Part shown: piece by piece, positions 1 to 64,000 of the stretch
Layout: each line of letters opens with the position of its first letter
Position numbering within the stretch: position 1 is the first letter of the stretch
Assembly (NCBI GenBank): GCA_007095785.1
Contig: SFBL01000004.1
Coordinates: 1 to 64,000 of the forward strand
Length of the DNA: 64,000 bases
From: Microcystis aeruginosa Ma_SC_T_19800800_S464
GTDB lineage: Bacteria > Cyanobacteriota > Cyanobacteriia > Cyanobacteriales > Microcystaceae
Reading direction: 5' to 3'
The notes under the pieces: model-generated
What the model saw: the letters and a program-made list of their open reading frames with translations, nothing else
Database searches by the model: none
Told to the model about the DNA's origin: nothing
Made by a program: the position numbers and the translations under genes

Positions 1-380
1 ACCTGTCTATCTCCAGCGTTGGATAATAATTATCTGTCAAAAAATAATGCTTCTACACAAGTTCTCTATTTAAATAAGAGAATTTTATCTGATTTTTTTT
101 CAAAATGAGAATTGCTGTCCGTTAGATTCTTGGCTTGAACGAAGTAATTCGGATAGGGTTCATCCGCAGGAATTATGTACTCGGAAACTAACGAACAGCG
201 ATCCGCAAGAGACTTTCGAGATTTCAATCAATCCTTCCGTTCCGAGAGCGCGTAATTGTAAACGCTCTTGCCAACATCAAGAATATTGAGATAGAACGGC
301 AAAAAATATAGAGACATTGGGGCGCACTATAAACACGCCTAGAGGCTCAGGTTTGTCTCAGCTTAGTCTATTGGACGATT
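1..380. other. Intergenic stretch, no gene supported
   Basis: I see no convincing gene in this stretch. The open frames are short, lack a good ribosome-binding site and do not resemble a known family. One open frame at about 115-290 has no plausible start. The next recognisable items are the dispersed repeat at 381 and the L10 leader. The promoter of the rplJ operon probably lies between this stretch and the leader, but I cannot place it. Confidence 0.4.
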
Positions 381-495
381 TATACCATTTTCTAAAGTAA
401 TGACAGAGATGGTTAATTACCCTCACTCCCAACTCCTCTCCCATAAAGGGAGAGGGCAGTGGGATACCTGCCACGAATAAAGAAAAATAGTATTA
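381..495. repeat. MITE-like dispersed repeat, family 1, copy 1
   Basis: About 115 bp bounded by imperfect inverted ends (TATACCATTTTCT at the left, AGAAAAATAGTATTA at the right). It has an internal hairpin in which CCTCTCCC faces GGGAGAGG. A second copy with the same ends and most of the interior lies at 20960-21075. There is no coding capacity. This is the form of a non-autonomous miniature inverted-repeat element, and the mobilising transposase is not in the window. Confidence 0.7.
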
Positions 496-587
496 GGGCT
501 ACAGAAAACCTCAACCTCCGCCGGTTGTTAGATGCGCTCGCTCCTTCCAGTGGCTTGACATAAATCCCGCAATAATGTTAGGATAAT

Positions 588-755
588 GGACTGGCTTAAG
601 CCAAAGACAGCAGGTGCGAAACAGCTTAAATACCCTGCCGAGGTCAAAGCGAGAAAACAGCGGCCAAAAAGACTAAAGAGAGAGATATTTTCTGTCTCGG
701 TCGTGCCTGAACTGATTCTCTCCACTCAACCCCGGCGCTACAAGGGGTTATTTTT
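588..755 (+). promoter_or_regulatory. Ribosomal protein L10 leader (autoregulatory mRNA element)
   Basis: The transcript region upstream of rplJ carries the conserved L10-leader core. AAGACAGCAGGTGC at about 601-614 pairs with TACCCTGCCGAGGT at about 631-644 around a kink-turn-like segment. In bacteria this RNA binds the L10-(L7/L12)4 complex and represses rplJL when the proteins are in excess. Here the core is followed by a terminator-type hairpin at 728-755, which suggests attenuation. A 68-codon open frame across this RNA is not a gene. Confidence 0.85.
728..755 (+). terminator. Intrinsic terminator inside the L10 leader (attenuator)
   Basis: AACCCC (728-733) pairs with GGGGTT (744-749), and ATTTTT follows directly. 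It ends 45 nt before the rplJ start, so it can only act as a conditional terminator within the leader. The inferred model is that the L10 complex on the upstream core favours this hairpin. Confidence 0.65.
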
Positions 756-799
756 GTGCCTGTGGAACCGGTCCCCCGCATACAGGAGGTGAACAAGGG

Positions 800-1348
800 A
801 TGGGGAGAAGCAGAGAAAGCAAGGGAGTAATTCTAGAAGAATTAAAAACCTCCCTTAGCGAAGCTCAATTAACGATGGTCATCGACTATCAAGGTTTAAC
901 CGTCGCCGAAATCAGCAATCTACGCCGCAAATTGCGCCCCACGGGAACGATTTGTAAAGTCACCAAAAACACTTTGATGGGATTGGCGATCGCTGAAGAT
1001 AGTGGCTGGGAACCGATGAAAAGCCTTTTATCGGGAACATCCGCCTTTCTGCTCGTAAAAGAGGATATCGGTGGAGCTTTCAAGGCCTATCAAGAGTTCA
1101 AAAAAGAAAGCAAAAAAACCGAATTGCGCGGCGGTGTCCTCAAAGAAGGGACCAAAGGTCAACTGTTAACAGAAGATCAGATCAAAGCGATCGCTGATTT
1201 ACCGTCGAAAGAACAGTTAATCGCTCAGGCTGCCGGAGCAATCAACGCCATTGCCACCAAACTGGCCCGCAGCATCAACGAAGTTCCCGCATCTTTGGCC
1301 CGTGCCGTGGATGCCGTGGCCCGTCAAGAAGAAAAAGAAGCGGCTTAA
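800..1348 (+). CDS. rplJ: 50S ribosomal protein L10
   Basis: 182 residues. L10 forms the base of the ribosomal stalk, binding 23S rRNA through its N-terminal domain and L7/L12 dimers through its C-terminal helix, where translation factors are recruited. The N-terminal half (SEAQLTMVIDYQGLTVAEI, RRKLRPTGTICKVTKNTL) matches the family, and the C-terminal helix is rich in Ala, Arg and Glu. The ATG at 800 is supported by AGGAGGT at 784-790. The gene follows an L10 leader and is 43 bp upstream of rplL, so the two form the usual rplJL operon with product-feedback control through the leader. Nothing is anomalous. Confidence 0.96.
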   Translation: MGRSRESKGVILEELKTSLSEAQLTMVIDYQGLTVAEISNLRRKLRPTGTICKVTKNTLMGLAIAEDSGWEPMKSLLSGTSAFLLVKEDIGGAFKAYQEFKKESKKTELRGGVLKEGTKGQLLTEDQIKAIADLPSKEQLIAQAAGAINAIATKLARSINEVPASLARAVDAVARQEEKEAA

Positions 1349-1391
1349 CACCGCGCCAATCAATCACTTAAAACCATTAGGAGTCTAACCC

Positions 1392-1784
1392 ATGTCTGCT
1401 GTAGCTGAAATCTTAGAAAAACTCAAAACCCTTACCCTCTTAGAAGCTGCCGAATTAGTCAAAGGTATCGAAGAAACCTTCGGAGTTAGTGCCGCCGCTC
1501 CAACTGGTGGCATAATTATGGCTGCCCCCGGGGCTGCTCCTGCGGCTGCTGCTGAAGCTGTGGAAGAACAAACCGAATTTAACGTCGTTCTTGAAGAAGT
1601 TCCCGCCGACAAGAAAATTGCTATCCTTAAGGTAGTGCGCGAATTGACTGGTTTAGGACTCAAAGAAGCGAAAGACCTGGTAGAAGCAGCTCCCAAAGCG
1701 GTTAAAGAAGGCACCAACAAAGATGATGCCGCCGCCGTCAAGAAAAAACTGGAAGATGCTGGGGCAAAAGTTAGCGTTAAATAG
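1392..1784 (+). CDS. rplL: 50S ribosomal protein L7/L12
   Basis: 130 residues, standard length. L7/L12 is the multicopy flexible stalk protein that contacts EF-Tu, EF-G, IF2 and release factors on the ribosome. Visible parts are the N-terminal dimerisation helices (residues 1-32), an Ala/Gly/Pro-rich hinge (about 33-58), and the globular C-terminal domain containing [12 protein letters not shown]-like and [23 protein letters not shown] segments. A TTAGGAG ribosome-binding site lies just upstream of the ATG. It is cotranscribed with rplJ. A stable hairpin at 1798-1822 follows the stop and probably trims or ends the operon transcript. Confidence 0.97.
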
Positions 1785-1797
1785 ATCGCCACTGATT

Positions 1798-1822
1798 CTG
1801 GGGATCTAGATTACATCCCCAG
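1798..1822 (+). terminator. Hairpin after rplL
   Basis: CTGGGGAT (1798-1805) and ATCCCCAG (1815-1822) form a perfect 8-bp stem with a 9-nt loop, starting 13 bp after the rplL stop. No T-run follows, so it may be a processing or weak termination signal and not a full intrinsic terminator. Confidence 0.5.
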
Positions 1823-1888
1823 ACAAGCCGAAAAGCTCATTTCCTGATACTATAGGATTGTCATAGCAATCTTGTAGGATGTCCAACC

Positions 1889-1984
1889 ATGGAAAGCGTC
1901 GCTTACATTTTGGTTTTAACTATGGCCTTGGCGGTAATTTTCTTCGCCATCGCCTTCCGGGAACCTCCCCGGATTCAAAAGTAA
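1889..1984 (+). CDS. psbT: Photosystem II reaction centre protein T
   Basis: 31 residues beginning MESVAYILVLTMALAVIFFA and ending in a charged REPP tail; this is the PsbT pattern and length. PsbT is a single-helix thylakoid subunit near the PSII dimer interface that helps recover the acceptor side after photodamage. The hydrophobic helix covers about residues 3-24. It is a small gene alone between rplL and nrdR on the same strand. In many cyanobacteria psbT sits beside psbB, which is not here. A strong hairpin with a T-rich tail follows at 2023-2064, so it is likely a short monocistronic transcript. Confidence 0.95.
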   Translation: MESVAYILVLTMALAVIFFAIAFREPPRIQK

Positions 1985-2022
1985 ATTTCTTAACTCCGTT
2001 TAACTTAATAATTTTCTTCCCT

Positions 2023-2064
2023 GAGCCGCCCGCTTGTCCAAAGCAGGTTAGCGGCTCTGGTTTT
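2023..2064 (+). terminator. Intrinsic terminator after psbT
   Basis: GAGCCGC (2023-2029) pairs with GCGGCTC (2051-2057), with further pairing inside the loop, and GGTTTT follows. It separates psbT from nrdR, 48 bp before the nrdR start. Confidence 0.65.
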
Positions 2065-2111
2065 CGTATTTAAAGGCTTAAATTAAAGGTTCCCCTCACC
2101 GAGCGCCTCCT

Positions 2112-2627
2112 ATGCAGTGTCCTAATTGTCAGCATACCGATAGTCGCGTTTTAGAGTCCCGTTCCTCCGAAAACGGTCAGAGCATTCGTCGTCGTCGTGA
2201 ATGCTTACAATGTAAATATAGGTTCACCACCTACGAGCGCATCGAATTCGTGCCGATCACGGTGATTAAAAAAGATGGTAAACGGGAATCTTTTGATCGC
2301 TCCAAACTGCTCCGGGGGATCGTCCGCGCTTGCGAAAAAACCGGCATTCCCCCCTCAAGATTAGAGGCGATCGTCAATGATATCGAATCCCGTCTGCAGC
2401 AAGACTCAAAACGGGAGGTAACAAGTCAGGAGATCGGTCAATTAGTCCTAGAATACCTCCGGCAAGAATCGGAAGTGGCCTATGTGCGCTTTGCTTCGGT
2501 TTACGGCAATTTTCAGGGAATTAGAGACTTTATCGCCGCTTTAGCGCTGCTGCAATCCTCCGAAATTGAACGCGCTCATCCTTCTTGGTCTCAAGTGGAA
2601 GAAGCCAGCGTGATCACCTCATCTTAA
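2112..2627 (+). CDS. nrdR: Transcriptional repressor NrdR
   Basis: 171 residues. NrdR is the (d)ATP-sensing repressor of ribonucleotide reductase genes. The N-terminal zinc ribbon shows CPNC at residues 3-6 and CLQC at about 31-34 with the intervening [20 protein letters not shown]. An ATP-cone domain follows at about residues 49-139 ([24 protein letters not shown]). It lies downstream of psbT. Its expected targets, nrdA and nrdB, are far away at 49.6 and 55.5 kb in this same window, where a pair of NrdR-box-like sites precedes nrdA. The ATG at 2112 fits the family start MxCPxC. Confidence 0.95.
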
Positions 2628-2644
2628 ATAGTCCCCGATTCAGT

Positions 2645-2859
2645 TATAATTAGGATCCCTTGTGCTATTTAAAGCCCAAGCTCTGGTTAGATTCTTAAAA
2701 GTCATTCTTGAGGCGAATTGCCTGCAAGAAAGCCGGATGCGGCAGTTCATCCCCTAGGCCCGGCCTAGTAACTAAATTAGGAGGCATCTCCTTTATTTAG
2801 AAACTGTACATCACATAGGAGGAAAAACCTACGGAAATTCCGAGGCCCAAACAACGTAC
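2645..2859 (+). promoter_or_regulatory. Long structured leader of the ribosomal protein S1 gene
   Basis: A perfect TATAAT at 2645-2650 gives a likely -10 box about 200 nt before the S1 start; no clear -35 is visible. The leader contains CTAGGCC (2754-2760) and GGCCTAG (2762-2768), a 7-bp perfect inverted repeat with a 1-nt centre, then GGAG/CTCC pairing near 2782-2792 and an AGGAGG-like site about 40 nt before the ATG. S1 autoregulates its own translation in other bacteria; control through this leader is an inference. Confidence 0.45.
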
Positions 2860-3852
2860 ATGACCACCCAAAAAACCGCAAACAAAAACATAGGCTTTAC
2901 CCATGAAGATTTTGCCGCCCTTCTAGACAAATACGATTATCATTTCAGTCCGGGAGATGTTGTCGCTGGGACTGTTTTCAGCATGGAACCCCGGGGAGCG
3001 CTCATCGATATCGGTGCTAAAACCGCCGCTTTTATCCCCGTGCAGGAGATGTCGATCAACCGCGTCGATAATCCCGAAGAGGTTTTACAACCCAACGAAA
3101 CACGGGAATTTTTCATCCTTACCGACGAGAATGAAGATGGACAGCTAACCCTGTCGATCCGTCGCATTGAATATATGCGCGCTTGGGAACGGGTGCGTCA
3201 ATTGCAAAAAGAAGATGCTACCGTGCGCTCAAATGTTTTTGCCACTAACCGTGGTGGGGCATTAGTCAGGATTGAAGGTCTCCGCGGCTTTATCCCCGGT
3301 TCTCACATTAGCACCAGAGAGGCGAAAGAGGATTTAGTTGGTCAGGAATTGCCCTTAAAGTTTTTAGAAGTGGATGAGGATCGCAACCGTCTGGTTTTAA
3401 GTCATCGTCGCGCTTTAGTGGAACGCAAGATGAACGGTTTAGCCGTGGGACAGGTGGTAATCGGTTCCGTGCGCGGAATTAAGCCCTACGGTGCTTTCAT
3501 CGATATCGGTGGAGTCAGTGGTTTACTGCATATTTCCGAAATCTCTCACGATCACATTGACACCCCCCACACGGTTTTCAATGTCAATGATGAGTTAAAA
3601 GTGATGATTATCGATCTCGATGCCGAAAGAGGTCGCATTTCCCTCTCGACTAAACAATTAGAACCCGAACCGGGAGATATGCTGAAAAATCGCCCGTTAG
3701 TGTTTGAAAAAGCGGAAGAAATGGCGATTAAATACCGAGAAAAACGTCTAGCGGAAGCGGAAGGCCGCACTGTCTCGGAAGTAGTCGCAGAAATCGAAGG
3801 TCCTCCCGCCTTGGAGGAGGAAGATTTAGTTCTCGCTGCCACCGAGGAGTAG
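2860..3852 (+). CDS. rpsA: 30S ribosomal protein S1 (cyanobacterial three-domain form)
   Basis: 330 residues. S1 binds mRNA at the 30S platform and helps unfold and position it. The protein opens with NIGFTHEDFAALLDKYDYHF, typical of the cyanobacterial and plastid S1, and has three S1/OB repeats (about residues 30-99, 117-180 and 195-265) instead of the six of E. coli. The third is the strongest, containing VGQVVIGSVRGIKPYGAFIDI and GLLHISEISH. A C-terminal acidic tail follows. The gene has a roughly 200-nt leader and ends in a tandem-repeat tract, convergent with the next gene. Cyanobacteria commonly carry two S1 paralogues; this is the long one. Confidence 0.93.
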   Translation: MTTQKTANKNIGFTHEDFAALLDKYDYHFSPGDVVAGTVFSMEPRGALIDIGAKTAAFIPVQEMSINRVDNPEEVLQPNETREFFILTDENEDGQLTLSIRRIEYMRAWERVRQLQKEDATVRSNVFATNRGGALVRIEGLRGFIPGSHISTREAKEDLVGQELPLKFLEVDEDRNRLVLSHRRALVERKMNGLAVGQVVIGSVRGIKPYGAFIDIGGVSGLLHISEISHDHIDTPHTVFNVNDELKVMIIDLDAERGRISLSTKQLEPEPGDMLKNRPLVFEKAEEMAIKYREKRLAEAEGRTVSEVVAEIEGPPALEEEDLVLAATEE

Positions 3853-3910
3853 GTCAGTTATCAGTTATCAGTTATCAGTTATCAGTTATCAGTCGTCAGT
3901 TATCAGATTT
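3853..3910. repeat. Short tandem repeat, TCAGTTA type
   Basis: A run of TCAGTTATCAGTTA-type units begins directly after the S1 stop codon. The same unit recurs near 8484, 16818, 20850, 28660, 35541 and 37380. It has no coding meaning, and tract length is likely to vary among strains. Confidence 0.75.
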
Positions 3911-3935
3911 GAGTTTTAAGTGTACAGTATTAAAT

Positions 3936-4145
3936 AGGGTTTGCGGCAAAAAGTTTTTCGTGGGGGTGGGGTGTAGGGTGTAGGGTGTAGGGTTTTACTG
4001 ATTTTGAGGGAGTGAATTACCTAATTTTCAGGGAAAAAGTACCTGAATTTTCCCCCCGATCACTCCAATGATCGGCACTTTTTGAGGGAAAAAAAGTCTA
4101 AAACTCTTACCCAACAAGGTTTTTAGATTTATTCAGCAAGCTCTA
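3936..4145. repeat. MITE-like dispersed repeat, family 2 (diverged copy)
   Basis: Begins AGGGTTTGCGGCAAAAAG and ends ATTCAGCAAGCTCT. Most of the inside is the reverse complement of the element at 21095-21292, including the CCTAATTTTCAGGGAAAAAG and CAACAAGGTTTTTAGATT segments. The right end is degenerate compared with the AGGGTTTGC...GCAAACCCT ends of the good copies. It fills the gap between the convergent S1 and cyclase genes. Confidence 0.65.
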
Positions 4146-4217
4146 AATAGAAGTTTCCTACTGTCTTTTCACTGATTACGTTTACTGATCACAGCAAAAA
4201 AGTTGGCTGCTCCCCGT

Positions 4218-5297
4218 TTAATTTAAATCCTGAAAACCGACACTGCTGGCAAATCCTGTAATTCCGGTCATCTCCTCACTACTGTTGGCATCGAGGAAAC
4301 GATCCAAGTCATCGAAAGCGGTTCCGTAGGTAATAGTGTTATCGTCGTATCCTTTCAGACTGACGGTATGTTGATCAAAAGCTTGGTGGAGATGGGGTAA
4401 ACCGATGAGATAACTGTAGGTAGTTGTTCCGATAGCTAAATCCCTACCCATTTCTTTAGTAGCCGACTCTAAACGAAAAGCGGCGTTGACCGTATCGCCG
4501 ATCGCCGTATAATCTGGATGTTCACCGCTGCCAGTATTGCCCACCATGGCATAACCGGTATTCACTCCCGCACCGATGCGTAATGTAAAGGGTAAGGGAT
4601 ATTCTTCGCTTAAGACGCGGGTCATCTTGTATATTTGGCTAATTGCTTCGAAAATTTGCAAGATATCGTCTTGATTGACTTCCTGTTGACCGTGAAACCA
4701 GATGGCCATGATCGCATCACCAATATATTTATCTACCCAACTGCCGGAACTGCGGATAATACTCCCGGCATGGCGAAACCAATTGCCAATCAGAGAAGAA
4801 AGCACTTTTTCGTCTAATTGCCTCGTTAAAGCCGTAAAATTTCGTATATCCACCACCATCACCGATGTTAAGCGACGTTCATGGAGGGGCGAGGTGGGGG
4901 TATCCGATTCTAAATTGCGCGGTTGCTTGCCTATATTAGTGGGAGTAGGACGATGGAACTGCACTGCGGTTTTGCCAAAGGTGATCCGATCTTTGTCATG
5001 GATAGTCACGGGAATAGAGACCCTTCTGCCATTAACAAAAGTTCCATTGCGACTACCGAGATCGATCAGATAAAAATCTCCTGTTTCCGTGGATTGTAAA
5101 ATAGCGTGATTGCGGGAGATACAGTGATCTTTAATGACGATATCGTTATCTTTGCCCCGTCCGATTGTCCAGCAAGGTCTCCCCACGAGAGGGAAAAAAC
5201 GCTCTCCCTTCTCGGTATGGAGTAGTAAATAAGGATTTTGTCCTAGTATATCCACGGGTAGATCAGCAGTAATAGATGGGTGATAGTAACTACACAT
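4218..5297 (-). CDS. FHA domain-class III adenylate/guanylate cyclase
   Basis: 359 residues. It makes cAMP or cGMP from the nucleoside triphosphate; the FHA domain binds phosphothreonine peptides and probably localises or gates the enzyme. The FHA domain is at about residues 20-116 (TIGRGKDNDIVI, SRNHAIL, DLGSRNGTFVNG). The class III cyclase domain is at about 140-310, with metal-binding Asp in VVDIRNFT (D150) and KYIGDAI (D194), and the transition-state pair N271/R275 in DTVNAAFR. No membrane segment is seen, so it is cytosolic. I chose the ATG at 5297 because GAGG lies 9 nt upstream; a GTG four codons earlier is also possible. The distinction between cAMP and cGMP is not resolved. Confidence 0.88.
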   Translation of the reverse strand: MCSYYHPSITADLPVDILGQNPYLLLHTEKGERFFPLVGRPCWTIGRGKDNDIVIKDHCISRNHAILQSTETGDFYLIDLGSRNGTFVNGRRVSIPVTIHDKDRITFGKTAVQFHRPTPTNIGKQPRNLESDTPTSPLHERRLTSVMVVDIRNFTALTRQLDEKVLSSLIGNWFRHAGSIIRSSGSWVDKYIGDAIMAIWFHGQQEVNQDDILQIFEAISQIYKMTRVLSEEYPLPFTLRIGAGVNTGYAMVGNTGSGEHPDYTAIGDTVNAAFRLESATKEMGRDLAIGTTTYSYLIGLPHLHQAFDQHTVSLKGYDDNTITYGTAFDDLDRFLDANSSEEMTGITGFASSVGFQDLN

Positions 5298-5371
5298 TTT
5301 ATACCTCACATTCCAGACATTTTCATATATCTAAGTAGGTAGGTAGAAATGGGAATTAGCCAGGAAAACCC

Positions 5372-6073
5372 TTAGGCCAGAGAAGCGGTAATCCAAAATA
5401 AACCATCGACTAAAATTGTACTCAATACGGCTCCGCTAAATGCCCACCAATAGTATAACCGTTTTTGCAAAGGATAGATACCGATCGCTAAGAGCAGGTT
5501 GAGCAGCACGATCGCCCAACTGATGCCCCAGGGGGTCTGAATTTGGGCCAAGGCGTTATCAAATATCGGTGCTACTAGGTTGGGGTCTAGTTCCACGGTC
5601 ATCAATTGTCGCCAGTAGGGAATTAGTCCCGTTAGATAGAAATATAGGTCGGTGATGGCGGTTCCTAACAAAGAACCGAGATAGAAAAGATTGCCCACTT
5701 TGCCGCGACCTTTGCATAATCCCCAGAGAACAAAGGGCAGCCCGATCGCTTCCATGGGAATATGGATCAAGGGTTCCCAACGCCACCAACCCCAGTACAG
5801 AGAACCGGCTAACCAACTCCAACTAAAGCCCAAAAGTAAATCCCCCCAAAGACTGATTTTTGCTTGTTTGAGCAGCCAAATCCCTAAACCCACCCAGAAA
5901 ACGGTTAAACCTAGGCTAATTTCGGGATAGTAGCGCACTAGGGGCGCTTGTACGAACACGGGGACTGATACCAGAAATGCTGCTGTCCAAAAGACGGATT
6001 GACATTTTTCCCAGTTAGGGACTAGGGGTTTCAGGCGATCGGAATTGCTGGGGACTAGGGTAGAGTTGAGCAA
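5372..6073 (-). CDS. Conserved cyanobacterial membrane protein (DUF3120-like)
   Basis: 233 residues, largely hydrophobic with about six predicted transmembrane segments, for example around residues 28-45, 50-67, 75-93, 130-150, 185-203 and 210-230. The pattern (WGDLLLGFSWSWLAGSLYWGWWRWEP) resembles the DUF3120 family, found almost only in cyanobacteria and of unknown function; I hold this name with moderate confidence. The only in-frame start near the 5' end is TTG at 6073, because a TGA lies three codons upstream. It is on the same strand as the cyclase gene with a 74-bp gap, so cotranscription is possible. Confidence 0.7.
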   Translation of the reverse strand: MLNSTLVPSNSDRLKPLVPNWEKCQSVFWTAAFLVSVPVFVQAPLVRYYPEISLGLTVFWVGLGIWLLKQAKISLWGDLLLGFSWSWLAGSLYWGWWRWEPLIHIPMEAIGLPFVLWGLCKGRGKVGNLFYLGSLLGTAITDLYFYLTGLIPYWRQLMTVELDPNLVAPIFDNALAQIQTPWGISWAIVLLNLLLAIGIYPLQKRLYYWWAFSGAVLSTILVDGLFWITASLA

Positions 6074-6236
6074 AGTATTTCAGAATTGTTACAAAACTTT
6101 ACTTATATTAAGATACATCATTCTCTTTCTACTATATCCCCCCTAGGGGGATTTGGGGAAATTAAAAAATTGTTTTTGGCAATGCGCTATCCTGTTAGAA
6201 TCGAAACGACAGCAGCGATCGAGGAGTGCAAAAAAT

Positions 6237-6905
6237 ATGGCAGCGGGCCATGAAGAAAATCCGAGAATGCCCCTAGATAAAGTTATTTTTGTCATTGCTT
6301 GCGTCTATCTAGGTTGGGTGGTGGCATGGCTAATCAGTCAAAAAAATGCCCCTGTCTCTCAAAATGGCCCGATTTCCCAGGAAGAGCAAAAGTTTATCGC
6401 CTATCTGCAATCATCCCTTGCTATTATCGATCGCCAAGGTCAAACTTCATCCCCCGATCCTGATCCTGATCCCCAAAATAACCCTTCTCCGGTAGCCACA
6501 GTTCCACCACCACCCCCTGCTAATTTACCGGTTAATAATAGTCCCCAGATCATAGAAAGAATTTACGTTCCCGTTTATCCCCAAACTCCTCCAACTACCG
6601 CCAAACTTGTCCCGGTTACACCCCCAAATCCCGACATTTCCGCGCCACCATTACCGGCTGCCCCCCAAGTGAATCGGCCGTTGGCAGCGGTTATTCCTAC
6701 CAATAATCAGGTTAAAAATACCCTGGTGGGGGTGATGGATTTAGGCGATCGATCTTCGGCTTTATTTGATAATAAGGGGATAACTATGCGTATTTCTCCG
6801 GGGGAATTTATCAACGGTTGGACTTTAGTGGAAGTTGGTAGTCAACAGGTTATTTTGTCTCGCAACGGGCAAACGAAAGTCTTAGAAGTGGGACAATCTT
6901 TTTAG
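6237..6905 (+). CDS. Membrane-anchored proline-rich protein, GspC/PilP-like C-terminal segment
   Basis: 222 residues from the ATG at 6237, preferred because GAGGAG sits 11 nt upstream; an upstream TTG frame exists but lacks a site. The order is a short cytosolic N-terminus, one transmembrane helix (about residues 16-35, VIFVIACVYLGWVVAWLIS), a long Pro/Asn-rich periplasmic linker (about 65-155), and a compact C-terminal domain (about 165-222). That domain contains TLVGVMDLGDRSSALF and GWTLVEVGSQQVILSR and ends KVLEVGQSF. The layout resembles GspC or PilP-type secretion and pilus proteins, where such a domain links inner- and outer-membrane parts. This is an analogy, and I do not recognise a named family. 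The gene stands alone. Confidence 0.7.
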   Translation: MAAGHEENPRMPLDKVIFVIACVYLGWVVAWLISQKNAPVSQNGPISQEEQKFIAYLQSSLAIIDRQGQTSSPDPDPDPQNNPSPVATVPPPPPANLPVNNSPQIIERIYVPVYPQTPPTTAKLVPVTPPNPDISAPPLPAAPQVNRPLAAVIPTNNQVKNTLVGVMDLGDRSSALFDNKGITMRISPGEFINGWTLVEVGSQQVILSRNGQTKVLEVGQSF

Positions 6906-7083
6906 GGTGAACTACCCGCTGGTCCAGATTGTCGGGGCTTCTGAACTCACGGGGGAATGCCTGAAGATAGACTTACGCCCACCTTGCGGATTTGGTATGA
7001 TAGAGACAATTAGAACAGGTTTGAGAACTAGGAAAAAATCTATCAATCTCCATTAATAAAACACCTTATTGACAAACATTTTG

Positions 7084-7845
7084 TTAACGAAGAAAATAAA
7101 CTGTAGCGGTAATAATACTCAGAATTACCACAGTCCAGCGCAGATAACTAGGAGAGATAATTCTAGCTAGTTTTCCACCCAATAAACCCCCAATTAAAGA
7201 GCCAATTGCTATCACTATCGCCGCCGACCAATATACCTGATTAGAAAAGAGAAAAAACCAAGATGCCGCCACGTTAACCACCAAAGAAAGCAACTGTTTT
7301 AAAGCATTTAATCTCGTGAGATTATCCTTGAGAAATAAGCCCAAAATTGCCAACTCGATCACACCTAAACCCGCTCCAAAATAACCACCATAAATTGAAG
7401 CGAGAGCGATGGGTAAAACCGCCCAAATTTCTGGGATATTGCCCTTTTTATCTCCCTGTCGCCGCTGCAACCAAGAGCGTAAAGTATCTTGAAAAGCCAA
7501 TAAAGCTGCCGCTAAAAGAATCAGAAAAGGAATCAGGCGATCAAATACTTGATCACTGCTATTTAACAGCAAAATACCACCGATAATGCCGCCAATAACT
7601 GCCGATGGTAGCAATAACTGAATCCGTTTTTGTTGCCCGTGCAGGTCTTTTTTTTGGGCGAGAGTTGCCCCCAGATAACCGGGGCATAAAGCGACGGTAT
7701 TAGTCACATTTGCCATCACCGGTGGGATACCCACCGCCATCAGGGTCGGAAAAGTAATCAGACTACCGCCACCGGCAAGAGCATTAATTAAGCCGGCAGC
7801 GACGGCAGCGATTGCTAGGAAGCCATAGTGAATAGGCGTGAGCAT
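7084..7845 (-). CDS. TauE/SafE family anion permease (sulfite exporter-like)
   Basis: 253 residues with about eight hydrophobic segments, no signal peptide and the family hallmark near the N-terminus ([30 protein letters not shown]). TauE/SafE proteins move sulfur-containing anions or organic acids across the inner membrane; the substrate here is unknown. The start codon abuts the stop of the DUF2854 gene (7846), so the two are translated from one transcript, DUF2854 first. The internal duplication typical of the family shows as a second GGYFGAGLG-type motif around residue 155. Confidence 0.88.
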
Positions 7846-8397
7846 TTAGGGGTTAGGGATAGTAATTAGAGCTAAATCAATTTTTTCCTCGTCAACTTGC
7901 TTAATTTCGGCTCTAATTCCCGGGCCAAAGTATCTTTCAATTTTTTCCTGTTTTGCCAGCCACTTTTCTAGGGGTAAAAGGGGCGATTCAAATTCTAGGG
8001 TGAAACAATAGGCGGAATCCACAGCAGTTTCACGAATTGCCACTAAAGTCGGTCTTTCCTCGTCCGTGGGGCTTAATCCCAGCTTTTCTAGGGCTTCATC
8101 CAGATGCACTTCCTGTCCGTAGCGATAGCGGGTGACATCGTTGCGAAGTTTGGTTTGGGTGACAGTAGCCTGTTGTTGGCGCAATTGCAAGATTTCGGGG
8201 CTAGTGGGTTGACTGAAGGGTATAGGTTTGATTTCTGAAGCTTTTAGGGCTAAACCTCCCAATAATAACGGTAATCCGTAGAAAAACCCCGCTAAATTGA
8301 CCGTGGCGTTACCTTGGGCATAACCGATAATCCCGATAACCGTTAAAATACTGCCTAAAATTAAGCCAAAGTATGATAGTCTAATTTTTCTGAGCAT
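7846..8397 (-). CDS. DUF2854 protein of cyanobacteria and plastids
   Basis: 183 residues. Two N-terminal transmembrane helices (about 8-26 and 32-50) are followed by a soluble domain with LDEALEKLGLSPTDEERPTLVAI and a C-terminal part LEKWLAKQEKIERYFGPGI. This matches the DUF2854 family found in cyanobacteria and nucleus-encoded plastid proteins, with no assigned role. It is the first gene of a two-gene unit with the TauE-like permease, whose ATG follows without spacing. The pairing does not by itself assign a function. Confidence 0.82.
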   Translation of the reverse strand: MLRKIRLSYFGLILGSILTVIGIIGYAQGNATVNLAGFFYGLPLLLGGLALKASEIKPIPFSQPTSPEILQLRQQQATVTQTKLRNDVTRYRYGQEVHLDEALEKLGLSPTDEERPTLVAIRETAVDSAYCFTLEFESPLLPLEKWLAKQEKIERYFGPGIRAEIKQVDEEKIDLALITIPNP

Positions 8398-8483
8398 GAA
8401 ATAATTTTTTTCTTGAGTACGCTAATCCTTTAGAGATTATACAACTCAAGAGAATCTTTTTTGCAGGGGGGCAGTGGGGAGAT

Positions 8484-8520
8484 TTTTCAGTTATCAGTCA
8501 TCAGTTATCAGTCATCAGTG
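8484..8520. repeat. Short tandem repeat, TCAGT(T/C)ATCAGT type
   Basis: Three to four imperfect TCAGTTATCAGTCA units within the roughly 290-bp gap between the DUF2854 and alpha/beta-hydrolase genes. It is the same unit as after the S1 gene. Nothing else is recognisable in this gap. Confidence 0.65.
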
Positions 8521-8691
8521 AAAAGAAAGCGGCGAACTTGACACTTAATAAGTAAGTAATCTCAATTAACTGTTAGATAGTGGCACAGGTTTCAGTTTCT
8601 TTGTAGTTTATCTTTAGATTGTAACCAGCTACTTAGTTGATTATAGGTGGTGCGTTAGGAATTTTTGCCGTCTAACGCACCCTAGGTTTTA

Positions 8692-10374
8692 CTATTGCCT
8701 ATGTACTCGCAATTTCTCAATCAATTGAGATAATTTCTCGTCAGAAGCAGCAGTAATAAAGTCTAATTTAAACTTTTGTCCCTGACTGAGATATTCTGCA
8801 TAACTAGACAGGAGAAAAGGACGAAACTTGTCATTATTAGCAATATAAACTTCAAAAAAGGCCACCAATAAGGCCCCCGCATAACCCTCGATTAAATTTT
8901 GATTGGGTAAAGTGATATCGACCACAGACTCTAGGGTTTTTTGCATTCCCGCATCCAATTCCGTAAAATTTACATGAGCTTGTCCCTCCACCATGGCTAG
9001 ATATTTATCTGGCGTTTTTAACCAAGTAAAAGGAATAGCCTGTTCAAAAATTGGATTAGCTGCCGGGTCATAACTTCCTGAACCCAAGAGGACAGGAATC
9101 GAGATTTTACTTAAACCTTTTTCCCCAAAAATACTGCGGTTAACGGGATTAGCTGCAAAAACAGCTGCGACTCGTTCATCGCGAAAATTATAGACCTGTC
9201 TAGGCAATTCTAGGGCGCGACATTCCAGTAAAATAGCGATATTAATCCCGGAATAAGGACGGTTACAATCTTTAGCAAGATTATCAAAATCGATTGACGC
9301 ACCGGCAACAGCAATGGCAGTATAACCTCCGAAGGAATGACCAGCTACTCCCACATTAGTTAGGTTAAGTTTACCTTGAAATTGACTAGCATTACGTCTT
9401 GCTAATTCATCGATGACAAAGCTAATATCTTTGGGTCGGTTAATAAATTCATCTCGATCAAAAATATTGCGATAATACCCTGCTAACATTCCTTGCAGGT
9501 ATTTGATATCACTGCCGGGGTGTTGCGGTGCTGCTACTAAAAATCCGTGGGAAGCTAGATGTTCAATTGCTTGGGCATAATCTTCTGGTCGCGAGGCTAA
9601 TCCGTGGGAAAAAATAATTACAGGTGTTTTACCGTCTCGGAAAGTTTGCGGGATATAAACATCCACATATAAACTGCGATTGCGACTGCTATCGGTTAGG
9701 TTCCAAACTTCTTTTTTTACCTGAAAGCTACCGCGCTGACGCAAATCGGGTAAACTGGCATAATTAATCGCTGGTTTAACCGCAGCCGCTTCCTCTGCTG
9801 TCCAGAGGCGCATATCTTTGGTAAATAATTCAGATACATAAATGGCATAATCGATGGTTTTAGCTAATCCGAGGATTTCTTCCCCCTGTAACTGAATATT
9901 ATTGGGGAATTTTTTCAGGACGTTTAAAAGGGTTAATCCCCCCGGAGCAAAAGCGGCACTAACAATCGCACCCCGCAGGGCATATTTACCATTAATTCCC
10001 CCTTGAATGGTGATGCTTTTGCCCAAACGAGAGAGCATATCAGCGCCCATCACACTATTAAAAAAACGAGATAGTAAAACAGGATCTATGTCAATTTTTG
10101 TTAATAAAGCTTCACGAAACTGCTCTCTTGCTTCGGGAGTTACTCTGGCTAGAAATTGTTTTAAATTAGCGTCGATTTTGCCTTCTTTAGCAAAGGTTTC
10201 TAGGGATGCTACCGATAGAGAAAAGACGAGGGGAGTATAGACAAATTCAATTTCTTCGGCGGCTTTTAGGGGTAAGGTGGTCATAGTGGCGGCAAAAAGA
10301 CCTAGGATAAAAGCTCGCAGACGACGGGTGGGATTATTTCTGGAAAAACGATTTTGTAAACTGGTGATAATCAT
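8692..10374 (-). CDS. Secreted alpha/beta hydrolase with DUF1400 domain
   Basis: 560 residues from the ATG at 10374; a TTG ten codons upstream is also open and no strong ribosome-binding site decides. An N-terminal signal peptide (RRLRAFILGLFAATMTTLPLKA) is followed by the cyanobacterial DUF1400 region (about residues 40-180) and an alpha/beta-hydrolase domain (about 215-540). The oxyanion segment IIFSHG and the nucleophile elbow GHSFGG (S347) are visible. D436 (GSYDP) and H467 (GQAHVNF) are the likely partners. The domain is like platelet-activating-factor acetylhydrolase and dienelactone hydrolases. The substrate is not known. The enzyme is probably periplasmic or extracellular. Confidence 0.87.
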   Translation of the reverse strand: MIITSLQNRFSRNNPTRRLRAFILGLFAATMTTLPLKAAEEIEFVYTPLVFSLSVASLETFAKEGKIDANLKQFLARVTPEAREQFREALLTKIDIDPVLLSRFFNSVMGADMLSRLGKSITIQGGINGKYALRGAIVSAAFAPGGLTLLNVLKKFPNNIQLQGEEILGLAKTIDYAIYVSELFTKDMRLWTAEEAAAVKPAINYASLPDLRQRGSFQVKKEVWNLTDSSRNRSLYVDVYIPQTFRDGKTPVIIFSHGLASRPEDYAQAIEHLASHGFLVAAPQHPGSDIKYLQGMLAGYYRNIFDRDEFINRPKDISFVIDELARRNASQFQGKLNLTNVGVAGHSFGGYTAIAVAGASIDFDNLAKDCNRPYSGINIAILLECRALELPRQVYNFRDERVAAVFAANPVNRSIFGEKGLSKISIPVLLGSGSYDPAANPIFEQAIPFTWLKTPDKYLAMVEGQAHVNFTELDAGMQKTLESVVDITLPNQNLIEGYAGALLVAFFEVYIANNDKFRPFLLSSYAEYLSQGQKFKLDFITAASDEKLSQLIEKLRVHRQ

Positions 10375-10404
10375 GGAATTTTTAGTTAGGGTAGATGACA
10401 GCAA

Positions 10405-10801
10405 TTAAAGAAAAAAAGTGGCACGGTGATTGATGTCTAAGTTCAACAAACATCGATAAAGCACCAAGCAAATTAGAACCAAAAAGCATAAGTAAAACCT
10501 CGATAGATTAATTTGAGCGATTTCGATTCTAAATTACGGGCTATTTTCTGAACATATTATCTAGTATGGATTTTATATTAAAATTGTTTTTTTGTCAAGA
10601 CACTGGTTATTAATAAAAAAAAATAAATACATAAATTTAATAAGTGAAAGTGATATATTTGGAGATGAAAATAATCAGATAAGGTTTTTGAACAAGATAA
10701 GTACCTAAGCAAAATTAATTACGCATTTTGATAAAGCTTTTACCTTGTGCATGAGTGCCTATCCCGACCAATAAATTAATTTTGCACGACTACTTAAATT
10801 G
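10405..10801. other. AT-rich intergenic gap
   Basis: No gene is seen. The stretch is AT-rich, with the promoter region of the hydrolase gene at its left. A small inverted-repeat element at 10709-10785 is its only recognisable feature. Confidence 0.5.
10709..10785. repeat. Small inverted-repeat element (77 bp)
   Basis: Perfect 12-bp inverted ends, GCAAAATTAATT (10709-10720) and AATTAATTTTGC (10774-10785), enclose a 53-bp core. The core contains TGCATGAGTGCCTA, a phrase that also occurs inside the repeats at 15784 and 37588. This suggests a miniature element or a decayed copy of a larger one. No target duplication is evident. Confidence 0.5.
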
Positions 10802-12112
10802 CTAATTATTGCGAATATGAATCTCTTGCTGCGGGAAGGGAATCTCGATACCCTGTTGGGTAAACCTATCAAGAATAACACAATTAACATCACTAATTAC
10901 TCGCTTTTTCCTGTTAACATCATCCAACCAGAACTTTAATTCAAAGTTTAAACTAGAATGATCAAAATTAAGGAAAAATGCTACTGGTTGCGGTTTTTTA
11001 AGTATGTTAGGATGTTGTTCAGCAATGTCTAGCAATAAATTCATCACCTGTTGTGCGTTAGAATGATAACTAACTCCGATAACAATTGAACAATAAATCA
11101 AGTTATCACTACCCGTATAGGTGGTGACATCCTCAGTAAAAAACTTTTGATTGGGGATAATTTTTTCGGAATTATCCGTGAGTATTTGCACTGTTGTTGC
11201 TCGAATACCTAGCTTTTTTACCTGAGAAGTTTGCCCTTCAATATTAATGATATCACCTGGTTTGAGAACTTTTTCAAATAATAGCAAAATACCGCTAATA
11301 AAATTACTGACCACTTGCTGCATACCGAAACCAATACCCACCGATAAACCACCAGTAATTGCCGCTATTGCCGTTGCATTAACTCCCACATAACCCAAGA
11401 TGATGATAAAACCTAAGACAATGAAAAAATAACGTCCTAACAGTAAAGTTGCTTCAATTTCACCGCGACTAGCTTGTTGATTTAAATTAGCAATACTCAA
11501 AATTATAGTCTCTATAAGATCAACAACAATTACCAGAAAATAGGGAGCTATTATCAAAATAAATATGCTTCCCAATGTGATCGGACTATTGAATAAATTG
11601 AAAGGAGATACTTGGACGATTTCCTGAATATTATTGTAGAAACCAATCATGGTTCTCAGGAGAAATAACACCAATAAAGGTGCTAAAAGCCGGAAATGAT
11701 AATATTTAATTGTATTGACGGAAAACTTGGCGTATAGTCCAGCTAATAAACCACGATAAACTAAATAAAACCACATTAGTTTGATAGATAAATTAATCAT
11801 TCCTCTTGTCCAGTTTTGACTAGAAAAAATTAGATAATTTAAGTCAAGTAAAATTATACTAATAACTGGAAAATTAAGAAACTGTATCAGGATAGCAAAA
11901 TATTGACGGAGGGTTAAATTTTTATCACTATGAATAAAACTGGTGACGTGAGGAAATCTTTTTCTCACGTAAGACCATAACCATTTTGATAATAACCAAG
12001 CAACAATTAAAGATAGAAAAATAATCGTTAATTGGTTTTGAATATTTCTGCGTCCTAAAAATAATAATTGGTTAGCAATGATTTCCGAAAGAGAGGGAAT
12101 ATTGTTGTTCAT
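10802..12112 (-). CDS. MscS-family mechanosensitive channel
   Basis: 436 residues with about five to six transmembrane helices before residue 270, then the MscS pore helix and beta domain: GGLSVGIGFGMQQVVSNFISG, LLFEKVLKPGDIINIEG and VQILTDNSEKIIPNQKFF (about 255-345). MscS-type channels open under membrane tension to release solutes on osmotic downshock; longer forms such as this can be regulated by extra membrane segments. The start lies 3 bp after the stop of the upstream solute-binding protein gene, so the two are translationally close. The pairing with a lipoprotein suggests a channel with a periplasmic partner (inference). Confidence 0.9.
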   Translation of the reverse strand: MNNNIPSLSEIIANQLLFLGRRNIQNQLTIIFLSLIVAWLLSKWLWSYVRKRFPHVTSFIHSDKNLTLRQYFAILIQFLNFPVISIILLDLNYLIFSSQNWTRGMINLSIKLMWFYLVYRGLLAGLYAKFSVNTIKYYHFRLLAPLLVLFLLRTMIGFYNNIQEIVQVSPFNLFNSPITLGSIFILIIAPYFLVIVVDLIETIILSIANLNQQASRGEIEATLLLGRYFFIVLGFIIILGYVGVNATAIAAITGGLSVGIGFGMQQVVSNFISGILLLFEKVLKPGDIINIEGQTSQVKKLGIRATTVQILTDNSEKIIPNQKFFTEDVTTYTGSDNLIYCSIVIGVSYHSNAQQVMNLLLDIAEQHPNILKKPQPVAFFLNFDHSSLNFELKFWLDDVNRKKRVISDVNCVILDRFTQQGIEIPFPQQEIHIRNN

Positions 12113-12114
12113 AA

Positions 12115-13407
12115 TTAATTTATTTTCTTGACTTCCTGATCGAGATCTGATTGAATATAAAGTGTCAGTTGGTGGGCTGCTTTTGAGGAAGATATTTCAC
12201 CAGCGATTGCTCTTTCATACCAAAATTCTCCCTCTTCTAAAATTTTATTCAACTTTTCCCAATCATCCAGAGGAACTGCCACGGCATTGTGAGATTGTTG
12301 TAATAATACCGACTCAATCGGTAGTAAATTTCCTTCGATCTGCACCCGTCGATTAGTGGGAATAAAACTTTCTGTTTGGATGATTGCTTGCAATTGTTGT
12401 TCGGGATTAGTGAGAAATTTTCCTAAAGCTAATCCCAACCTATTTTCATTATCACTATTATTGCGATTAAATACCATCACCCGTGTATAGAGAATTGGTG
12501 CTGCTTTACCTTGAGTGTCTTGGGGAAGTAAAGCGACCCTAAGATCATCTTGGAGGCTGTTTTTTAAATCGGCAATTTCAATAGAATTACACACATAATA
12601 GGTTAAGCGACCTCTAGCAAAGGCCTCATGAAGTAATTCCCGTTGACGATTGAGGGTAAAATTAGGCTGTGACGAGGCAAATTTTAGCCATTCTAGCCAT
12701 TTTGCCCAACCATCCAAGCGAGGTCGCAGCCTACCCTGATCATCCCACAAATAGCCGCCAAAAATTGCCATTCCCCAAAAAGTATCTTCAAAAGAGGAAA
12801 CTATCCCCACAGAATAGCCTTTGCGAGCGCGTTCAACTAATCCCTCTAAACTGGTGGGAGGTTGCTTCAGTAGCGGATCGGTACTAACTTGTAATTTTTT
12901 TTGATTATAACATAGTACATTAGTGCGAGAACCTAAGGGAATGCCATAGATTTTTCCTTGATAGCTAACTTGTTTCAGGGTTGGGGGATTATAAATAGAT
13001 AAATCTAGATTTTTCTGGTCAATTTCCCCCAGTACCCCTTCAGAGACTAATCTGGGTATATTTCTCGAAAAAATTAGAATAACACTCGCACCCAATCCGC
13101 TTTGAGATTGTTTAAAAAAACGTTCGGGTATCTCATCGATAGGAATAGCTTGTTCAAGAATTGTCACCTGCGGATTTAATTTTTCAAACTCTTGCAAACC
13201 GAGACCTACTAGTTTAGTTAAATTGCCCTCTTCTGGATACCAAACCAAAAGGGTTCCTTGCCGTTGCTCCGATGATTGGTTAGGAAGATCACTAAAACAA
13301 GCATAAAGAAAAATTGGCATCAAGATAAAAAGCAATAGGAACGATATAATCGTCCTTGCTTTTTTGCTTCTCCAAGCAGTTTTAACTCTGAGCCTTAGGG
13401 ATTGCAT
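12115..13407 (-). CDS. Extracellular solute-binding lipoprotein (ABC type, sugar-like)
   Basis: 430 residues. A positively charged N-terminus and hydrophobic segment end in a lipobox LYAC with C37 as the lipidation site. The rest is a family 1 solute-binding protein fold: LLVWYPEEGNLTKLVGLGLQEFEKLNPQVTI near the N-terminus, then YNPPTLKQVSYQGKIYGIPLGSRTNVLCYN. These proteins deliver sugars or similar solutes to ABC permeases, but no permease or ATPase gene is next to it. It is the first gene of a two-gene unit with the MscS-type channel, only 2 bp apart. The ligand is unknown; a sensor role for the channel is possible but unproven. Confidence 0.85.
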   Translation of the reverse strand: MQSLRLRVKTAWRSKKARTIISFLLLFILMPIFLYACFSDLPNQSSEQRQGTLLVWYPEEGNLTKLVGLGLQEFEKLNPQVTILEQAIPIDEIPERFFKQSQSGLGASVILIFSRNIPRLVSEGVLGEIDQKNLDLSIYNPPTLKQVSYQGKIYGIPLGSRTNVLCYNQKKLQVSTDPLLKQPPTSLEGLVERARKGYSVGIVSSFEDTFWGMAIFGGYLWDDQGRLRPRLDGWAKWLEWLKFASSQPNFTLNRQRELLHEAFARGRLTYYVCNSIEIADLKNSLQDDLRVALLPQDTQGKAAPILYTRVMVFNRNNSDNENRLGLALGKFLTNPEQQLQAIIQTESFIPTNRRVQIEGNLLPIESVLLQQSHNAVAVPLDDWEKLNKILEEGEFWYERAIAGEISSSKAAHQLTLYIQSDLDQEVKKIN

Positions 13408-13817
13408 CGCTCGTGATCCTTCAAAAATATTGCCATAGACCCATAGTACATGAAAAGGTGACTAATAATCCTCATCAGAAAAATAATTAACATGATCTTT
13501 TGTCAAGAGCCACCAGTCTAGCAACAATCCCAGTTAAAAATTTGTGCGAGTTAAACTGCTGACCTATCGAAATTATCTGTTAAGACCAGATGAGAGCAGG
13601 GAAAGAGCCAGTTTCATAGTTGGTTTTATAACATTATAACACCCAGTTTAAATTGGGAACAGCTTCAGGAAACTGTGCTTAGTATGAGTAAAATTCCTGT
13701 TATTAATAATTAGGTAATGACGAGAGAGTGATACCTGCATTAACTTTACTGTATCAACCCTAACCCCACCGAAGCAATCTTTACCGTATGATTATAGTCT
13801 AAAAGGCGAGGTAATTT
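13408..13817. other. Intergenic gap before the toxin-antitoxin patch
   Basis: No gene is supported. It holds the promoter side of the solute-binding protein gene (left end) and a near-palindrome CCCAGTTTAAATTGGG at 13642-13657. Nothing else is recognised. Confidence 0.4.
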
Positions 13818-13956
13818 ATGAAACTATTTACAGCAATTATCGAAAGAGATATAGAGACTAATCTCTATGTTGGTTATGTTCCTGGATTGGTGGGAGCGCA
13901 TTGCTAAGGAGAAACCTTAGAAAGAGGTAATTGAAATGTTATTAAAGGATGAATAT
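13818..13956 (+). pseudogene. HicB-type antitoxin remnant
   Basis: The ATG at 13818 opens MKLFTAIIERDIETNLYVGY followed by VPGLVGAHC, the usual start of HicB antitoxins. A TAA then interrupts the frame just before GETLE. After a deletion and frame shift the tail EVIEMLLKDEY reappears at about 13924-13956. The N-terminal half-RNase-H-like fold is therefore broken and no product is expected. It is the first of several decayed or intact toxin-antitoxin pieces, all on the plus strand, up to 15.2 kb. A 72-bp inverted repeat follows immediately and may have been involved in the damage. Confidence 0.75.
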
Positions 13957-13970
13957 ATGAACCCTGTCCT

Positions 13971-14042
13971 GTAGGAGCGAAGCATTCGGATAAAAAATCT
14001 ATAGTTTAAGCGCTAGGTTATGCCTAAATGCTCCGCTCCTAC
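13971..14042. repeat. 72-bp inverted-repeat element
   Basis: GTAGGAGCGAAGCATT at the left end faces AATGCTCCGCTCCTAC at the right end with one mismatch, around a 40-bp centre. It lies between the broken hicB and relE pieces. It has the form of a miniature inverted-repeat element and could fold into a long RNA hairpin. Confidence 0.7.
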
Positions 14043-14073
14043 TGTGATTTAATTGCTTTATCAAGGGTCATTG

Positions 14074-14205
14074 CTAGTGATATATCGTAAGCTAAGATAA
14101 CGAATTGAAGCTGTCATTGCGGAGGTAGAAGCAGCCAATAGTCTAGCTGAATTAAGAAATATCAAAGCTATTGAAAGCAACCCCAGTTACTATCGGCTGC
14201 CATAA
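14074..14205 (+). pseudogene. RelE/ParE-type toxin remnant
   Basis: Read in one frame, the stretch gives RKLR, a stop, then RIEAVIAEVEAANSLAELRN followed by IKAIESNPSYYRLP and a second stop. The pattern of a helical RIEAVI segment, then SLAELRNIK and YYRL, is that of RelE/ParE-family mRNA-cleaving or gyrase toxins. The N-terminus and the catalytic C-terminal strand are missing and an internal TAA is present. It is therefore a dead toxin gene beside a dead antitoxin. The family assignment rests on a short piece. Confidence 0.6.
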
Positions 14206-14229
14206 TAGAATTAGTCCAGCAGATAGCAA

Positions 14230-14448
14230 ATGCCTAAAAAAATACGAGAACTCAAGTCTATACTTCTGAAAGCAGGGTTTACCTATCGCCCCGGTAAAGG
14301 TAGTCATACCGTTTGGAGCCATCCCCGTTTAGAATATAGCTTGACCCTGTCAGGCAAAGATAGTAGTGATGCTGATCGCTACCAGGAAAAAGACGTAAGA
14401 AATGCACTTCAGGAACTAGCAAACTTAAATCAAGGAGACAACCTATGA
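14230..14448 (+). CDS. hicA: HicA-type toxin (mRNA interferase), first pair
   Basis: 72 residues. HicA is a small double-stranded-RNA-binding-fold mRNA interferase that stops translation when its antitoxin is lost. The sequence shows PKKIRELKSILLKAGFTYRP followed by GKGSHTVWSHP, with the catalytic His in the GSH motif, then a basic and acidic tail longer than in the second pair. The stop overlaps the start of the following hicB by 4 nt (ATGA), so the pair is translationally coupled. It looks intact. It follows the relE remnant by 24 bp. Confidence 0.82.
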   Translation: MPKKIRELKSILLKAGFTYRPGKGSHTVWSHPRLEYSLTLSGKDSSDADRYQEKDVRNALQELANLNQGDNL

Positions 14449-14654
14449 ATTATCACTATAGTATTTTTATTCAATGGTCAGAGGAAGACCAAAAATTTAT
14501 TGCCCATCTACCCGAATTTGGCCCCTATGCTCATACCCATGGTGAAACCTACAATGCAGCCCTACAAAATGCCCTTGAAGTTCTAGCTCTCCTTATCGAA
14601 GACTACACTGCACGAGGCAAATCTCTCCCACCTCTCCAGGCTATTTCCGCATAG
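14445..14654 (+). CDS. hicB: HicB-type antitoxin, first pair
   Basis: 69 residues. HicB proteins bind and block HicA and usually repress their own operon. The partial RNase-H-like fold is visible: YHYSIFIQWSEEDQKFIAHL, then PEFGPYAHTHGETYNAALQNALEVLALLIED. The C-terminus stops shortly after this domain. A separate helix-turn-helix or ribbon-helix-helix domain is not visible, so DNA binding may be absent or lie in the fold. The ATG overlaps the hicA stop and AAGGAGA lies just upstream inside hicA. Confidence 0.82.
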   Translation: MNYHYSIFIQWSEEDQKFIAHLPEFGPYAHTHGETYNAALQNALEVLALLIEDYTARGKSLPPLQAISA

Positions 14655-14759
14655 CCAAAATATCCTCTATTACACTCAAAACAGATATTATCTAAGCAAT
14701 TATGGCTGAATTAAGTTCAAAAATTATGGCTAAAATTAAGCAAAACGTCGAGGAAATTT

Positions 14760-14951
14760 ATGACGACGAGGGTTCGTGATGTCATTAAATTATTAGAAAA
14801 AGATGGCTGGTTTTTTGTTAATATGGTCGGTAGTCATCACCAATATGAGCATCCAACAAAAAAGGGAAAGGTGACTGTTGCGGGCAAATTAAGTGATGAT
14901 GTTCGTCAAGGAACTTTAGCTAGTATTCTCAGACAAGCGGGGTTAAAATGA
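14760..14951 (+). CDS. hicA: HicA-type toxin, second pair
   Basis: 63 residues, the compact classic form. It contains RDVIKLLEKDGWFFVNMVGS then HHQYEHPTKKGKVTVAGK, matching the GSHHQF-type active-site motif with the catalytic His, and ends LRQAGLK. GAGGA lies 8 nt before the ATG. The stop overlaps the ATG of the next gene by 4 nt. It is clearly a different lineage from the first HicA 300 bp upstream, so the two pairs came independently and are not a recent duplication. It is expected to cleave mRNA in the cytosol when released. Confidence 0.88.
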   Translation: MTTRVRDVIKLLEKDGWFFVNMVGSHHQYEHPTKKGKVTVAGKLSDDVRQGTLASILRQAGLK

Positions 14952-15217
14952 TCGACAAATATCTAATTGTTCTCGAAAAAAGTGAAACGGGATTTTCCGC
15001 TTATTCACCCGATGTAGTAGGTTGTATAGCAACAGGGGCGACTCTAGAAGAAACAACGGAGCAAATGCGATCGGCTTTGGCTTTGCATTTGGCAGATGTT
15101 GAAAATTGGCCCCAACCGCGAGGAATTGATGCCTATGTAGAAGCTTTGCGAGATTCGGAAGGAGAAACATTTTTTCTGACTCATATTCCACTGGAGCAAG
15201 TCTTAGTTAAATCTTAG
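14948..15217 (+). CDS. hicB: HicB-type antitoxin, second pair
   Basis: 89 residues. The typical HicB core is seen: MIDKYLIVLEKSETGFSAYS then PDVVGCIATGATLEETTEQMRSALALHL. A short C-terminal extension (ETFFLTHIPLEQVLV) follows. It is coupled to hicA by a 4-nt ATGA overlap. It should neutralise the neighbouring HicA; autorepression would need an operator in the roughly 100-bp gap before the pair, where I see no clear palindrome. The pair looks functional. Confidence 0.88.
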   Translation: MIDKYLIVLEKSETGFSAYSPDVVGCIATGATLEETTEQMRSALALHLADVENWPQPRGIDAYVEALRDSEGETFFLTHIPLEQVLVKS

Positions 15218-15244
15218 TTTTATCAAGAAAAATGAACGACAAAC

Positions 15245-15424
15245 TTAAGCAAACTGGAATTAGGAGAAAATCACCCCGATACTCAAACAGTAAAAAATAA
15301 TTATAATCTGATGCTGTCCCAACTTCCCAATCAGGAATTAAGCCAACGCTTTCCCCGAAATGGTCGCATATATTCAATTCCTCCGTCAAAATTAACCCTG
15401 ATGAGACAAAAAATCACCATGTAA
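15245..15424 (+). pseudogene. C-terminal remnant of a TPR (kinesin-light-chain-type) protein
   Basis: An open stretch of 59 codons gives LSKLELGENHPDTQTVKNNY followed by NLMLSQLPNQ and a stop at 15424. The LGENHPDTQTVKNNY phrase is the signature of kinesin-light-chain TPR repeats common in cyanobacteria. No start codon and no earlier repeats are present, because the region upstream is occupied by hicB. It is a truncated tail left by rearrangement. Confidence 0.6.
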
Positions 15425-15496
15425 ACCCAACCGCTAGAATCAAACACCACAAACCTGATCAAACTGCGCTCTAGTCAACCAGAATCCCTTAAAGCA

Positions 15497-15745
15497 ATGA
15501 TTCAAACCGATCTGAATAATCGGCTCCAAAACCTAGAAAGCGGATTACAAAAAACTCAAGCTCGCTTAAAACAATTTGAAACCCAATATCAGTGGATTCA
15601 AAACTATATCAGGGAAGATACACCATCACAGTCTGAAAAAAGAGCGGCTCAGAAGTATTGTAAGTTATCCCATGCTTTAACCCAAAAAGACATTTGGAAC
15701 TTTGAGCATGAAGTATTAAATGAACTCAAAGAATTTTTATACTAA
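15497..15745 (+). CDS. Small coiled-coil protein of unknown function
   Basis: 82 residues, starting MIQTDLNNRLQNLESGLQKT and rich in Gln, Lys and Glu, with a likely coiled coil over residues 5-45. I do not recognise the family. It lies downstream of the TPR remnant and may belong to the same former gene or cargo. The last codons and the TAA stop lie inside a dispersed repeat that starts at 15740, so the native C-terminus may have been replaced by the insertion. Coding status is moderately likely. Confidence 0.45.
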   Translation: MIQTDLNNRLQNLESGLQKTQARLKQFETQYQWIQNYIREDTPSQSEKRAAQKYCKLSHALTQKDIWNFEHEVLNELKEFLY

Positions 15746-15845
15746 ATCTGGTTATTAAAGACTGATTATTTATTCCCCCTTTTGCATGAGTGCCTATTGC
15801 CTTTTGCCTGTCCTCATAAGTAGCCTATACTCAACGGATTTAGTA
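15740..15845. repeat. MITE-like dispersed repeat, family 3 (element A)
   Basis: 106 bp beginning TACTAAATCTGGTTATTAAA and ending CTCAACGGATTTAGTA, so the ends are inverted TACTAAATC/GATTTAGTA. Further copies are at 37446-37576 and, in reverse orientation and interrupted by another element, at 60885-61232. The interior holds a TGCATGAGTGCCTATTGCC-type string. There is no coding capacity. Confidence 0.75.
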
Positions 15846-15868
15846 TTACAACTATTTGCTGTCTAATC

Positions 15869-15895
15869 AAAAATCCCCCTAGAAATCTAGAGGGA
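15869..15895 (-). terminator. Intrinsic terminator of psbV
   Basis: Read on the minus strand, CCCTCTAGA pairs with TCTAGGGGG around a short loop and is followed by ATTTTT. It lies 24 bp downstream of the psbV stop. Confidence 0.7.
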
Positions 15896-15918
15896 TCGAG
15901 GGATATATGGAGTGCAAT

Positions 15919-16404
15919 TTAGAAGTAAATTGTCCCACCCCAGCGCTCGTCTAGACGGGGAGCAACCAACATATAAGCGGCGACGTTATACACATCATCT
16001 TCCGTCAGATTGCGTAATTCTGGGAAGATATCGGGACGGCTAACATTGGGATGGAATTCGCTCAGATCATCTTCACCATCGTAACTGGTGGGATGTTCTA
16101 GATAATCAATCAATGCTAACAGATTATCTCTGGGGGGTTCCGCTTTTGCCAGATCACCCAGGCCCAAACTGACATTATTATTAGTTTTGGTTTTACCTTG
16201 CAGGTGACACTTAGTACAATTGGCGACAAAAAGTTTCTGTCCTTCCGTCGCTTGTTCAGAAGTCAAAGTCACCGATTCCCCTGCGTCATTGAGGGTGATG
16301 GTGAGGGTTTTTTCATCGAGTTCTAAGGCACTAGCGCCGTTAACATTGAATTGTAATACAAAAAAGACTACAGCGATCGCTGCTACCATCAAACGTTTGA
16401 TCAT
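15919..16404 (-). CDS. psbV: Cytochrome c550, photosystem II extrinsic subunit
   Basis: 161 residues including a 26-residue signal peptide (MIKRLMVAAIAVVFFVLQFN, cleavage after ASA). The mature protein begins LELDEKTLTITLN and binds one haem through CTKCH, with the distal His near the C-terminus. PsbV sits on the lumenal side of PSII and stabilises the Mn4CaO5 cluster. The C-terminal ERWGGTIYF is the conserved PsbV tail. Length and all key motifs are standard. The gene is monocistronic with a terminator at 15869-15895. Confidence 0.97.
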   Translation of the reverse strand: MIKRLMVAAIAVVFFVLQFNVNGASALELDEKTLTITLNDAGESVTLTSEQATEGQKLFVANCTKCHLQGKTKTNNNVSLGLGDLAKAEPPRDNLLALIDYLEHPTSYDGEDDLSEFHPNVSRPDIFPELRNLTEDDVYNVAAYMLVAPRLDERWGGTIYF

Positions 16405-16450
16405 TGTTCTCCTACTCGCAATTGTTCCAAGAAAGGGGATTTTAAGGTGA

Positions 16451-16565
16451 CTAAAAAATTTTCTCCTCTGGGAGGGTGTCGATCAATTCTAAGTGATCAC
16501 GGACACCGAGAAGATCGCAGTTGCGAATAAAGTCAAGGGGACGTTTCCGTTTTAGAGGCGGTTAC
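16451..16565 (-). other. Coding-like stretch in another frame after the small IF2_N-like gene
   Basis: On the minus strand, shifted one base relative to the end of the 68-residue gene at 16533-16739, an open stretch gives PPLKRKRPLDFIRNCDLLGV followed by RDHLELIDTLPEEKIF and a stop at 16451. The composition and regular codon pattern look protein-coding, but there is no start codon. It could be the true C-terminus reached by a frameshift (real or a sequence error), or the leftover of another gene. I cannot decide from this sequence alone. Confidence 0.4.
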
Positions 16566-16739
16566 TCCTGAGCGTTGGGATAAAATCAGTGAGATAATTG
16601 CTTTAGCATCTTCTAGGGCGAGATTAGTCTGCCGATCTTTATAGGAGATGCCTAATTGGTCGCAAAGTGACAACACAGATTCATCGGCCAGATCGTACTC
16701 TGCCGCAATATCAGCGATCGATAGATCAGCAAAACCCAT
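16533..16739 (-). CDS. Small IF2_N-like helical protein
   Basis: 68 residues from the ATG at 16739; a GTG four codons upstream is an alternative. The sequence MGFADLSIADIAAEYDLADE then SVLSLCDQLGISYKDRQTNL has the helical pattern of the IF2 N-terminal (IF2_N) module, and similar small cyanobacterial proteins are often labelled translation initiation factor-like. There is no catalytic motif. The role is unknown; a nucleic-acid- or protein-binding helical bundle is plausible. Beyond the stop, a coding-like stretch continues in the next frame. Confidence 0.6.
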   Translation of the reverse strand: MGFADLSIADIAAEYDLADESVLSLCDQLGISYKDRQTNLALEDAKAIISLILSQRSGVTASKTETSP

Positions 16740-16751
16740 AGTCTGACGCAC

Positions 16752-17115
16752 CCACCAAGGATAGAGAATACTTATTAGTTACCATAATTATCATGCCATT
16801 GCCGGGGACATTCTTAACAGTGATCAGTTATCAGTGATCAGTTATCAGATGTGAGTTTTCAGTTCACTGATTACTGTTTACTGTTTACTGATCACTGAAA
16901 AAAGCTCCCATCACCCTACACCCCACACCCTACACCCCATCTCCCCACTTCCCCATCACCCCATCACCCCATCACCCAACTCCCCAAACCCCCAAAATTC
17001 CCTAATTTTCCCGACTTTTGGACTATTTACTCCCTAAGATAGAGACTCGTGTAAACAAATTTAATTAAAATCGCAAAAAACCTGAAAAAATACTAAAATG
17101 TGATTAAGAATGTTA
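16752..17115. repeat. Intergenic region with short tandem repeats
   Basis: It holds TCAGTTATCAGTGATCAG units (about 16818-16860), an ACTGTTTACTGTTTACTG run (about 16868-16895), and a CACCCTACACCCCATC/CCCCATCACC run (about 16912-16985). The right part is the AT-rich remA promoter region; TACTAAAAT near 17093 may be a -10 element. No gene is seen. Confidence 0.55.
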
Positions 17116-17118
17116 TTT

Positions 17119-17141
17119 TTAGCCTTGTAAGGCTAAATTTT
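17119..17141 (+). promoter_or_regulatory. Hairpin in the remA leader
   Basis: AGCCTT (17121-17126) and AAGGCT (17129-17134) form a stem extended by flanking T/A pairs and followed by AAATTTTT. It lies about 70 bp before the remA ATG. The T-run suggests a terminator-like attenuator or an RNA stability element. The function is not known. Confidence 0.4.
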
Positions 17142-17206
17142 TCTCGATAACATTGTAATCATACCTCCACACTCTTTTGTACAAAGGACTACACCTTTGT
17201 TAACTT

Positions 17207-17476
17207 ATGGATATACAACTGATCAACATCGGCTTCGGTAATATCGTTTCCGCTAATCGGGTTATCGCCATCGTTAGCCCAGAATCGGCTCCTATCAAAC
17301 GCATCATCAGTGATGCTCGGGATAAAGGCTGTTTAATCGATGCTACCTATGGAAGACGGACTCGTGCGGTGATCATCACCGATTCTAGTCATGTGGTGCT
17401 GTCGGCCATTCAACCGGAAACCGTAGCTCACCGTTTCGTGGTCAACAAGGAAGCCCCTGTTAATAGTAGCAACTAA
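17207..17476 (+). CDS. remA: RemA/DUF370 family DNA-binding regulator
   Basis: 89 residues. It opens [20 protein letters not shown] and contains the conserved [27 protein letters not shown] segment. In Bacillus, RemA forms an octameric ring that wraps DNA and activates matrix and osmoprotection genes. The cyanobacterial homologue is usually, as here, directly upstream of gmk (12-bp gap), so the two are probably one operon. The cyanobacterial target genes are unknown. Start and length agree with the family. Confidence 0.9.
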
Positions 17477-17488
17477 GTTATTAACCCC

Positions 17489-18043
17489 ATGCAACCCGGT
17501 CAATTAATTGTCATTACTGGCCCTAGCGGTGTGGGCAAGGGTACGCTAGTCCGGCATTTACTAACTCGTTTCCCTAACCTCTACCTGTCCGTATCCGCTA
17601 CTACGCGCCCACCTCGACCGGGTGAAATTGAGGGGGAAGACTACTATTTTCTCGACCGTCCCAGTTTCGAGGAGAAAATGGCAGCGGGACAATTTCTCGA
17701 ATCGGCCGAATACGCGGGCAACTACTATGGAACACCCCAATCAGCGATCGCCGCTCAATTAGCGGCAGGCCAGACCGTAATTCTAGAAATCGAATTAGAG
17801 GGGGCCAGACAGGTGTGTAAAAGCTTCCCCGAAGCGAGGAGAATCTTTATCCTACCCCCCAGTTTCGAGGAATTAGAACGTCGTTTGCGCGACCGGGGCA
17901 AAGATGACGAAACGGCGATCGCCCGCCGTCTAGAGCGCGCCCGAGAAGAATTGGCCGCCAGCGAGGAATTCCCCTATCAAATCGTCAACGATGATCTAGA
18001 AACCGCCCTAGATACCATCGAGAAGATTATTTTTAGCCGTTAG
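17489..18043 (+). CDS. gmk: Guanylate kinase
   Basis: 184 residues. It catalyses ATP + GMP to ADP + GDP, a step of guanine nucleotide supply and recycling. The P-loop GPSGVGKG is at residues 11-18, the GMP-binding region contains [19 protein letters not shown], and the lid region [14 protein letters not shown]. It follows remA by 12 bp, a conserved pairing in Gram-positive bacteria and cyanobacteria. The tract after the stop is a 14-bp tandem repeat. Nothing is missing. Confidence 0.96.
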
Positions 18044-18089
18044 GTGTTAGCCGTTAGGGTGTTGGGGTTTTAGGGTTTTAGTTGAAATT

Positions 18090-18145
18090 CCCCCATCCCC
18101 TATCCCCCATCCCCTATCCCCCATCCCCTATCCCCCATCCCCTAT
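18090..18145. repeat. Tandem repeat, 14-bp unit, four copies
   Basis: Four exact copies of CCCCCATCCCCTAT lie in the gap between gmk and clpP, about 50 bp before the clpP start. This C-rich tract has G-rich relatives on the opposite strand at 25242 and 28593. Confidence 0.85.
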
Positions 18146-18197
18146 CCCCTAAGTTACAATCAAAAAACTAACCGCAGCAGCAAGACAAGAAAGCGCA

Positions 18198-18797
18198 ATG
18201 ATTCCTACCGTTATTGAAACCACAGGCCGGGGCGAACGCGCCTTCGATATCTACTCCCGACTACTCCGGGAAAGAATCGTCTTTTTGGGACAAGAAGTAA
18301 CCAGCGACCTAGCTAACCTAATCGTCGCCCAATTACTATTTCTAGAAGCAGAAGACCCCGAAAAAGACATTTACTTGTATATCAACTCCCCCGGGGGTTC
18401 CGTTTCGGCCGGATTAGGGATTTTTGACACCATGAATCAAATCCGTCCCGATGTCAGCACCATTTGTATTGGTTTGGCTGCCAGTATGGGGGCTTTTCTC
18501 CTCAGCGCCGGCAAACCAGGCAAAAGAATGAGCCTACCCAACTCGCGGATCATGATTCACCAACCCCTCGGCGGCGCCCAAGGTCAGGCCACCGATATCG
18601 AAATTCAGGCCAAAGAAATTCTCTATCTCAAACAATTACTCAATCAACACCTAGCTAGTCATACCGGTAAACCTCTCGACCTCATCGCCGAGGATACGGA
18701 AAGGGATTTCTTTATGTCCGCCGAAGAGGCTCTAGACTATGGTTTAATCGATCAGGTGATCGATCGCAGTCCTTCCGCTTCCAACCCTCCCCAGTAA
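18198..18797 (+). CDS. clpP: ATP-dependent Clp protease proteolytic subunit
   Basis: 199 residues. ClpP forms a 14-subunit barrel that degrades proteins fed by ClpC/ClpX. The catalytic Ser is S96 in GLAASMGAF and the His is H121 in HQPLGG; the Asp lies near residue 172 in the C-terminal part. [12 protein letters not shown] forms the oxyanion loop. Both catalytic motifs are intact, so this is an active ClpP and not a ClpR. The gene is single, with an intrinsic terminator at 18810-18836. Cyanobacteria have several clpP paralogues and the exact one cannot be told from this sequence alone. Confidence 0.95.
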
Positions 18798-18809
18798 ATA
18801 ATCATGATC

Positions 18810-18836
18810 GGGTAGGCTCTGTCTACCCAGATTTTT
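18810..18836 (+). terminator. Intrinsic terminator of clpP
   Basis: GGGTAG (18810-18815) pairs with CTACCC (18823-18828), followed by AGATTTTT. It sits 12 bp after the clpP stop. Confidence 0.75.
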
Positions 18837-19012
18837 GTAAATATTTAGTAAGCAGAAATTAATCATCGATCACCGTTATTAATCTTAAGTAACAATGAAA
18901 AGTTCTAGCGGATTGGGTTAAGATCGAGACGTAACCCGAAAAAAATTGCAACAGGAATCGGTGGAAACCCCCCGGTGGGTTATTAACGGAAATTTTTTTA
19001 CTGGCAATCCCT

Positions 19013-19474
19013 ATGAACTATCATCCGCCCTCACAGTCCCTGCCCGCCCCCTGTATTATTGATTCTGGCGTGGTAATCGCTAAAGAAGATATGCGTCGTC
19101 TCCTCGATGATCTCGGACGAGTTCGCTACATCCATAGTCTCGAAGGGGTGATTCAGAGTGAAGGGGAAGGATGGATAGTGGAAGTTTTCGCCGATTATCA
19201 GCAAAGCACTTTAGTTGCTAACTACAGTCTTTATCTCAATACCTATAGCTTCGATTATCTGCGTTTAACCCGCTCTCCCGACGGTGAAACCTATTTTGAT
19301 CTGATCCAAGACAATCGGCAATTACGGCTGATTCCCCTGAGTAATCCACTGCAAGACCCCGATATGAAAGCCCGTCTCAATGCCGATACCCTCGAAGCCA
19401 TGGTTACTCAGGTACTTTCTGCTAAGTGGGATGTGCAGTTTGAAGACGAAGACGACAACGATTGCCCCTTTTAG
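19013..19474 (+). CDS. Conserved cyanobacterial hypothetical protein
   Basis: 153 residues, soluble and acidic at the C-terminus (FEDEDDNDCPF). No signal peptide or membrane helix is seen. The sequence (IDSGVVIAKEDMRRLLDDLG, EGEGWIVEVFADYQQSTLVAN) reads like a conserved cyanobacterial protein of unknown function, but I cannot name the family. It is 45 bp upstream of tgt on the same strand, so cotranscription with tgt is likely; no link to tRNA modification can be concluded. The ATG at 19013 is the first in frame. Confidence 0.65.
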   Translation: MNYHPPSQSLPAPCIIDSGVVIAKEDMRRLLDDLGRVRYIHSLEGVIQSEGEGWIVEVFADYQQSTLVANYSLYLNTYSFDYLRLTRSPDGETYFDLIQDNRQLRLIPLSNPLQDPDMKARLNADTLEAMVTQVLSAKWDVQFEDEDDNDCPF

Positions 19475-19519
19475 GCAGCGAGAAAAAATACTGGTTACTA
19501 ATAACTAATAACTGAAACA

Positions 19520-20644
19520 GTGGGATTTTCCTTTGAATTAATCGCCCAGTGTCCCCAAACTGGTGCGCGGGTTGGGGTTTGGCATACTCCCCACGGACCG
19601 GTAGAAACACCCCGTTTTATGCCCGTGGGAACTTTGGCCACGGTGAAAGGTTTGACCCCCGCTCAAATCGCCAGCACGGGAGCGCAAATGATTCTCGCTA
19701 ATACCTATCACCTGCATCTGCAGCCTGGAGAAAGTATCATCGAGAAAGCGGGAGGTTTACACGATTTTATGGCGTGGAATCAGCCAATATTAACAGATTC
19801 TGGTGGATTTCAGGTATTTAGCCTTAGTCAACTCCGGCAAATTAAAGAGTCGGGAGTCACCTTTCGATCGCCCCGGGACGGTAGAATAATCGAAATCACG
19901 CCGGAAAAATCGATTCAGATTCAAAATGCCCTCGGTGCTGATGTGATTATGGCCTTCGATGAATGTCCCCCCACGGGAGTCAGTCATGAGACCATGAAAG
20001 CATCCATAGAACGCACCTATCGCTGGTTAGAGCGCTGTCTAATGGCCCATCAACGACCCCAAGAACAGGCTTTATTCGCTATAGTCCAGGGGGGAATCTA
20101 TGAGGATTTACGGGCAGCGGCGGCGGAATCTTTAGTAAAACTCGATTTACCCGGTTATGCTATTGGTGGCGTGAGTGTGGGGGAAGAAACGAGCCTAATT
20201 CATCGCATTGTCCAGATAACTGCCCCTTTACTCCCCGAAAATAAACCCCGTTACCTGATGGGAGTGGGAACCTATCGAGAAATGGCCAAGGCGATCGCTA
20301 GTGGCATAGATCTGTTTGATTGCGTCATTCCCACCCGTTTTGGTCGCCATGGCACGGCTTTAGTGCGGGGAGAGCGTTGGAACCTAAAAAATGCCCGTTT
20401 TAAGGAGGATTTCGCCCCTTTAGACGATACTTGTCCCTGTTACACCTGTCAACACTTTAGCCGTGCCTATCTGAATCATTTAATTAAATCGGGGGAAATG
20501 TTGGGTTATATTCTCTTATCTCTGCACAATATCGCCGAATTAATCAGATTTACCCGTGAAATTCGTCAATCTATCCTAGGGGGGACTTTTGCCCAAGATT
20601 TTGCCCCTTGGCTTGAGGATGCCGTAGATGTTACCCCAACGTGA
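19520..20644 (+). CDS. tgt: tRNA-guanine transglycosylase
   Basis: 374 residues. It exchanges guanine-34 in tRNAs with GUN anticodons for the queuosine precursor preQ1. The (beta/alpha)8 barrel holds [10 protein letters not shown], where the Asp of DSGG is the general base in the family. GGVSVGE and the nucleophile region [14 protein letters not shown] follow. Near the C-terminus the zinc site CPCYTCQ is followed by a His in the next helix. The start is GTG at 19520, from which the protein begins [18 protein letters not shown] as in relatives. It lies downstream of a conserved hypothetical gene; psbK follows 50 bp later. Confidence 0.96.
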
Positions 20645-20694
20645 TAAAATTTCAGGAAACGTTTTAAAATTTTCTTGTCAAGGTAGATAGAGAG

Positions 20695-20832
20695 ATGGAA
20701 ACTGCACTTTTGTTCGCCAAATTGCCGGAAGCATACCAAATTTTCGACCCCTTAGTCGATGTCTTGCCCCTGATTCCCCTATTTTTCCTCTTGCTGGCCT
20801 TTGTTTGGCAAGCATCCGTCGGTTTTAAATAA
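20695..20832 (+). CDS. psbK: Photosystem II reaction centre protein K
   Basis: 45 residues. It has a short propeptide, then [20 protein letters not shown] and a hydrophobic helix ending [11 protein letters not shown], the invariant PsbK C-terminus. PsbK is a single-helix subunit near CP43 that helps bind carotenoids and stabilises PSII. AGAGAG upstream serves as the likely ribosome-binding site. The tgt-psbK order with a 50-bp gap suggests read-through or a short separate promoter. Downstream lies a 660-bp repeat cluster. Confidence 0.95.
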
Positions 20833-20959
20833 ATCGACCCTCAATTATCAGTTATCCGTGAGCAGTCAGCAGTTATCAGTGATCGGATTTGAGTTTTAAG
20901 TGAAATGAGATGGAGCCTCTTGCATGAGTGACTCTTGCCTTCAGAAGCTGCTCACTGTT

Positions 20960-21075
20960 TATACCATTTTTCTAAAGTAATGACAGAGATGGTTAATTAC
21001 CCTCACCCCCAAACCCTCTCCCAGAAACGGAGAGGGGAGTAGGATGTCTGCCACGAATAAAGAAAAATGGTATTA
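20960..21075. repeat. MITE-like dispersed repeat, family 1, copy 2
   Basis: Second copy of the element at 381-495. It has the same inverted ends (ATACCATTTTTCTAAAG and AGAAAAATGGTATTA) and the same internal CCTCTCCC/GGAGAGG hairpin, with a few substitutions. It is the first of three elements between psbK and cobN. Confidence 0.75.
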
Positions 21076-21094
21076 CTAGATCTCTTCCATAATT

Positions 21095-21292
21095 AGGGTT
21101 TGCTGAATAAATCTAAAAACCTTGTTGGATAATATCTTTAGGCTTTTTTAAAATCAAAAAGTGCCAGCCCTGGCAGTGATCGGGGTGGGGGGAAATTTAG
21201 GCACTTTTTCCCTGAAAATTAGGTAGTTGACCACCTGAAAATCGATAAAACCCCACACCCTGCCCCCAGGAAAAACTTTTTCAACAAACCCT
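21095..21292. repeat. MITE-like dispersed repeat, family 2, tandem copy 1
   Basis: 198 bp with inverted ends AGGGTTTGCTGAA and TTCAACAAACCCT. AATT flanks both sides (21091-21094 and 21293-21296). The interior contains TCAAAAAGTGCCAG and the GGCACTTTTTCCCTGAAAA block shared with the copies at 3936, 37602 and 21297. There is no ORF. Confidence 0.85.
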
Positions 21293-21296
21293 AATT

Positions 21297-21492
21297 AGGG
21301 TTTGCTGAATAAATCTAAAAACCTTGTTGGATAATATCTTTAGGCTTTTTTAAAATCAAAAAGTGCCAGCCCTGGCAGTGATCGGGGGGGGGAAATTTAG
21401 GCACTTTTTCCCTGAAAATTAGGTAATTGACCCCCTGAAAATCGGTAAAACCCCACACCCTGCCCCCAGGAAAAACTTTTTCAACAAACCCT
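21297..21492. repeat. MITE-like dispersed repeat, family 2, tandem copy 2
   Basis: 196 bp, nearly identical to copy 1; the differences are a short G-run change and about four substitutions. AATT at 21293-21296 is shared with copy 1 and AATT recurs at 21493-21496, overlapping the cobN stop codon. The arrangement is a head-to-tail duplication of element plus target site. Confidence 0.85.
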
Positions 21493-21494
21493 AA

Positions 21495-24400
21495 TTACTG
21501 ACCCGATTCGATCGCTCCTTCGGCCTCATGGACAATTGCCCTCAATCGATCTAAAGTTTTCTGGTCCACCTGCGTCCATAATCCCCGTTGTTGAGCCTCT
21601 AATAATCTTTCGGCCATATCTCGCAATGCCCAGGGGTTTTTCTCCTGAATAAATTGTTGTACCTTCTCGTCAAATAAATAAGCTTCGGCTACTCCCTGAT
21701 AGATAAAATCCTCCACTAGATGAGTAGTGGCAGAGTAGGCAAAAATATAATCTACGGTTGCAGCCATCTCGAAAGCGCCTTTATAGCCGTGTCGCATCAC
21801 TCCCGCTATCCATTTGGGGTTAACCACTCGCGAACGATATACCCGGCGAATTTCTTCCTCTAGACTTCTGATGCGGGGATTTTCTGGACGGGAATGATCA
21901 CCAAAATAGGTGACGGGATTTTTGCCGGTTAAAGCTCGGACACTGGCAGTTAAGCCGCCTTGAAATTGATAGTAGTCATCGGAGTCGAAAATATCGTGTT
22001 CCCGATTGTCCTGATTGTGCAGCACTATCTCTAATTCTTGCAGTCTATTTCTCAATACTTCCGGTAAAGAATGGGCAGTTCCTTGACTATCATAGGCATA
22101 ACAACTCCAGTTAATATAAGCATTAGCTAAGTCTTGATCATTTTGCCAGTTTTGTGACTCGATTAACCCCTGTAAACCGGCCCCGTAAGCACCAGGTTTG
22201 CAGCCAAAGATTCTGGCAGTAGCTCTCAGTTTCGCCTCTTTTTCTCCTAGTCCCTGATTTAGCCAAAACTCGCTCTCTGTCTTGACTTTCGCCGCTAAAG
22301 GATTAATTTTTTCCTCTTCCTCTTGACAAGCTACCGCATTTATGCCAGAATTAAGAAGATGTAGTATGCTGGGGAAACTGTCCCTAAAAAAGCCCGATAC
22401 CCTAACGGTCACATCAATGCGAGGACGGCCTAAGCTAGACGGGGTAAGGATTTCAAACCCGACCACCCGACGGAAAAAACCATCCCAAAGGGGACGAATT
22501 CCCAGTAAAGCCATGGCTTCGGCCACATCTTCGCCACTATTTCTCATCGTCGAAGTTCCCCAGATAGAAATCGCCAAAGTGCGGGGATATTCGCCATTTT
22601 CTTGGGTATAACGTTCAATTAGTGCCTCTGCAGCCTTTCTTCCCACTTCCCACGCGGTTTCTGTGGGGATTGCGCGGGTATCGACAGAATAGAAATTTCT
22701 GCCGGTGGGGAGAACATCGGGACGGCCGCGGGTAGGAGCGCCGGAAGCACCACTGGGGACGTATTGGCCAGCGAGACCTTTTAAGAGATAGGTAAGTTCA
22801 TCGGGGGTTTGTTTTAAAGCAGGAATTAACTGATTTTCTAGCCAAACCAATTCTTTTGCCGTATTTTCGCCTAGAGGTTCAATTTTCTGGCTAATTAAAT
22901 CCTGAGCGAGACTTTCCAGATAAGTAGTAGTATCGTTATATTCCGTCAGGGGGTCGCAGTCGAGATGGAGGTCAAGGGCGATCGAACGGGTTAAACCGGG
23001 GCGGTCGGGACTAGGAGAACGAGCGATCGATTGGATTAAATCAATTAACTGCTGACCCTGGGGACATTGACCGAAGATATGTAAACCGTCGCGGATTTGT
23101 GCTTCCTTGAGTTCACAGAGATAACCATCCACGAGGGTGAGAAATTGACTAAAGGAGGCGCTAATCGTGCCTAGCTCTCGATCGAGATTAGTTTTCGCCA
23201 CCAGATCACTAATCCGCTCGCGAATCAGAGCTAAACGAGAAGGATCAAGAGATTCTGCCTGATAATATTCATCGATGAGAGACTCTAACTTTTCCCAATC
23301 CCCATACAATTCCGCTCGCGTCATTGGGGGAGTGAGATGGTCGATGATAACAGCTTGGGAACGTCTTTTAGCGCTGGAACCTTCTCCGGGGTCATTGACA
23401 ATAAAAGGATAAAAATTCGGCAGCGACGAGAAAGCAATTTCGGGATAACAATGGGGAGAAAGAGCAAGACTCTTCCCGGGTAGCCATTCTAAATTGCCGT
23501 GTTTACCGAGATTAATCACAGCAGTGACTTGGAATTCCTGTCGTAACCAATGGTAAAAAGCGAGATAGCTGTGGGTAGGTTCCAGGTCGGGGGAATGATA
23601 ATTAAGAGTCGGGTCAAGGTCATAACCGCGAGAAGGTTGAATACCGATAAAGACATTACCTAGCTGGATGCCGGGGATAGGAAAATCCCTGTCTGGATAT
23701 CCCCAACGGTCAAGCAGAGCGCTTTGATTATCGGGGGGAAGGGAGGAGAAATAATCTAGATATGCTTCTAGGGAGAGAGATTGATAGATAGGTTTTAATT
23801 CCCTTGTCTCCAGGTCATTAGTGATACCGGAAATAAGCAATCGCATTAATTCGTCGCTATGGTCGGGGAGGTCGGTGAGGGTATAACCTTGGGTTTGTAA
23901 TGCGCGAAGAATTTCCAAACCACTAGCGGGAGTATCTAAACCGACTCCGTTAGCGATACGACCATCCTTATTGGGATAGTTGGGGAAAATGAGAGCAATT
24001 TTTTTCTGGGAGTTGGGAAGAGAGGAGAGTTGACAATAGTTTGCGGTTAAATCAGCGACAAAATCAACCCGGTGGGGGAGGGGTTGATAGATAACTATTT
24101 CCGTTTCTAGTTTGGGATGTCGGGTAAGGACAGATTTAAAGGAAATAGCGCGGGTGATAATTTTGCCATCCATTTCTGGTAAAGCGATATTCATGGCCAC
24201 ATCCCGGGGGGAAAGACCTTGATAACCCTGTTGATAAGCTTCTAAACTGCTGCTGCTGAGGATAACTTGGAAGATGGGTTTATTGAGGGACTGCCAGAAG
24301 TGATGATTTTGTTTGTCTTCCGGTCGCTGGATAGAGAAGCTAGTGGTATCGAGAATTAGGTCTGGGGGATGCTGGGAAAAGAGGGTTAATAGTTCCTCTT

Positions 24401-25112
24401 GCACTTCGATTTCCCGGAGAGAGGAGAGAAAGATGGGGACAGTTTCCATGTTTCTTTGGGTGAAAGCGCTGATTAAAGCATCGATAGCTTTGGTGTTACC
24501 CGCGAGATAATGGGAACGATAGAAAAGTATCCAAGTCCGTGCTTGGGGTTGGGATAGGGTTATCTGGGAATAGATTCCCAACCTAGGGACAACCCTAGGA
24601 GGAGAGGGAAGATAGTCGAGATGGAGACAGGTATGCGCGATAAATTTACAAGCATTAATCCAGTTATCTATCCCTGCTTCCGTGAAATAGCACCATAACT
24701 GATTAACAGTAGTCAGGGAAGCAGTGGAATGACTCATCAACTCTAAATCCGGTTTATCCTCTCCCGGGAGGACAAATAAAGTCGCACCGGTTTCCTCGAC
24801 AATTTCCTTAACTACTTCCAACCCGTAGGACCAACTCCCCCGTCCCCCCAATAAGCGAAGAATAATCACCCTTGCTTGGGATAGTACCTTGTCCCCATAG
24901 TTATCGATACTGTATTGCTGCTGTAACTGGGATAAATTCAGGGCGCGAATTGCGGGAAAATTATCCGGTAGATGGTCGATAGCTGCCGCTAGAGTTTGAA
25001 TATCGGTATCAGCCATGGTGAGGAGGACAATCGGGGCCGGATTTTGGTCAATAATAATCACCCCTTCGGTATCTGCTGTCCAACCACCCGCTTGGGGAGC
25101 AATACGATGCAT
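21495..25112 (-). CDS. cobN: Cobaltochelatase subunit CobN
   Basis: 1205 residues. CobN is the large porphyrin-binding subunit of ATP-dependent cobalt chelatase, which inserts cobalt into hydrogenobyrinate diamide in the aerobic B12 pathway; cyanobacteria often use it with ChlI/ChlD-type ATPase subunits. The length and blocks such as INLGKHGNLEWLPGKSLAL and PTGRNFYSVDTRAIPT agree with CobN and not with the longer ChlH. No other B12 gene is in the window. The stop codon falls exactly at the edge of a mobile repeat (21297-21492), so the 3' untranslated region has been replaced by an insertion. No frameshift is seen. Confidence 0.92.
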   Translation of the reverse strand: MHRIAPQAGGWTADTEGVIIIDQNPAPIVLLTMADTDIQTLAAAIDHLPDNFPAIRALNLSQLQQQYSIDNYGDKVLSQARVIILRLLGGRGSWSYGLEVVKEIVEETGATLFVLPGEDKPDLELMSHSTASLTTVNQLWCYFTEAGIDNWINACKFIAHTCLHLDYLPSPPRVVPRLGIYSQITLSQPQARTWILFYRSHYLAGNTKAIDALISAFTQRNMETVPIFLSSLREIEVQEELLTLFSQHPPDLILDTTSFSIQRPEDKQNHHFWQSLNKPIFQVILSSSSLEAYQQGYQGLSPRDVAMNIALPEMDGKIITRAISFKSVLTRHPKLETEIVIYQPLPHRVDFVADLTANYCQLSSLPNSQKKIALIFPNYPNKDGRIANGVGLDTPASGLEILRALQTQGYTLTDLPDHSDELMRLLISGITNDLETRELKPIYQSLSLEAYLDYFSSLPPDNQSALLDRWGYPDRDFPIPGIQLGNVFIGIQPSRGYDLDPTLNYHSPDLEPTHSYLAFYHWLRQEFQVTAVINLGKHGNLEWLPGKSLALSPHCYPEIAFSSLPNFYPFIVNDPGEGSSAKRRSQAVIIDHLTPPMTRAELYGDWEKLESLIDEYYQAESLDPSRLALIRERISDLVAKTNLDRELGTISASFSQFLTLVDGYLCELKEAQIRDGLHIFGQCPQGQQLIDLIQSIARSPSPDRPGLTRSIALDLHLDCDPLTEYNDTTTYLESLAQDLISQKIEPLGENTAKELVWLENQLIPALKQTPDELTYLLKGLAGQYVPSGASGAPTRGRPDVLPTGRNFYSVDTRAIPTETAWEVGRKAAEALIERYTQENGEYPRTLAISIWGTSTMRNSGEDVAEAMALLGIRPLWDGFFRRVVGFEILTPSSLGRPRIDVTVRVSGFFRDSFPSILHLLNSGINAVACQEEEEKINPLAAKVKTESEFWLNQGLGEKEAKLRATARIFGCKPGAYGAGLQGLIESQNWQNDQDLANAYINWSCYAYDSQGTAHSLPEVLRNRLQELEIVLHNQDNREHDIFDSDDYYQFQGGLTASVRALTGKNPVTYFGDHSRPENPRIRSLEEEIRRVYRSRVVNPKWIAGVMRHGYKGAFEMAATVDYIFAYSATTHLVEDFIYQGVAEAYLFDEKVQQFIQEKNPWALRDMAERLLEAQQRGLWTQVDQKTLDRLRAIVHEAEGAIESGQ

Positions 25113-25241
25113 AAGTTTTGAGAGTCAGGTTAAATAATGATTAGGTTTTGAGAATCAGGGTCTCGATCGAGGGATCATTTTTAGGTAGATAGAGATGATT
25201 ATATCTGTCTGCGGCAATTTAAAGAACAGGGATTAGGTGTT

Positions 25242-25282
25242 AGGGGATGGGGGATGGGGGATGGGGGATGGGGGATGGGGGG
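25242..25282. repeat. Tandem repeat, 7-bp unit (ATGGGGG)
   Basis: About five copies of GGGGGAT in the gap between the divergent cobN and histidine kinase genes. G-runs of five on one strand could form quadruplex structures (inference). A CACCCTATC run follows near 25325-25350. Confidence 0.75.
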
Positions 25283-25387
25283 AATTTCAACTAAAACCCT
25301 AACACTCTAAAACCCCAAAACCCTATCACCCTATCTATCACCCTATCTCCTGCCTTCTGATAAATGATGACTGATAATAAATGAGAA

Positions 25388-27589
25388 ATGAACGCTTCTC
25401 CCGCTTATGTTTGCTGTCAAGTGTTATCATCTACTCACCTCGAACAAATTCGTTCTTGGTGGGGACAGTTGGCAATACAGGTGACAGGGCCGAGGATTAG
25501 TTTAAGTGAAAGAGATATTCCCCCACAGACAGGGGAAATCTATCAACTCTTGCTTTCCACTGACCTACAAGCTTTATTGTTAGCCAGTCCCCAAGCACAT
25601 AACTTTGATTACGAAGTCCGCATTAGTTTTGAAGCGAACACGATTAAAAATTTTCTGCAAGGACTGGCCGTCAAGTCTCTCCACCACACGAAAATTGAGC
25701 AGGGTTATCAAATTTTAAATCTGCCTCTATCCATTAATGTCAGCAGTTTTCAAAATAAAATTTTAGTCAAAATTCTCTCGATAATTTCTGCTCCTTCTGC
25801 TGAGGGGGGTTGTCCCCGCATCTTCTCCGTTTGTCAACCAGTAGAAGCTGCCCTATCCCAACAAATCCAACAGGAAAGATTATTAAACCAAGTCATCACC
25901 CAAATGCGTCAGAGTCTGGAGTTACCAGTGATTCTGGAAACCGTGGTCAGGGAAGCGCGGGAGTTTCTGCAATTGGACCGATTGTTAATTTATCAATTTT
26001 TCCCCGGTACCGGTGAGGGAAAGGGGAAAATAACTTCCGAGTCGCGCATTTCTGACCAGATAAATTCGGTGTTAAATTTAACCCCTGAAGACGATTGTTT
26101 TTCCTATATTCCCCAATACAAGGAAAAATATCGTCAAGGATTAATTATGGCCGTGGATGATGTGGATGTTAATTATTCTTCTTCCTTCTGTTTGTCCGAA
26201 TTTTTGCGACAACACCAAGTGCGATCAAAATTAATCGCCCCGATTGTGGTACAAGAAGAATTGTGGGGTTTATTAATTGCCCATCAATGTGGAGAAAAAC
26301 GCCAATGGTTGCCGCAAGAAAAGAAATTTTTAGGTCAGATTGGTGAACATCTCGCCATCGCTATCTATCAAGCGCAATTATATTCTCAAGTACAGGAACA
26401 AAAAGATATTTTTGAACGCCGGGTAATAGAAAGAACCCAAGAATTACAAGATACTTTAATGGCCGCAGAAGCCGCTAACCTCTGCAAAAGTGAATTTTTA
26501 AATAATATGAGTCATGAGTTATTGACTCCCTTAACTTGTATTATCGGTTTGTCCAGTACCCTGCAAAAATGCTCGGCAGCTAATAATTTTTTACCTCCCG
26601 ACAAACAAAAACACTATCTACAAGTGATTCAGGATAACGGCAATAAACTATTAGAATTAATTAATGACTTGCTTAATTTCTCGCAAATTTCGGCAGGAAA
26701 AGCCGTTTTAGATATTAAACAATTTTCGCTAAAATATCTCTGTAATCATGTTTTAGAAATTATTAAAATGGAGGCAGAAACTAAAGAAATTAATCTGATT
26801 TTAGAAATGAAAATCACCGAAAAAGATCATTATTTTTATGCCGATTATGATCGAGTTCAGCAGATACTTTTATACTTGTTAAAAAATGCCCTGAAATTTA
26901 CCCCTGAACAGGGTGCTGTCACGCTGAGACTGTGGAAAGAAGGCAGTCAGGTCATTTTTCAGGTAGAAGACACGGGCATTGGCATTCCTGCTCAAAAAAT
27001 ACCGCTTCTGTTTGAAAAATTTACCCAGTTGGATGGCTCTCGTAAACGTCGTTATGGTGGTATGGGATTAGGATTGGCTTTAACTAAACAATTAGTGGAA
27101 CTCCATCGTGGCACGATCGAGGTAGAATCTTGCTTAGATAAAGGTTCCATCTTTACCGTCCGTTTACCTCAACAAAAGCCCCCCAAATCTCACCCCCAAC
27201 CCTCGGATAATAATCCCCATTTTAATCACCACCATCCCACTGTAGTTTTAATCGAAAGTGACGAAGAAATTGCCAATCTTATTTGTGAGTTATTGATGGT
27301 GGCACATTATCAAGTTATTTGGTTAATCGATAGTGTCTCCGCTATCAAAAAAATTGAGATCGTGCAGCCAAGTATTATAATTGTCGATCGGAAAATGCCC
27401 GATATATATCATCTCTGTCATCTCTTAAAAAAATCTAGCCAAACTCAAGCCAGTAAAGTGCTAATCTTGAATGATACCCCTGAAATCAGCGTTAATTTTC
27501 TTGGTCGTTATGGCATTGATGACTATCTGCTCAAACCGATTCAACCCTCCCTATTGTTGGAAAAAATCCGCTATCTAACCGCTTTATAA
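25388..27589 (+). CDS. Hybrid sensor histidine kinase (GAF-HisKA-HATPase-REC)
   Basis: 733 residues, soluble. An uncharacterised N-terminal region (1-150) precedes a phytochrome-type GAF domain (about 180-330, with LIAPIVVQEELWGLLIAHQC) and a coiled linker. HisKA has the phosphorylated H376 in MSHELLTPLT, the HATPase has N500 in LLKNALKFT and G1 box DTGIGIP (528-534), and the C-terminal receiver has D667 in IIVDRKMPD and K717 in LLKPI. All phosphotransfer residues are present. The GAF domain lacks an obvious canonical bilin Cys in the usual place, so a photoreceptor role is not claimed. The input signal and partner regulator are unknown. It is convergent with psaL-psaI. Confidence 0.9.
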   Translation: MNASPAYVCCQVLSSTHLEQIRSWWGQLAIQVTGPRISLSERDIPPQTGEIYQLLLSTDLQALLLASPQAHNFDYEVRISFEANTIKNFLQGLAVKSLHHTKIEQGYQILNLPLSINVSSFQNKILVKILSIISAPSAEGGCPRIFSVCQPVEAALSQQIQQERLLNQVITQMRQSLELPVILETVVREAREFLQLDRLLIYQFFPGTGEGKGKITSESRISDQINSVLNLTPEDDCFSYIPQYKEKYRQGLIMAVDDVDVNYSSSFCLSEFLRQHQVRSKLIAPIVVQEELWGLLIAHQCGEKRQWLPQEKKFLGQIGEHLAIAIYQAQLYSQVQEQKDIFERRVIERTQELQDTLMAAEAANLCKSEFLNNMSHELLTPLTCIIGLSSTLQKCSAANNFLPPDKQKHYLQVIQDNGNKLLELINDLLNFSQISAGKAVLDIKQFSLKYLCNHVLEIIKMEAETKEINLILEMKITEKDHYFYADYDRVQQILLYLLKNALKFTPEQGAVTLRLWKEGSQVIFQVEDTGIGIPAQKIPLLFEKFTQLDGSRKRRYGGMGLGLALTKQLVELHRGTIEVESCLDKGSIFTVRLPQQKPPKSHPQPSDNNPHFNHHHPTVVLIESDEEIANLICELLMVAHYQVIWLIDSVSAIKKIEIVQPSIIIVDRKMPDIYHLCHLLKKSSQTQASKVLILNDTPEISVNFLGRYGIDDYLLKPIQPSLLLEKIRYLTAL

Positions 27590-27592
27590 GTG

Positions 27593-27700
27593 GGGTTTGC
27601 AGCAAAAAGTTTTTCGGTGGGTGTAGGGTGTGGCCCCACCTGCCCCCCCGACATCGGGGGGGCAGGTGGGGTGTGGGGTGTGGGGTGTGGGGTTTTACCC
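27593..27700. repeat. Partial MITE family 2 end with G/C-rich repeats
   Basis: GGGTTTGCAGCAAAAAGTTT, the family 2 left end, is followed by GTGTAGGGTGTGG units and a CCCCCCGACATCGGGGGG inverted repeat. The other end is missing. It abuts the 3' end of the histidine kinase gene. Confidence 0.55.
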
Positions 27701-27708
27701 AGAAAATA

Positions 27709-27749
27709 GGACTTGAAAACTAACTATTAAATAGCTAATTTTCAAGTCC
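27709..27749 (-). terminator. Inverted repeat downstream of psaI
   Basis: GGACTTGAAAA (27709-27719) pairs with TTTTCAAGTCC (27739-27749), an 11-bp perfect stem. It lies between the convergent psaI and histidine kinase genes, 26 bp after the psaI stop, and can serve as terminator for psaL-psaI and possibly for both directions. Confidence 0.6.
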
Positions 27750-27774
27750 TTAATTGCAGGAATCCTAGGCTAAA

Positions 27775-27891
27775 TTAGGATTCACTTTCGATATAGATAA
27801 ATAACAAACCCATCACTACGGCTGGCATTAACCAACAGACGATCGGGATTAAAATCCAAGGCAGATAAGAAGCTGCGTAGTCACCAGTCAT
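27775..27891 (-). CDS. psaI: Photosystem I reaction centre subunit VIII
   Basis: 38 residues beginning [20 protein letters not shown] with one transmembrane helix, ending FIYIESES. This is PsaI, a small PSI subunit that supports binding of PsaL and trimer formation. It lies downstream of psaL on the same strand with a 58-bp gap, the standard cyanobacterial psaL-psaI order. A hairpin follows. Confidence 0.95.
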
Positions 27892-27949
27892 GTCAAATGC
27901 TCCTAGTAAAAAAATAAGGAAATGATAATCAGGTAGAAAAAGGGGTTAA

Positions 27950-28432
27950 TTATTGATTAAAAACCCCGCGCATGATGCCATCAACGACACCAAGATTTTC
28001 TAGGAGGAAATAGGCCACAAAAGCGCCACCCATACCACCAATAAAGAAACCGGCGGCGAATTGACTCCAACCCTCGGAGGATTGCAGAGGATCACCACTA
28101 GCGGCCTTACCTTGGAAGGAGACAAGACCATAACTAGCTAAACAACCCGTAGCCAAAAGAACCATGGCTAAAGCGGGGATTAAGCCGCCGAGATTAGCAT
28201 ATTCCGAGTCTCTCAAGGGGCCCAGGACAACCCAGGGACCACCGAGGAAATAACCGTGGGCCATACCCACTTCTAGACCGCGCAGAATCGGAGCTAGACC
28301 GGGACGATAGGCAGGTAAGTTACCAATAAAAGCCTTGGTAAAACCAGAAGCGGAAATGGGGGTAGCTAGATGACCAATGAACGGATCATCATTGTAGGGT
28401 GTCACCACCTGTTTGTATCCAGTTTCAGCCAT
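27950..28432 (-). CDS. psaL: Photosystem I reaction centre subunit XI
   Basis: 160 residues from ATG 28432 (MAETGYKQVVTPYNDDPFIG), chosen because AGGAGA lies 12-17 nt upstream; an upstream extension of 15 codons has no support. PsaL holds the PSI trimer together through its helices and C-terminus and binds chlorophylls. Visible features are the N-terminal HLATPIS segment, the ILRGLEVGMAHGYFLGGPWV region and two long transmembrane helices. It is followed by psaI in one transcript. The upstream gap is full of simple repeats, so the promoter is close to the gene. Confidence 0.96.
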   Translation of the reverse strand: MAETGYKQVVTPYNDDPFIGHLATPISASGFTKAFIGNLPAYRPGLAPILRGLEVGMAHGYFLGGPWVVLGPLRDSEYANLGGLIPALAMVLLATGCLASYGLVSFQGKAASGDPLQSSEGWSQFAAGFFIGGMGGAFVAYFLLENLGVVDGIMRGVFNQ

Positions 28433-28592
28433 TGTGTTTGAGTTCTCCTTTTTCCGATCAACAGGAAAATTGATCATAAAACTTTAAGATTACACTTTAG
28501 GCCTAAGAATTACTTCAAGCAACCCCATCGATCGAGTTTTCAAGGGTTGACGGCTGAAACTCTCACAATTCGTTACATTTCTCTCAGGAGAA

Positions 28593-28647
28593 GGGGGTTG
28601 GGGGATGGGGGATGGGGGATGGGGGATGGGGGATGGGGGTTGGGGGG
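28593..28647. repeat. Tandem repeat, 7-bp unit (ATGGGGG)
   Basis: Seven or so units of GGGGGAT/GGGGGTT in the psaL-uspA gap. It is the same unit as at 25242. CAGTAAACAGTAAACAG and GGCAAGAGGCAAGAG runs follow up to about 28770, so the whole 420-bp gap is repeat material apart from the psaL promoter. Confidence 0.75.
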
Positions 28648-28832
28648 AGCTTTTTTCAGTGATCAGTAAACAGTAAACAGTAATCAGTGAACTGAAAACT
28701 CACACCTGATCCCATTTTTCTTTAGGTGTGACATAGATAGTGTACTGGGCAAGAGGCAAGAGGCAAGAGAGTGCATGAGTACCTTTTTTAACTAGCCATC
28801 TCTGCCGCTAGTTTAGAAAATTGCTATCACAT

Positions 28833-28901
28833 CTGCTCACTGATAACTGCTCACTGATAACTGCTCACTGATAACTGCTCACTGATAACTGCTCACTGAT
28901 T
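28833..28901. repeat. Tandem repeat, 14-bp unit, five copies
   Basis: Five copies of CTGCTCACTGATAA run up to and into the stop codon of the universal stress protein gene. The stop triplet lies at the junction with the repeat. Confidence 0.8.
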
Positions 28902-29310
28902 AAGGGATAATCAACACTGGACAGGGGGCAAGGTTAATAACTTTGGTGGTGACGCTTTCGGACACACCTTCGCTGGTTAATCCTAAACCGCGACAACCCA
29001 TAACAATCAGGTCGGCATTAATTTCATCGGCCACATCACAGATGACAAAAGAAGGCATTCCCTCCCTTTCGATCATTTCCGCATTGATGCCGGCCTGAGC
29101 GAAAACCGATCGCGCCGATTGTAACAATCTATCCACCGCTTCGATCGAATTCATCTTATCGTCGGCGGCAATTTCCCCGGTGGGTGTCGTTTCCACCACC
29201 GACAACAGCACCAAACGACTGTCAAAGATTTTGACTAATTCGATCACGCTACTGGTCGCGTCACGACTTTCGCGGCTGTGGTCGATGGGAAATAAAATCG
29301 TCTCAAACAT
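28900..29310 (-). CDS. Universal stress protein (UspA family)
   Basis: 136 residues from ATG 29310, where the protein starts MFETILFPIDHSRESRDATS and GGAGAG lies about 12 nt upstream; a longer frame to 29400 has no family support. The fold is the UspA alpha/beta nucleotide-binding type with the loop GCRGLGLTSEGVSESVTTKVI near the end, a G-2x-G-9x-G-(S/T)-like ATP-binding pattern, and the last strand CPVLIIP. Usp proteins respond to nutrient and oxidative stress; the specific role is unknown. It is divergent from pgk with a 163-bp gap. Its 3' end runs into a tandem repeat. Confidence 0.88.
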   Translation of the reverse strand: MFETILFPIDHSRESRDATSSVIELVKIFDSRLVLLSVVETTPTGEIAADDKMNSIEAVDRLLQSARSVFAQAGINAEMIEREGMPSFVICDVADEINADLIVMGCRGLGLTSEGVSESVTTKVINLAPCPVLIIP

Positions 29311-29473
29311 AATTAGCAAGTCTCTCCAATCAAATTTTTCTGGGCAAATCGGTCTTGGAACTGCAAAACTGATCCCCAAATCTGAAATAATCTTTGTCAA
29401 AGTAATTGCCGCAAGTAGCGATACCCTGATTTAATCTTTATTGTACGGTAAGCAATCTAGGAGGTTATGGGCT

Positions 29474-30682
29474 GTGCCAAAAAAAACAGTAGCGAATTTA
29501 ACAGAGGCTGATTTAGCGGGCAAACGGGTCTTAGTCCGGGTCGATTTTAACGTTCCCATGGACAAGGCCACCGGGGCAATCAGCGATGATACCCGTATTC
29601 GGGCAGCACTGCCAACTATTGAGGATTTAATCAAAAAAGGGGCTAAGGTTATTTTATGCAGCCACATGGGTCGTCCCGACGGTCAAGTTAAAGAAAATTT
29701 GCGTCTGACTCCTGTAGCTAAACGTCTCTCGGAATTATTGGGCCAAGAAGTAATCATGTGTCCCGATTCTATTGGTGAGGGAGTGACGGCAGCGATTAGT
29801 CAAATGTCTAACGGTCAAGTGGCCCTGTTAGAAAATCTGCGTTTCCACGGTGAAGAGGAGGCAAATGACCCCGATTTTGCCAAAAAATTAGCCGCTAATG
29901 CCGATTTATACGTTAATGATGCTTTTGGTACCGCCCACCGCGCCCACGCTTCTACGGAAGGCGTTACCCACTATCTCAGCCCCTCGGTGGCGGGTTATTT
30001 GATTGAAAAAGAGTTAAACTACCTACAAGCAGCTATTGAAACTCCCCAACGTCCCCTAGCGGCGATTATCGGCGGTTCTAAGGTTTCTAGTAAAATTGGC
30101 GTGATCGAAACTTTATTGGAAAAGTGCGATAAACTGCTCATCGGTGGCGGTATGATCTTTACTTTCTACAAGGCCCGCGGTTTAAGTGTTGGTAAGTCTT
30201 TGGTGGAAGAGGACAAACTGGAATTAGCCAAATCCCTGGAAGCGAAAGCTAAAGAAAAAGGAGTGGAATTCCTCCTTCCTACCGATGTGGTGTTAGCGGA
30301 TCAATTCGATAAAGATGCCAATTCCCAAATCGTCAAGGTCGAAAATATTCCCGATGGTTGGATGGGATTGGATATCGGACCTGAATCAGTTAAAGTTTTC
30401 CAAAAAGCTTTATCTAACTGTAAATCTGTCCTCTGGAATGGCCCCATGGGGGTGTTCGAGTTCGATAAATTTGCGGCGGGTACAGATGCGATCGCTCACA
30501 CTTTAGCCGATTTAACCGCTACTGGTACAACTACTATTATCGGTGGTGGTGACTCGGTAGCGGCGGTGGAAAAAGTGGGAGTGGCGGAAAAAATGAGCCA
30601 TATTTCCACCGGTGGTGGCGCTAGTTTGGAATTACTCGAAGGGAAGGTTTTACCCGGTATTGCCGCCCTCGATGAAGCCTAA
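29474..30682 (+). CDS. pgk: Phosphoglycerate kinase
   Basis: 402 residues from GTG 29474. AGGAGG at 29459-29464 and the family start [20 protein letters not shown] support this start over an earlier one. It interconverts 1,3-bisphosphoglycerate and 3-phosphoglycerate with ADP/ATP, working in glycolysis and, in reverse, in the Calvin cycle. Substrate motifs RVDFNVP and HMGRPDG are seen, as are the nucleotide motifs [19 protein letters not shown] and [11 protein letters not shown]. An intrinsic terminator follows at 30710-30737, so it is monocistronic. Cyanobacteria usually have a single pgk. Confidence 0.97.
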
Positions 30683-30709
30683 TTATCGCTAATATCTCAA
30701 GTTTAAACA

Positions 30710-30737
30710 AGGTGGGTCCTGGCCTGCCTTTTTTTTA
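30710..30737 (+). terminator. Intrinsic terminator of pgk
   Basis: AGGTGGG pairs with CCTGCCT (two G.T pairs) around TCCTGG and is followed by eight Ts. It lies 27 bp after the pgk stop. Confidence 0.75.
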
Positions 30738-30846
30738 TGAATTAGGGAGTGGGTTTTTAAAGTTGGATTGGGAGTTAATCATACCAGGACTTTTGCGGCA
30801 AAAATAGTTGAGCCACTAGGATACTTCATTGACAAGGTAGGCAATT

Positions 30847-31002
30847 ATGACGACCTCTAGGATTTTAGAAGAGGCTTTCCTTGAAACGATGGAAGCCCTG
30901 GCGTGCTTTCACGATGCCATGAATAAAGCGCATCAAATCTATGCCCGCAATCTTCAAGAGCGAGGAGAAAGACGGGCTATTGGCCAAGCCGATTTAAATT
31001 GA
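30847..31002 (+). CDS. Small hypothetical protein
   Basis: 51 residues starting MTTSRILEEAFLETMEALAC, then FHDAMNKAHQIYARNLQERG. It is helical and charged, with no membrane part. It stands alone between the pgk terminator and the convergent 687-residue gene. TTGACA at about 30830 and AGG before the ATG give weak support for expression. The pattern of polar and apolar residues suggests a real amphipathic helix bundle, but I do not recognise a family. Confidence 0.5.
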   Translation: MTTSRILEEAFLETMEALACFHDAMNKAHQIYARNLQERGERRAIGQADLN

Positions 31003-31026
31003 CCGAAAAGAGTGGCGATTGTCATA

Positions 31027-33090
31027 TTAAATCAACTCGTAATATCCATTTATTTTTAGTTTAATATCAGAAGCCGTACTCGGAAGAATTTTACCTAAGT
31101 CAATCTCTAAAAATTCTCCTTGATGAAGTTCAAAATATTCATGATCAATTTTTTCCAGTTTGTCTGCTGTGTAAAAAACCTCTTTTAATTCATTTGTTTG
31201 TGAATCCTTGTAGATTAGAGATAGAGAATCGAGGTATGTGATTTCTGGATCACGTTCTTGTATTTTGAATTTAATCGGCTTATTCCCTAATTGGTATAAT
31301 TTTGTTTGTTGTAAATTTGCTGAGTCTAGACCCGACAAAACCGTTCCCAACTCCTTCCATATTTGTTTTTCCGAATCAAAAACTAAGAGGTAAGGACAAC
31401 TACCATAAGCAAAGTACGCAGACAAAGAAAATTGGGGTTCATTTAATGGCGGATCAATTTTAATTTTTTTGCCATTGACAGTCAGAGAGTTGATGTTGAG
31501 AACAGAGCCAACAGCTAACCTTTTAGGAATACCATTTATTAAAGACTTTATGTCTTTAGTAGATGTGATAAACTCATTGGGTAATTCAACGGTTGATGTT
31601 ATTTGATCCAGACGAGGTTCATTGTCAAAAGACTTTAAGTCAGGTCTAGAAATATATAAAGGTTGATCACTGATTTTTGACAACCCATTAGAATCAAAGT
31701 TAGAATAACCCAGATAATCTGCTAATTTGATTGCTCTATTATCAAATCCAAATTCAGTAAGAATAAAAAGATGCTGGTTGGGCGGTATGCGTATTTTTAA
31801 CTCAAATTGTTCAGTTGGAATTTTCTCAAAAAGCTTATCTCTTTGATCAATTTCGGTCAAAGTATAAGAATCTTTTGATATTATTTGACGTTCCATAGAT
31901 TCTAAATTAACAGATGAATTACTAGGATTCCAAATATCCAAAAACCTTACATAAGGAGACGCAGCTTGACGATTAACTGTTGTCTCTCTATTACATCCCG
32001 CTAAAAACCAAATTGATATATCTCCTCCCCGAGGTTCTAATAACTTCGCCAACTGAGATTGAAACGATCGAGCTACAAAGTTATAAGTATAAGCAACTAA
32101 TCCTCTTTGACTAGGATTGTGAGAAATAATATTATTAATCCACCCAATAGTAATTTGCTTATAATCAGGATTACCGTCATAAGTTAATAATGATGAAAGT
32201 TTAGGAAATTGAAATATTTCACCAAGTGTTGGTTCTTGAGTGTAATATGAACTAGCTTCACTTTTCAAAAAAGAAGTATATTTTGCATCATCAAGTGATG
32301 TTTGAAGAGAGGCAAGTTTAGGAGCATAGGTAAAGAATGTACCCTCTCCGTCACGAACTAAATTTTTGTCATTATACTTATTACTTGTTTGATTAAAAGT
32401 TTTATTTTCAGAAATCTTTTTTGTTAATTTTTGCTTTTTGCCAATCAATTCTCCACGTTCTATCTCTTCACTTGCTACTGTTGTTTTGTTATTTTCATTG
32501 TATGTATATTCATATCTTGAGGGAGATAAATATTTAGATACCAAGTCTTGATTTCCACTTTCATCTCTAAATTTCTGTATGTTTTCATAAACAGGATTTT
32601 TGGTCTGAATAATCGGAGAGTTACTTAAACCCAAAATATCATTAAATTCTTCGGGAAATTTACTTGATAAAAATGCTAAAACAGGGTACTCATTATTCCC
32701 TGTAAAATGTTTATAATCTACCAAGTCAGATTGATATTTTCCTTTAAATATTCCAGGTTCTAACCCTGAGTTTGTTCTTTCATAAGAGTAGTCGGGTTCG
32801 CTTGGAGGAAGGTTATGATAGAACAGAAAGTAAATCACAATGAAAATAGCAAACGCACCTGTACCTTTGGCAATACCTCTCTTAAAAGGAAGCCTTGCTT
32901 TTACTTCAAGTGTCCCTATGAATAAATATCCAGATACAGCAGCAGCAAAAGCGGCTAAAAATCGAATAATCGCAAAGGTGGATGTATTTAATTTTTGAGG
33001 ATTAAAAATAATAAAAACGAAAGTAATTAATACCCCAGTCGCCAAAATTATTGCGACTACTCGTTCCCAAGTCTGATTTGAGTTATTCAT
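31027..33090 (-). CDS. Large hypothetical membrane-anchored protein
   Basis: 687 residues. Three N-terminal transmembrane helices (about 11-29, 39-59 and 77-93) are followed by a roughly 590-residue soluble part with no motif I recognise. The C-terminal third has beta-rich segments (DSLSLIYKDSQTNELKEVFY, QGEFLEIDLGKILPSTASDI) like domains of surface or vacuole-type proteins. A central segment has ISIWFLAGCNRETTVNRQA. The composition is Asn/Ser/Lys-rich and AT-rich compared with the neighbouring housekeeping genes, suggesting recent acquisition. It is followed on the same strand by nothing obvious and preceded by a Uma2 gene. The function is unknown. Confidence 0.75.
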   Translation of the reverse strand: MNNSNQTWERVVAIILATGVLITFVFIIFNPQKLNTSTFAIIRFLAAFAAAVSGYLFIGTLEVKARLPFKRGIAKGTGAFAIFIVIYFLFYHNLPPSEPDYSYERTNSGLEPGIFKGKYQSDLVDYKHFTGNNEYPVLAFLSSKFPEEFNDILGLSNSPIIQTKNPVYENIQKFRDESGNQDLVSKYLSPSRYEYTYNENNKTTVASEEIERGELIGKKQKLTKKISENKTFNQTSNKYNDKNLVRDGEGTFFTYAPKLASLQTSLDDAKYTSFLKSEASSYYTQEPTLGEIFQFPKLSSLLTYDGNPDYKQITIGWINNIISHNPSQRGLVAYTYNFVARSFQSQLAKLLEPRGGDISIWFLAGCNRETTVNRQAASPYVRFLDIWNPSNSSVNLESMERQIISKDSYTLTEIDQRDKLFEKIPTEQFELKIRIPPNQHLFILTEFGFDNRAIKLADYLGYSNFDSNGLSKISDQPLYISRPDLKSFDNEPRLDQITSTVELPNEFITSTKDIKSLINGIPKRLAVGSVLNINSLTVNGKKIKIDPPLNEPQFSLSAYFAYGSCPYLLVFDSEKQIWKELGTVLSGLDSANLQQTKLYQLGNKPIKFKIQERDPEITYLDSLSLIYKDSQTNELKEVFYTADKLEKIDHEYFELHQGEFLEIDLGKILPSTASDIKLKINGYYELI

Positions 33091-33321
33091 AGATTAATTC
33101 CATGGTTAGCTGATGTTGATAGAGCGAGTTTATTTAAACAAGCATAAACATCGAATAGTTCTGGCTCTGTTGAATCTCAAGTGAAACAAATTGGTTTTCG
33201 TCTCAAAATTACTGACGCGAGTTGGAATTATGCAATGTACCGCAAGTCTTTCGTCATCGCTGTGCCTATCTGAATGGTTCTCCTTTTTAACTTTCTTATT
33301 TACCTCATTAAGCATTTATGC

Positions 33322-33924
33322 TTAATCCAGAGGTGAGATACTCCCTACTTCAATCGCGGTAAAATTGACACGCTGATATAAATCTGTCAGGGATATTTGA
33401 AAATCTAGAGAAAACAAAGTTAAAATCGCTTCTTGATCGTGATAATCCCGGAATGCCCAATGATCGCCTCTTTTATGAAACTGTTCTATATAATAACCAT
33501 ATTGATCGATTAAAATATATTCTTCAAAACTATCAAGAGAGCGGTAAAATTTAAACTTATCACCCCGATTATAGTCTTGAGTAGATTTTGATAAAACCTC
33601 GATAATCACCTGTGGATTGGTAATCGTATCGGTGCGTCCTCTTTCAAGAATTGGTTCTCCCTTAACGATCATAAGATCGGGATAGGTGTACACATTATAG
33701 GCGGGTATTGCCAAGCGTAGATCGGTGATAAATATATCATAGGCTTGATTCTGGATAGTTAAGGGAAATCTTCTGTAAAAATTTCCCGCAATGCGATTAT
33801 GGTTAGGAGTTCCCCCGGTCATAATAATAATTTCTCCATCTCGATACTCGTGTCTGTCGGTGGCAGTTTCCTCTAGTTGAAAGTATTCTGCGACTGTGTA
33901 GCGTTTCTCAGTGGTTGCGACCAT
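33322..33924 (-). CDS. Uma2 family PD-(D/E)XK nuclease-like protein
   Basis: 200 residues. It starts with the typical YTVAEYFQLEETATDRHEYR and contains the core PDLMIVKGEP and VIIEVLSKSTQDYNRGDKF, the Asp and Glu-x-Leu pattern of the Uma2 (DUF820) restriction-endonuclease-like fold. Such genes are present in dozens of copies in many cyanobacteria and have no established substrate. It is monocistronic, divergent from nothing nearby. The 5' end is preceded by an ordinary intergenic region, and a GGGGGCAATATGG start context gives a plausible ribosome-binding site. Confidence 0.88.
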   Translation of the reverse strand: MVATTEKRYTVAEYFQLEETATDRHEYRDGEIIIMTGGTPNHNRIAGNFYRRFPLTIQNQAYDIFITDLRLAIPAYNVYTYPDLMIVKGEPILERGRTDTITNPQVIIEVLSKSTQDYNRGDKFKFYRSLDSFEEYILIDQYGYYIEQFHKRGDHWAFRDYHDQEAILTLFSLDFQISLTDLYQRVNFTAIEVGSISPLD

Positions 33925-34124
33925 ATTGCCCCCTTGAAAGCAAAGCTCTGTTTTGATGATAACCTGTTTTCCGAAAAGGTAAGTAGCTGGTTATAATTAA
34001 ATTAAAAATGGATTTTAGGTTCGATCCCCCCTGCCCCCCTTGATAAGGGGGGTGTCTGATAATTTTTAACGCCTACCTACTTACAATTATCGGTTTTAAT
34101 CAAATGCTGACTGCTGTATAAATA

Positions 34125-34154
34125 TCGAGAGACCTTGTTAACAAGGTCTCTCGA
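34125..34154. terminator. 30-bp perfect palindrome after opcA
   Basis: TCGAGAGACCTTGTT (34125-34139) is followed directly by its exact reverse complement (34140-34154). It lies 30 bp beyond the opcA stop and 200 bp upstream of the Uma2 start. As RNA it forms a long stem with a tight loop and probably ends opcA transcription. No T-run is present on the minus strand, so it could also be a protein-binding site. Confidence 0.5.
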
Positions 34155-34183
34155 AAGTGGGTGGGATTATTGTTGCTAATTTG

Positions 34184-35539
34184 CTAATCCGGTTGGGATA
34201 ATTTGAGGATAGAGCTAGTGACTTTCATGCTTTCTTGATAAAGCACGTCCTGGCCCCAACGCTGTAACTGTTTACCTAGGAGAGTTTCTGTTTTTTGGTC
34301 TTCCAGATGGGACACTTGTTCAACCCGGCAAGATTGGGCCCCTCCCGAAGCTTCCATCCGCATACAGCCAGTAGTTCCCGAACAAATTACCGTGCAACAA
34401 TCAGCCTGAAGATTAGTAGAACTGAGTTTAATACTAATCAGATCCCCTTGTATCTCACCCCAATCGGCCACGGGAATACCGGCTAATTCCGCCTCAATTA
34501 AACGCTGGTCTTGACCGAGGAAGCTAATCCGATGAATAGCGTAATCTCCCGACCGGTGACTATATCCCACTGGTCGCCATTGTAACCGGCTGGCCATCCA
34601 ACCGAGGAACATAAAAGCTTGGCAAGGATTGCCCTTTTCGTAATCAATAGTGATGCGATCGACTTCTAGAATAGCATCCCGGCGCTCCGGCGGATCGAAA
34701 GCCTCGGCGGTTAGTTCTTGCCAAGGGGCCAGACGACTCCAGTTCAGGTCAGCCAATGGTACATCTGTGGCTAATAAATCCCCCACCTGCAGCAGTTCCG
34801 TTTCCGGTTCCCGAAAAGTGCTGGAATCGACGATAATCGTATCACATTGACCGGCCAAACGCTTAAATAGTCCATATTCGCCATCGGGACTGGCTTTCCA
34901 CCAGAGAAATTTGGGCAAACTGGGAATAGTTAACTCGGAAATAATGCCGCCAATTCGTTCCAAAGCTTCCGCTGTACCGCTTAAAGTGACGTATTCACAG
35001 CAAACTAAAGTGTTCTGACTACGTTTGTTAACGGGACAATAGGCAGAAACGGAGGCTTTTACCCCTTCATCGGCCTCGGCAGTGGGACAGAGGGTAATAA
35101 TGCGACAGGGATTGGAAGCAGCGATCGCATCTGCGACCCCAATCGCATCCAAATCGGCGGCGTATTGACGATGATTAGCCCCATCCTCGGCGTTTTTTTC
35201 CGCTTCCCAGGCTGCCCTTAGGCGGGTGACAAATTCATCGCTAGAAAGCCCGGTTACTTCTAGTTCTAGGTCTTTCTGGGCGACTTTGATGGCGGCGTGA
35301 GTCCGCGGACCGGCAATACCATCAATCGGGCCGGTGTAATAGCCGAGAAGGGTTAACAATTCCTGTACCGCATCGGGTTCATAGACAATAAAGCTAAAGG
35401 TGGTGGCCCGGGTGGCGGCCATACCATCCTCATTATTATTATAGGATTGCCAGATATCGCGCAGTTCCTGCTCGATCACATCGATGGAAACATCTTTCGG
35501 TGCTTGCAGGGAGACAATGGGGGGGCTTTGGGTAGTCAT
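34184..35539 (-). CDS. opcA: Glucose-6-phosphate dehydrogenase assembly protein OpcA
   Basis: 451 residues. OpcA is an allosteric activator that promotes oligomerisation and redox control of cyanobacterial Zwf, feeding the oxidative pentose phosphate pathway in the dark. An N-terminal segment (about residues 50-95, VQELLTLLGYYTGPIDGIAG, RTHAAIKVAQKDLEL) is like a peptidoglycan-binding-1 helical module. The rest matches OpcA, including several Cys (CEYVTLSG, CCTVICSGTTGC) that may be redox targets. It is downstream of zwf on the same strand; a tandem-repeat tract of about 220 bp separates them. A palindrome follows. Confidence 0.93.
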   Translation of the reverse strand: MTTQSPPIVSLQAPKDVSIDVIEQELRDIWQSYNNNEDGMAATRATTFSFIVYEPDAVQELLTLLGYYTGPIDGIAGPRTHAAIKVAQKDLELEVTGLSSDEFVTRLRAAWEAEKNAEDGANHRQYAADLDAIGVADAIAASNPCRIITLCPTAEADEGVKASVSAYCPVNKRSQNTLVCCEYVTLSGTAEALERIGGIISELTIPSLPKFLWWKASPDGEYGLFKRLAGQCDTIIVDSSTFREPETELLQVGDLLATDVPLADLNWSRLAPWQELTAEAFDPPERRDAILEVDRITIDYEKGNPCQAFMFLGWMASRLQWRPVGYSHRSGDYAIHRISFLGQDQRLIEAELAGIPVADWGEIQGDLISIKLSSTNLQADCCTVICSGTTGCMRMEASGGAQSCRVEQVSHLEDQKTETLLGKQLQRWGQDVLYQESMKVTSSILKLSQPD

Positions 35540-35540
35540 G

Positions 35541-35650
35541 TGAGTTATCAGTTACCAGATGTGAGTTATCAGTTACCAGATGTGAGTTATCAGTTACCAG
35601 ATGTGAGTTATCAGTTATCAGATGTGAGTTATCAGTTATCAGATGTGAGT
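35541..35650. repeat. Tandem repeat, 21-bp unit, five copies
   Basis: Five copies of GTGAGTTATCAGTTACCAGAT (last ones with ATC for ACC) plus a partial unit lie in the zwf-opcA gap just upstream of the opcA ATG. A CTGTTTACTGCTCACTG run follows at about 35696-35760 up to the zwf stop. Confidence 0.85.
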
Positions 35651-35763
35651 TTTTAGTGAATAGTATTAAGCGACAAGCTCGGAGCTGCCTTTTAACTGTT
35701 TACTGCTCACTGTTTACTGCTCACTGATTACTGTTTACTGCTCACTGATTACTGTTCACTGTA

Positions 35764-37293
35764 TTAGAGTCGTCGCCAACGACGGCCATCGCGGTTAAGG
35801 AGAAATTCCGCTTCTGTGGGTTCCCAGGTACCCGCTTCGTATTGGGGTACGGAGGCAGGATCGGCGGGAGCGTCCCAGGCGGCGAGAGCGGGAGTAACGA
35901 TGCGCCATGCTTCTTCTACCTCATCAGAACGGGTAAATAGGGTTTGATCTCCTAGCATAGCGTCTAAAAGTAGGCGATTATAGGCATCGGCGCTGGTGAC
36001 ACCGAAGGAGGAACCATAACTAAAGTCCATTTCTACCGTGCGCGTGCGTAATTCCGACCCCGGCATTTTCGCTTCAAAACGGAGGGCAATACCTTCGTTA
36101 GGCTGAATCCGCATACTCAGTACATTTGCATTAGTTTGTTGAGCTGCCGATTGGAAGATTAATAACGGCACATGGCGGAATTGGATGGCAATCTCGGAAA
36201 CTTTTTTGGGCAGACGTTTACCAGTACGCAGATAGAAGGGGACACCTTGCCAACGCCAGTTATCTACCATTAATTTCATGGCCACGTAGGTGGGAGTGGT
36301 GGATTCCGGATTAACCCCCGGTTCTTGCCGATAGCCCGGAATGGGTTTTCCTTTCATCCAACCGGCTTTATACTGGCCGCGGATGGCGGATTTTTCTAGG
36401 TTATTAATATCGGCCAGGTGAGTCGCTTGCAGGACTTTGACTTTTTCGCCGCGGACACTATCAGCGTTAATAGCGTTGGGTGCTTCCATCGCCGTTAAGC
36501 AGAATAACTGCATCAGGTGATTTTGCACCATATCCCGCAAAGCTCCCGATTTTTCGTAATATCCGGCCCGCTCCTCCACTCCCACGGTTTCGGCCACGGT
36601 AATCTGGACGTGATCGATAAATTGACGATTCCAGAGGGGTTCAAAGATGGCGTTAGCAAATCGGAACACCAGCAAGTTTTGGACGGTTTCCTTGCCTAAA
36701 TAGTGGTCAATGCGATAAACTTGGTTCTCCTGACAAACCTCTTGTACGACTCGATTGAGAACTTGGGCAGAACTGAGATCTTTGCCAAAGGGTTTTTCGA
36801 TCACTAACCGGTGTTTAATTGGGTCTTTCAGCATTCCGGCCGCGCCGAGGTTTTTAAGACCGGGAGGGAAGAAATTAGGAGAAACCGCTAGATAAAAGAC
36901 TCGATTGCCGCGGGTTCCCCGGATTCCGTCTAATTCTTCCAGAAAGACTTTCATTTTGGCGTAACTTTCTGGATCGTCCATGTTGCCGGGGAAATAGTAC
37001 AACCCTTGGGCGAAGTCTTGCCAATATTCCTCACTACCAATCCCGTCGGAAAATTCTTCGATGCCTTGGCGCATCTGTTGGCGAAAATAATCATGACTCC
37101 ACTCTCGGCGCGCTGTACCGACGATGGTTAATTCGGCTGGTAGTCGTCTTTCCCGTTTCAGTTGATAGAGGGCAGGAACCAGTTTTCTTTGGGTTAAGTC
37201 TCCCGATGCCCCAAAAATGACTAAAATTAAGGGTTCTGGGGTTCTTTCTTGTCGCAATCCCACTCGGAGAGGATTTTCGAGCAGCTTTACCAT
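35764..37293 (-). CDS. zwf: Glucose-6-phosphate 1-dehydrogenase
   Basis: 509 residues. It oxidises glucose-6-phosphate with NADP+ as the first step of the oxidative pentose phosphate pathway, the main dark NADPH source of cyanobacteria. The NADP-binding [18 protein letters not shown], the substrate-binding [13 protein letters not shown] (Lys and His) and the EKPFGKDL motif are visible. The length is standard. opcA follows on the same strand with a repeat tract of 224 bp between, so cotranscription is possible but less tight than the usual zwf-opcA pair. Confidence 0.96.
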
Positions 37294-37379
37294 AGGATTT
37301 TGTCTAGCCGAGGTGCATTATTTTCCAGTCTAGCGGGAATACTCGACGGGATACCTAAAGTAAAAATTAATAACCACAA

Positions 37380-37445
37380 TCAGTGGTCAGTAATCAGTGA
37401 TCAGTGATCAGTAATCAGTGATCAGTCATCAGTCATCAGTAATCA
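37380..37445. repeat. Short tandem repeat, ATCAGTGATCAGT type
   Basis: Imperfect units of ATCAGTGATCAGT/ATCAGTCATCAGT lie upstream of zwf. They belong to the same family as the TCAGTTATC tracts elsewhere in the window. Confidence 0.7.
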
Positions 37446-37576
37446 TACTAAATCTGGTTATTAAAGACTGATTATTTATACTAAATCCAGTTATTAAAGA
37501 CTTATTATCTATTCCTCCTTTTGCCTCTTGCCTCTTGCCTATCCTGATATGTAGCCTATACTCAACGGATTTAGTA
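37446..37576. repeat. MITE-like dispersed repeat, family 3 (element A), with duplicated left end
   Basis: It begins TACTAAATCTGGTTATTAAA at 37446, and the same left end starts again at 37479; it ends CTCAACGGATTTAGTA at 37576. The 33-bp duplicated left end may reflect slippage or an aborted second insertion. It is otherwise like 15740-15845. Confidence 0.7.
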
Positions 37577-37601
37577 TTATTCCTCCTTGTGCATGAGTGC
37601 C

Positions 37602-37730
37602 TAGGCCTTTTTGAAATCAAAAAGTTCTGGATCCGGGAGTGGTCGGGGGGAAAATTGGGGGACTTTTTCCCTGAAAATTAGGTAATTGACCACCCAAAAA
37701 TGGGCGAAACCCCACACCCTACACCCTACC
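37602..37730. repeat. Partial MITE family 2
   Basis: It contains TTGAAATCAAAAAGTTCTGG, GACTTTTTCCCTGAAAA and AAACCCCACACCCTACACCC, matching the inside of the copies at 21095 and 21297. It lacks the inverted ends. It abuts the 3' end of the SLH gene (stop at 37734). Confidence 0.6.
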
Positions 37731-37733
37731 GCC

Positions 37734-38924
37734 TTATTTTTTGGCGGTTTTAACACAATCGAGGGTACGGACGATCGCAGCAGCCGCGTAGTTACGACGG
37801 GCGGGGTCATTCGGTACAAATGAACTACCCTGTTCGTTTAAGGGAGAGGCCACAGCGCAAAATCCCGACATCTGGGTAATTAACCCGGCAGCCCAATGAC
37901 CGGAAGTATCGGAAAAATTGACGGGGGTTTTAGTTTGGGCTAAATCGGGGGCCTGTTTTTGCTGAGTTTTCAGGTAGGTGGCGGCCTGTTTGAGAATCGC
38001 CATCAATTCGGCCCTGGTGATGGGGTCGGTGGGACGGAATTCGCCGTTAGCTTTGCCGGCAACAATACCATTGGCCCGGGCCCATTGGATTTTTTTGGCA
38101 CTCCAACGCGTCGCGTCCACATCGTTAAAACTGCCGCTGCCGGGGGGAATATCTTCTAGGTTAATTTTGGTGACAGTTCCCATCCCTTCAATAATCATCG
38201 AGACGAATTGTTCCCTAGTAACGGGATTTTCGGGGCGGAAGGTGTTATCTTCTTTAAAACCGGCCACTACCCCAAGTGCGATCGCTTTTTCAATCTCAGT
38301 TTTATAGATATCGCCGCTAATATCCTGGAAACTGGCCCCGGAAGTGAGGGGAGGAGTGGTTTCGCTGATGGCAGGTCTGCCGGCGGCTGCGAGAACTTCC
38401 GTTTCTTTGCCGCTAAAGTAGAAGTGGCCTAAACTTTTGCCTTGGAAAGTACGACGGCTAAATCTCCAACCCGGTTCGAGGATAATTTTCATAAATCCTG
38501 TTTGCATTCCTCGAGTTCTTCCCACCACTAATTCGGGTCTGCGCGCATCCCGGGGAGTTCCCACTAAGTATAATTCGCCATTGCGTTCCACAATACGCAG
38601 GATGTAATCTAGCCCAAAATCCCGGCCGTCCAGACGGATAGAATAACCATTGCTATCGGTGGCGCGGCGACAAATGCCGGTAAAGTCAAAGTTGAGGAGC
38701 AGCGGGTCAATCATGACCGGACCTGAGCCGCTTTCACTCCAACACTTCTGTTTTCCCGGAATTTGTTCCAATACTAGCAGGTCAAATTTATTACCTCCGT
38801 AGGGACGAGCGATCGCTATTACCTGGGTCTGCTCGATGTCCTGTTCGTCAAAGTTGGCCGCTGGTGTGGCAGTTATGCCCAAGGTCATTAGGGCGGTTAG
38901 GGCGATCGATAATCTGGCTTTCAT
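37734..38924 (-). CDS. DUF3747 and S-layer-homology domain protein
   Basis: 396 residues. A signal peptide (MKARLSIALTALMTLGITAT) is followed by a DUF3747 domain (about 25-170, with conserved Cys and FDFTGICRRATDSNGYSIR) and three SLH repeats (about 197-245, 266-315 and 336-390, with AIALGVVAGFKEDNTFRP and ANGIVAGKANGEFRP). SLH repeats anchor proteins to cell-wall polymers, so this is an exported envelope protein typical of cyanobacteria. The ligand and function are unknown. It is monocistronic; a repeat element lies directly at its 3' end. Confidence 0.9.
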   Translation of the reverse strand: MKARLSIALTALMTLGITATPAANFDEQDIEQTQVIAIARPYGGNKFDLLVLEQIPGKQKCWSESGSGPVMIDPLLLNFDFTGICRRATDSNGYSIRLDGRDFGLDYILRIVERNGELYLVGTPRDARRPELVVGRTRGMQTGFMKIILEPGWRFSRRTFQGKSLGHFYFSGKETEVLAAAGRPAISETTPPLTSGASFQDISGDIYKTEIEKAIALGVVAGFKEDNTFRPENPVTREQFVSMIIEGMGTVTKINLEDIPPGSGSFNDVDATRWSAKKIQWARANGIVAGKANGEFRPTDPITRAELMAILKQAATYLKTQQKQAPDLAQTKTPVNFSDTSGHWAAGLITQMSGFCAVASPLNEQGSSFVPNDPARRNYAAAAIVRTLDCVKTAKK

Positions 38925-39384
38925 GATCTTTATCTATAAGACAATTTTTGCAGTAAAAATAATAGACGTGCTAGTCCCAATATTCTAAGACTGAATACTT
39001 CTGGTTGTTGTTCCGGACTGCGCCAGATTGTTGTCTGTCTGCACAAGTTTTCTCTCAATCTTCAATTTCCGAACCTATTTATCCTGTCCATATTCTGCTT
39101 GAACTGGTGGGTTGATCAATATTAATTCGGTTAGCTGTTGAAACTGGCGATATTTTGGCGGATTGTCGAAAATTTTAGCCAGCTATTCGAGTCTTAGGCT
39201 AAGATGGGGAGAGAGGCTTTTAATTGACCGCAGCCCTTGACTTCCTCACAGGATTTAAGCCCAATAATTGCCTAAAAAATGGCAATTAATCGGTTTATCG
39301 CTGTCAGTGCCGCAGTGAATTATCATAGTTCATTAGCTCTGGTGAGCCGTTGCCCTTTCTTTGGTGTGTGTGAGGTAAACAATT
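38925..39384. other. Intergenic gap between divergent SLH and TamB-like genes
   Basis: No gene is seen. One hairpin, AATTGCC (39266-39272) with GGCAATT (39281-39287), lies about 100 bp before the TamB-like start. Promoters for both genes must be here, but no clear box is recognised. Confidence 0.5.
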
Positions 39385-42300
39385 ATGAGTAACTCCCCCG
39401 GTGATCCTTCTTCTCGTCCTAATCTTTTTCTGAGTATCGGTCGATTTTTACGCCGGCCTTCTACTTTAATTGTCGGGGGAATTACTCTACTAGGAATTAC
39501 CTCCCTTGGCTATTTTACGACTCGTTATTTAGTTTATGAACGTCTCACACCAATTTTAGATAATATCTTCAGTGAAATGCTGCACAGACCCGTCAGGGTA
39601 GGTAAGATAGAGGGCTTTTATTTTAATCGCATTCGTATCGGTAAATCGGAAATTCCAGCTACGGCCAATTCTGCCGATAGTTTATCTATTGATGCGATCG
39701 AATTGGGATTAAATCCGCTGCCCTTACTTTTGGGTCTGCCGCTGCCAGTTGATGTGAAGTTAATTAATCCCAGTATTTATCTCGATCAGGATAAAAATGG
39801 TCAATGGCTCGATGATTTAGAAAAAATAGCTAGTAACTTAGATCGGGAGGCACCCATCAGGTTAAATCTGGGTTTTCAGGTGGAGAAGGGAGATATTACT
39901 ATCCAACCCTATGCCCTGAAAAAACCGATAGAAATTAAGGCCGATGGTCAGGGAAGATTTATTGATGATCAAAAGCAACCTCTCAGTTACGATCTTAGTG
40001 CAGAAATCCTCAAAAGTCAAGTAAAAATTCAAGGAAAAACGGCGTTAAAAACGGGCGAAAGTCAAACTAATCTTCAGATTGATCGTTTGAACTTAAGTGA
40101 ACTATTAACTTTAATTCCTGATCGCAATTTTCAATTAAATCAAGGACAAGTAAATGCTAATATTGCTCTCGATATTCCCAGTTGGGCAAAGCTAAATCAA
40201 ACCGAAGGAAATGGCAATTTTCAGGTGACAGATTTGGCGGGAAAATTCCAACCGTTCCAGTATCCAATTAAGCTAACTACTAAGTTAAATTTACAGGGAG
40301 ATAAAGTATTAGTTGAACAAGCGATCGCAAGTATTGGTAAGATTAACACTAAGGTGAAGGGAGAAGTAAATTGGCAAACTGGTTATCATCTCAAGGTCGC
40401 TCTAGAATCAGTGGATTTACAACAGCTTTTAAGAATTATTTATCTGCAATCACCTCTAGATTTACGGGGAGAAGCACGCTCTACTTTTCAAGTGACGGGA
40501 AAATTAGATCAACCTCTAATTAAAGGAACTGTTAGCAGCAGCAAACCGATTATTTTTGAGCAAATTCCTATTAAATCAATAACCAGTAATTTTCAAACAA
40601 ATCTCAATAGTCTTAGTTTAGATAAAATTCAAATTAAACCCGTTGCAGGTGGAGAAATTAAAGGGGAAGGAAAATTGCAATTAAATATTCTGCAATCCCT
40701 GCAAAAAAATCAACCTCTTGACGGGACAAAAATGCCGATTAATTTGAATTTACAAGCAAATTTTCCCACCAGACAAATTTTATCTCAATTGGCAACAATT
40801 CCCGTTCAAATTAATATAAGCGATCTGAAAGCTAATATTAAAGCTAGAGGTAGTTTAGGACTGCCACAATTATTAATTAATTGGCAAATACCCGCGGTTA
40901 ATCAGTCAGGATTAATCAATGTTGCTGGGGAGGGCAAAGTATTTTTAGGGGGCAACAAAATCAATTTAACCGATACGGTCATTAAAACAAATGGCGGCAA
41001 ACTACAGGTTAATGCTAATAGTGATTTTACTAGCAAATTAGTCCAGGCAAAAATCACGGGTAATAACTTTTTATTGACTCCTTTTGTGCCTATCGTTTGT
41101 CAATATGTAGATATTATTTGCCCCTACTTAGAAACATTAGAACCCTTAAATTTAGAGACAGCCAATATTCAAGTTAGTGGCAAAATTGACCAACTCAATG
41201 TTAATACTTTAAACGGAATTGCTAACTTAAAAATTAGAGGTAAACAAGGCACAATTTTAGTCAATAGTCAAGTATTGCAAGGAAATCTTCAGACTAACGC
41301 TTTCTTAGCGGGATTGCCGATTAATTCCCTATTTCCTAACTTACCAACCCAGGTTAAATTAACGCAATCGCAAATTAATTTACAGGGTTATTTAGGGGAA
41401 TTACTGAATAATAAAAATAATACTTTCAGCAGTTGGCAAGGTCAAGGTAATATGCAGTTATTAGTGGATAATAATCCCTTAATTGCCACAGCTAAACTGA
41501 ATCGAGGTTTCCTGACAGGAACAGTTAGCACCGGGGGAATTAGTCTCAATCCTCTAGTGGAAAATTTAATAGTTCCCGTTAGTTTAGGCAGAACAAAAAT
41601 CAGCTTTGCTGGGAGAATAAATTCTCTGATTAGTGGTACTTTGACGGATTTAAAAACTTGGCGCGGAGAAGGAGATATACAGTTATTTGTCAATAATCGA
41701 TTTTTAAGAACGACAACCCAACTGGAAGAAGGTATTTTAAGCGGTATAGTTAAGACAGATGGGATTAACTTAAATCCGTTTTTACCCAATTTAAACATTC
41801 CGGTTAGTCTAGGGAAAACCCAATTCAATTTCACTGGTGCAATCAATAATTTACTAGGGGGGAAAATCCCTAATTTGTCCACCATCAATGCTAGAGTAAA
41901 TACTCGCTTGTTAGTGGATAATAATCCGATTAATACTGATATTCAGTTAAACAAAGGTATTTTTAATATTCTCGGTAGTTTAGAGCGTTTTCAGACTAAT
42001 ATTCCCATACCTTTGAATATTTACCAAACGAGGTTTCAAGCAGCAGGAAATGCCCAAACTATTTTCGACTCCCTGCTAGAAAAACGACTGAACTTAAGCA
42101 GTATTAAAGCAGTTTTTAACTCTCGTATTCATGTAGCCAAAGGAGAAATTAAAGCTAAGGCACAACTGAATAATAATTTCTGGCAAAGTGATATTATTGC
42201 CGCTAATCTTGATCCCGCTGCCCTAATGGGGCAATTGGGGGGAGTAAAATTGATCTCGATTCCTAACCTAGATTTTAGAGCTAATCTAGCAGGAAATATT

Positions 42301-45300
42301 AAAGAAATTTGGCAGGGAGTAACACCAATTCAGGTTAATAATCTTTCGGCACAGTGGGGAGAAAATAGCTTTAATGTGCGCGGAAATATTCTTTTAGCTA
42401 ATCTTACCAGTCAACCAGATATCGCTGAGGTTAACTTAAATCTACAGGCAAAAACCGACCTTGCTGCTGTACCGCTAACGCAGATTATATCGCTTTTACC
42501 GATTGATTCTAACCTAAAACCCAGAGAATCGACACTAACAGGGATCGGAGAATTTCAAGGACAAATCACGGGAAAAAATCTCTTAACTGCTTGGCAAAAA
42601 GTTGGAAATATACAAATCAAGGGAGATATAAGTTTAGCTAACTTTAGCATTAATGAGCGACTCTTTGAACCTGTCTTAAAAGGAAGTATGCAAGCAGGAA
42701 TCGGTCAAAATATTAGTTTAAATCTGCGGGGAAATCAGGACATTATTGACCTAACTTTTGATCCTTGTCAACAAAATAATTGTCTGCTTCCCTATCTTCC
42801 CTTAGGGATAAATATTCGCCAAGCTTTTGGAAATAAGACTCCTTTTCTAGCAACAGCTAAACGAAGCGGAGAAAATTTAAATGTTCAGATTGCCAATTTT
42901 CCCCTAGAAATCCTGAAAATATCTCCCACGGCAGCCTACAATATTCCGGGGATTATTGCTGGACAAGTGAATGCTAATCTAGACATCAATTTATTTAACT
43001 TACAGGGTCAGGGACAACTAGAGATTAATCAACCTAGTTTAGGTAACTTAATCGGGGAAAAATTAACGGCAAATTTGGTTTATCGGGATTCCATAGTTCA
43101 ACTGCAAGCGGGGAGTTTACAAGCGGGTGCAAATCAATATAATCTGCAAGGTTTATTTAATTTGCAGACCCAAGCAATAGAAGCTAAACTGAGGGTAGAT
43201 AAAGGTTATATTCAAGATTTATTATCGGTTGCTAGTATCTATGATTTAACCAGTTTAATAACCCTTTTCTCCACAGAGAATAACCCAGCTATTCAACTGA
43301 GTCCCCTAGAAGTAGGTAATCCAGAAGCTTCCCTAGCACAACAGGTAAATTTGCGGGCAAAAATTGAAGAAATAATCCAGCAATTAGCACAGGAAAGAGG
43401 GGTAGTAGGGATACCTTCTGAACTAGATTTTCGCGGCCGTTATCAAGCAAATATAGCCTTAACTGGGACTTTAAAAAATCCCGATCTTAGCGTACAATTT
43501 CAGGGCAATCGGTGGGAATGGCGACCCCAAAGACCGACGGTAAATATTGTTAACCCTCTGGGAATTGTCACCACCGACACCCAGTTAATTCCGATTGATG
43601 AAGTAACAATTAATCTTAACTTAAATCGTCAGTTACTCAGGATAGAACCGATTAGACTAAAATCACGAGATTCTTCCATATTTTTAGCGGGTGAGTTTTC
43701 TCTCAAAAAAGTAGCGGGAACTTTTGCTGTGGAAAATCTTTCTCTGGATCTCTTGAGAAATTTTGTGCAGTTTCCCTTGGATGTATCCGGTAGTCTAAAA
43801 ACTCAAGGTCAAATTACAGGAACTTTATTAAATCCTCGTATTCAGGGTAACTTTGGCTTTATTGATGGTGCAATTAATGCCCAAAATATTAATCAAGATA
43901 TAATTGGTTTATTTACCTATAATCAGTATCGTTTTGATCTGCGAACAACTTCCTCCGAATCAATCCAACTCTATGGCAGCATTCCCTATCCTCCCTTACC
44001 AGGTAATGATCAATTAAAAATCCAAGCAAAATTAGGAACCGATGCAATCAAATTAATTGAAGCTATCAGTCAAAACGCCATCGAATGGGTTAAAGGTGAA
44101 GGAGAGGTAGTTCTTTCAGCGACGGGAAGATTAGATGTAACAGAGGGCTTAAAAATCAAAGATTTAGAAGCAAATGGTATAGTTACTCTCGATAATGCCG
44201 CTATCCGCAGTGTTGCTTTTCCAGAGATTTTAACCGTAAATGGCCGCATTGGGTTAACCCCTGAAAGCTTAACAGTAGAGGAATTAGAAGGCTCGATCGC
44301 TGACAGACAAATTTCTGTGGTGGGAGTTTTACCTTTCTTTCAAGCCATCAAAAATAATCCTAATCCCTTAACAGTTAATATTCAAGAGGGAGATATAGCA
44401 ATTAATGGCCTTTATCGGGGATTAATTGCTGGGAATGCCATGGTAACGGGAACAATTCAACAACCAATTATCGGGGGTAATGTGCGTCTTTCTAGGGGTA
44501 AAGTTTTTCTTCCTCGCACCCAAGAAATTAATCAAGAAACCGATAAACCGGTGAGTCGCTGGCTGCAGCCTCTCAACATTCCTCAGACGACCAATATTAC
44601 TCCAGTTTTAAATAATTTCCAAGTGTCTTTAGCGGGATTATCCATCGAACAAGAACCTTTGTATCAATTTGATTTTAGTGGTGCTTTAACCTTGAACGGT
44701 TCCCTCACTTCACTGGAGAAATTACAAACCAATGGAGTGATTAATCTCGATCGAGGACGGGTTAGTTACATCGATACTCGTTTTCTTCTTAACCGACGCA
44801 ATCAAAATGTTATTGTTTTCGATTCTAGTCGGGGGTTGGGACTTTTAAATCCCTTTGTTAATATTCAACTGCGAACAATTCTCAGCGAATTTTCTCAATC
44901 TCGTGATTTTGCTATCTCCCGTCCGGGGGGAGATTTTCCTAGTAATGAAATTCCCGATGATAGCCTAAATCGCATTCAAAGGATCGATGTCACCCTCAGC
45001 GTTGAAGGTGAATTAAATCGCTTGCTACCAAATTTAGGTCGTAACATCAATGAAGTGTGCCAAATTCGTCCCGATAGTCCCCCTTTTCCCCTAGAGGAAA
45101 ACTATACAGATGCAGAATTACAAAAAGCTGCTAATTGTTTACAAGCAGTGGCTTTTGCTAGAGGTGAAGATGAGGGATTGCTTAATACTCCCCTAGTTAA
45201 ATTAACTAGCACTCCCCCCCGCAGCCAAGGAGAAATCGTTCGACTGTTGGGGGAACAATTGCTGTCGGTTTTTAATGGTTTACAGGGGAAAAATACAGAA

Positions 45301-45522
45301 CAATTAATTCAGTTTGGAGTGGTTCAGTTGGCAATTCCCCTCTTAGCTCAAGGAGTCGTGTATGATGTGGAGAATGCGGTTAGTAATGCGATCGGAGCAA
45401 CGGATTTTAATATTCTTCCCAATTTGGAAACCGTCTATCGAGTTAATTCCCAGTCTTTTATCCGCTTCTCCTACGATTACAATTTGAATGAGTTTACCGT
45501 CCGCTACCAAACTCAATTTTAA
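39385..45522 (+). CDS. TamB-like translocation/assembly or lipid-transport protein
   Basis: 2045 residues. An N-terminal transmembrane helix (about 25-45) is followed by a very long beta-helical periplasmic stretch and a C-terminal DUF490/TamB domain (about 1700-2045, ending SQSFIRFSYDYNLNEFTVRY). TamB-like proteins span the periplasm and carry phospholipids or assist outer-membrane protein assembly. Residues about 680-890 contain three roughly 85-residue internal repeats, each with LLVDNNP-like and SLGRTKI/SLGKTQF phrases. The ATG at 39385 follows GTGAGG. The usual partner (a TamA/Omp85 protein) is not in the window. Confidence 0.9.
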   Translation: MSNSPGDPSSRPNLFLSIGRFLRRPSTLIVGGITLLGITSLGYFTTRYLVYERLTPILDNIFSEMLHRPVRVGKIEGFYFNRIRIGKSEIPATANSADSLSIDAIELGLNPLPLLLGLPLPVDVKLINPSIYLDQDKNGQWLDDLEKIASNLDREAPIRLNLGFQVEKGDITIQPYALKKPIEIKADGQGRFIDDQKQPLSYDLSAEILKSQVKIQGKTALKTGESQTNLQIDRLNLSELLTLIPDRNFQLNQGQVNANIALDIPSWAKLNQTEGNGNFQVTDLAGKFQPFQYPIKLTTKLNLQGDKVLVEQAIASIGKINTKVKGEVNWQTGYHLKVALESVDLQQLLRIIYLQSPLDLRGEARSTFQVTGKLDQPLIKGTVSSSKPIIFEQIPIKSITSNFQTNLNSLSLDKIQIKPVAGGEIKGEGKLQLNILQSLQKNQPLDGTKMPINLNLQANFPTRQILSQLATIPVQINISDLKANIKARGSLGLPQLLINWQIPAVNQSGLINVAGEGKVFLGGNKINLTDTVIKTNGGKLQVNANSDFTSKLVQAKITGNNFLLTPFVPIVCQYVDIICPYLETLEPLNLETANIQVSGKIDQLNVNTLNGIANLKIRGKQGTILVNSQVLQGNLQTNAFLAGLPINSLFPNLPTQVKLTQSQINLQGYLGELLNNKNNTFSSWQGQGNMQLLVDNNPLIATAKLNRGFLTGTVSTGGISLNPLVENLIVPVSLGRTKISFAGRINSLISGTLTDLKTWRGEGDIQLFVNNRFLRTTTQLEEGILSGIVKTDGINLNPFLPNLNIPVSLGKTQFNFTGAINNLLGGKIPNLSTINARVNTRLLVDNNPINTDIQLNKGIFNILGSLERFQTNIPIPLNIYQTRFQAAGNAQTIFDSLLEKRLNLSSIKAVFNSRIHVAKGEIKAKAQLNNNFWQSDIIAANLDPAALMGQLGGVKLISIPNLDFRANLAGNIKEIWQGVTPIQVNNLSAQWGENSFNVRGNILLANLTSQPDIAEVNLNLQAKTDLAAVPLTQIISLLPIDSNLKPRESTLTGIGEFQGQITGKNLLTAWQKVGNIQIKGDISLANFSINERLFEPVLKGSMQAGIGQNISLNLRGNQDIIDLTFDPCQQNNCLLPYLPLGINIRQAFGNKTPFLATAKRSGENLNVQIANFPLEILKISPTAAYNIPGIIAGQVNANLDINLFNLQGQGQLEINQPSLGNLIGEKLTANLVYRDSIVQLQAGSLQAGANQYNLQGLFNLQTQAIEAKLRVDKGYIQDLLSVASIYDLTSLITLFSTENNPAIQLSPLEVGNPEASLAQQVNLRAKIEEIIQQLAQERGVVGIPSELDFRGRYQANIALTGTLKNPDLSVQFQGNRWEWRPQRPTVNIVNPLGIVTTDTQLIPIDEVTINLNLNRQLLRIEPIRLKSRDSSIFLAGEFSLKKVAGTFAVENLSLDLLRNFVQFPLDVSGSLKTQGQITGTLLNPRIQGNFGFIDGAINAQNINQDIIGLFTYNQYRFDLRTTSSESIQLYGSIPYPPLPGNDQLKIQAKLGTDAIKLIEAISQNAIEWVKGEGEVVLSATGRLDVTEGLKIKDLEANGIVTLDNAAIRSVAFPEILTVNGRIGLTPESLTVEELEGSIADRQISVVGVLPFFQAIKNNPNPLTVNIQEGDIAINGLYRGLIAGNAMVTGTIQQPIIGGNVRLSRGKVFLPRTQEINQETDKPVSRWLQPLNIPQTTNITPVLNNFQVSLAGLSIEQEPLYQFDFSGALTLNGSLTSLEKLQTNGVINLDRGRVSYIDTRFLLNRRNQNVIVFDSSRGLGLLNPFVNIQLRTILSEFSQSRDFAISRPGGDFPSNEIPDDSLNRIQRIDVTLSVEGELNRLLPNLGRNINEVCQIRPDSPPFPLEENYTDAELQKAANCLQAVAFARGEDEGLLNTPLVKLTSTPPRSQGEIVRLLGEQLLSVFNGLQGKNTEQLIQFGVVQLAIPLLAQGVVYDVENAVSNAIGATDFNILPNLETVYRVNSQSFIRFSYDYNLNEFTVRYQTQF

Positions 45523-45666
45523 GGTAAGATTGAGAGATATGGGAGAGTTTAGAAGTTAGGAGACAAGGCAAAATTAGCTTATTCTTCATCCTGAGAATCA
45601 ACCCTATAGGTAGATAGAAAATCAGAAATATTATTTTTTTACTTTTGACTTTTCACTTGATATTCT

Positions 45667-46158
45667 ATGATTATTCGCGAGGCTAAAGAAACAGATTTAC
45701 CAACAATTATCGAGATTTATAATGCTGCTGTTCCCACTCGCAAGGCAACCGCAGATTTAAAGCCGATTTCCCTCGAAAGTCGGCGAGAATGGTTTAAAAA
45801 GCACGATCCTGAACAGTATCCCATCTGGGTAATAGCGGTCGAAGGTCAGGTGGTGGGTTGGCTGAGTTTACAGATGTTTTATGGTCGTGTCGCTTACCAA
45901 AAAACCGCAGAGGTTAGTTTATACATTGCCCCCGATTATCAAGGTCGTGGAATCGGTAAATTATTAGTAGAATATGCCCTGAATTGCTGTCCCAAATTGG
46001 GTATATCTAATCTTATCTGTATTATTTTTGCCCACAATCAAGCCAGTATTCGTCTCTTTGAAAAATTCGGCTTTCAACGATGGGGTTATTTACCTCAAAT
46101 TGCCGCTCTAGACGATTTTCTGGCTGATGTGGTCATTTTAGGGAAAAAAGTCGCTTAA
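45667..46158 (+). CDS. GNAT N-acetyltransferase, phosphinothricin acetyltransferase-like
   Basis: 163 residues. The GNAT fold is complete: the acetyl-CoA motif YQGRGIGKLLVEYAL at about residues 95-110 and NQASIRLFEKFGFQRWGYLP near the C-terminus. It resembles phosphinothricin (PPT)-type acetyltransferases, which acetylate small amines; the true substrate cannot be stated. It is convergent with the CyRepA1-like gene and their coding ends overlap by 4 nt (46155-46158). Confidence 0.88.
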   Translation: MIIREAKETDLPTIIEIYNAAVPTRKATADLKPISLESRREWFKKHDPEQYPIWVIAVEGQVVGWLSLQMFYGRVAYQKTAEVSLYIAPDYQGRGIGKLLVEYALNCCPKLGISNLICIIFAHNQASIRLFEKFGFQRWGYLPQIAALDDFLADVVILGKKVA

Positions 46159-49100
46159 ATAGGCAATTTCTCCATAGGGAGACTAAATTCTAGACTTAAT
46201 TGAATATAAGCATTTTCTGATTCGTCTAGAGATGGTTTCTGGGTGAGAGAAAAGAGATAGTCTTCATACCAAATCTCAGAACTTCCCGCACATTTTTCGT
46301 CTCTAAATAACCATTGTTGAAACACTTGTTCTCTACCATCCTGAGGGGCAACAGTCTGATAAACTTTTAGAGATTTTTTAGCAATTCTCAGGCTGCCCTT
46401 GCTGATTAATTCATAACCTAACAAGTTCAAACAATTACGAACAATCGTCAGAGGACGGGAAGTATTAGAAAGATTAATCTTGGTGATAGTTTTAATCTCG
46501 TTACGGTTTTTAATGGCGATTTCGGCCATTTTTTGTAAATCGGCATCATGATTAGTTAATTCTCTTTCAGGATTAGCTAATAATACGGGAATTCCTAACA
46601 CTTCTAACGTCCCGATAATCACTCCTAATTGACTACCATTAAAATCAGGAATAAATAAACTTCCCTGACCTGATTCTATCAGTTTACGCGCAATTAAAGC
46701 ATCTCGATCGCACAAAAATTGTCGCCCAATTGTCAAAAAGTAATGTAAGCGTAGTTCTTGATACCATCCCTGATCGTCTTTAATCACTAATTGCGGTGTG
46801 ACGGGGATTCCATAGCGTTTGTACAGGTCATATTTCCTGATAATTCTCCTTTCTTTCACTGACTTAATTAACTGTTTTTTCAGCAGACGATATTCTGAGT
46901 CCGTTATCTCGGCTGCGCTGGCAATTGCCTCGCATTCAGAACGATAATTATGTTCCCTAATTTCCTCAATTGCTTCCGTTAACTGATTATTTATTTCTAG
47001 TTCTTCTTCCTGATTCCGTTCTTTAATTCTATGACCTTCTGCTTGTAAAATTCCTAGAATTGACTGACGATAATTAAGCATATAAGCATTGACTCGCACA
47101 GCCATTTTAGCCCAGCAGAGGAGAGATTCCGCTTGAAAACTTGTATCTAAATCCTCTAGAGATTCTAAATCTGATTGGTGTAGTAAGCGAATATTAACCT
47201 CCGTTAATCGGTGTCCAGAGGTGAGAAGTTTGGGGATAGAAGTGGAACCATTGCCCACCTGATTAAATCCGTAGGCTGCTGACCAAATATAACGAGGAAT
47301 ATTCTCCCTAATTCTCCCTAAAAATTGAGCGATAGAAGTGGGAGTTTGAATCCCCTGTGCTAAACACCAAACCGAGGTAAAGTGTTGCTGAAGATCAATA
47401 CTAATTCCCGTTTCGATCGCTGGACTAGCTAGAACTATATCATAGTTAAGCAACAACTGATTTAAATTGCCAATCGCTTGATAGGCAGCGTGACTAGAAT
47501 CTTGCAATGACTCTGAATCTATCCGCAGAACTTTCTTTTGAGGAAATTGCTTTCTTAGATAGGATTCTAGGGTTATCGTCCCCCATTTGCTGGTTAATTT
47601 TTGTGCCGATAGACAAACAAAAGGTTTTCCTCCCTCTTTAATATGTTTGACTAAATCCTTAACTAGCTGTTGGGGAGTATTATCAGAGTAGTTATAAACT
47701 CTCCAAGCTTCCTGATAACTAGGTTTCCACTCGTTACTAATTAAAAAATTTTCTAGTTTAATCGCCGCTAGAGAAGTTAAATATTCTAGGGAAATATCAC
47801 TTAAATCAGCATCAGCAACTAGGACTTTACCCCCACTGCTGACCACAGTTTGCAGCAGGGCTTTTAGGGATTTTAAAATTGCCACACGATTAGTTTTACA
47901 AGTATCCCCATTTAACCCATGCCATAGAACTTGTTCGATCTCATCAATAATAATGATAGCTCCTTGCCAATCTTCCGCTTGAAATTTAGCTTGTGATTGG
48001 GGATGGAGAGAGTCAATACATAAACCATAACCGTAAATTTGTGCCGCAGGATTATCTCTAACTTTGCTAATATAGTTTAAACCAAAGCGTTGACATAACT
48101 CCTCTACCAGTTTCACCCGATGACCAATAACTAAAACTTTTTGTTGATTGGCAATAGCCTGTTTAACTATCTTGGACAAAAACTCAGTTTTTCCCGTACC
48201 TTTAGCAGATTTAATCGCCATTAACTGCGCTGATGTAGGGATAGAAATATCTGGCAAGTAACGGCTATTTAACTCTAGATGAGGTGGGAGAGTTAAACTA
48301 TTTAAACTCGCTGCCTTCCAAATTTCCCAAGAGGTAGCTTTTTGATAGACTTGTTGGAAGTAATCTTCCCCTCGATTGATTAGTAAATCATCCACCCCTT
48401 TACCGTCAGCAGCATCCCAAGTAACTACCTTTACCTCACAGTTAGCATGAGTGAATAGATAACCCATTCTCTGTAAAGCTAAATTAACCGCTTGTTGGTT
48501 CTTTGGTTTAGTTTCTTGATCAAAAACTAGATAAATCTTTCGTCCGGAATTAGCTAATTTTTCTAGCTGCGGAATTAGATGAGATTTGCCGATTCTCCTA
48601 CCTAGTTCGTCCTTGGGAGTACGATAACCATTGTGAATCCCTGGTAAGGCAATTGTCACATAACCTGCTGTTAGTAATGCCCCCGCTTTTTTCGCTCCTT
48701 CCGTAAGACAAATAGGTATCTCTGGATGTTTAATTACCCAAGACCAAAAACCGAGATCCTCTTGCTTATTATCCACTTCTTCAGTTAAAATATTCATATT
48801 GATACGCTGGGCTATCCTTTGCCAAATTTTCAGGGGAACCCGCAAAGCAAAGACTCCCGTAGGGGTTTGGGGAGGATGTTCGTACTTAATCGGTTTATCC
48901 TTATCGAAGCTTAAACGGGGAAAATCGGGCTTAAAACAGCCCCAAAGGTCATAATTACCCGTTAATAAGTCAATTCCTGAACACCACCAACCCCCTTGAC
49001 TGGTATGTTCATAACGCTTGAGAATACTATCCCTAACCCTGCCATCATTGCGTCGCGGTAATTCTTGGGAGTAGAGTAGGTATTCACTGGGAGATAACCC

Positions 49101-49175
49101 CGCTAAACCGGTGACATTGAGTTCGATTAACTCCGCATCCACCCCGCTACTACGCCATTCTTCTAAATATTTCAT
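46155..49175 (-). CDS. CyRepA1-type plasmid replication protein (DUF3854-helicase)
   Basis: 1006 residues. A DUF3854/TOPRIM-like primase region lies at about 150-270 (TEGAKKAGALLTAGYVTIAL, metal-binding DQE near 219). A superfamily helicase part follows with Walker A KGTGKT at 325-330 and Walker B IIIIDEIEQ at 408-416. Proteins of this type are replication initiators of small cyanobacterial plasmids, combining priming and unwinding. On a chromosome it marks an integrated plasmid or a replicon-like island. No parA/parB or iterons are seen. Divergent nrdA lies 451 bp away, and a 16-bp palindrome sits 20 bp before this start. The 3' end overlaps the GNAT gene. Confidence 0.8.
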   Translation of the reverse strand: MKYLEEWRSSGVDAELIELNVTGLAGLSPSEYLLYSQELPRRNDGRVRDSILKRYEHTSQGGWWCSGIDLLTGNYDLWGCFKPDFPRLSFDKDKPIKYEHPPQTPTGVFALRVPLKIWQRIAQRINMNILTEEVDNKQEDLGFWSWVIKHPEIPICLTEGAKKAGALLTAGYVTIALPGIHNGYRTPKDELGRRIGKSHLIPQLEKLANSGRKIYLVFDQETKPKNQQAVNLALQRMGYLFTHANCEVKVVTWDAADGKGVDDLLINRGEDYFQQVYQKATSWEIWKAASLNSLTLPPHLELNSRYLPDISIPTSAQLMAIKSAKGTGKTEFLSKIVKQAIANQQKVLVIGHRVKLVEELCQRFGLNYISKVRDNPAAQIYGYGLCIDSLHPQSQAKFQAEDWQGAIIIIDEIEQVLWHGLNGDTCKTNRVAILKSLKALLQTVVSSGGKVLVADADLSDISLEYLTSLAAIKLENFLISNEWKPSYQEAWRVYNYSDNTPQQLVKDLVKHIKEGGKPFVCLSAQKLTSKWGTITLESYLRKQFPQKKVLRIDSESLQDSSHAAYQAIGNLNQLLLNYDIVLASPAIETGISIDLQQHFTSVWCLAQGIQTPTSIAQFLGRIRENIPRYIWSAAYGFNQVGNGSTSIPKLLTSGHRLTEVNIRLLHQSDLESLEDLDTSFQAESLLCWAKMAVRVNAYMLNYRQSILGILQAEGHRIKERNQEEELEINNQLTEAIEEIREHNYRSECEAIASAAEITDSEYRLLKKQLIKSVKERRIIRKYDLYKRYGIPVTPQLVIKDDQGWYQELRLHYFLTIGRQFLCDRDALIARKLIESGQGSLFIPDFNGSQLGVIIGTLEVLGIPVLLANPERELTNHDADLQKMAEIAIKNRNEIKTITKINLSNTSRPLTIVRNCLNLLGYELISKGSLRIAKKSLKVYQTVAPQDGREQVFQQWLFRDEKCAGSSEIWYEDYLFSLTQKPSLDESENAYIQLSLEFSLPMEKLPI

Positions 49176-49195
49176 CCTTGTCCTCTACGGGCTAG

Positions 49196-49211
49196 ACGCT
49201 ATATATAGCGT
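49196..49211. promoter_or_regulatory. Perfect 16-bp palindrome upstream of the replication gene
   Basis: ACGCTATATATAGCGT lies 20 bp before the ATG of the CyRepA1-like gene. It differs from the NrdR-box pattern ACAC(T/A)ATATAT(T/A)GTGT at only two positions. It could be an operator for the replication protein, for a repressor, or a NrdR site. No second site is found at the 31-32 bp spacing NrdR needs, so I keep this open. Confidence 0.4.
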
Positions 49212-49499
49212 TTTTGTCCTATTATTCTAGCGGTAAGCCACTAAATAGCGAAAAGAGAAATTTTACTCTCTCAGAGGTTCTCGGAGGAAATTTGACTTTT
49301 AATCCACTATTGTCTTAAATTATCGAAAAGTTAAGAACAAATAAAATCTCACCACAACCTCCTCAGCAGTCAGTCTGTTTTCATATCAAAGAATAAGCTT
49401 TTTGTCAAGCATACAAAAGAACTATTTTAAAAAATTCTTGATTTTTTCCAGAAAATGTCATCCAAAACACTGTTTTTAGGGAACAAAATAATCCTGGCT

Positions 49500-49547
49500 A
49501 TACCATATATAGAGTTATAGGATTATTTAACACGCTAGATGTTGTGT
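49500..49547. promoter_or_regulatory. Candidate NrdR-box pair upstream of nrdA
   Basis: ATACCATATATAGAGT (49500-49515) and ACGCTAGATGTTGTGT (49532-49547) each match 13 of 16 positions of the recalled NrdR consensus ACAC(T/A)ATATAT(T/A)GTGT. Their starts are 32 bp apart, three helical turns, the spacing known for paired NrdR boxes. They lie 80-127 bp before the nrdA start. The matching NrdR gene is at 2112-2627. Confidence 0.6.
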
Positions 49548-49626
49548 TTTCCCAGAAAATCTGATAGAATGCTCTAGTACAAATAGATTAATTTGTCAAG
49601 TTTTTTAACGCCGCAATTTCCCAATT

Positions 49627-52600
49627 ATGCAATCGAAGCCCTTGACTACTGCCGTCTCCATTCAGAAAAATAACGAAGTAATACCCTTTCGTTCTACCCC
49701 TTTAGCTAATATGGGCAGCCATGGAATTAGAGTGATTCGGCGCGATGGTTCCACCACAAGCTTAAATATCGGCAAAATTCGCGACGTGGTAGAGTGGGCT
49801 TGTGAAGGTAAAAAAGTCAATTCTATTGCCCTAGAAGCCGGTTTAACCACACGCCTGCGGGATGGGATTACCACTAGGGAAATACAGGATAATTTAATCA
49901 ATTGCGCCCTAGAAATGTGTAGTCCAGAGGAACCAGATTGGCGCTATGTGGCGGGAAGATTGCATATTTGGAGTCTGTGGAAAGATACCTTAGTAGTCCG
50001 GGGTTATCAGTACGGAAATTACGAGAAGACTGTCAAAACTCAAGTTAAAAATCGGCTGTACGACGAAAGGATTCTCATCTATTCTGAGGCAGAATTAAAA
50101 GAAGCTGGTTCTTGGATTAATCCCGATTGGGATATCGATTATGATTACGCCGGGGCATTGTTAATCACTAGCCGTTATTTACTCAAAAATGAGTTACCCC
50201 AAGAGGCATTATTAACCTGTTCCCTACTGCTTGCCAGTGTAGAAGAACCTGCTAATAGACTCTACTGGGCGAAGAAATTTTATCAAGGGATTGCCCAAAG
50301 AAAAATCTCTCTTGCCACCCCAATTTTAGCCAATTTACGCACGCCTAAAGGTTCCCTAACCAGTTGTTTTATTCTCTCTATTGACGACAGTTTAGAAAGC
50401 ATTTTCGGCGAGATTACTAATGCTGCCCGCATCTCTAAAAACGGTGGCGGTGTCGGGGTGAATGTGAGTAGAATTCGCGCCACTGGTAGCTGGGTAATGG
50501 GGAAAGCTAATGCTTCTGGTGGGGTTATTCCTTGGATTAAATTACTCAACGATACAGCTATTGCAGTAAATCAGGGGGGAAGACGCGCGGGGGCAGTAAC
50601 TATCGGTGTTGATATCTGGCATTTAGATGTGCCAGAATTTCTGGAAATGCAGACAGAAAACGGTGATCAAAGACGCAAAGCTTATGATATTTTTCCCCAA
50701 TTAGTTATCACCGATGAATTTATGCGTCGGGTGATAAATAAAGCCGAGTGGACATTAGTAGATCCCTACGAAGTTCGCACAAAATTAGGTATAGAATTAG
50801 CGGAACTATGGGGGGAAGAATTTGAAGAGGCTTATCGTTTAGTAGAAGCTAATTTAGATAAAGAGATTGTCCTCTATAAAAAAATCAATGCCCGGGACTT
50901 ATTTAAAAGTATCATGCGTTCTCAAGTAGAAACAGGAATGCCCTACATTGCCTTCAAAGATACCATTAATCGCGCTAATCCTAATAAACACGATGGCTAT
51001 ATCCCCGGTGTAAATTTGTGCGTCGCGGGAGAAACAAAAATTCTTACGGACCGAGGACAAATAGCAATCGCTGATTTGGTGGGGGAATATGTTAATGTCT
51101 GGAATGGATTGGAGTGGTCAGAAGTATTAGTTAAAAAGACTGGAGAAAACCAGCCTTTATTAAAGGTCAATTTCTCTAACGGAGAGGACTTGGAATGTAC
51201 TTACTACCATAAGTTTTACGTTCAGAAAAACTACAAGGGAACCGTGGAAATTGTCGAGGCAAAAGACCTCAAACAAGGAGATAAATTAATTAAATACCAG
51301 CTGCCTCTCATCCAGTCAGAAAATGATCTTGACTTTCCCTACGCCTACACCGCAGGATTCTTTTCTGGAGATGGGAGTTACGGAAACAATGGAATGCCAG
51401 AAGTTGACCTATACGGAGTTAAAAAAGAGTTACTTCCCTTATTGGCTATTCGTAACAAATATCGGGGAAATGGCTCGATTGAAAAAGGTACTTTTTGGAG
51501 AAAAGAAACCGATACCCTAGGGGTATATCATGACAGTAAACAAGATCGAATCGTCTGTAAACTCCCGTTAGATATTCCCAGTAAATTTACAGTTCCTCTC
51601 AATGGTTACACAATTAAATCTCGTTTAGAATGGTTAGCTGGTTTACTTGATGCCGATGGAACAGTTGTCCGCAATGGTTCTAACGAGTCTCTCCAGATTG
51701 CTGCTGTTAACCGGCAATTTTTGCTCGATATTCGCCTAATGTTACAGACTTTAGGAGTTGATTCCAAAGTTACTTTTATGGATGACGGTGGCTATAAATT
51801 GATGCCAAATGGAAAGGGAAATTATCAAGAATATCTCTGTCAACCAAAATATCGTTTACTGATTAATTCTGTCGGACTATTTCAAGTTGGTCAATTGGGA
51901 CTTAAAACCCATCGCTTACAATGGACTTTAAAAGAACCCCAACGTTCGGCCACTCAGTTTATCCGCATTGAATCGGTAGAGTTAACCTGTCGTCGAGATG
52001 ACACCTACTGTTTTACAGAACCCAAGCGTCATCTGGGAATGTTTAACGGCATTCTAACAGGACAATGCACCGAATCTTTTAGCAATGTCACCCCCGATAA
52101 AACTGCCCATTGCTGTAATTTAGTTAGCCTTAATTTAGCCAATATCGACAGGGAAGAAATCGAGTCTAATTGTCAAATCGCTGTCAGGATTCTCGACAAT
52201 ACTATCGATATTACTAATCCTCCCTTTGATAATGCTAAAAACCACAACGATAAATATCGCACTATTGGGGTAGGGGCGATGGGATTGGCTGACTGGTTAG
52301 CTAAACGGAAATTATCCTACAATAACCTGTCAGAAATTAGTAATTTATTTGAAGAAATTGGCTATTGGTGTACCTATTCTTCGATGGAATTAGCCAAAGA
52401 ACGCGGCGCTTATCAAGCTTTCTTGGGTAGCGAATGGAGCCAAGGTAAATTAATCGGTGCCAAACCAGTGGAATGGTTTTTAAATAACGCAGTGCAACCG
52501 CAAAGATGGCAACAATTAGCAACAGATATTCAAGAATTTGGCATCCGTAATTCCCATATTACCGCCATTGCTCCTAATACTTCCTCCAGTTTGGTACAGG

Positions 52601-52986
52601 GATGTACCGCTAGTGTTTTGCCGGTTTATAGTCGCTTTTTCTACGATAAATGGGCAAAAGGAACTGTTCCCATCGCACCACCTTTTATTGAAGAAGCTTT
52701 CTGGTTTTATCCGGAGAATAAAAATCTTGAACAGCAACAAGTGGTAAAAGCGATCGCTACTATGCAAGAATGGATTGATACGGGGATTTCTATGGAATTA
52801 TTATTCAACCTCAATGAAGGGGTTTACTTTCCCGCAGAACCTAACCGTTGTCTCACTGCTAAAGATATCTTTGATACCCTAATCATGGCGTGGGAATTGG
52901 GGTGTAAAGCGATTTATTATATCCGTACCGTACAAAAGGACAATTTTCGAGAGTCTGACGATAGTTGTTCTAGTTGCGCTAATTAA
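49627..52986 (+). CDS. nrdA: Ribonucleoside-diphosphate reductase alpha subunit with intein (class I)
   Basis: 1119 codons; removal of a 349-residue intein (465-813) leaves 770 residues. The enzyme reduces NDPs to dNDPs with the radical-generating beta subunit. An N-terminal ATP-cone (about 33-100, IRVIRRDGSTTSLNIGKIRD) gives allosteric control. The 10-stranded barrel follows with the reductant Cys in LTSCFILSIDDSLESIFGE. The intein is inserted right before the Cys of CTESFSNV, which corresponds to the thiyl-radical Cys in SNLC-type motifs of other RNRs. The C-terminal CSSCAN is the redox tail. Candidate NrdR boxes precede it. Five DUF29 genes separate it from nrdB. Confidence 0.94.
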   Translation: MQSKPLTTAVSIQKNNEVIPFRSTPLANMGSHGIRVIRRDGSTTSLNIGKIRDVVEWACEGKKVNSIALEAGLTTRLRDGITTREIQDNLINCALEMCSPEEPDWRYVAGRLHIWSLWKDTLVVRGYQYGNYEKTVKTQVKNRLYDERILIYSEAELKEAGSWINPDWDIDYDYAGALLITSRYLLKNELPQEALLTCSLLLASVEEPANRLYWAKKFYQGIAQRKISLATPILANLRTPKGSLTSCFILSIDDSLESIFGEITNAARISKNGGGVGVNVSRIRATGSWVMGKANASGGVIPWIKLLNDTAIAVNQGGRRAGAVTIGVDIWHLDVPEFLEMQTENGDQRRKAYDIFPQLVITDEFMRRVINKAEWTLVDPYEVRTKLGIELAELWGEEFEEAYRLVEANLDKEIVLYKKINARDLFKSIMRSQVETGMPYIAFKDTINRANPNKHDGYIPGVNLCVAGETKILTDRGQIAIADLVGEYVNVWNGLEWSEVLVKKTGENQPLLKVNFSNGEDLECTYYHKFYVQKNYKGTVEIVEAKDLKQGDKLIKYQLPLIQSENDLDFPYAYTAGFFSGDGSYGNNGMPEVDLYGVKKELLPLLAIRNKYRGNGSIEKGTFWRKETDTLGVYHDSKQDRIVCKLPLDIPSKFTVPLNGYTIKSRLEWLAGLLDADGTVVRNGSNESLQIAAVNRQFLLDIRLMLQTLGVDSKVTFMDDGGYKLMPNGKGNYQEYLCQPKYRLLINSVGLFQVGQLGLKTHRLQWTLKEPQRSATQFIRIESVELTCRRDDTYCFTEPKRHLGMFNGILTGQCTESFSNVTPDKTAHCCNLVSLNLANIDREEIESNCQIAVRILDNTIDITNPPFDNAKNHNDKYRTIGVGAMGLADWLAKRKLSYNNLSEISNLFEEIGYWCTYSSMELAKERGAYQAFLGSEWSQGKLIGAKPVEWFLNNAVQPQRWQQLATDIQEFGIRNSHITAIAPNTSSSLVQGCTASVLPVYSRFFYDKWAKGTVPIAPPFIEEAFWFYPENKNLEQQQVVKAIATMQEWIDTGISMELLFNLNEGVYFPAEPNRCLTAKDIFDTLIMAWELGCKAIYYIRTVQKDNFRESDDSCSSCAN
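51019..52065 (+). mobile_element. Intein with LAGLIDADG homing endonuclease inside nrdA
   Basis: 349 residues in frame. It starts at C465 (CVAGETKILTDRGQIAIADL, the N-terminal splicing block) and ends MFNGILTGQ before C814 of the extein. The DOD endonuclease motifs are AGFFSGDGSYG (block C) and LEWLAGLLDADGTVV (block E), so it may still home. The last residues are Gly-Gln instead of the common His-Asn; terminal Gln occurs in some known inteins and can still splice. Excision joins VNL to CTES, restoring the RNR active-site sequence. The insertion point is the catalytic Cys codon, where intact versions cannot be inherited inactive. Confidence 0.92.
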
Positions 52987-53079
52987 GGTTAACTTCGGTG
53001 GGCAATGCCCACCTTAATTTTTTTTACATCAAAGATTAGGACTGATAAAATGAGTTTTATTAATCACCTAATCACAGCT

Positions 53080-53541
53080 ATGGATAAGACCTTATACGAA
53101 CAGGATTACTATCTCTGGATAGAGAAAACCATATCTTTACTAGAAAATCGCCAGTTTTCTGATTTAGATTTAGATAATCTCATCGAGGAGATTAAAAGTA
53201 TGGGTATTAAGGAAAAACATACGTTAACAAGTTTATTGACTAGAATAATCCAACATTTGCTGCAACTTGCTTATTGGCAATCGGAACGTCAATATAATGC
53301 TAATCACTGGAAAGGAGAAATTACTATTTTTAGAATTGATTTATGGGAAGTTCTTGATGATAATCCAAGTTTAAAGTCCTATCTAGAGAATAGTTTTGAT
53401 AAATGTTATCAGTCAGCCCTTCGTATCCTAGCTAGAAAAATGGGAGTAAAAATCAGTACTTTGCCCACGGAAAAAATTCTCACTCTTGCCCAAGCTTTAG
53501 ATGATGATTGGTTTCCTGAATATGAGGATAATAATCATTGA
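53080..53541 (+). CDS. DUF29 family protein, tandem copy 1
   Basis: 153 residues from ATG 53080 (MDKTLYEQDYYLWIEKTISL); starts at 53050 or 53005 are possible but give extensions not shared with the sister genes. DUF29 proteins are small helical proteins of unknown function, highly expanded in some cyanobacteria. The family core is visible: LYEQDYYLW, LDLDNLIEEIKSM, HLLQLAYWQSE and the final DDDWFPEYE. This is the first of five head-to-tail DUF29 genes between nrdA and nrdB. It begins 93 bp after the nrdA stop. Confidence 0.86.
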   Translation: MDKTLYEQDYYLWIEKTISLLENRQFSDLDLDNLIEEIKSMGIKEKHTLTSLLTRIIQHLLQLAYWQSERQYNANHWKGEITIFRIDLWEVLDDNPSLKSYLENSFDKCYQSALRILARKMGVKISTLPTEKILTLAQALDDDWFPEYEDNNH

Positions 53542-53579
53542 TGATTTGGTTGGATTATAGTTAATTAAGGTGAGGGACT

Positions 53580-54056
53580 ATGGAAAAAAAAATATACGAA
53601 CAGGATTACTATCTCTGGTTAGAGAAAACCATATCTTTACTAGAAAATCGACAGTTTTCTGAATTGGATTTAGAAAATTTAATTGAAGAAATAAAAGATA
53701 TGTCCAGAAGAGAACGTCAGAAGTTAGAGAGTTTACTAACTAAACTCTTGGAACATTTACTTAAATTAACTTATTGGCAATCTAAGCGCAATTACAATAA
53801 AAACAAGTGGCGACGGGAGATTTTAAATTTTCGCATTCAAATAAAAAGAATTATTAGCAACAAAAAGGATGGAACTTATAATACAAACTTAGTATCTTAC
53901 CTCACCGAGATTCTTGAGCAATGTTATGAGGATGCTTGCCATCTATTTGTCGAAGGTTCTGGCATCGATAAAAGACTTTTAAGTTCTACACCTATTGGAG
54001 CAATCGACCAAATTTTAGATGAAAATTGGTTTCCTGAGTTTCTCGGAGAGGATTAA
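53580..54056 (+). CDS. DUF29 family protein, tandem copy 2
   Basis: 158 residues with the same core (YEQDYYLWLEKTISLLENRQ, LENLIEEIKDM, HLLKLTYWQSK, DENWFPEF). It differs from the others in the middle, where a basic stretch (RIIISNKKDG-like, near residue 95) replaces the shared segment. It lies 38 bp after copy 1 and is likely cotranscribed. No catalytic motif is visible; the function is unknown. Confidence 0.86.
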   Translation: MEKKIYEQDYYLWLEKTISLLENRQFSELDLENLIEEIKDMSRRERQKLESLLTKLLEHLLKLTYWQSKRNYNKNKWRREILNFRIQIKRIISNKKDGTYNTNLVSYLTEILEQCYEDACHLFVEGSGIDKRLLSSTPIGAIDQILDENWFPEFLGED

Positions 54057-54059
54057 GCA

Positions 54060-54512
54060 ATGAAGAGTGATTTATACGAAAAAGATTACTATCTCTGGAT
54101 AGAGAAAACCATATCTTTACTAGAAAATCATCAATTTTCCGATTTAGATTTGGATAATCTCATCGAGGAAATTAGCGACATGGGCAAAAGTCAACGACAA
54201 AGCTTAAAGAGTTATTTAACTCGGTTATTAGAACATTTGCTAAAACTGGTTTACTGGCAGTCGGAATTAGAATATAATCAAAGAGGATGGAAAAATGAAA
54301 TTCGTAACTTTCGCCTACGAATTCAACAAATTATTGAAGACAGTCCCAGTTTAAAGCCCTATCTATCGGAAATTTTCTTGCCCTGTTATCAAAATGCTCG
54401 TAAATTATTTTTGGATCTATCGGGAATAGCTGAAAATTTGGTCAGTTTAGCTCCTATTTGCACTATAGAACAGGCGTTAAATGAGGATTGGTTTCCTGAA
54501 ATATCAAAATAA
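54060..54512 (+). CDS. DUF29 family protein, tandem copy 3
   Basis: 150 residues, 3 bp after copy 2 and 11 bp before copy 4, so probably one transcript. It has the DUF29 core. A block from about residue 55 to 85 (LTRLLEHLLKLVYWQSELEY) and a C-terminal block with LSGIAENLVSLAPICTIEQA are almost the same as in copy 4, which shows recent duplication or gene conversion. The function is unknown. Confidence 0.87.
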   Translation: MKSDLYEKDYYLWIEKTISLLENHQFSDLDLDNLIEEISDMGKSQRQSLKSYLTRLLEHLLKLVYWQSELEYNQRGWKNEIRNFRLRIQQIIEDSPSLKPYLSEIFLPCYQNARKLFLDLSGIAENLVSLAPICTIEQALNEDWFPEISK

Positions 54513-54523
54513 TGGGGATAATT

Positions 54524-54976
54524 ATGGAAAAGAACTTATACGAAAAAGATTACTATCTCTGGTTAGATAAAACCATTAATTTACTGGAAAATCATCAATT
54601 TTCTGATTTAGATTTAGAGAATTTAATTGAAGAAATTAGCAGCATGGGTAAAAGTGAGAAACGAAGTTTAGAAAGTTATTTAACTCGGTTATTAGAACAT
54701 TTGCTAAAACTGGTTTACTGGCAGTCGGAATTAGAATATAATCAAAGAGGATGGAAAAATGAAATTAGGAATTTTCGTCGTGCCATGAAAAGAATTATTG
54801 CCGATAGTCCTAGTTTACAGCTTTATCTCGTTGAAATTTTTAATAACTCTTTTCAAGAAGCTCGTATTTCTTTTATCGAATTATCGGGAATAGCTGAAAA
54901 TTTGGTCAGTTTAGCTCCAATTTGCACTATAGAACAGGCGTTAAATGAGGATTGGTTTCCTAAAATATCAAAATAA
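54524..54976 (+). CDS. DUF29 family protein, tandem copy 4
   Basis: 150 residues from ATG 54524 (MEKNLYEKDYYLWLDKTINL). An in-frame ATG at 54512 overlapping the stop of copy 3 would add four residues; the second ATG after GGGGATAATT matches the sister genes. The first half and the C-terminal block are near-identical to copy 3, while the start of the gene and its upstream ATAATTATGGAAAAG are near-identical to copy 5. It is thus a mosaic of its neighbours. Confidence 0.87.
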   Translation: MEKNLYEKDYYLWLDKTINLLENHQFSDLDLENLIEEISSMGKSEKRSLESYLTRLLEHLLKLVYWQSELEYNQRGWKNEIRNFRRAMKRIIADSPSLQLYLVEIFNNSFQEARISFIELSGIAENLVSLAPICTIEQALNEDWFPKISK

Positions 54977-54987
54977 TGGGGATAATT

Positions 54988-55434
54988 ATGGAAAAGAACT
55001 TATACGAAAAAGATTACTATCTCTGGTTAGATAAAACCATTAATTTACTGAAAAATCGCCAGTTTTCTGAGTTGGATTTAGAGAATTTAATTGACGAAAT
55101 AAGATCCATGTCTATCAGTCAACAGAAAGCATTAAAAAGCAATCTGATCGGGATTTTATGGCATTTACTAAAATACTTACAAGAGCCAGAAAAACAAACC
55201 AGAAGCTGGACATTAACCCTTTTTGAGCATCGCAAAAGAATCGAAGAAGATTTAGAAAATAGCCCTAGTCTTAAGAGTTTTTTAACAGAAGAAATTTTAA
55301 AAAAATGCTATAATAAAGCCAGACAAAAAGCCGCTATTGAAACAGGGATAAACCTAGAGAAATTACCGAAGGATTGCCCATTTACTTTGGCAGAAGCCCT
55401 AGATTTTGAATTTATCCCTAATCAAACCATTTGA
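54988..55434 (+). CDS. DUF29 family protein, tandem copy 5
   Basis: 148 residues from ATG 54988, beginning with the same residues as copy 4 (MEKNLYEKDYYLWLDKTINL). The rest differs: residues 60-140 have WHLLKYLQEPEKQTRSWTL and end with FTLAEALDFEFIPNQTI in place of the usual DDWFPE. It is the last of the array, 53 bp before nrdB. The diverged C-terminus may come from a different DUF29 source. Confidence 0.85.
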   Translation: MEKNLYEKDYYLWLDKTINLLKNRQFSELDLENLIDEIRSMSISQQKALKSNLIGILWHLLKYLQEPEKQTRSWTLTLFEHRKRIEEDLENSPSLKSFLTEEILKKCYNKARQKAAIETGINLEKLPKDCPFTLAEALDFEFIPNQTI

Positions 55435-55487
55435 CTTTTTACCGAAAATCTACTATAACCTAAAAGTGCCATAAGATCCAAGTAATC

Positions 55488-56873
55488 ATGTCCTTACATT
55501 TAGTTAATTCTTGCCATTCGATGCCCATTTCCCCGATCTTCAATCCGGCGGGAGATGATGCGATCGAAAACCGTTCGATCTGGTTTGGTAACACCACCAA
55601 CCTGATGCAATTAAACGATGTCCGCTACACCTGGGCGGTGGGTTTATATCAACAAATGCGCGAAAATTTCTGGATCCCGCAACGCTTAGATATCACCCAA
55701 GACGTGACTGAATACGGGCATCTTACCGACGAAGAAAGATATGCTTATGATGGTATTTTGTCCTATCTAACTTTTCTTGATTCCGTACAAACCTGTAATA
55801 TTCCTCACCTAAAAGGTAGCGTCACTGCGCCAGAAATTAGCCTTTGTATGGCGGAACAAATTTCTCAAGAAGCCATGCACAATCAAAGTTATCAATACTT
55901 AATTGAAACGATTATTCCCTCGGATCGCAGAGGTGAAGTTTATGACTTTTGGCGCACCGATAAAGTTCTCAAGGATCGCTGTGAATTTATTGCTAGTCTC
56001 TACCAGCAGTACATTAATAAACAAACTACTGAAAGCTATTTTATCGCCCTTCTTGCCGATTATTTGCTAGAGAGTTTGTATTTTTATAATGGGTTAAATA
56101 ATGAGGTAGCCCACTAGCATCGTGAGGTGTTAGTTAAAACTCGCCAAATTGCTGGGAAGCCCTAAAGCCCTTAAACCAAAGCGAAGTCTGAAAAGATAAG
56201 CGTAAAGGAGCGAGAGCAGAAAAAAGTTAAGGGATTTAATAAAAGCCGTAAGGCAGCTATTAAAAACAATGGGTAATCAGCAGCCAAGCCTCTATTTTAA
56301 AGGGGAAGGTTCAACGAACAGAGGGTGAGTATCTTCTTGGTAAATACCCTATAAAAGGTTCAAGAAGATAATGGTATGTTCTAGCCCCACTCTGAAAGGA
56401 TGGGTAGTTGCGTCATCTTTTTCTATAATCTCGCTTCTCGACAGCTAATGTCCGGTAGTGCTGACGTTTTCAAAATGATCAACCGGGACGAATTAAGTCA
56501 CGTCCGTTTGTATCAGAAACTTATTCCTGAAGCCATGGCAATTTTTCCCCATTCCGTTGAACAGATTTACGAGATGTTCGATAATGCGGTTAAACACGAA
56601 TGTCGCTGGACAAATCACATTGTTGGCAACGACATTTTAGGTATTACCGAATACAGTACCGAACAGTACACCAAATACCTCGCTAATATTCGACTGAAAG
56701 CGATCGGACTTGAGCCTTTATACAGGGAAGAAAAGTATAACAAAAGTCCCTATAACCATCTGGAACGCTTCTCCGATACCAAAAAAGAAGGCCACACCAA
56801 AGCTAACTTTTTTGAAGCAACCGTTACCAGTTATGTTATGTCTTCTGGCTTAACTGGATGGGATGAAATTTAA
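55488..56873 (+). CDS. nrdB: Ribonucleoside-diphosphate reductase beta subunit, interrupted by a group I intron
   Basis: The mRNA is predicted to be spliced as 55488-56094 joined to 56413-56873, giving 355 residues. NrdB houses the diiron-tyrosyl radical that starts NrdA catalysis. Ligands are visible as D99 (FLDSVQ), E128 and H131 (QEAMHNQ), E195 (LLESLYFY) and the pair in INRDELSHV in exon 2; the radical Tyr is likely Y135 (NQSYQYL). Removing the intron turns NG|L...stop into NGFIFFYNLASRQLM, the expected family sequence. Without splicing, translation stops at 56117. It follows the five DUF29 genes. Confidence 0.93.
56095..56412 (+). ncRNA. Group I self-splicing intron in nrdB
   Basis: 318 nt, no ORF. 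The 5' splice site follows T of GGGT, and exon TGGGT (56090-56094) pairs with intron GCCCA (56109-56113) to form P1 with the required U.G at the cut. The last intron base is G (56412). Core elements are seen: TTGCTGGGAA (P) with ATCAGCAGCC (Q/R region) giving P4, and GGTTCAACGA as the S/P7 type segment near 56308. It would splice out by two transesterifications with guanosine. Subclass was not determined; the lack of a homing endonuclease means it cannot spread by itself now. Confidence 0.9.
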
Positions 56874-57004
56874 AATTTAAGGGACAAAAATGACCCTATT
56901 TCTGATCGGAAAGATGTCCCTCCCCTCCAAATCGACCAAGCTGCCTTCACGGGGTAATCCTTATATACCCCGTAGGGTTAGGGTCGGGAGTATTGTAAAG
57001 AGTC

Positions 57005-57925
57005 CTAATTATGACGATTGCCATCATAATGAATTCTCGCCCCGGCCCATTGCAATTTTTCCTGTAGAGTCTGATAAAAAGAATAGCTTTCCCGCAGGAT
57101 AATAAATTGGGCGAATTTTTCGGCTTTGGTAACTCCCACCCATTGGCCGGGCCAAATGGAAGTGGCTAAAGCACCATCCATCCAGAGTTTAGTATTTAAT
57201 TCGTAGTCTCCTAGGGGCCAAATACTGACCAGAGATGCCGGGGGAATGACAATCGGCCGACTGGAGAGACTCAAGGGACAAATCGGGGTGACGGCGATCG
57301 CTTCCATGCCGGGGTGTATAATCGGACCATTAGCGGAAGCGGTGTAACAGGTGGAACCCGTGGGAGTAGCCACTAATAAACCGTCCCCTTGGTACTGATC
57401 TACTATCTCCCCGTCCACCTCGATTTCGAGGATTGAGGTGGGCATCCTATCGATACTAGCGGGTTTCACACACATCTCATTCAGGGCATAAAATGCCTCG
57501 CTCACTGCCTCTGGATTTCTTTTATCCCCTTCATAGATTCTCGCCGTTAACATCATCCGTTGTTGTACCGCATAGTGATCGGATTGTAAACGCTCCCAGA
57601 CCGTCTCCGTATCCTGGAAAATCTCAAAAGGTTCCGTTAAAAATCCCAGATGGCCGCCAACATTCACCGCTAGAATTGGAATGTTTTCCTGAGCTAAATA
57701 GCGAGCGGCGGCCAAAATGGTTCCATCTCCCCCCAAAACGATGGCGAGGTCGATTTTTCCCGATGCTGAGGCTAAAAATACCGGATAGGGATTATCTTTA
57801 AAGCCACTGGGTCCCATTAAAACTTTACACTGACGGGCTTCTAACTGTTTAGCGCATTTTTCCGCCCATGCTTTACTTTGGGGATGGTTGGCCTTATGAG
57901 CGATGATGACTTGTTTTAACTGCAC
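57005..57925 (-). CDS. nadK: NAD kinase
   Basis: 306 residues. It phosphorylates NAD+ to NADP+, setting the supply of the main photosynthetic electron acceptor. The GGDGT motif (LGGDGTILAAARYL) and the NNE-type/TPTGST segment (ATPTGSTCYTASANGP) are intact, and PNPFSLSSRPIV-like sequence (CPLSLSSRPIVIPP) follows. Cyanobacteria commonly have two nadK copies; which one this is cannot be said. It is convergent with nrdB; an open frame on the plus strand at 56890 overlapping its end is not a gene. Confidence 0.95.
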   Translation of the reverse strand: MQLKQVIIAHKANHPQSKAWAEKCAKQLEARQCKVLMGPSGFKDNPYPVFLASASGKIDLAIVLGGDGTILAAARYLAQENIPILAVNVGGHLGFLTEPFEIFQDTETVWERLQSDHYAVQQRMMLTARIYEGDKRNPEAVSEAFYALNEMCVKPASIDRMPTSILEIEVDGEIVDQYQGDGLLVATPTGSTCYTASANGPIIHPGMEAIAVTPICPLSLSSRPIVIPPASLVSIWPLGDYELNTKLWMDGALATSIWPGQWVGVTKAEKFAQFIILRESYSFYQTLQEKLQWAGARIHYDGNRHN

Positions 57926-58014
57926 GGAGTTGAGACCTTGTTCGGAGGTTCTATATTTTTAACAATAGCAAGACCAGGCAGATCGGTTGACAAGTAACAA
58001 GTAAAAAGGGGGTT

Positions 58015-58095
58015 GGGAAGTGGGGAAGTGGGGAAGTGGGGAAGCTGTCTCATCACCCTATCACCCCAAAACCCTATCACCCTATCACCCTATCT
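58015..58095. repeat. Tandem repeats GGGAAGTG and CACCCTAT
   Basis: Four copies of GGGAAGTG are followed by CACCCTATCACCC units, between the divergent nadK and lyase genes. They are of the same type as tracts near 16920 and 25325. Confidence 0.75.
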
Positions 58096-58233
58096 CCTCT
58101 TGCCTCATCTCAACTGGCAATTTAAATACTTAACAGCTTATAATTGTATTAAGATGTGTAACAATTCTCTGGCAAACTCTTGACAAAGGATAACAAATCT
58201 GCTCTTCCAAAAAAAAGGAAAGGTTTTATTTCT

Positions 58234-58773
58234 ATGACATTGATTCAAACCGCCCAATTATCGCTAGAAACTTTGGCTTTAGCCTTTTTTAAGCAGACAG
58301 AAGGACGCTGGCAATCCCAGAGACGTTATTACACCCTCACCCAAGAAACGGAACCCCAAGAAGTTATCAGCGCCATCGAGATTAAATATTTACCCCAAGG
58401 CAGCGAACCATTAATTCAACTGGCCCGTTTACATCATCTGGAAGATACAACTTTATTAGGTGGTACGGAAGTGACTTGGCAAAGTAATTATCTCCGTCCC
58501 CAGAGTAAAAAACCCTCCAACGGTTCCACTATATTCGGTATTTTAGATAATATTCTCTATCGCGATCGGGGATTTGCGACGGATAAACCCGTTAGTGCCA
58601 TTTATACCTTTCCTCACCCCTCTAGTCTCTGTCTGAGAACAGAATACGCCGGTTCTGTCTTTGAAGAAGAAATTAAACTTATCGGTCAACAATATCGCAC
58701 TCGACAAACTATTATCTCTCGCGCTGGTCAAGAATTGATGATCGGTCAATATCTAGAAAAACGGGTCAATTAG
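58234..58773 (+). CDS. Phycobiliprotein chromophore lyase, CpeS/CpcS family
   Basis: 179 residues from ATG 58234 (MTLIQTAQLSLETLALAFFK), preferred because AGGAAAGG lies upstream and a longer start to 58180 is not shared with the family. CpeS-type lyases attach bilins to Cys of phycocyanin or allophycocyanin beta subunits. The family shows EGRWQSQRRYYTLT, the variable sheet residues and RTRQTIISRAGQELMIGQYLE near the end, typical of the beta-barrel lipocalin-like fold. Whether it is the CpcS or CpcU branch is not resolved. It is on its own; the phycobilisome genes are not in the window. Confidence 0.85.
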   Translation: MTLIQTAQLSLETLALAFFKQTEGRWQSQRRYYTLTQETEPQEVISAIEIKYLPQGSEPLIQLARLHHLEDTTLLGGTEVTWQSNYLRPQSKKPSNGSTIFGILDNILYRDRGFATDKPVSAIYTFPHPSSLCLRTEYAGSVFEEEIKLIGQQYRTRQTIISRAGQELMIGQYLEKRVN

Positions 58774-58860
58774 TCAAAAAAACGGCGGCTACTCCCATAA
58801 TTTTGACTTTTATCCTAGGAATAGGGCTGAAATCAAGTCAGCCCTCCCAATAACTCCCCT

Positions 58861-60343
<1,483 letters not shown>

Positions 60344-60360
60344 TGACGGCAATTCTATCA

Positions 60361-60884
60361 CTGTTGAGGACTGAGGAGATAAAGCTTAAGATTGTTGTTT
60401 GATTAGGCAGTTAGGCTAAAACACACTTAGACCACCTAAAATAGAAATAGTAATTTTAGAAAAATCGGTGGTGATTCAGAAGTAGTTCCGGATAAGCAAT
60501 AGCATATTGTCGAGCAAAGAATGGTAAACTTTTCCATAATTTTTTACCCGATTTATGGCTTCTATTTTTTAGATAAAAACCAATAACTTTTCTGGTAAGT
60601 AGGTGGGTGGAATTAAATATAAGATGAACGTAGAACGTAGGTTGGGTTGAAGCATGAAACCCAACGCCCGCATGGGTTACGCTACCGCTAACCCATCCTA
60701 CAAATAATTGTGCCTCCCTACTTACTTGTATAAATAGCCAACCAAATATATATAGCAGTTCTCACACCTGTGTGGCACACTTAAACCTTTGCTAATTAAG
60801 CTTTTCAACATCGATAATGTACCTAGTGCGAACAGGAAACGCCATAGCTTGATTTTTTGAGAAAATATCAAGAACCACATCTCA
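60361..60884. other. Intergenic stretch, mostly repeat DNA
   Basis: No gene is recognised. It contains the 75-bp inverted-repeat element at 60637-60711 and, farther right, the nested elements from 60885. The left part is the promoter side of thiC. Confidence 0.5.
60637..60711. repeat. 75-bp inverted-repeat element
   Basis: GTAGGTTGGGTT at the left end and AACCCATCCTAC at the right end form imperfect inverted termini. A second internal hairpin has TGGGTT facing AACCCA twice. It has the look of a small cyanobacterial MITE or a REP-type hairpin. No other copy is present in the window. Confidence 0.6.
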
Positions 60885-61232
60885 TACTAAATCCGTTGAG
60901 TATAGGTTACTTATAAGGATAGGCACTCAGGCAATAGGCAATAAGCAAAAGGGGGAATACATAGGGTTTGCAGCAAAAAGTTTGTTGGTGGGGTTAGGAG
61001 TCAGTAGCCGGTCGTCAGTAGCCGGTCGTCGGGAGTTTCAGGCTTTGTTGCCCTCTCTTTTTTGTACCAAATTATGTACTACAATAAGGATAATGCCAGG
61101 TTTTTGATGGTCCCAATCCGATTTTCGCAGCATGAACATCGGATTTTAACAGGTCAAAAGCCTTATTTTAAAAGGGTTTTACCATTATTCAGCAAACCCT
61201 ACATAATCAGTTTTTAATAACCGGATTTAGTA
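60885..61232. repeat. Element A (family 3), interrupted by a nested family 2 element
   Basis: In reverse orientation to the copies at 15740 and 37446. It starts TACTAAATCCGTTGAGTATA and ends AATAACCGGATTTAGTA. The 238-bp insert at 60963-61200 splits it; without the insert the length would be about 106 bp, as for the intact copy. Confidence 0.8.
60963..61200. mobile_element. MITE family 2 copy inserted in element A
   Basis: Inverted ends AGGGTTTGCAGCAAAAAG and ATTCAGCAAACCCT. ACAT flanks it on both sides (60959-60962 and 61201-61204); counting one more base on each side gives TACATA, so the target duplication is 4-6 bp. The interior differs from the copies at 21095-21492, holding GTCAGTAGCCGGTCGTCAGT and a fragment with TTGTACCAAATTATG. 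There is no ORF. Confidence 0.8.
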
Positions 61233-61402
61233 TCACTACCCCTCTCCCAGGCCTTCCATAAGAAAAATCCAGCTAAATTATCTCTAGCCGGACAGGGTAG
61301 TAAATTTTCAGCAGTGGGAAAACACTTCTAGGCTATGTGAGCAACTCACCATTAGTTACCGATTAAAATCAGAGCAATCAGTGATTCAACTCACAACCAA
61401 TT

Positions 61403-62578
61403 CTAGGCTTCCACTAAACGAAAAGCCGCACCCAAACCGACAGCGATCTCATCGGGAGAAATTTTACCATCATGGTTAATATCGATCGCATCGAATACCG
61501 CATCGGTTCCCGCCCATTCTTCCCGACTAATGAAACCATCCCCATCATGATCATAGACTCGGAAAATATCTTCGGCGGCGTGTTCTAGGGTTGACTGACC
61601 TTCCAACTGGGTTAAACGTTGAATCAGCAGTTGTTCTAATAATTCTAAAGCTTTGGTAAAACCTTGAATACCTTCCGTTAGTTTTTCGGAAGCCATGGCA
61701 TCTTCGGCGTGCATTTTCTCAAAAGTCGCTTGATCCATGGCAATTTTGACAATATCAAGGGTTGCGGCCTGTGCTGGATCGAGCTTACGGGGTAAATCGG
61801 CTTCTGTCCCTTGCAATTGTTCGAGAAGTTTCGGGGAAATGGTTAAAAGATCACAACCGGCTAACTCGCAAATTTCGCCGATATTGCGGAAACTTGCCCC
61901 CATAACTTCGGTTTTATAACCAAACTTTTTATAGTAGTTATAGATCTGGGTCACGGATTGGACACCGGGATCTTCAGCACCAACGTAGTCTTTACCGGTT
62001 TCTTTTTTATACCAATCGAGAATCCGACCGACAAAGGGAGAAATTAAGGTTACTCCCGCTTCTGCACAGGCGATCGCCTGATGAAAACCGAATAATAGGG
62101 TTAAATTACAGTGAATTCCCTCTTTTTCGAGGACTTCTGCGGCTTTAATCCCTTCCCAAGTTGAGGCAATTTTAATTAAGACTCTTTCTCTAGAGATACC
62201 CGCTTGTTCATACTGGGAAATGAGATAACGGGCCTTGTCGATGGTAGCTTGGGTATCGTAGGAAAGACGAGCATCCACTTCGGTGGAGACGCGGCCGGGG
62301 ACGATTTGCAGGATTTGTAGGCCAAAACCGATGGCTAGACGATCAAAAGCTAATTTGGCCACATCTTCCGGGGTGGCCTGCTCTCCTAATTCTTTTCTGG
62401 CCGCTTGCAGAGTTTGATCGACAATCGGCTGATATTGGGGCATTTGGGCTGCAGCCGTAATCAGGGAGGGGTTAGTGGTGGTATCTTGGGGGGTAAAAGC
62501 TTCGATCGCTTGGATATCGCCGGTATCGGCAACAACCACTGTAAATTGGCGTAATTGTTCTAGTAGGGTTTTAGGCAT
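61403..62578 (-). CDS. tal: Transaldolase with C-terminal EF-hands
   Basis: 391 residues. Transaldolase moves dihydroxyacetone units between sugar phosphates in the pentose phosphate pathway. The barrel is at about residues 1-325: TTNPSLI near residue 36, the Schiff-base Lys in [16 protein letters not shown], and the conserved [18 protein letters not shown]. The C-terminal 60 residues hold two EF-hand loops, [13 protein letters not shown] and [12 protein letters not shown], each with Asp at loop positions 1, 3 and 5, so calcium binding is likely. The EF-hand tail is found in cyanobacterial transaldolases of this type. Its effect on activity is not known. Confidence 0.94.
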
Positions 62579-62787
62579 AACTTCTCCAGATGCGTGTTAA
62601 CGCGAGACTTTATCTGGATCTTAGCGATTCGATCGAAAGGAAGGGGAAAATTCCCGATTGATTTAATTCCCAAGCACAGACCTGGCCAAAGTCGGGATAA
62701 GAGCAGGAATCTTGGGTCCACTTCTTGCCCAAAGTCCTCTATTTGTGATAGTATTAGTGATTGTGTCGATTTAATAAAAGGGAGTTT

Positions 62788-62991
62788 ATGCCCAAGCTAA
62801 AAACGCGAAAGGCGGCGGCCAAACGATTTGAGGCCACGGGAAGCGGCAAAAAAATCAAACGTCGCAAAGCCTTCAAAAATCATCTACTCGATCATAAGAG
62901 TGCCGAACGCAAGCGCCGTCGTTTGTCCCAGATTACCCTGGTACACGAGCGCGACGAGAAGGAAGTGCGCTTAATGTTGCCCTATTTGTAA
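62788..62991 (+). CDS. rpmI: 50S ribosomal protein L35
   Basis: 67 residues, beginning [20 protein letters not shown] from ATG 62788 with GGGAG 7 nt upstream. L35 is a small basic large-subunit protein near the exit tunnel that assists 23S rRNA assembly. An upstream extension in the same frame is not supported. It is followed 31 bp later by rplT, the conserved rpmI-rplT pair. In some bacteria the pair is controlled by an L20-binding leader; I see no clear such structure here. Confidence 0.96.
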
Positions 62992-63022
62992 ATTTTCCAG
63001 AAAAATTGTCTAAAGGATTATC

Positions 63023-63370
63023 ATGTCTAGAGTAAAACGGGGGAATGTCGCCCGCAAGCGACGCAAAAAAGTTCTCAAATTAGCCAAAGGTTTTCGCGGT
63101 TCTCACTCGCGCTTATTCCGTACCGCTAACCAACAGGTAATGAAGGCCTTGCGGAATGCCTATAGAGACCGTCGCAAACGTAAACGCGATTTTCGTCGTC
63201 TTTGGATTACCCGCATTAACGCGGCTGCTCGTCAACAGGGCATCAGTTACAGCCAACTGACCGGACAATTAAAGAAAGCTAATATCCTCCTCAATCGGAA
63301 AATGTTAGCCCAATTAGCTGTCCTCGATCCCGTCGCTTTTGCTAAAGTGGTAGAAACAGCCAAAGGATAA
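63023..63370 (+). CDS. rplT: 50S ribosomal protein L20
   Basis: 115 residues. L20 binds 23S rRNA early in 50S assembly and can repress rpmI-rplT translation. The sequence starts [20 protein letters not shown], contains the long basic helix [20 protein letters not shown], and continues [20 protein letters not shown], all conserved. It follows rpmI by 31 bp in one operon. AAAGGATTATC serves as its ribosome-binding site. The next gene starts 13 bp downstream, so a three-gene transcript is possible. Confidence 0.97.
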
Positions 63371-63383
63371 TTTAGCCCCAAGC

Positions 63384-64000
63384 ATGACGGAAACTTGGCA
63401 AACGATTCAATTCCCCAGTTCAGAAAGTGCGATCGCTTTAGCGGGTCATCAAGAAACTAACCTCAAATTGATAGCCAGGCAAACTGGGGCGAACTTAGTC
63501 CTCAGAGGCATGGAATTGCGGATTGCGGGACAACCAACCCCCGTGGAGCGTGCCACAGCGATTGTACGCTCCTTAAGTATTTTATGGCAAGAGGCCAAGT
63601 TAATCGCCGAAGCCGATATTATGACCGCTATCCATGCCCTCGATACGGGGCGTTCTAGCGAGTATAAAGAACTACAGCAGGATATTCTCGCTCGTACCCG
63701 TCGCGGGGAGCTAATTCGGGCAAAAACCTTCCGTCAGCGTCAATATATCCAAGCGATTCAAACTCACGATATCACCTTTTGTATTGGACCTGCTGGCACG
63801 GGGAAAACCTTTTTAGCCGCCGTTTTGGCCGTACAGGCTTTATTAGAAGATAAAGTAGAACGGATTATCCTTACCCGGCCGGCCGTGGAAGCGGGGGAAA
63901 AATTAGGATTTCTCCCGGGGGATTTACAGCAAAAAGTCGATCCTTTTTTGCGTCCCCTCTACGATGCTTTATACGAATTTATCGAAGCGGCCAAAATTCC
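63384..64000 (+). CDS. PhoH family ATPase, 3' end beyond window
   Basis: 205 codons are visible and the gene runs off the window. The protein starts MTETWQTIQFPSSESAIALA and shows the PhoH ATPase with Walker A GPAGTGKT (about residue 136), then LTRPAVEAGEKLGFLPGDL and the segment DPFLRPLYDAL. PhoH proteins are ATPases linked to RNA metabolism or phosphate stress; no clear substrate is known. It starts 13 bp after the rplT stop. It is incomplete at the right edge, so length and tail cannot be judged. Confidence 0.9.
   Translation, partial: MTETWQTIQFPSSESAIALAGHQETNLKLIARQTGANLVLRGMELRIAGQPTPVERATAIVRSLSILWQEAKLIAEADIMTAIHALDTGRSSEYKELQQDILARTRRGELIRAKTFRQRQYIQAIQTHDITFCIGPAGTGKTFLAAVLAVQALLEDKVERIILTRPAVEAGEKLGFLPGDLQQKVDPFLRPLYDALYEFIEAAKI

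Follow-up and report, generated by a model that had tools for sequence, protein, structure and literature searches.

Tandem DUF29 genes between nrdA and nrdB in Microcystis: exchange between copies in a slot behind nrdA

Tandem arrays of paralogues under concerted evolution are a well-known general phenomenon. Five DUF29 (PF01724) genes lie between nrdA and nrdB in a genome of the bloom-forming cyanobacterium Microcystis aeruginosa. Like such arrays, they exchange sequence between copies, give rise to chimeric genes, vary in copy number, and carry converted blocks, but they differ from them in that conversion is strongest in the first ca. 34 codons (5' end) and in that the array is placed between the two subunit genes of a ribonucleotide reductase (RNR). 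A second five-copy DUF29 tandem array was found on contig 180 of the same genome (C180). It resembles the nrd array in its regular spacing (467 bases) and in having 5' ends, or fronts, that are closer to each other than the bodies (85 to 97% identity in the first 114 nt versus 70 to 87% in the rest); unlike the nrd array, it groups with other DUF29 genes and is not at an nrd locus. Five-copy arrays are therefore not unique to the nrd site, and the similarity of the fronts may in part be family-wide. An earlier, sequence-only reading of the locus had proposed an expansion-prone site, which must be qualified in that DUF29 tandem arrays occur elsewhere in these genomes.

The closest described protein is that of structure 3fcn, from Rhodospirillum rubrum, a member of PF01724 to which the array proteins are connected by a profile match and a common helical fold, and which is itself annotated as of unknown function. 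In the literature searched, we found no paper with PF01724 or with DUF29 as a whole word, and no title on Microcystis gene conversion, nrdB introns, or multicopy DUFs pointed to this locus. DUF29 was present in 71 of 194 genomes drawn from the phylum and on nine viral contigs. There are 42 matches, fragments included, in the genome studied here, and 26 to 44 per genome among 12 genomes of the genus.

The array and its copy number in Microcystis

The window analyzed (the whole stretch of 64,000 nucleotides) includes an nrd locus on contig 175 of a 4.77-Mb Microcystis genome assembled in 240 contigs. This genome (G000) belongs to a set of 12 from the genus, one per GTDB species (G000 to G011). 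The features of the locus are as follows.

49627-52986, + strand: nrdA, class Ia RNR large subunit (Pfam RNR lgN/lgC, ATP-cone, LAGLIDADG_3)
ca. 51022-52083, + strand: nrdA intein (relatives without the intein align up to 51021 and from 52084)
52997-53013, + strand: terminator-like perfect hairpin GGTGGGCAATGCCCACC with a T-rich tail after it, located between nrdA and the array
53080-53541, + strand: DUF29 copy d1, long form (PF01724, 160.1 bits)
53580-54056, + strand: DUF29 copy d2, long form (PF01724, 139.0 bits)
54060-54512, + strand: DUF29 copy d3, long form (PF01724, 162.5 bits)
54524-54976, + strand: DUF29 copy d4, long form (PF01724); an alternative start at 54512 overlaps the d3 stop (TAATG)
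54988-55434, + strand: DUF29 copy d5, short form (PF01724, 159.2 bits); an alternative start at 54976 overlaps the d4 stop (TAATG)
54210-54302, + strand: 93-nt block, identical to 54674-54766 (d3/d4; repeat comparison)
54499-54586, + strand: 88-nt block, identical to 54963-55050 (copy 3/4 and 4/5 junctions plus the first 21 codons of d4 and d5)
55488-56873, + strand: nrdB, class Ia RNR small subunit (exons ca. 55488-56095 and ca. 56415-56873)
ca. 56096-56414, + strand: nrdB group I intron (RF00028, 66.5 bits; cut-off, 50)

Five head-to-tail DUF29 genes at 53080-55434 had been called by the sequence-only reading, and all five products match PF01724 along the profile on the same strand (139.0 to 162.5 bits; cut-off, 22.5), with no non-DUF29 gene within the array among the open reading frames (ORFs) of the window. 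Starts of successive copies are 500, 480, 464, and 464 bases apart, and the frame of d1 is open already from an upstream ATG at 53005. The mosaic of blocks noted between copies 3/4 and 4/5 was likewise recovered: two repeats without mismatch (93 and 88 nt) and, toward the end of d3 and d4, a stretch of 80 nt (54418-54497 versus 54882-54961) in which 37 and 42 identical nt flank one mismatch. The terminator scan gave one terminator-like site against a mean of 1.3 in shuffled sequences, not above chance, and the hairpin after nrdA was not seen in G002, G003, G010, or G011. No excess of promoters was detected either (10 sites versus 10.0 in shuffles).

Both flanking genes carry intervening sequences of their own. 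The nrdA intein is found in 5 of the 12 genus genomes (a frame of 1125 residues versus 776 to 780). In nrdB, 7 of the 12 have a group I intron, located near codon 203. Group I introns in cyanobacterial RNR genes were already known (mentioned in PMC3984707). Four genomes (G000, G003, G007, and G010) have a form of ca. 319 bases (56.6 to 67.9 bits; cut-off, 50), while G005, G008, and G011 have a longer form with an ORF that scores 42.2 to 42.7 bits, below the cut-off, and that alignment shows to be the same intron otherwise. The ORF of G008 matches GIY-YIG, and those of G005 and G011 align with it almost base for base. In G001 the codon-203 intron is missing, and a different insertion, at about codon 63, gives a subthreshold group I match (31.8 bits).

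We found nrdA and nrdB in all 12 genus genomes and read the DNA between them. Broken copies included, array sizes were 5, 5, 5, 4, 4, 3, 3, 3, 3, 2, 1, and 0. Five copies are present in G000, G001, and G007 (the last copy of G007 with a stop), four in G008 and G010, three in G002, G003, G011 (last one broken), and G006 (the last, before nrdB, frame-broken), two in G005 (first one broken), one in G004, and none in G009. G006 has an extra 28-codon front fragment, separated from its last copy by ca. 5 kb of other DNA, and its nrdA-nrdB gap holds ThiC, CpeS-like, and glutamine synthetase genes brought by rearrangement. In G009, nrdA and nrdB are ca. 2 Mb apart; its likeness to the window ends at 53017 behind nrdA and resumes at 55484, just before nrdB, and three other DUF29 genes located 8.7 to 9.7 kb behind its nrdA have only a ca. 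72% DNA match to the array. From the layouts of G006 and G009, the array lies at the breakpoint of two rearrangements.

All five orthologues are recognizable in three of the 12 genomes (one with a broken fifth) and four of them in two more; d1 has orthologues in 4 genomes and d2 in 9, G000 included in both counts. The prediction that copy number would vary among strains thus holds for these 12 genomes, which range from zero to five copies, but at another level, since with one genome per GTDB species the variation is not among strains of one species. Conservation of five distinct orthologues, which had been put forward as the mark of an old and stable set, applies in part, to the three genomes with all five, and stability is absent.

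DUF29 behind nrdA across the family

We extended the comparison to 38 genomes of the family outside the genus, all of them with nrdA. In 20, nrdB lies within 4 kb behind nrdA, and 10 of these have a same-strand DUF29 gene in the gap, with a remnant in one more. Among the other 18 (three of which have <1.2 kb of sequence downstream of nrdA), five have a same-strand DUF29 gene within 4 kb behind nrdA. In G021, G028, and G049, DUF29 follows nrdA and nrdB is elsewhere, and in G025 and G027 (85 and 79% complete), also with DUF29 behind nrdA, nrdB was not found. Where nrdB is apart from nrdA (16 family loci), DUF29 appeared within the stretch of up to 6 kb that was read on each side only in G048, which has two by nrdB, one of them 128 bases behind it. 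Outside the family, an nrdB match was present in 75 genomes of the order, of which we read the 44 with the best scores. In 20 of them nrdA lies a short way upstream, and a single one of these intervals (G131) contains DUF29, of a different subfamily.

In the full-length tree, d5 groups with the nrdA-linked DUF29 genes of seven family genomes (G012, G019, G020, G023, G030, G034, and G038; support, 0.954). When only bodies were used, the d5 clade also took in those of G021, G025, G027, and G028, with a support of 0.285 with G019 and 0.827 without it. Compared with the seven relatives, d5 is 52 to 88% identical in the front 35 residues (the 88%, to G020, covers just part of the front) and 38 to 57% in the body. 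The full-length tree unites copies d1 to d4 in a single clade (0.912); in the body-only tree there is no such clade, and d1 (0.879) and d2 (0.705) sit with other DUF29 genes of the genome, so that d1 to d4 may derive from more than one arrival rather than from a single expansion. No nrd-linked relatives of the long-form d1 to d4 were seen outside Microcystis. On the DUF29 tree, the nrd-linked label changes 12 times, versus a mean of 25.9 and a minimum of 20 in 500 shuffles. For this test, Microcystis orthologues other than those of G000 were pruned first, and the non-nrd contrast was a sample of 66 sequences (26 from the same genome and 40 from the family), two of which (G022 and G027), on short contigs or near a contig end, may be nrd-linked too.

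The presence of all five orthologues in three genomes and the grouping of d5 across genera indicate that the set is old, eroding, and recombining. In this family of cyanobacteria, the slot behind nrdA would be a long-standing site for accessory genes, in which, judging from trees of uneven support, the short-form DUF29 (d5 lineage) was probably resident before several genera split; it seems to stay behind nrdA where nrdB is elsewhere (G021 and G028). One DUF29 lineage has been retained behind nrdA for long, which is more than random cargo requires.

Alternatively, the DUF29 proteins encoded behind nrdA could act as partners or regulators of the class Ia RNR (in its assembly or in a nucleotide or damage response), with the array multiplying or diversifying that regulator, which we regard as unlikely. 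Same-strand linkage to nrdA in 15 of the 38 non-genus family genomes is in its favor, as is the fact that this linkage follows nrdA and not nrdB (1 of the 16 separated nrdB loci). G034 has only two DUF29 matches genome-wide, one of them at the nrd locus. Body dN/dS between orthologues, hybrids and broken copies left out, was 0.25 for d1, 0.27 for d2, 0.14 for d3, 0.18 for d4, and 0.40 for d5, values that show purifying selection on the array reading frames within the genus and, by the same token, to proteins that do something. Nevertheless, no intact copy was found behind nrdA in 23 of the 38 genomes (including the one with a remnant and the three with <1.2 kb of downstream sequence), the array was lost in G009 and is partly broken in four other Microcystis genomes, and outside the family the only DUF29 among 20 intervals is from another subfamily.

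Moreover, DUF29 elsewhere adjoins varied genes. The 138 immediate neighbors at 73 loci elsewhere in cyanobacteria matched 167 Pfam families (73 of 77 loci, with two near-identical neighbors from locus L221 omitted); as these loci derive from the best 80 of 490 relatives, they are biased to query-like sequences. DUF29 itself was the commonest family (11); PALP and a 3'-5' exonuclease, apparently from a single conserved locus, came next with 7 each, followed by Uma2 (4). DUF29 thus lodges beside many unrelated genes and can stay put at some.

Contents of the slot and fold of the array proteins

To see what else the slot holds, 30 nrdA-nrdB gaps of the family were scanned (20 from outside the genus and 10 from it, the window not counted). 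Six of them contained 18 non-DUF29 ORFs (≥60 codons, no masked bases), 11 with a Pfam match and seven without. Besides the G006 genes, there were two ParE toxins, two DUF4926, DUF3892, DUF4365, a SIR2-like protein, and BRO-N. Behind nrdA in the remaining genomes, we scanned 9 of 69 ORFs, taken from DUF29-bearing genomes, and found two IS200-type transposases, two DUF4926, a desaturase, and AAA_15, with three unmatched.

The best AlphaFold model of d3 is all-helical, with a mean pLDDT of 91.9 (67.6 to 91.9 over five models) and helices at residues 2-22 and, after a loop, 31-65, 67-94, and 96-121. A profile of 88 DUF29 sequences finds 3fcn with an E value of 4.1e-8, and comparison of the d3 model with 3fcn ranked first (Z, 12.5 over 140 residues; rmsd, 7.6; next Z, 5.8), a Z below the caution level of ca. 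13 that the tool sets for helical bundles. Family membership, judged by the all-helical fold of 3fcn, is borne out by both model and profile. Foldseek gave no match at E ≤ 0.001 in the PDB or among viral models, a result that excludes nothing, and 3fcn was absent from its list to an E value of 10. No relative of known function was found by the structure, PADLOC, NCBIfam, and PHROGs comparisons: PADLOC (two of the five array proteins) gave only a weak Cmr5 match (E, 0.0086), NCBIfam (three of five) only a weak MftR2 match (E, 0.051), and PHROGs (three of five) only weak matches to families of unknown function.

Two further candidates gained no support here. Translin/C3PO-like bundles reached a Z of 5.4 to 5.7, within the stated helical-bundle noise. 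HEPN RNases carry the motif R-x4-6-H, and by eye, alignment A1 has a conserved H59 without a conserved Arg at the motif spacing.

Because the sole clear structural relative is of unknown function, we favor accessory cargo, and it is likely that the array consists of small helical accessory genes, carried as cargo behind nrdA in a slot that is tolerant and prone to recombination. Their likeliest role would be that of genes encoded at the RNR locus and not needed by the RNR, similar to the many other DUF29 genes that adjoin unrelated genes. On this reading too, purifying selection implies that the proteins do something.

A more specific kind of cargo, defense-type, would be an immunity- or antitoxin-like array with a common front module and bodies diverged against different partners. 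The front is relatively conserved while the bodies of paralogues diverge; the slot also holds ParE-type toxin pairs and SIR2-like and AAA_15 genes, and there is a match to the phage family phrog_11797. Yet the weak Cmr5 match was the only signal from PADLOC for the two proteins scanned, no other gene is inside the array of the window, and the bodies are constrained between genomes rather than diversifying, all of which makes this reading quite improbable.

Exchange between copies

To follow exchange, we divided the copies of the eight reduced arrays into 60-nt windows and matched these to d1 to d5 of G000, G001, and G007. Seven of these arrays begin with a copy that has a d1-like upstream flank on a foreign body, which is that of d2 in G002, G003, G006, G010, and G011, of d3 and then d4 in G005, and of d5 in G004. 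Similarity to the d1 flank is moderate (47 to 53 of 60 bases), yet the best among the five. Other copies switch within the gene from d3 to d4 (copies G003_b and G006_b) or from d3 to d4 and back to d3 (G002_b and G011_b), and G002_b and G006_b have one front window each nearest to d1. These hybrids are the products expected of deletion and conversion among tandem copies. With chimeric genes in the reduced arrays, copy number changes via recombination between copies, and both hybrids and variable copy number, as expected of a concerted array, were found.

Synonymous sites gave the same picture. Within genomes, paralogue dS in the first ca. 34 codons was 0.12 to 0.88, plus two pairs at 1.18 and 1.57, while in the bodies it ran from 0.92 to saturation for all pairs but d3/d4. 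For orthologues between genomes the order is inverted, with a dS of 0.14 to 0.40 in the 5' block versus 0.06 to 0.15 in the body, which argues for conversion and not constraint; plain codon constraint alone is excluded as the source of front similarity, given that orthologue synonymous divergence is higher there than in the bodies. The pattern of concerted evolution was obtained for every pair except d3/d4, in which the front is no closer (dS of 0.50 to 0.88 in the 5' block and 0.40 to 0.58 in the body), front homogenization fails, and the common blocks sit in the body. Copies d5 and d4 are 91% identical in the front 35 residues and 29% in the body. The homogenized stretch corresponds to helix 1, the loop, and the start of helix 2 in the d3 model, and the first 37 residues contain 7 of 11 invariant columns in alignment A1 and 5 of 10 in the larger alignment A3.

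From this arrangement one could conceive DUF29 proteins as modular adaptors, in which helix 1 and the loop dock and are kept uniform by conversion while the other helices bind different clients, the nrdA-linked lineage docking to the class Ia RNR and the Microcystis set being tunable by recombination, an idea that we hold to be quite doubtful. As for a fresh, strain-specific amplification of a single inserted gene, as suggested by the sequence-only reading from the near-identical blocks in neighboring copies, it is very improbable, rejected by bodies that in G000 have only 42 to 60% DNA identity (84% for d3/d4) and contradicted by the orthologues of all five copies in G001 and G007. From the recent unequal exchange or gene conversion that had been proposed, exchange is upheld by hybrids, dS, and blocks, but a recent origin is not, the orthologues being old.

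Returning to accessory cargo in a slot behind nrdA, long-form DUF29 genes would have joined d5 in Microcystis by at least one arrival followed by duplication, consistent with their placement in the trees; d3 and d4 are a duplicate pair. The tandem copies recombine via their similar first ca. 34 codons, and d3 and d4 via blocks in the body, a process that keeps the fronts alike, makes chimeras, and leaves arrays of five to zero copies. The hybrid junctions suggest deletion as the direction of change.

Hybrid genes and natural variation in copy number, in a DUF29 lineage tied to a single essential gene, give a handle on the role of this family, and the nrd locus shows in compact form how gene conversion can be focused on one module of a protein.

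Surroundings of the DUF29 array

The features flanking the five-gene DUF29 array between nrdA and nrdB (class Ia ribonucleotide reductase large and small subunits) are as follows:

46155-49175, strand opposite nrdA: 1006-residue DUF3854 protein, upstream of nrdA, with a weak ResIII match as well
52997-53013, + strand: perfect hairpin GGTGGGCAATGCCCACC, behind nrdA

The hairpin sequence follows nrdA, identical or nearly so, in other genomes of the genus, including at the breakpoint of G009, where nrdA and nrdB lie about 2 Mb apart.

The array of another Microcystis genome, G006 (locus L052), was rearranged:

L052, 3880-8130: CpeS-like, ThiC and glutamine synthetase genes, flanked by DUF29 pieces

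These pieces are a 28-codon front fragment of DUF29 on one side and a frame-broken last DUF29 copy on the other. In the same locus, the segment matching window positions 58138-60413, which lie downstream of nrdB in the window, was inverted. DUF29 relatives were also found on nine IMG/VR viral contigs (L079-L087; 33-39% identity), and the family matches phrog_11797 in PHROGs.

Intervening elements in nrdA and nrdB

51022-52083, + strand: intein with a LAGLIDADG domain within nrdA, from a Pfam match and alignment to intein-less relatives
56096-56414, + strand: group I intron in nrdB, also at loci L046, L047 and L050

The intein was present in five of the 12 genus genomes and absent from seven. 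Within nrdB of G001 (L055), a distinct insertion lies near codon 63. It matches group I introns below the threshold, and its ORF appeared HNH-like by eye but gave no HNH match in the Pfam search; nrdB matches in three family genomes outside Microcystis (G012, G044 and G046) break close to this codon.

The group I intron spans ca. 319 bases in the window's genome, G003, G007 and G010, is longer and ORF-bearing in G005, G008 and G011 (with a GIY-YIG match for the G008 ORF), and is missing from the remaining five. Thus, with the intron present with an ORF, present without one, or absent among 12 genomes, endonuclease loss or gain is visible inside a single genus.
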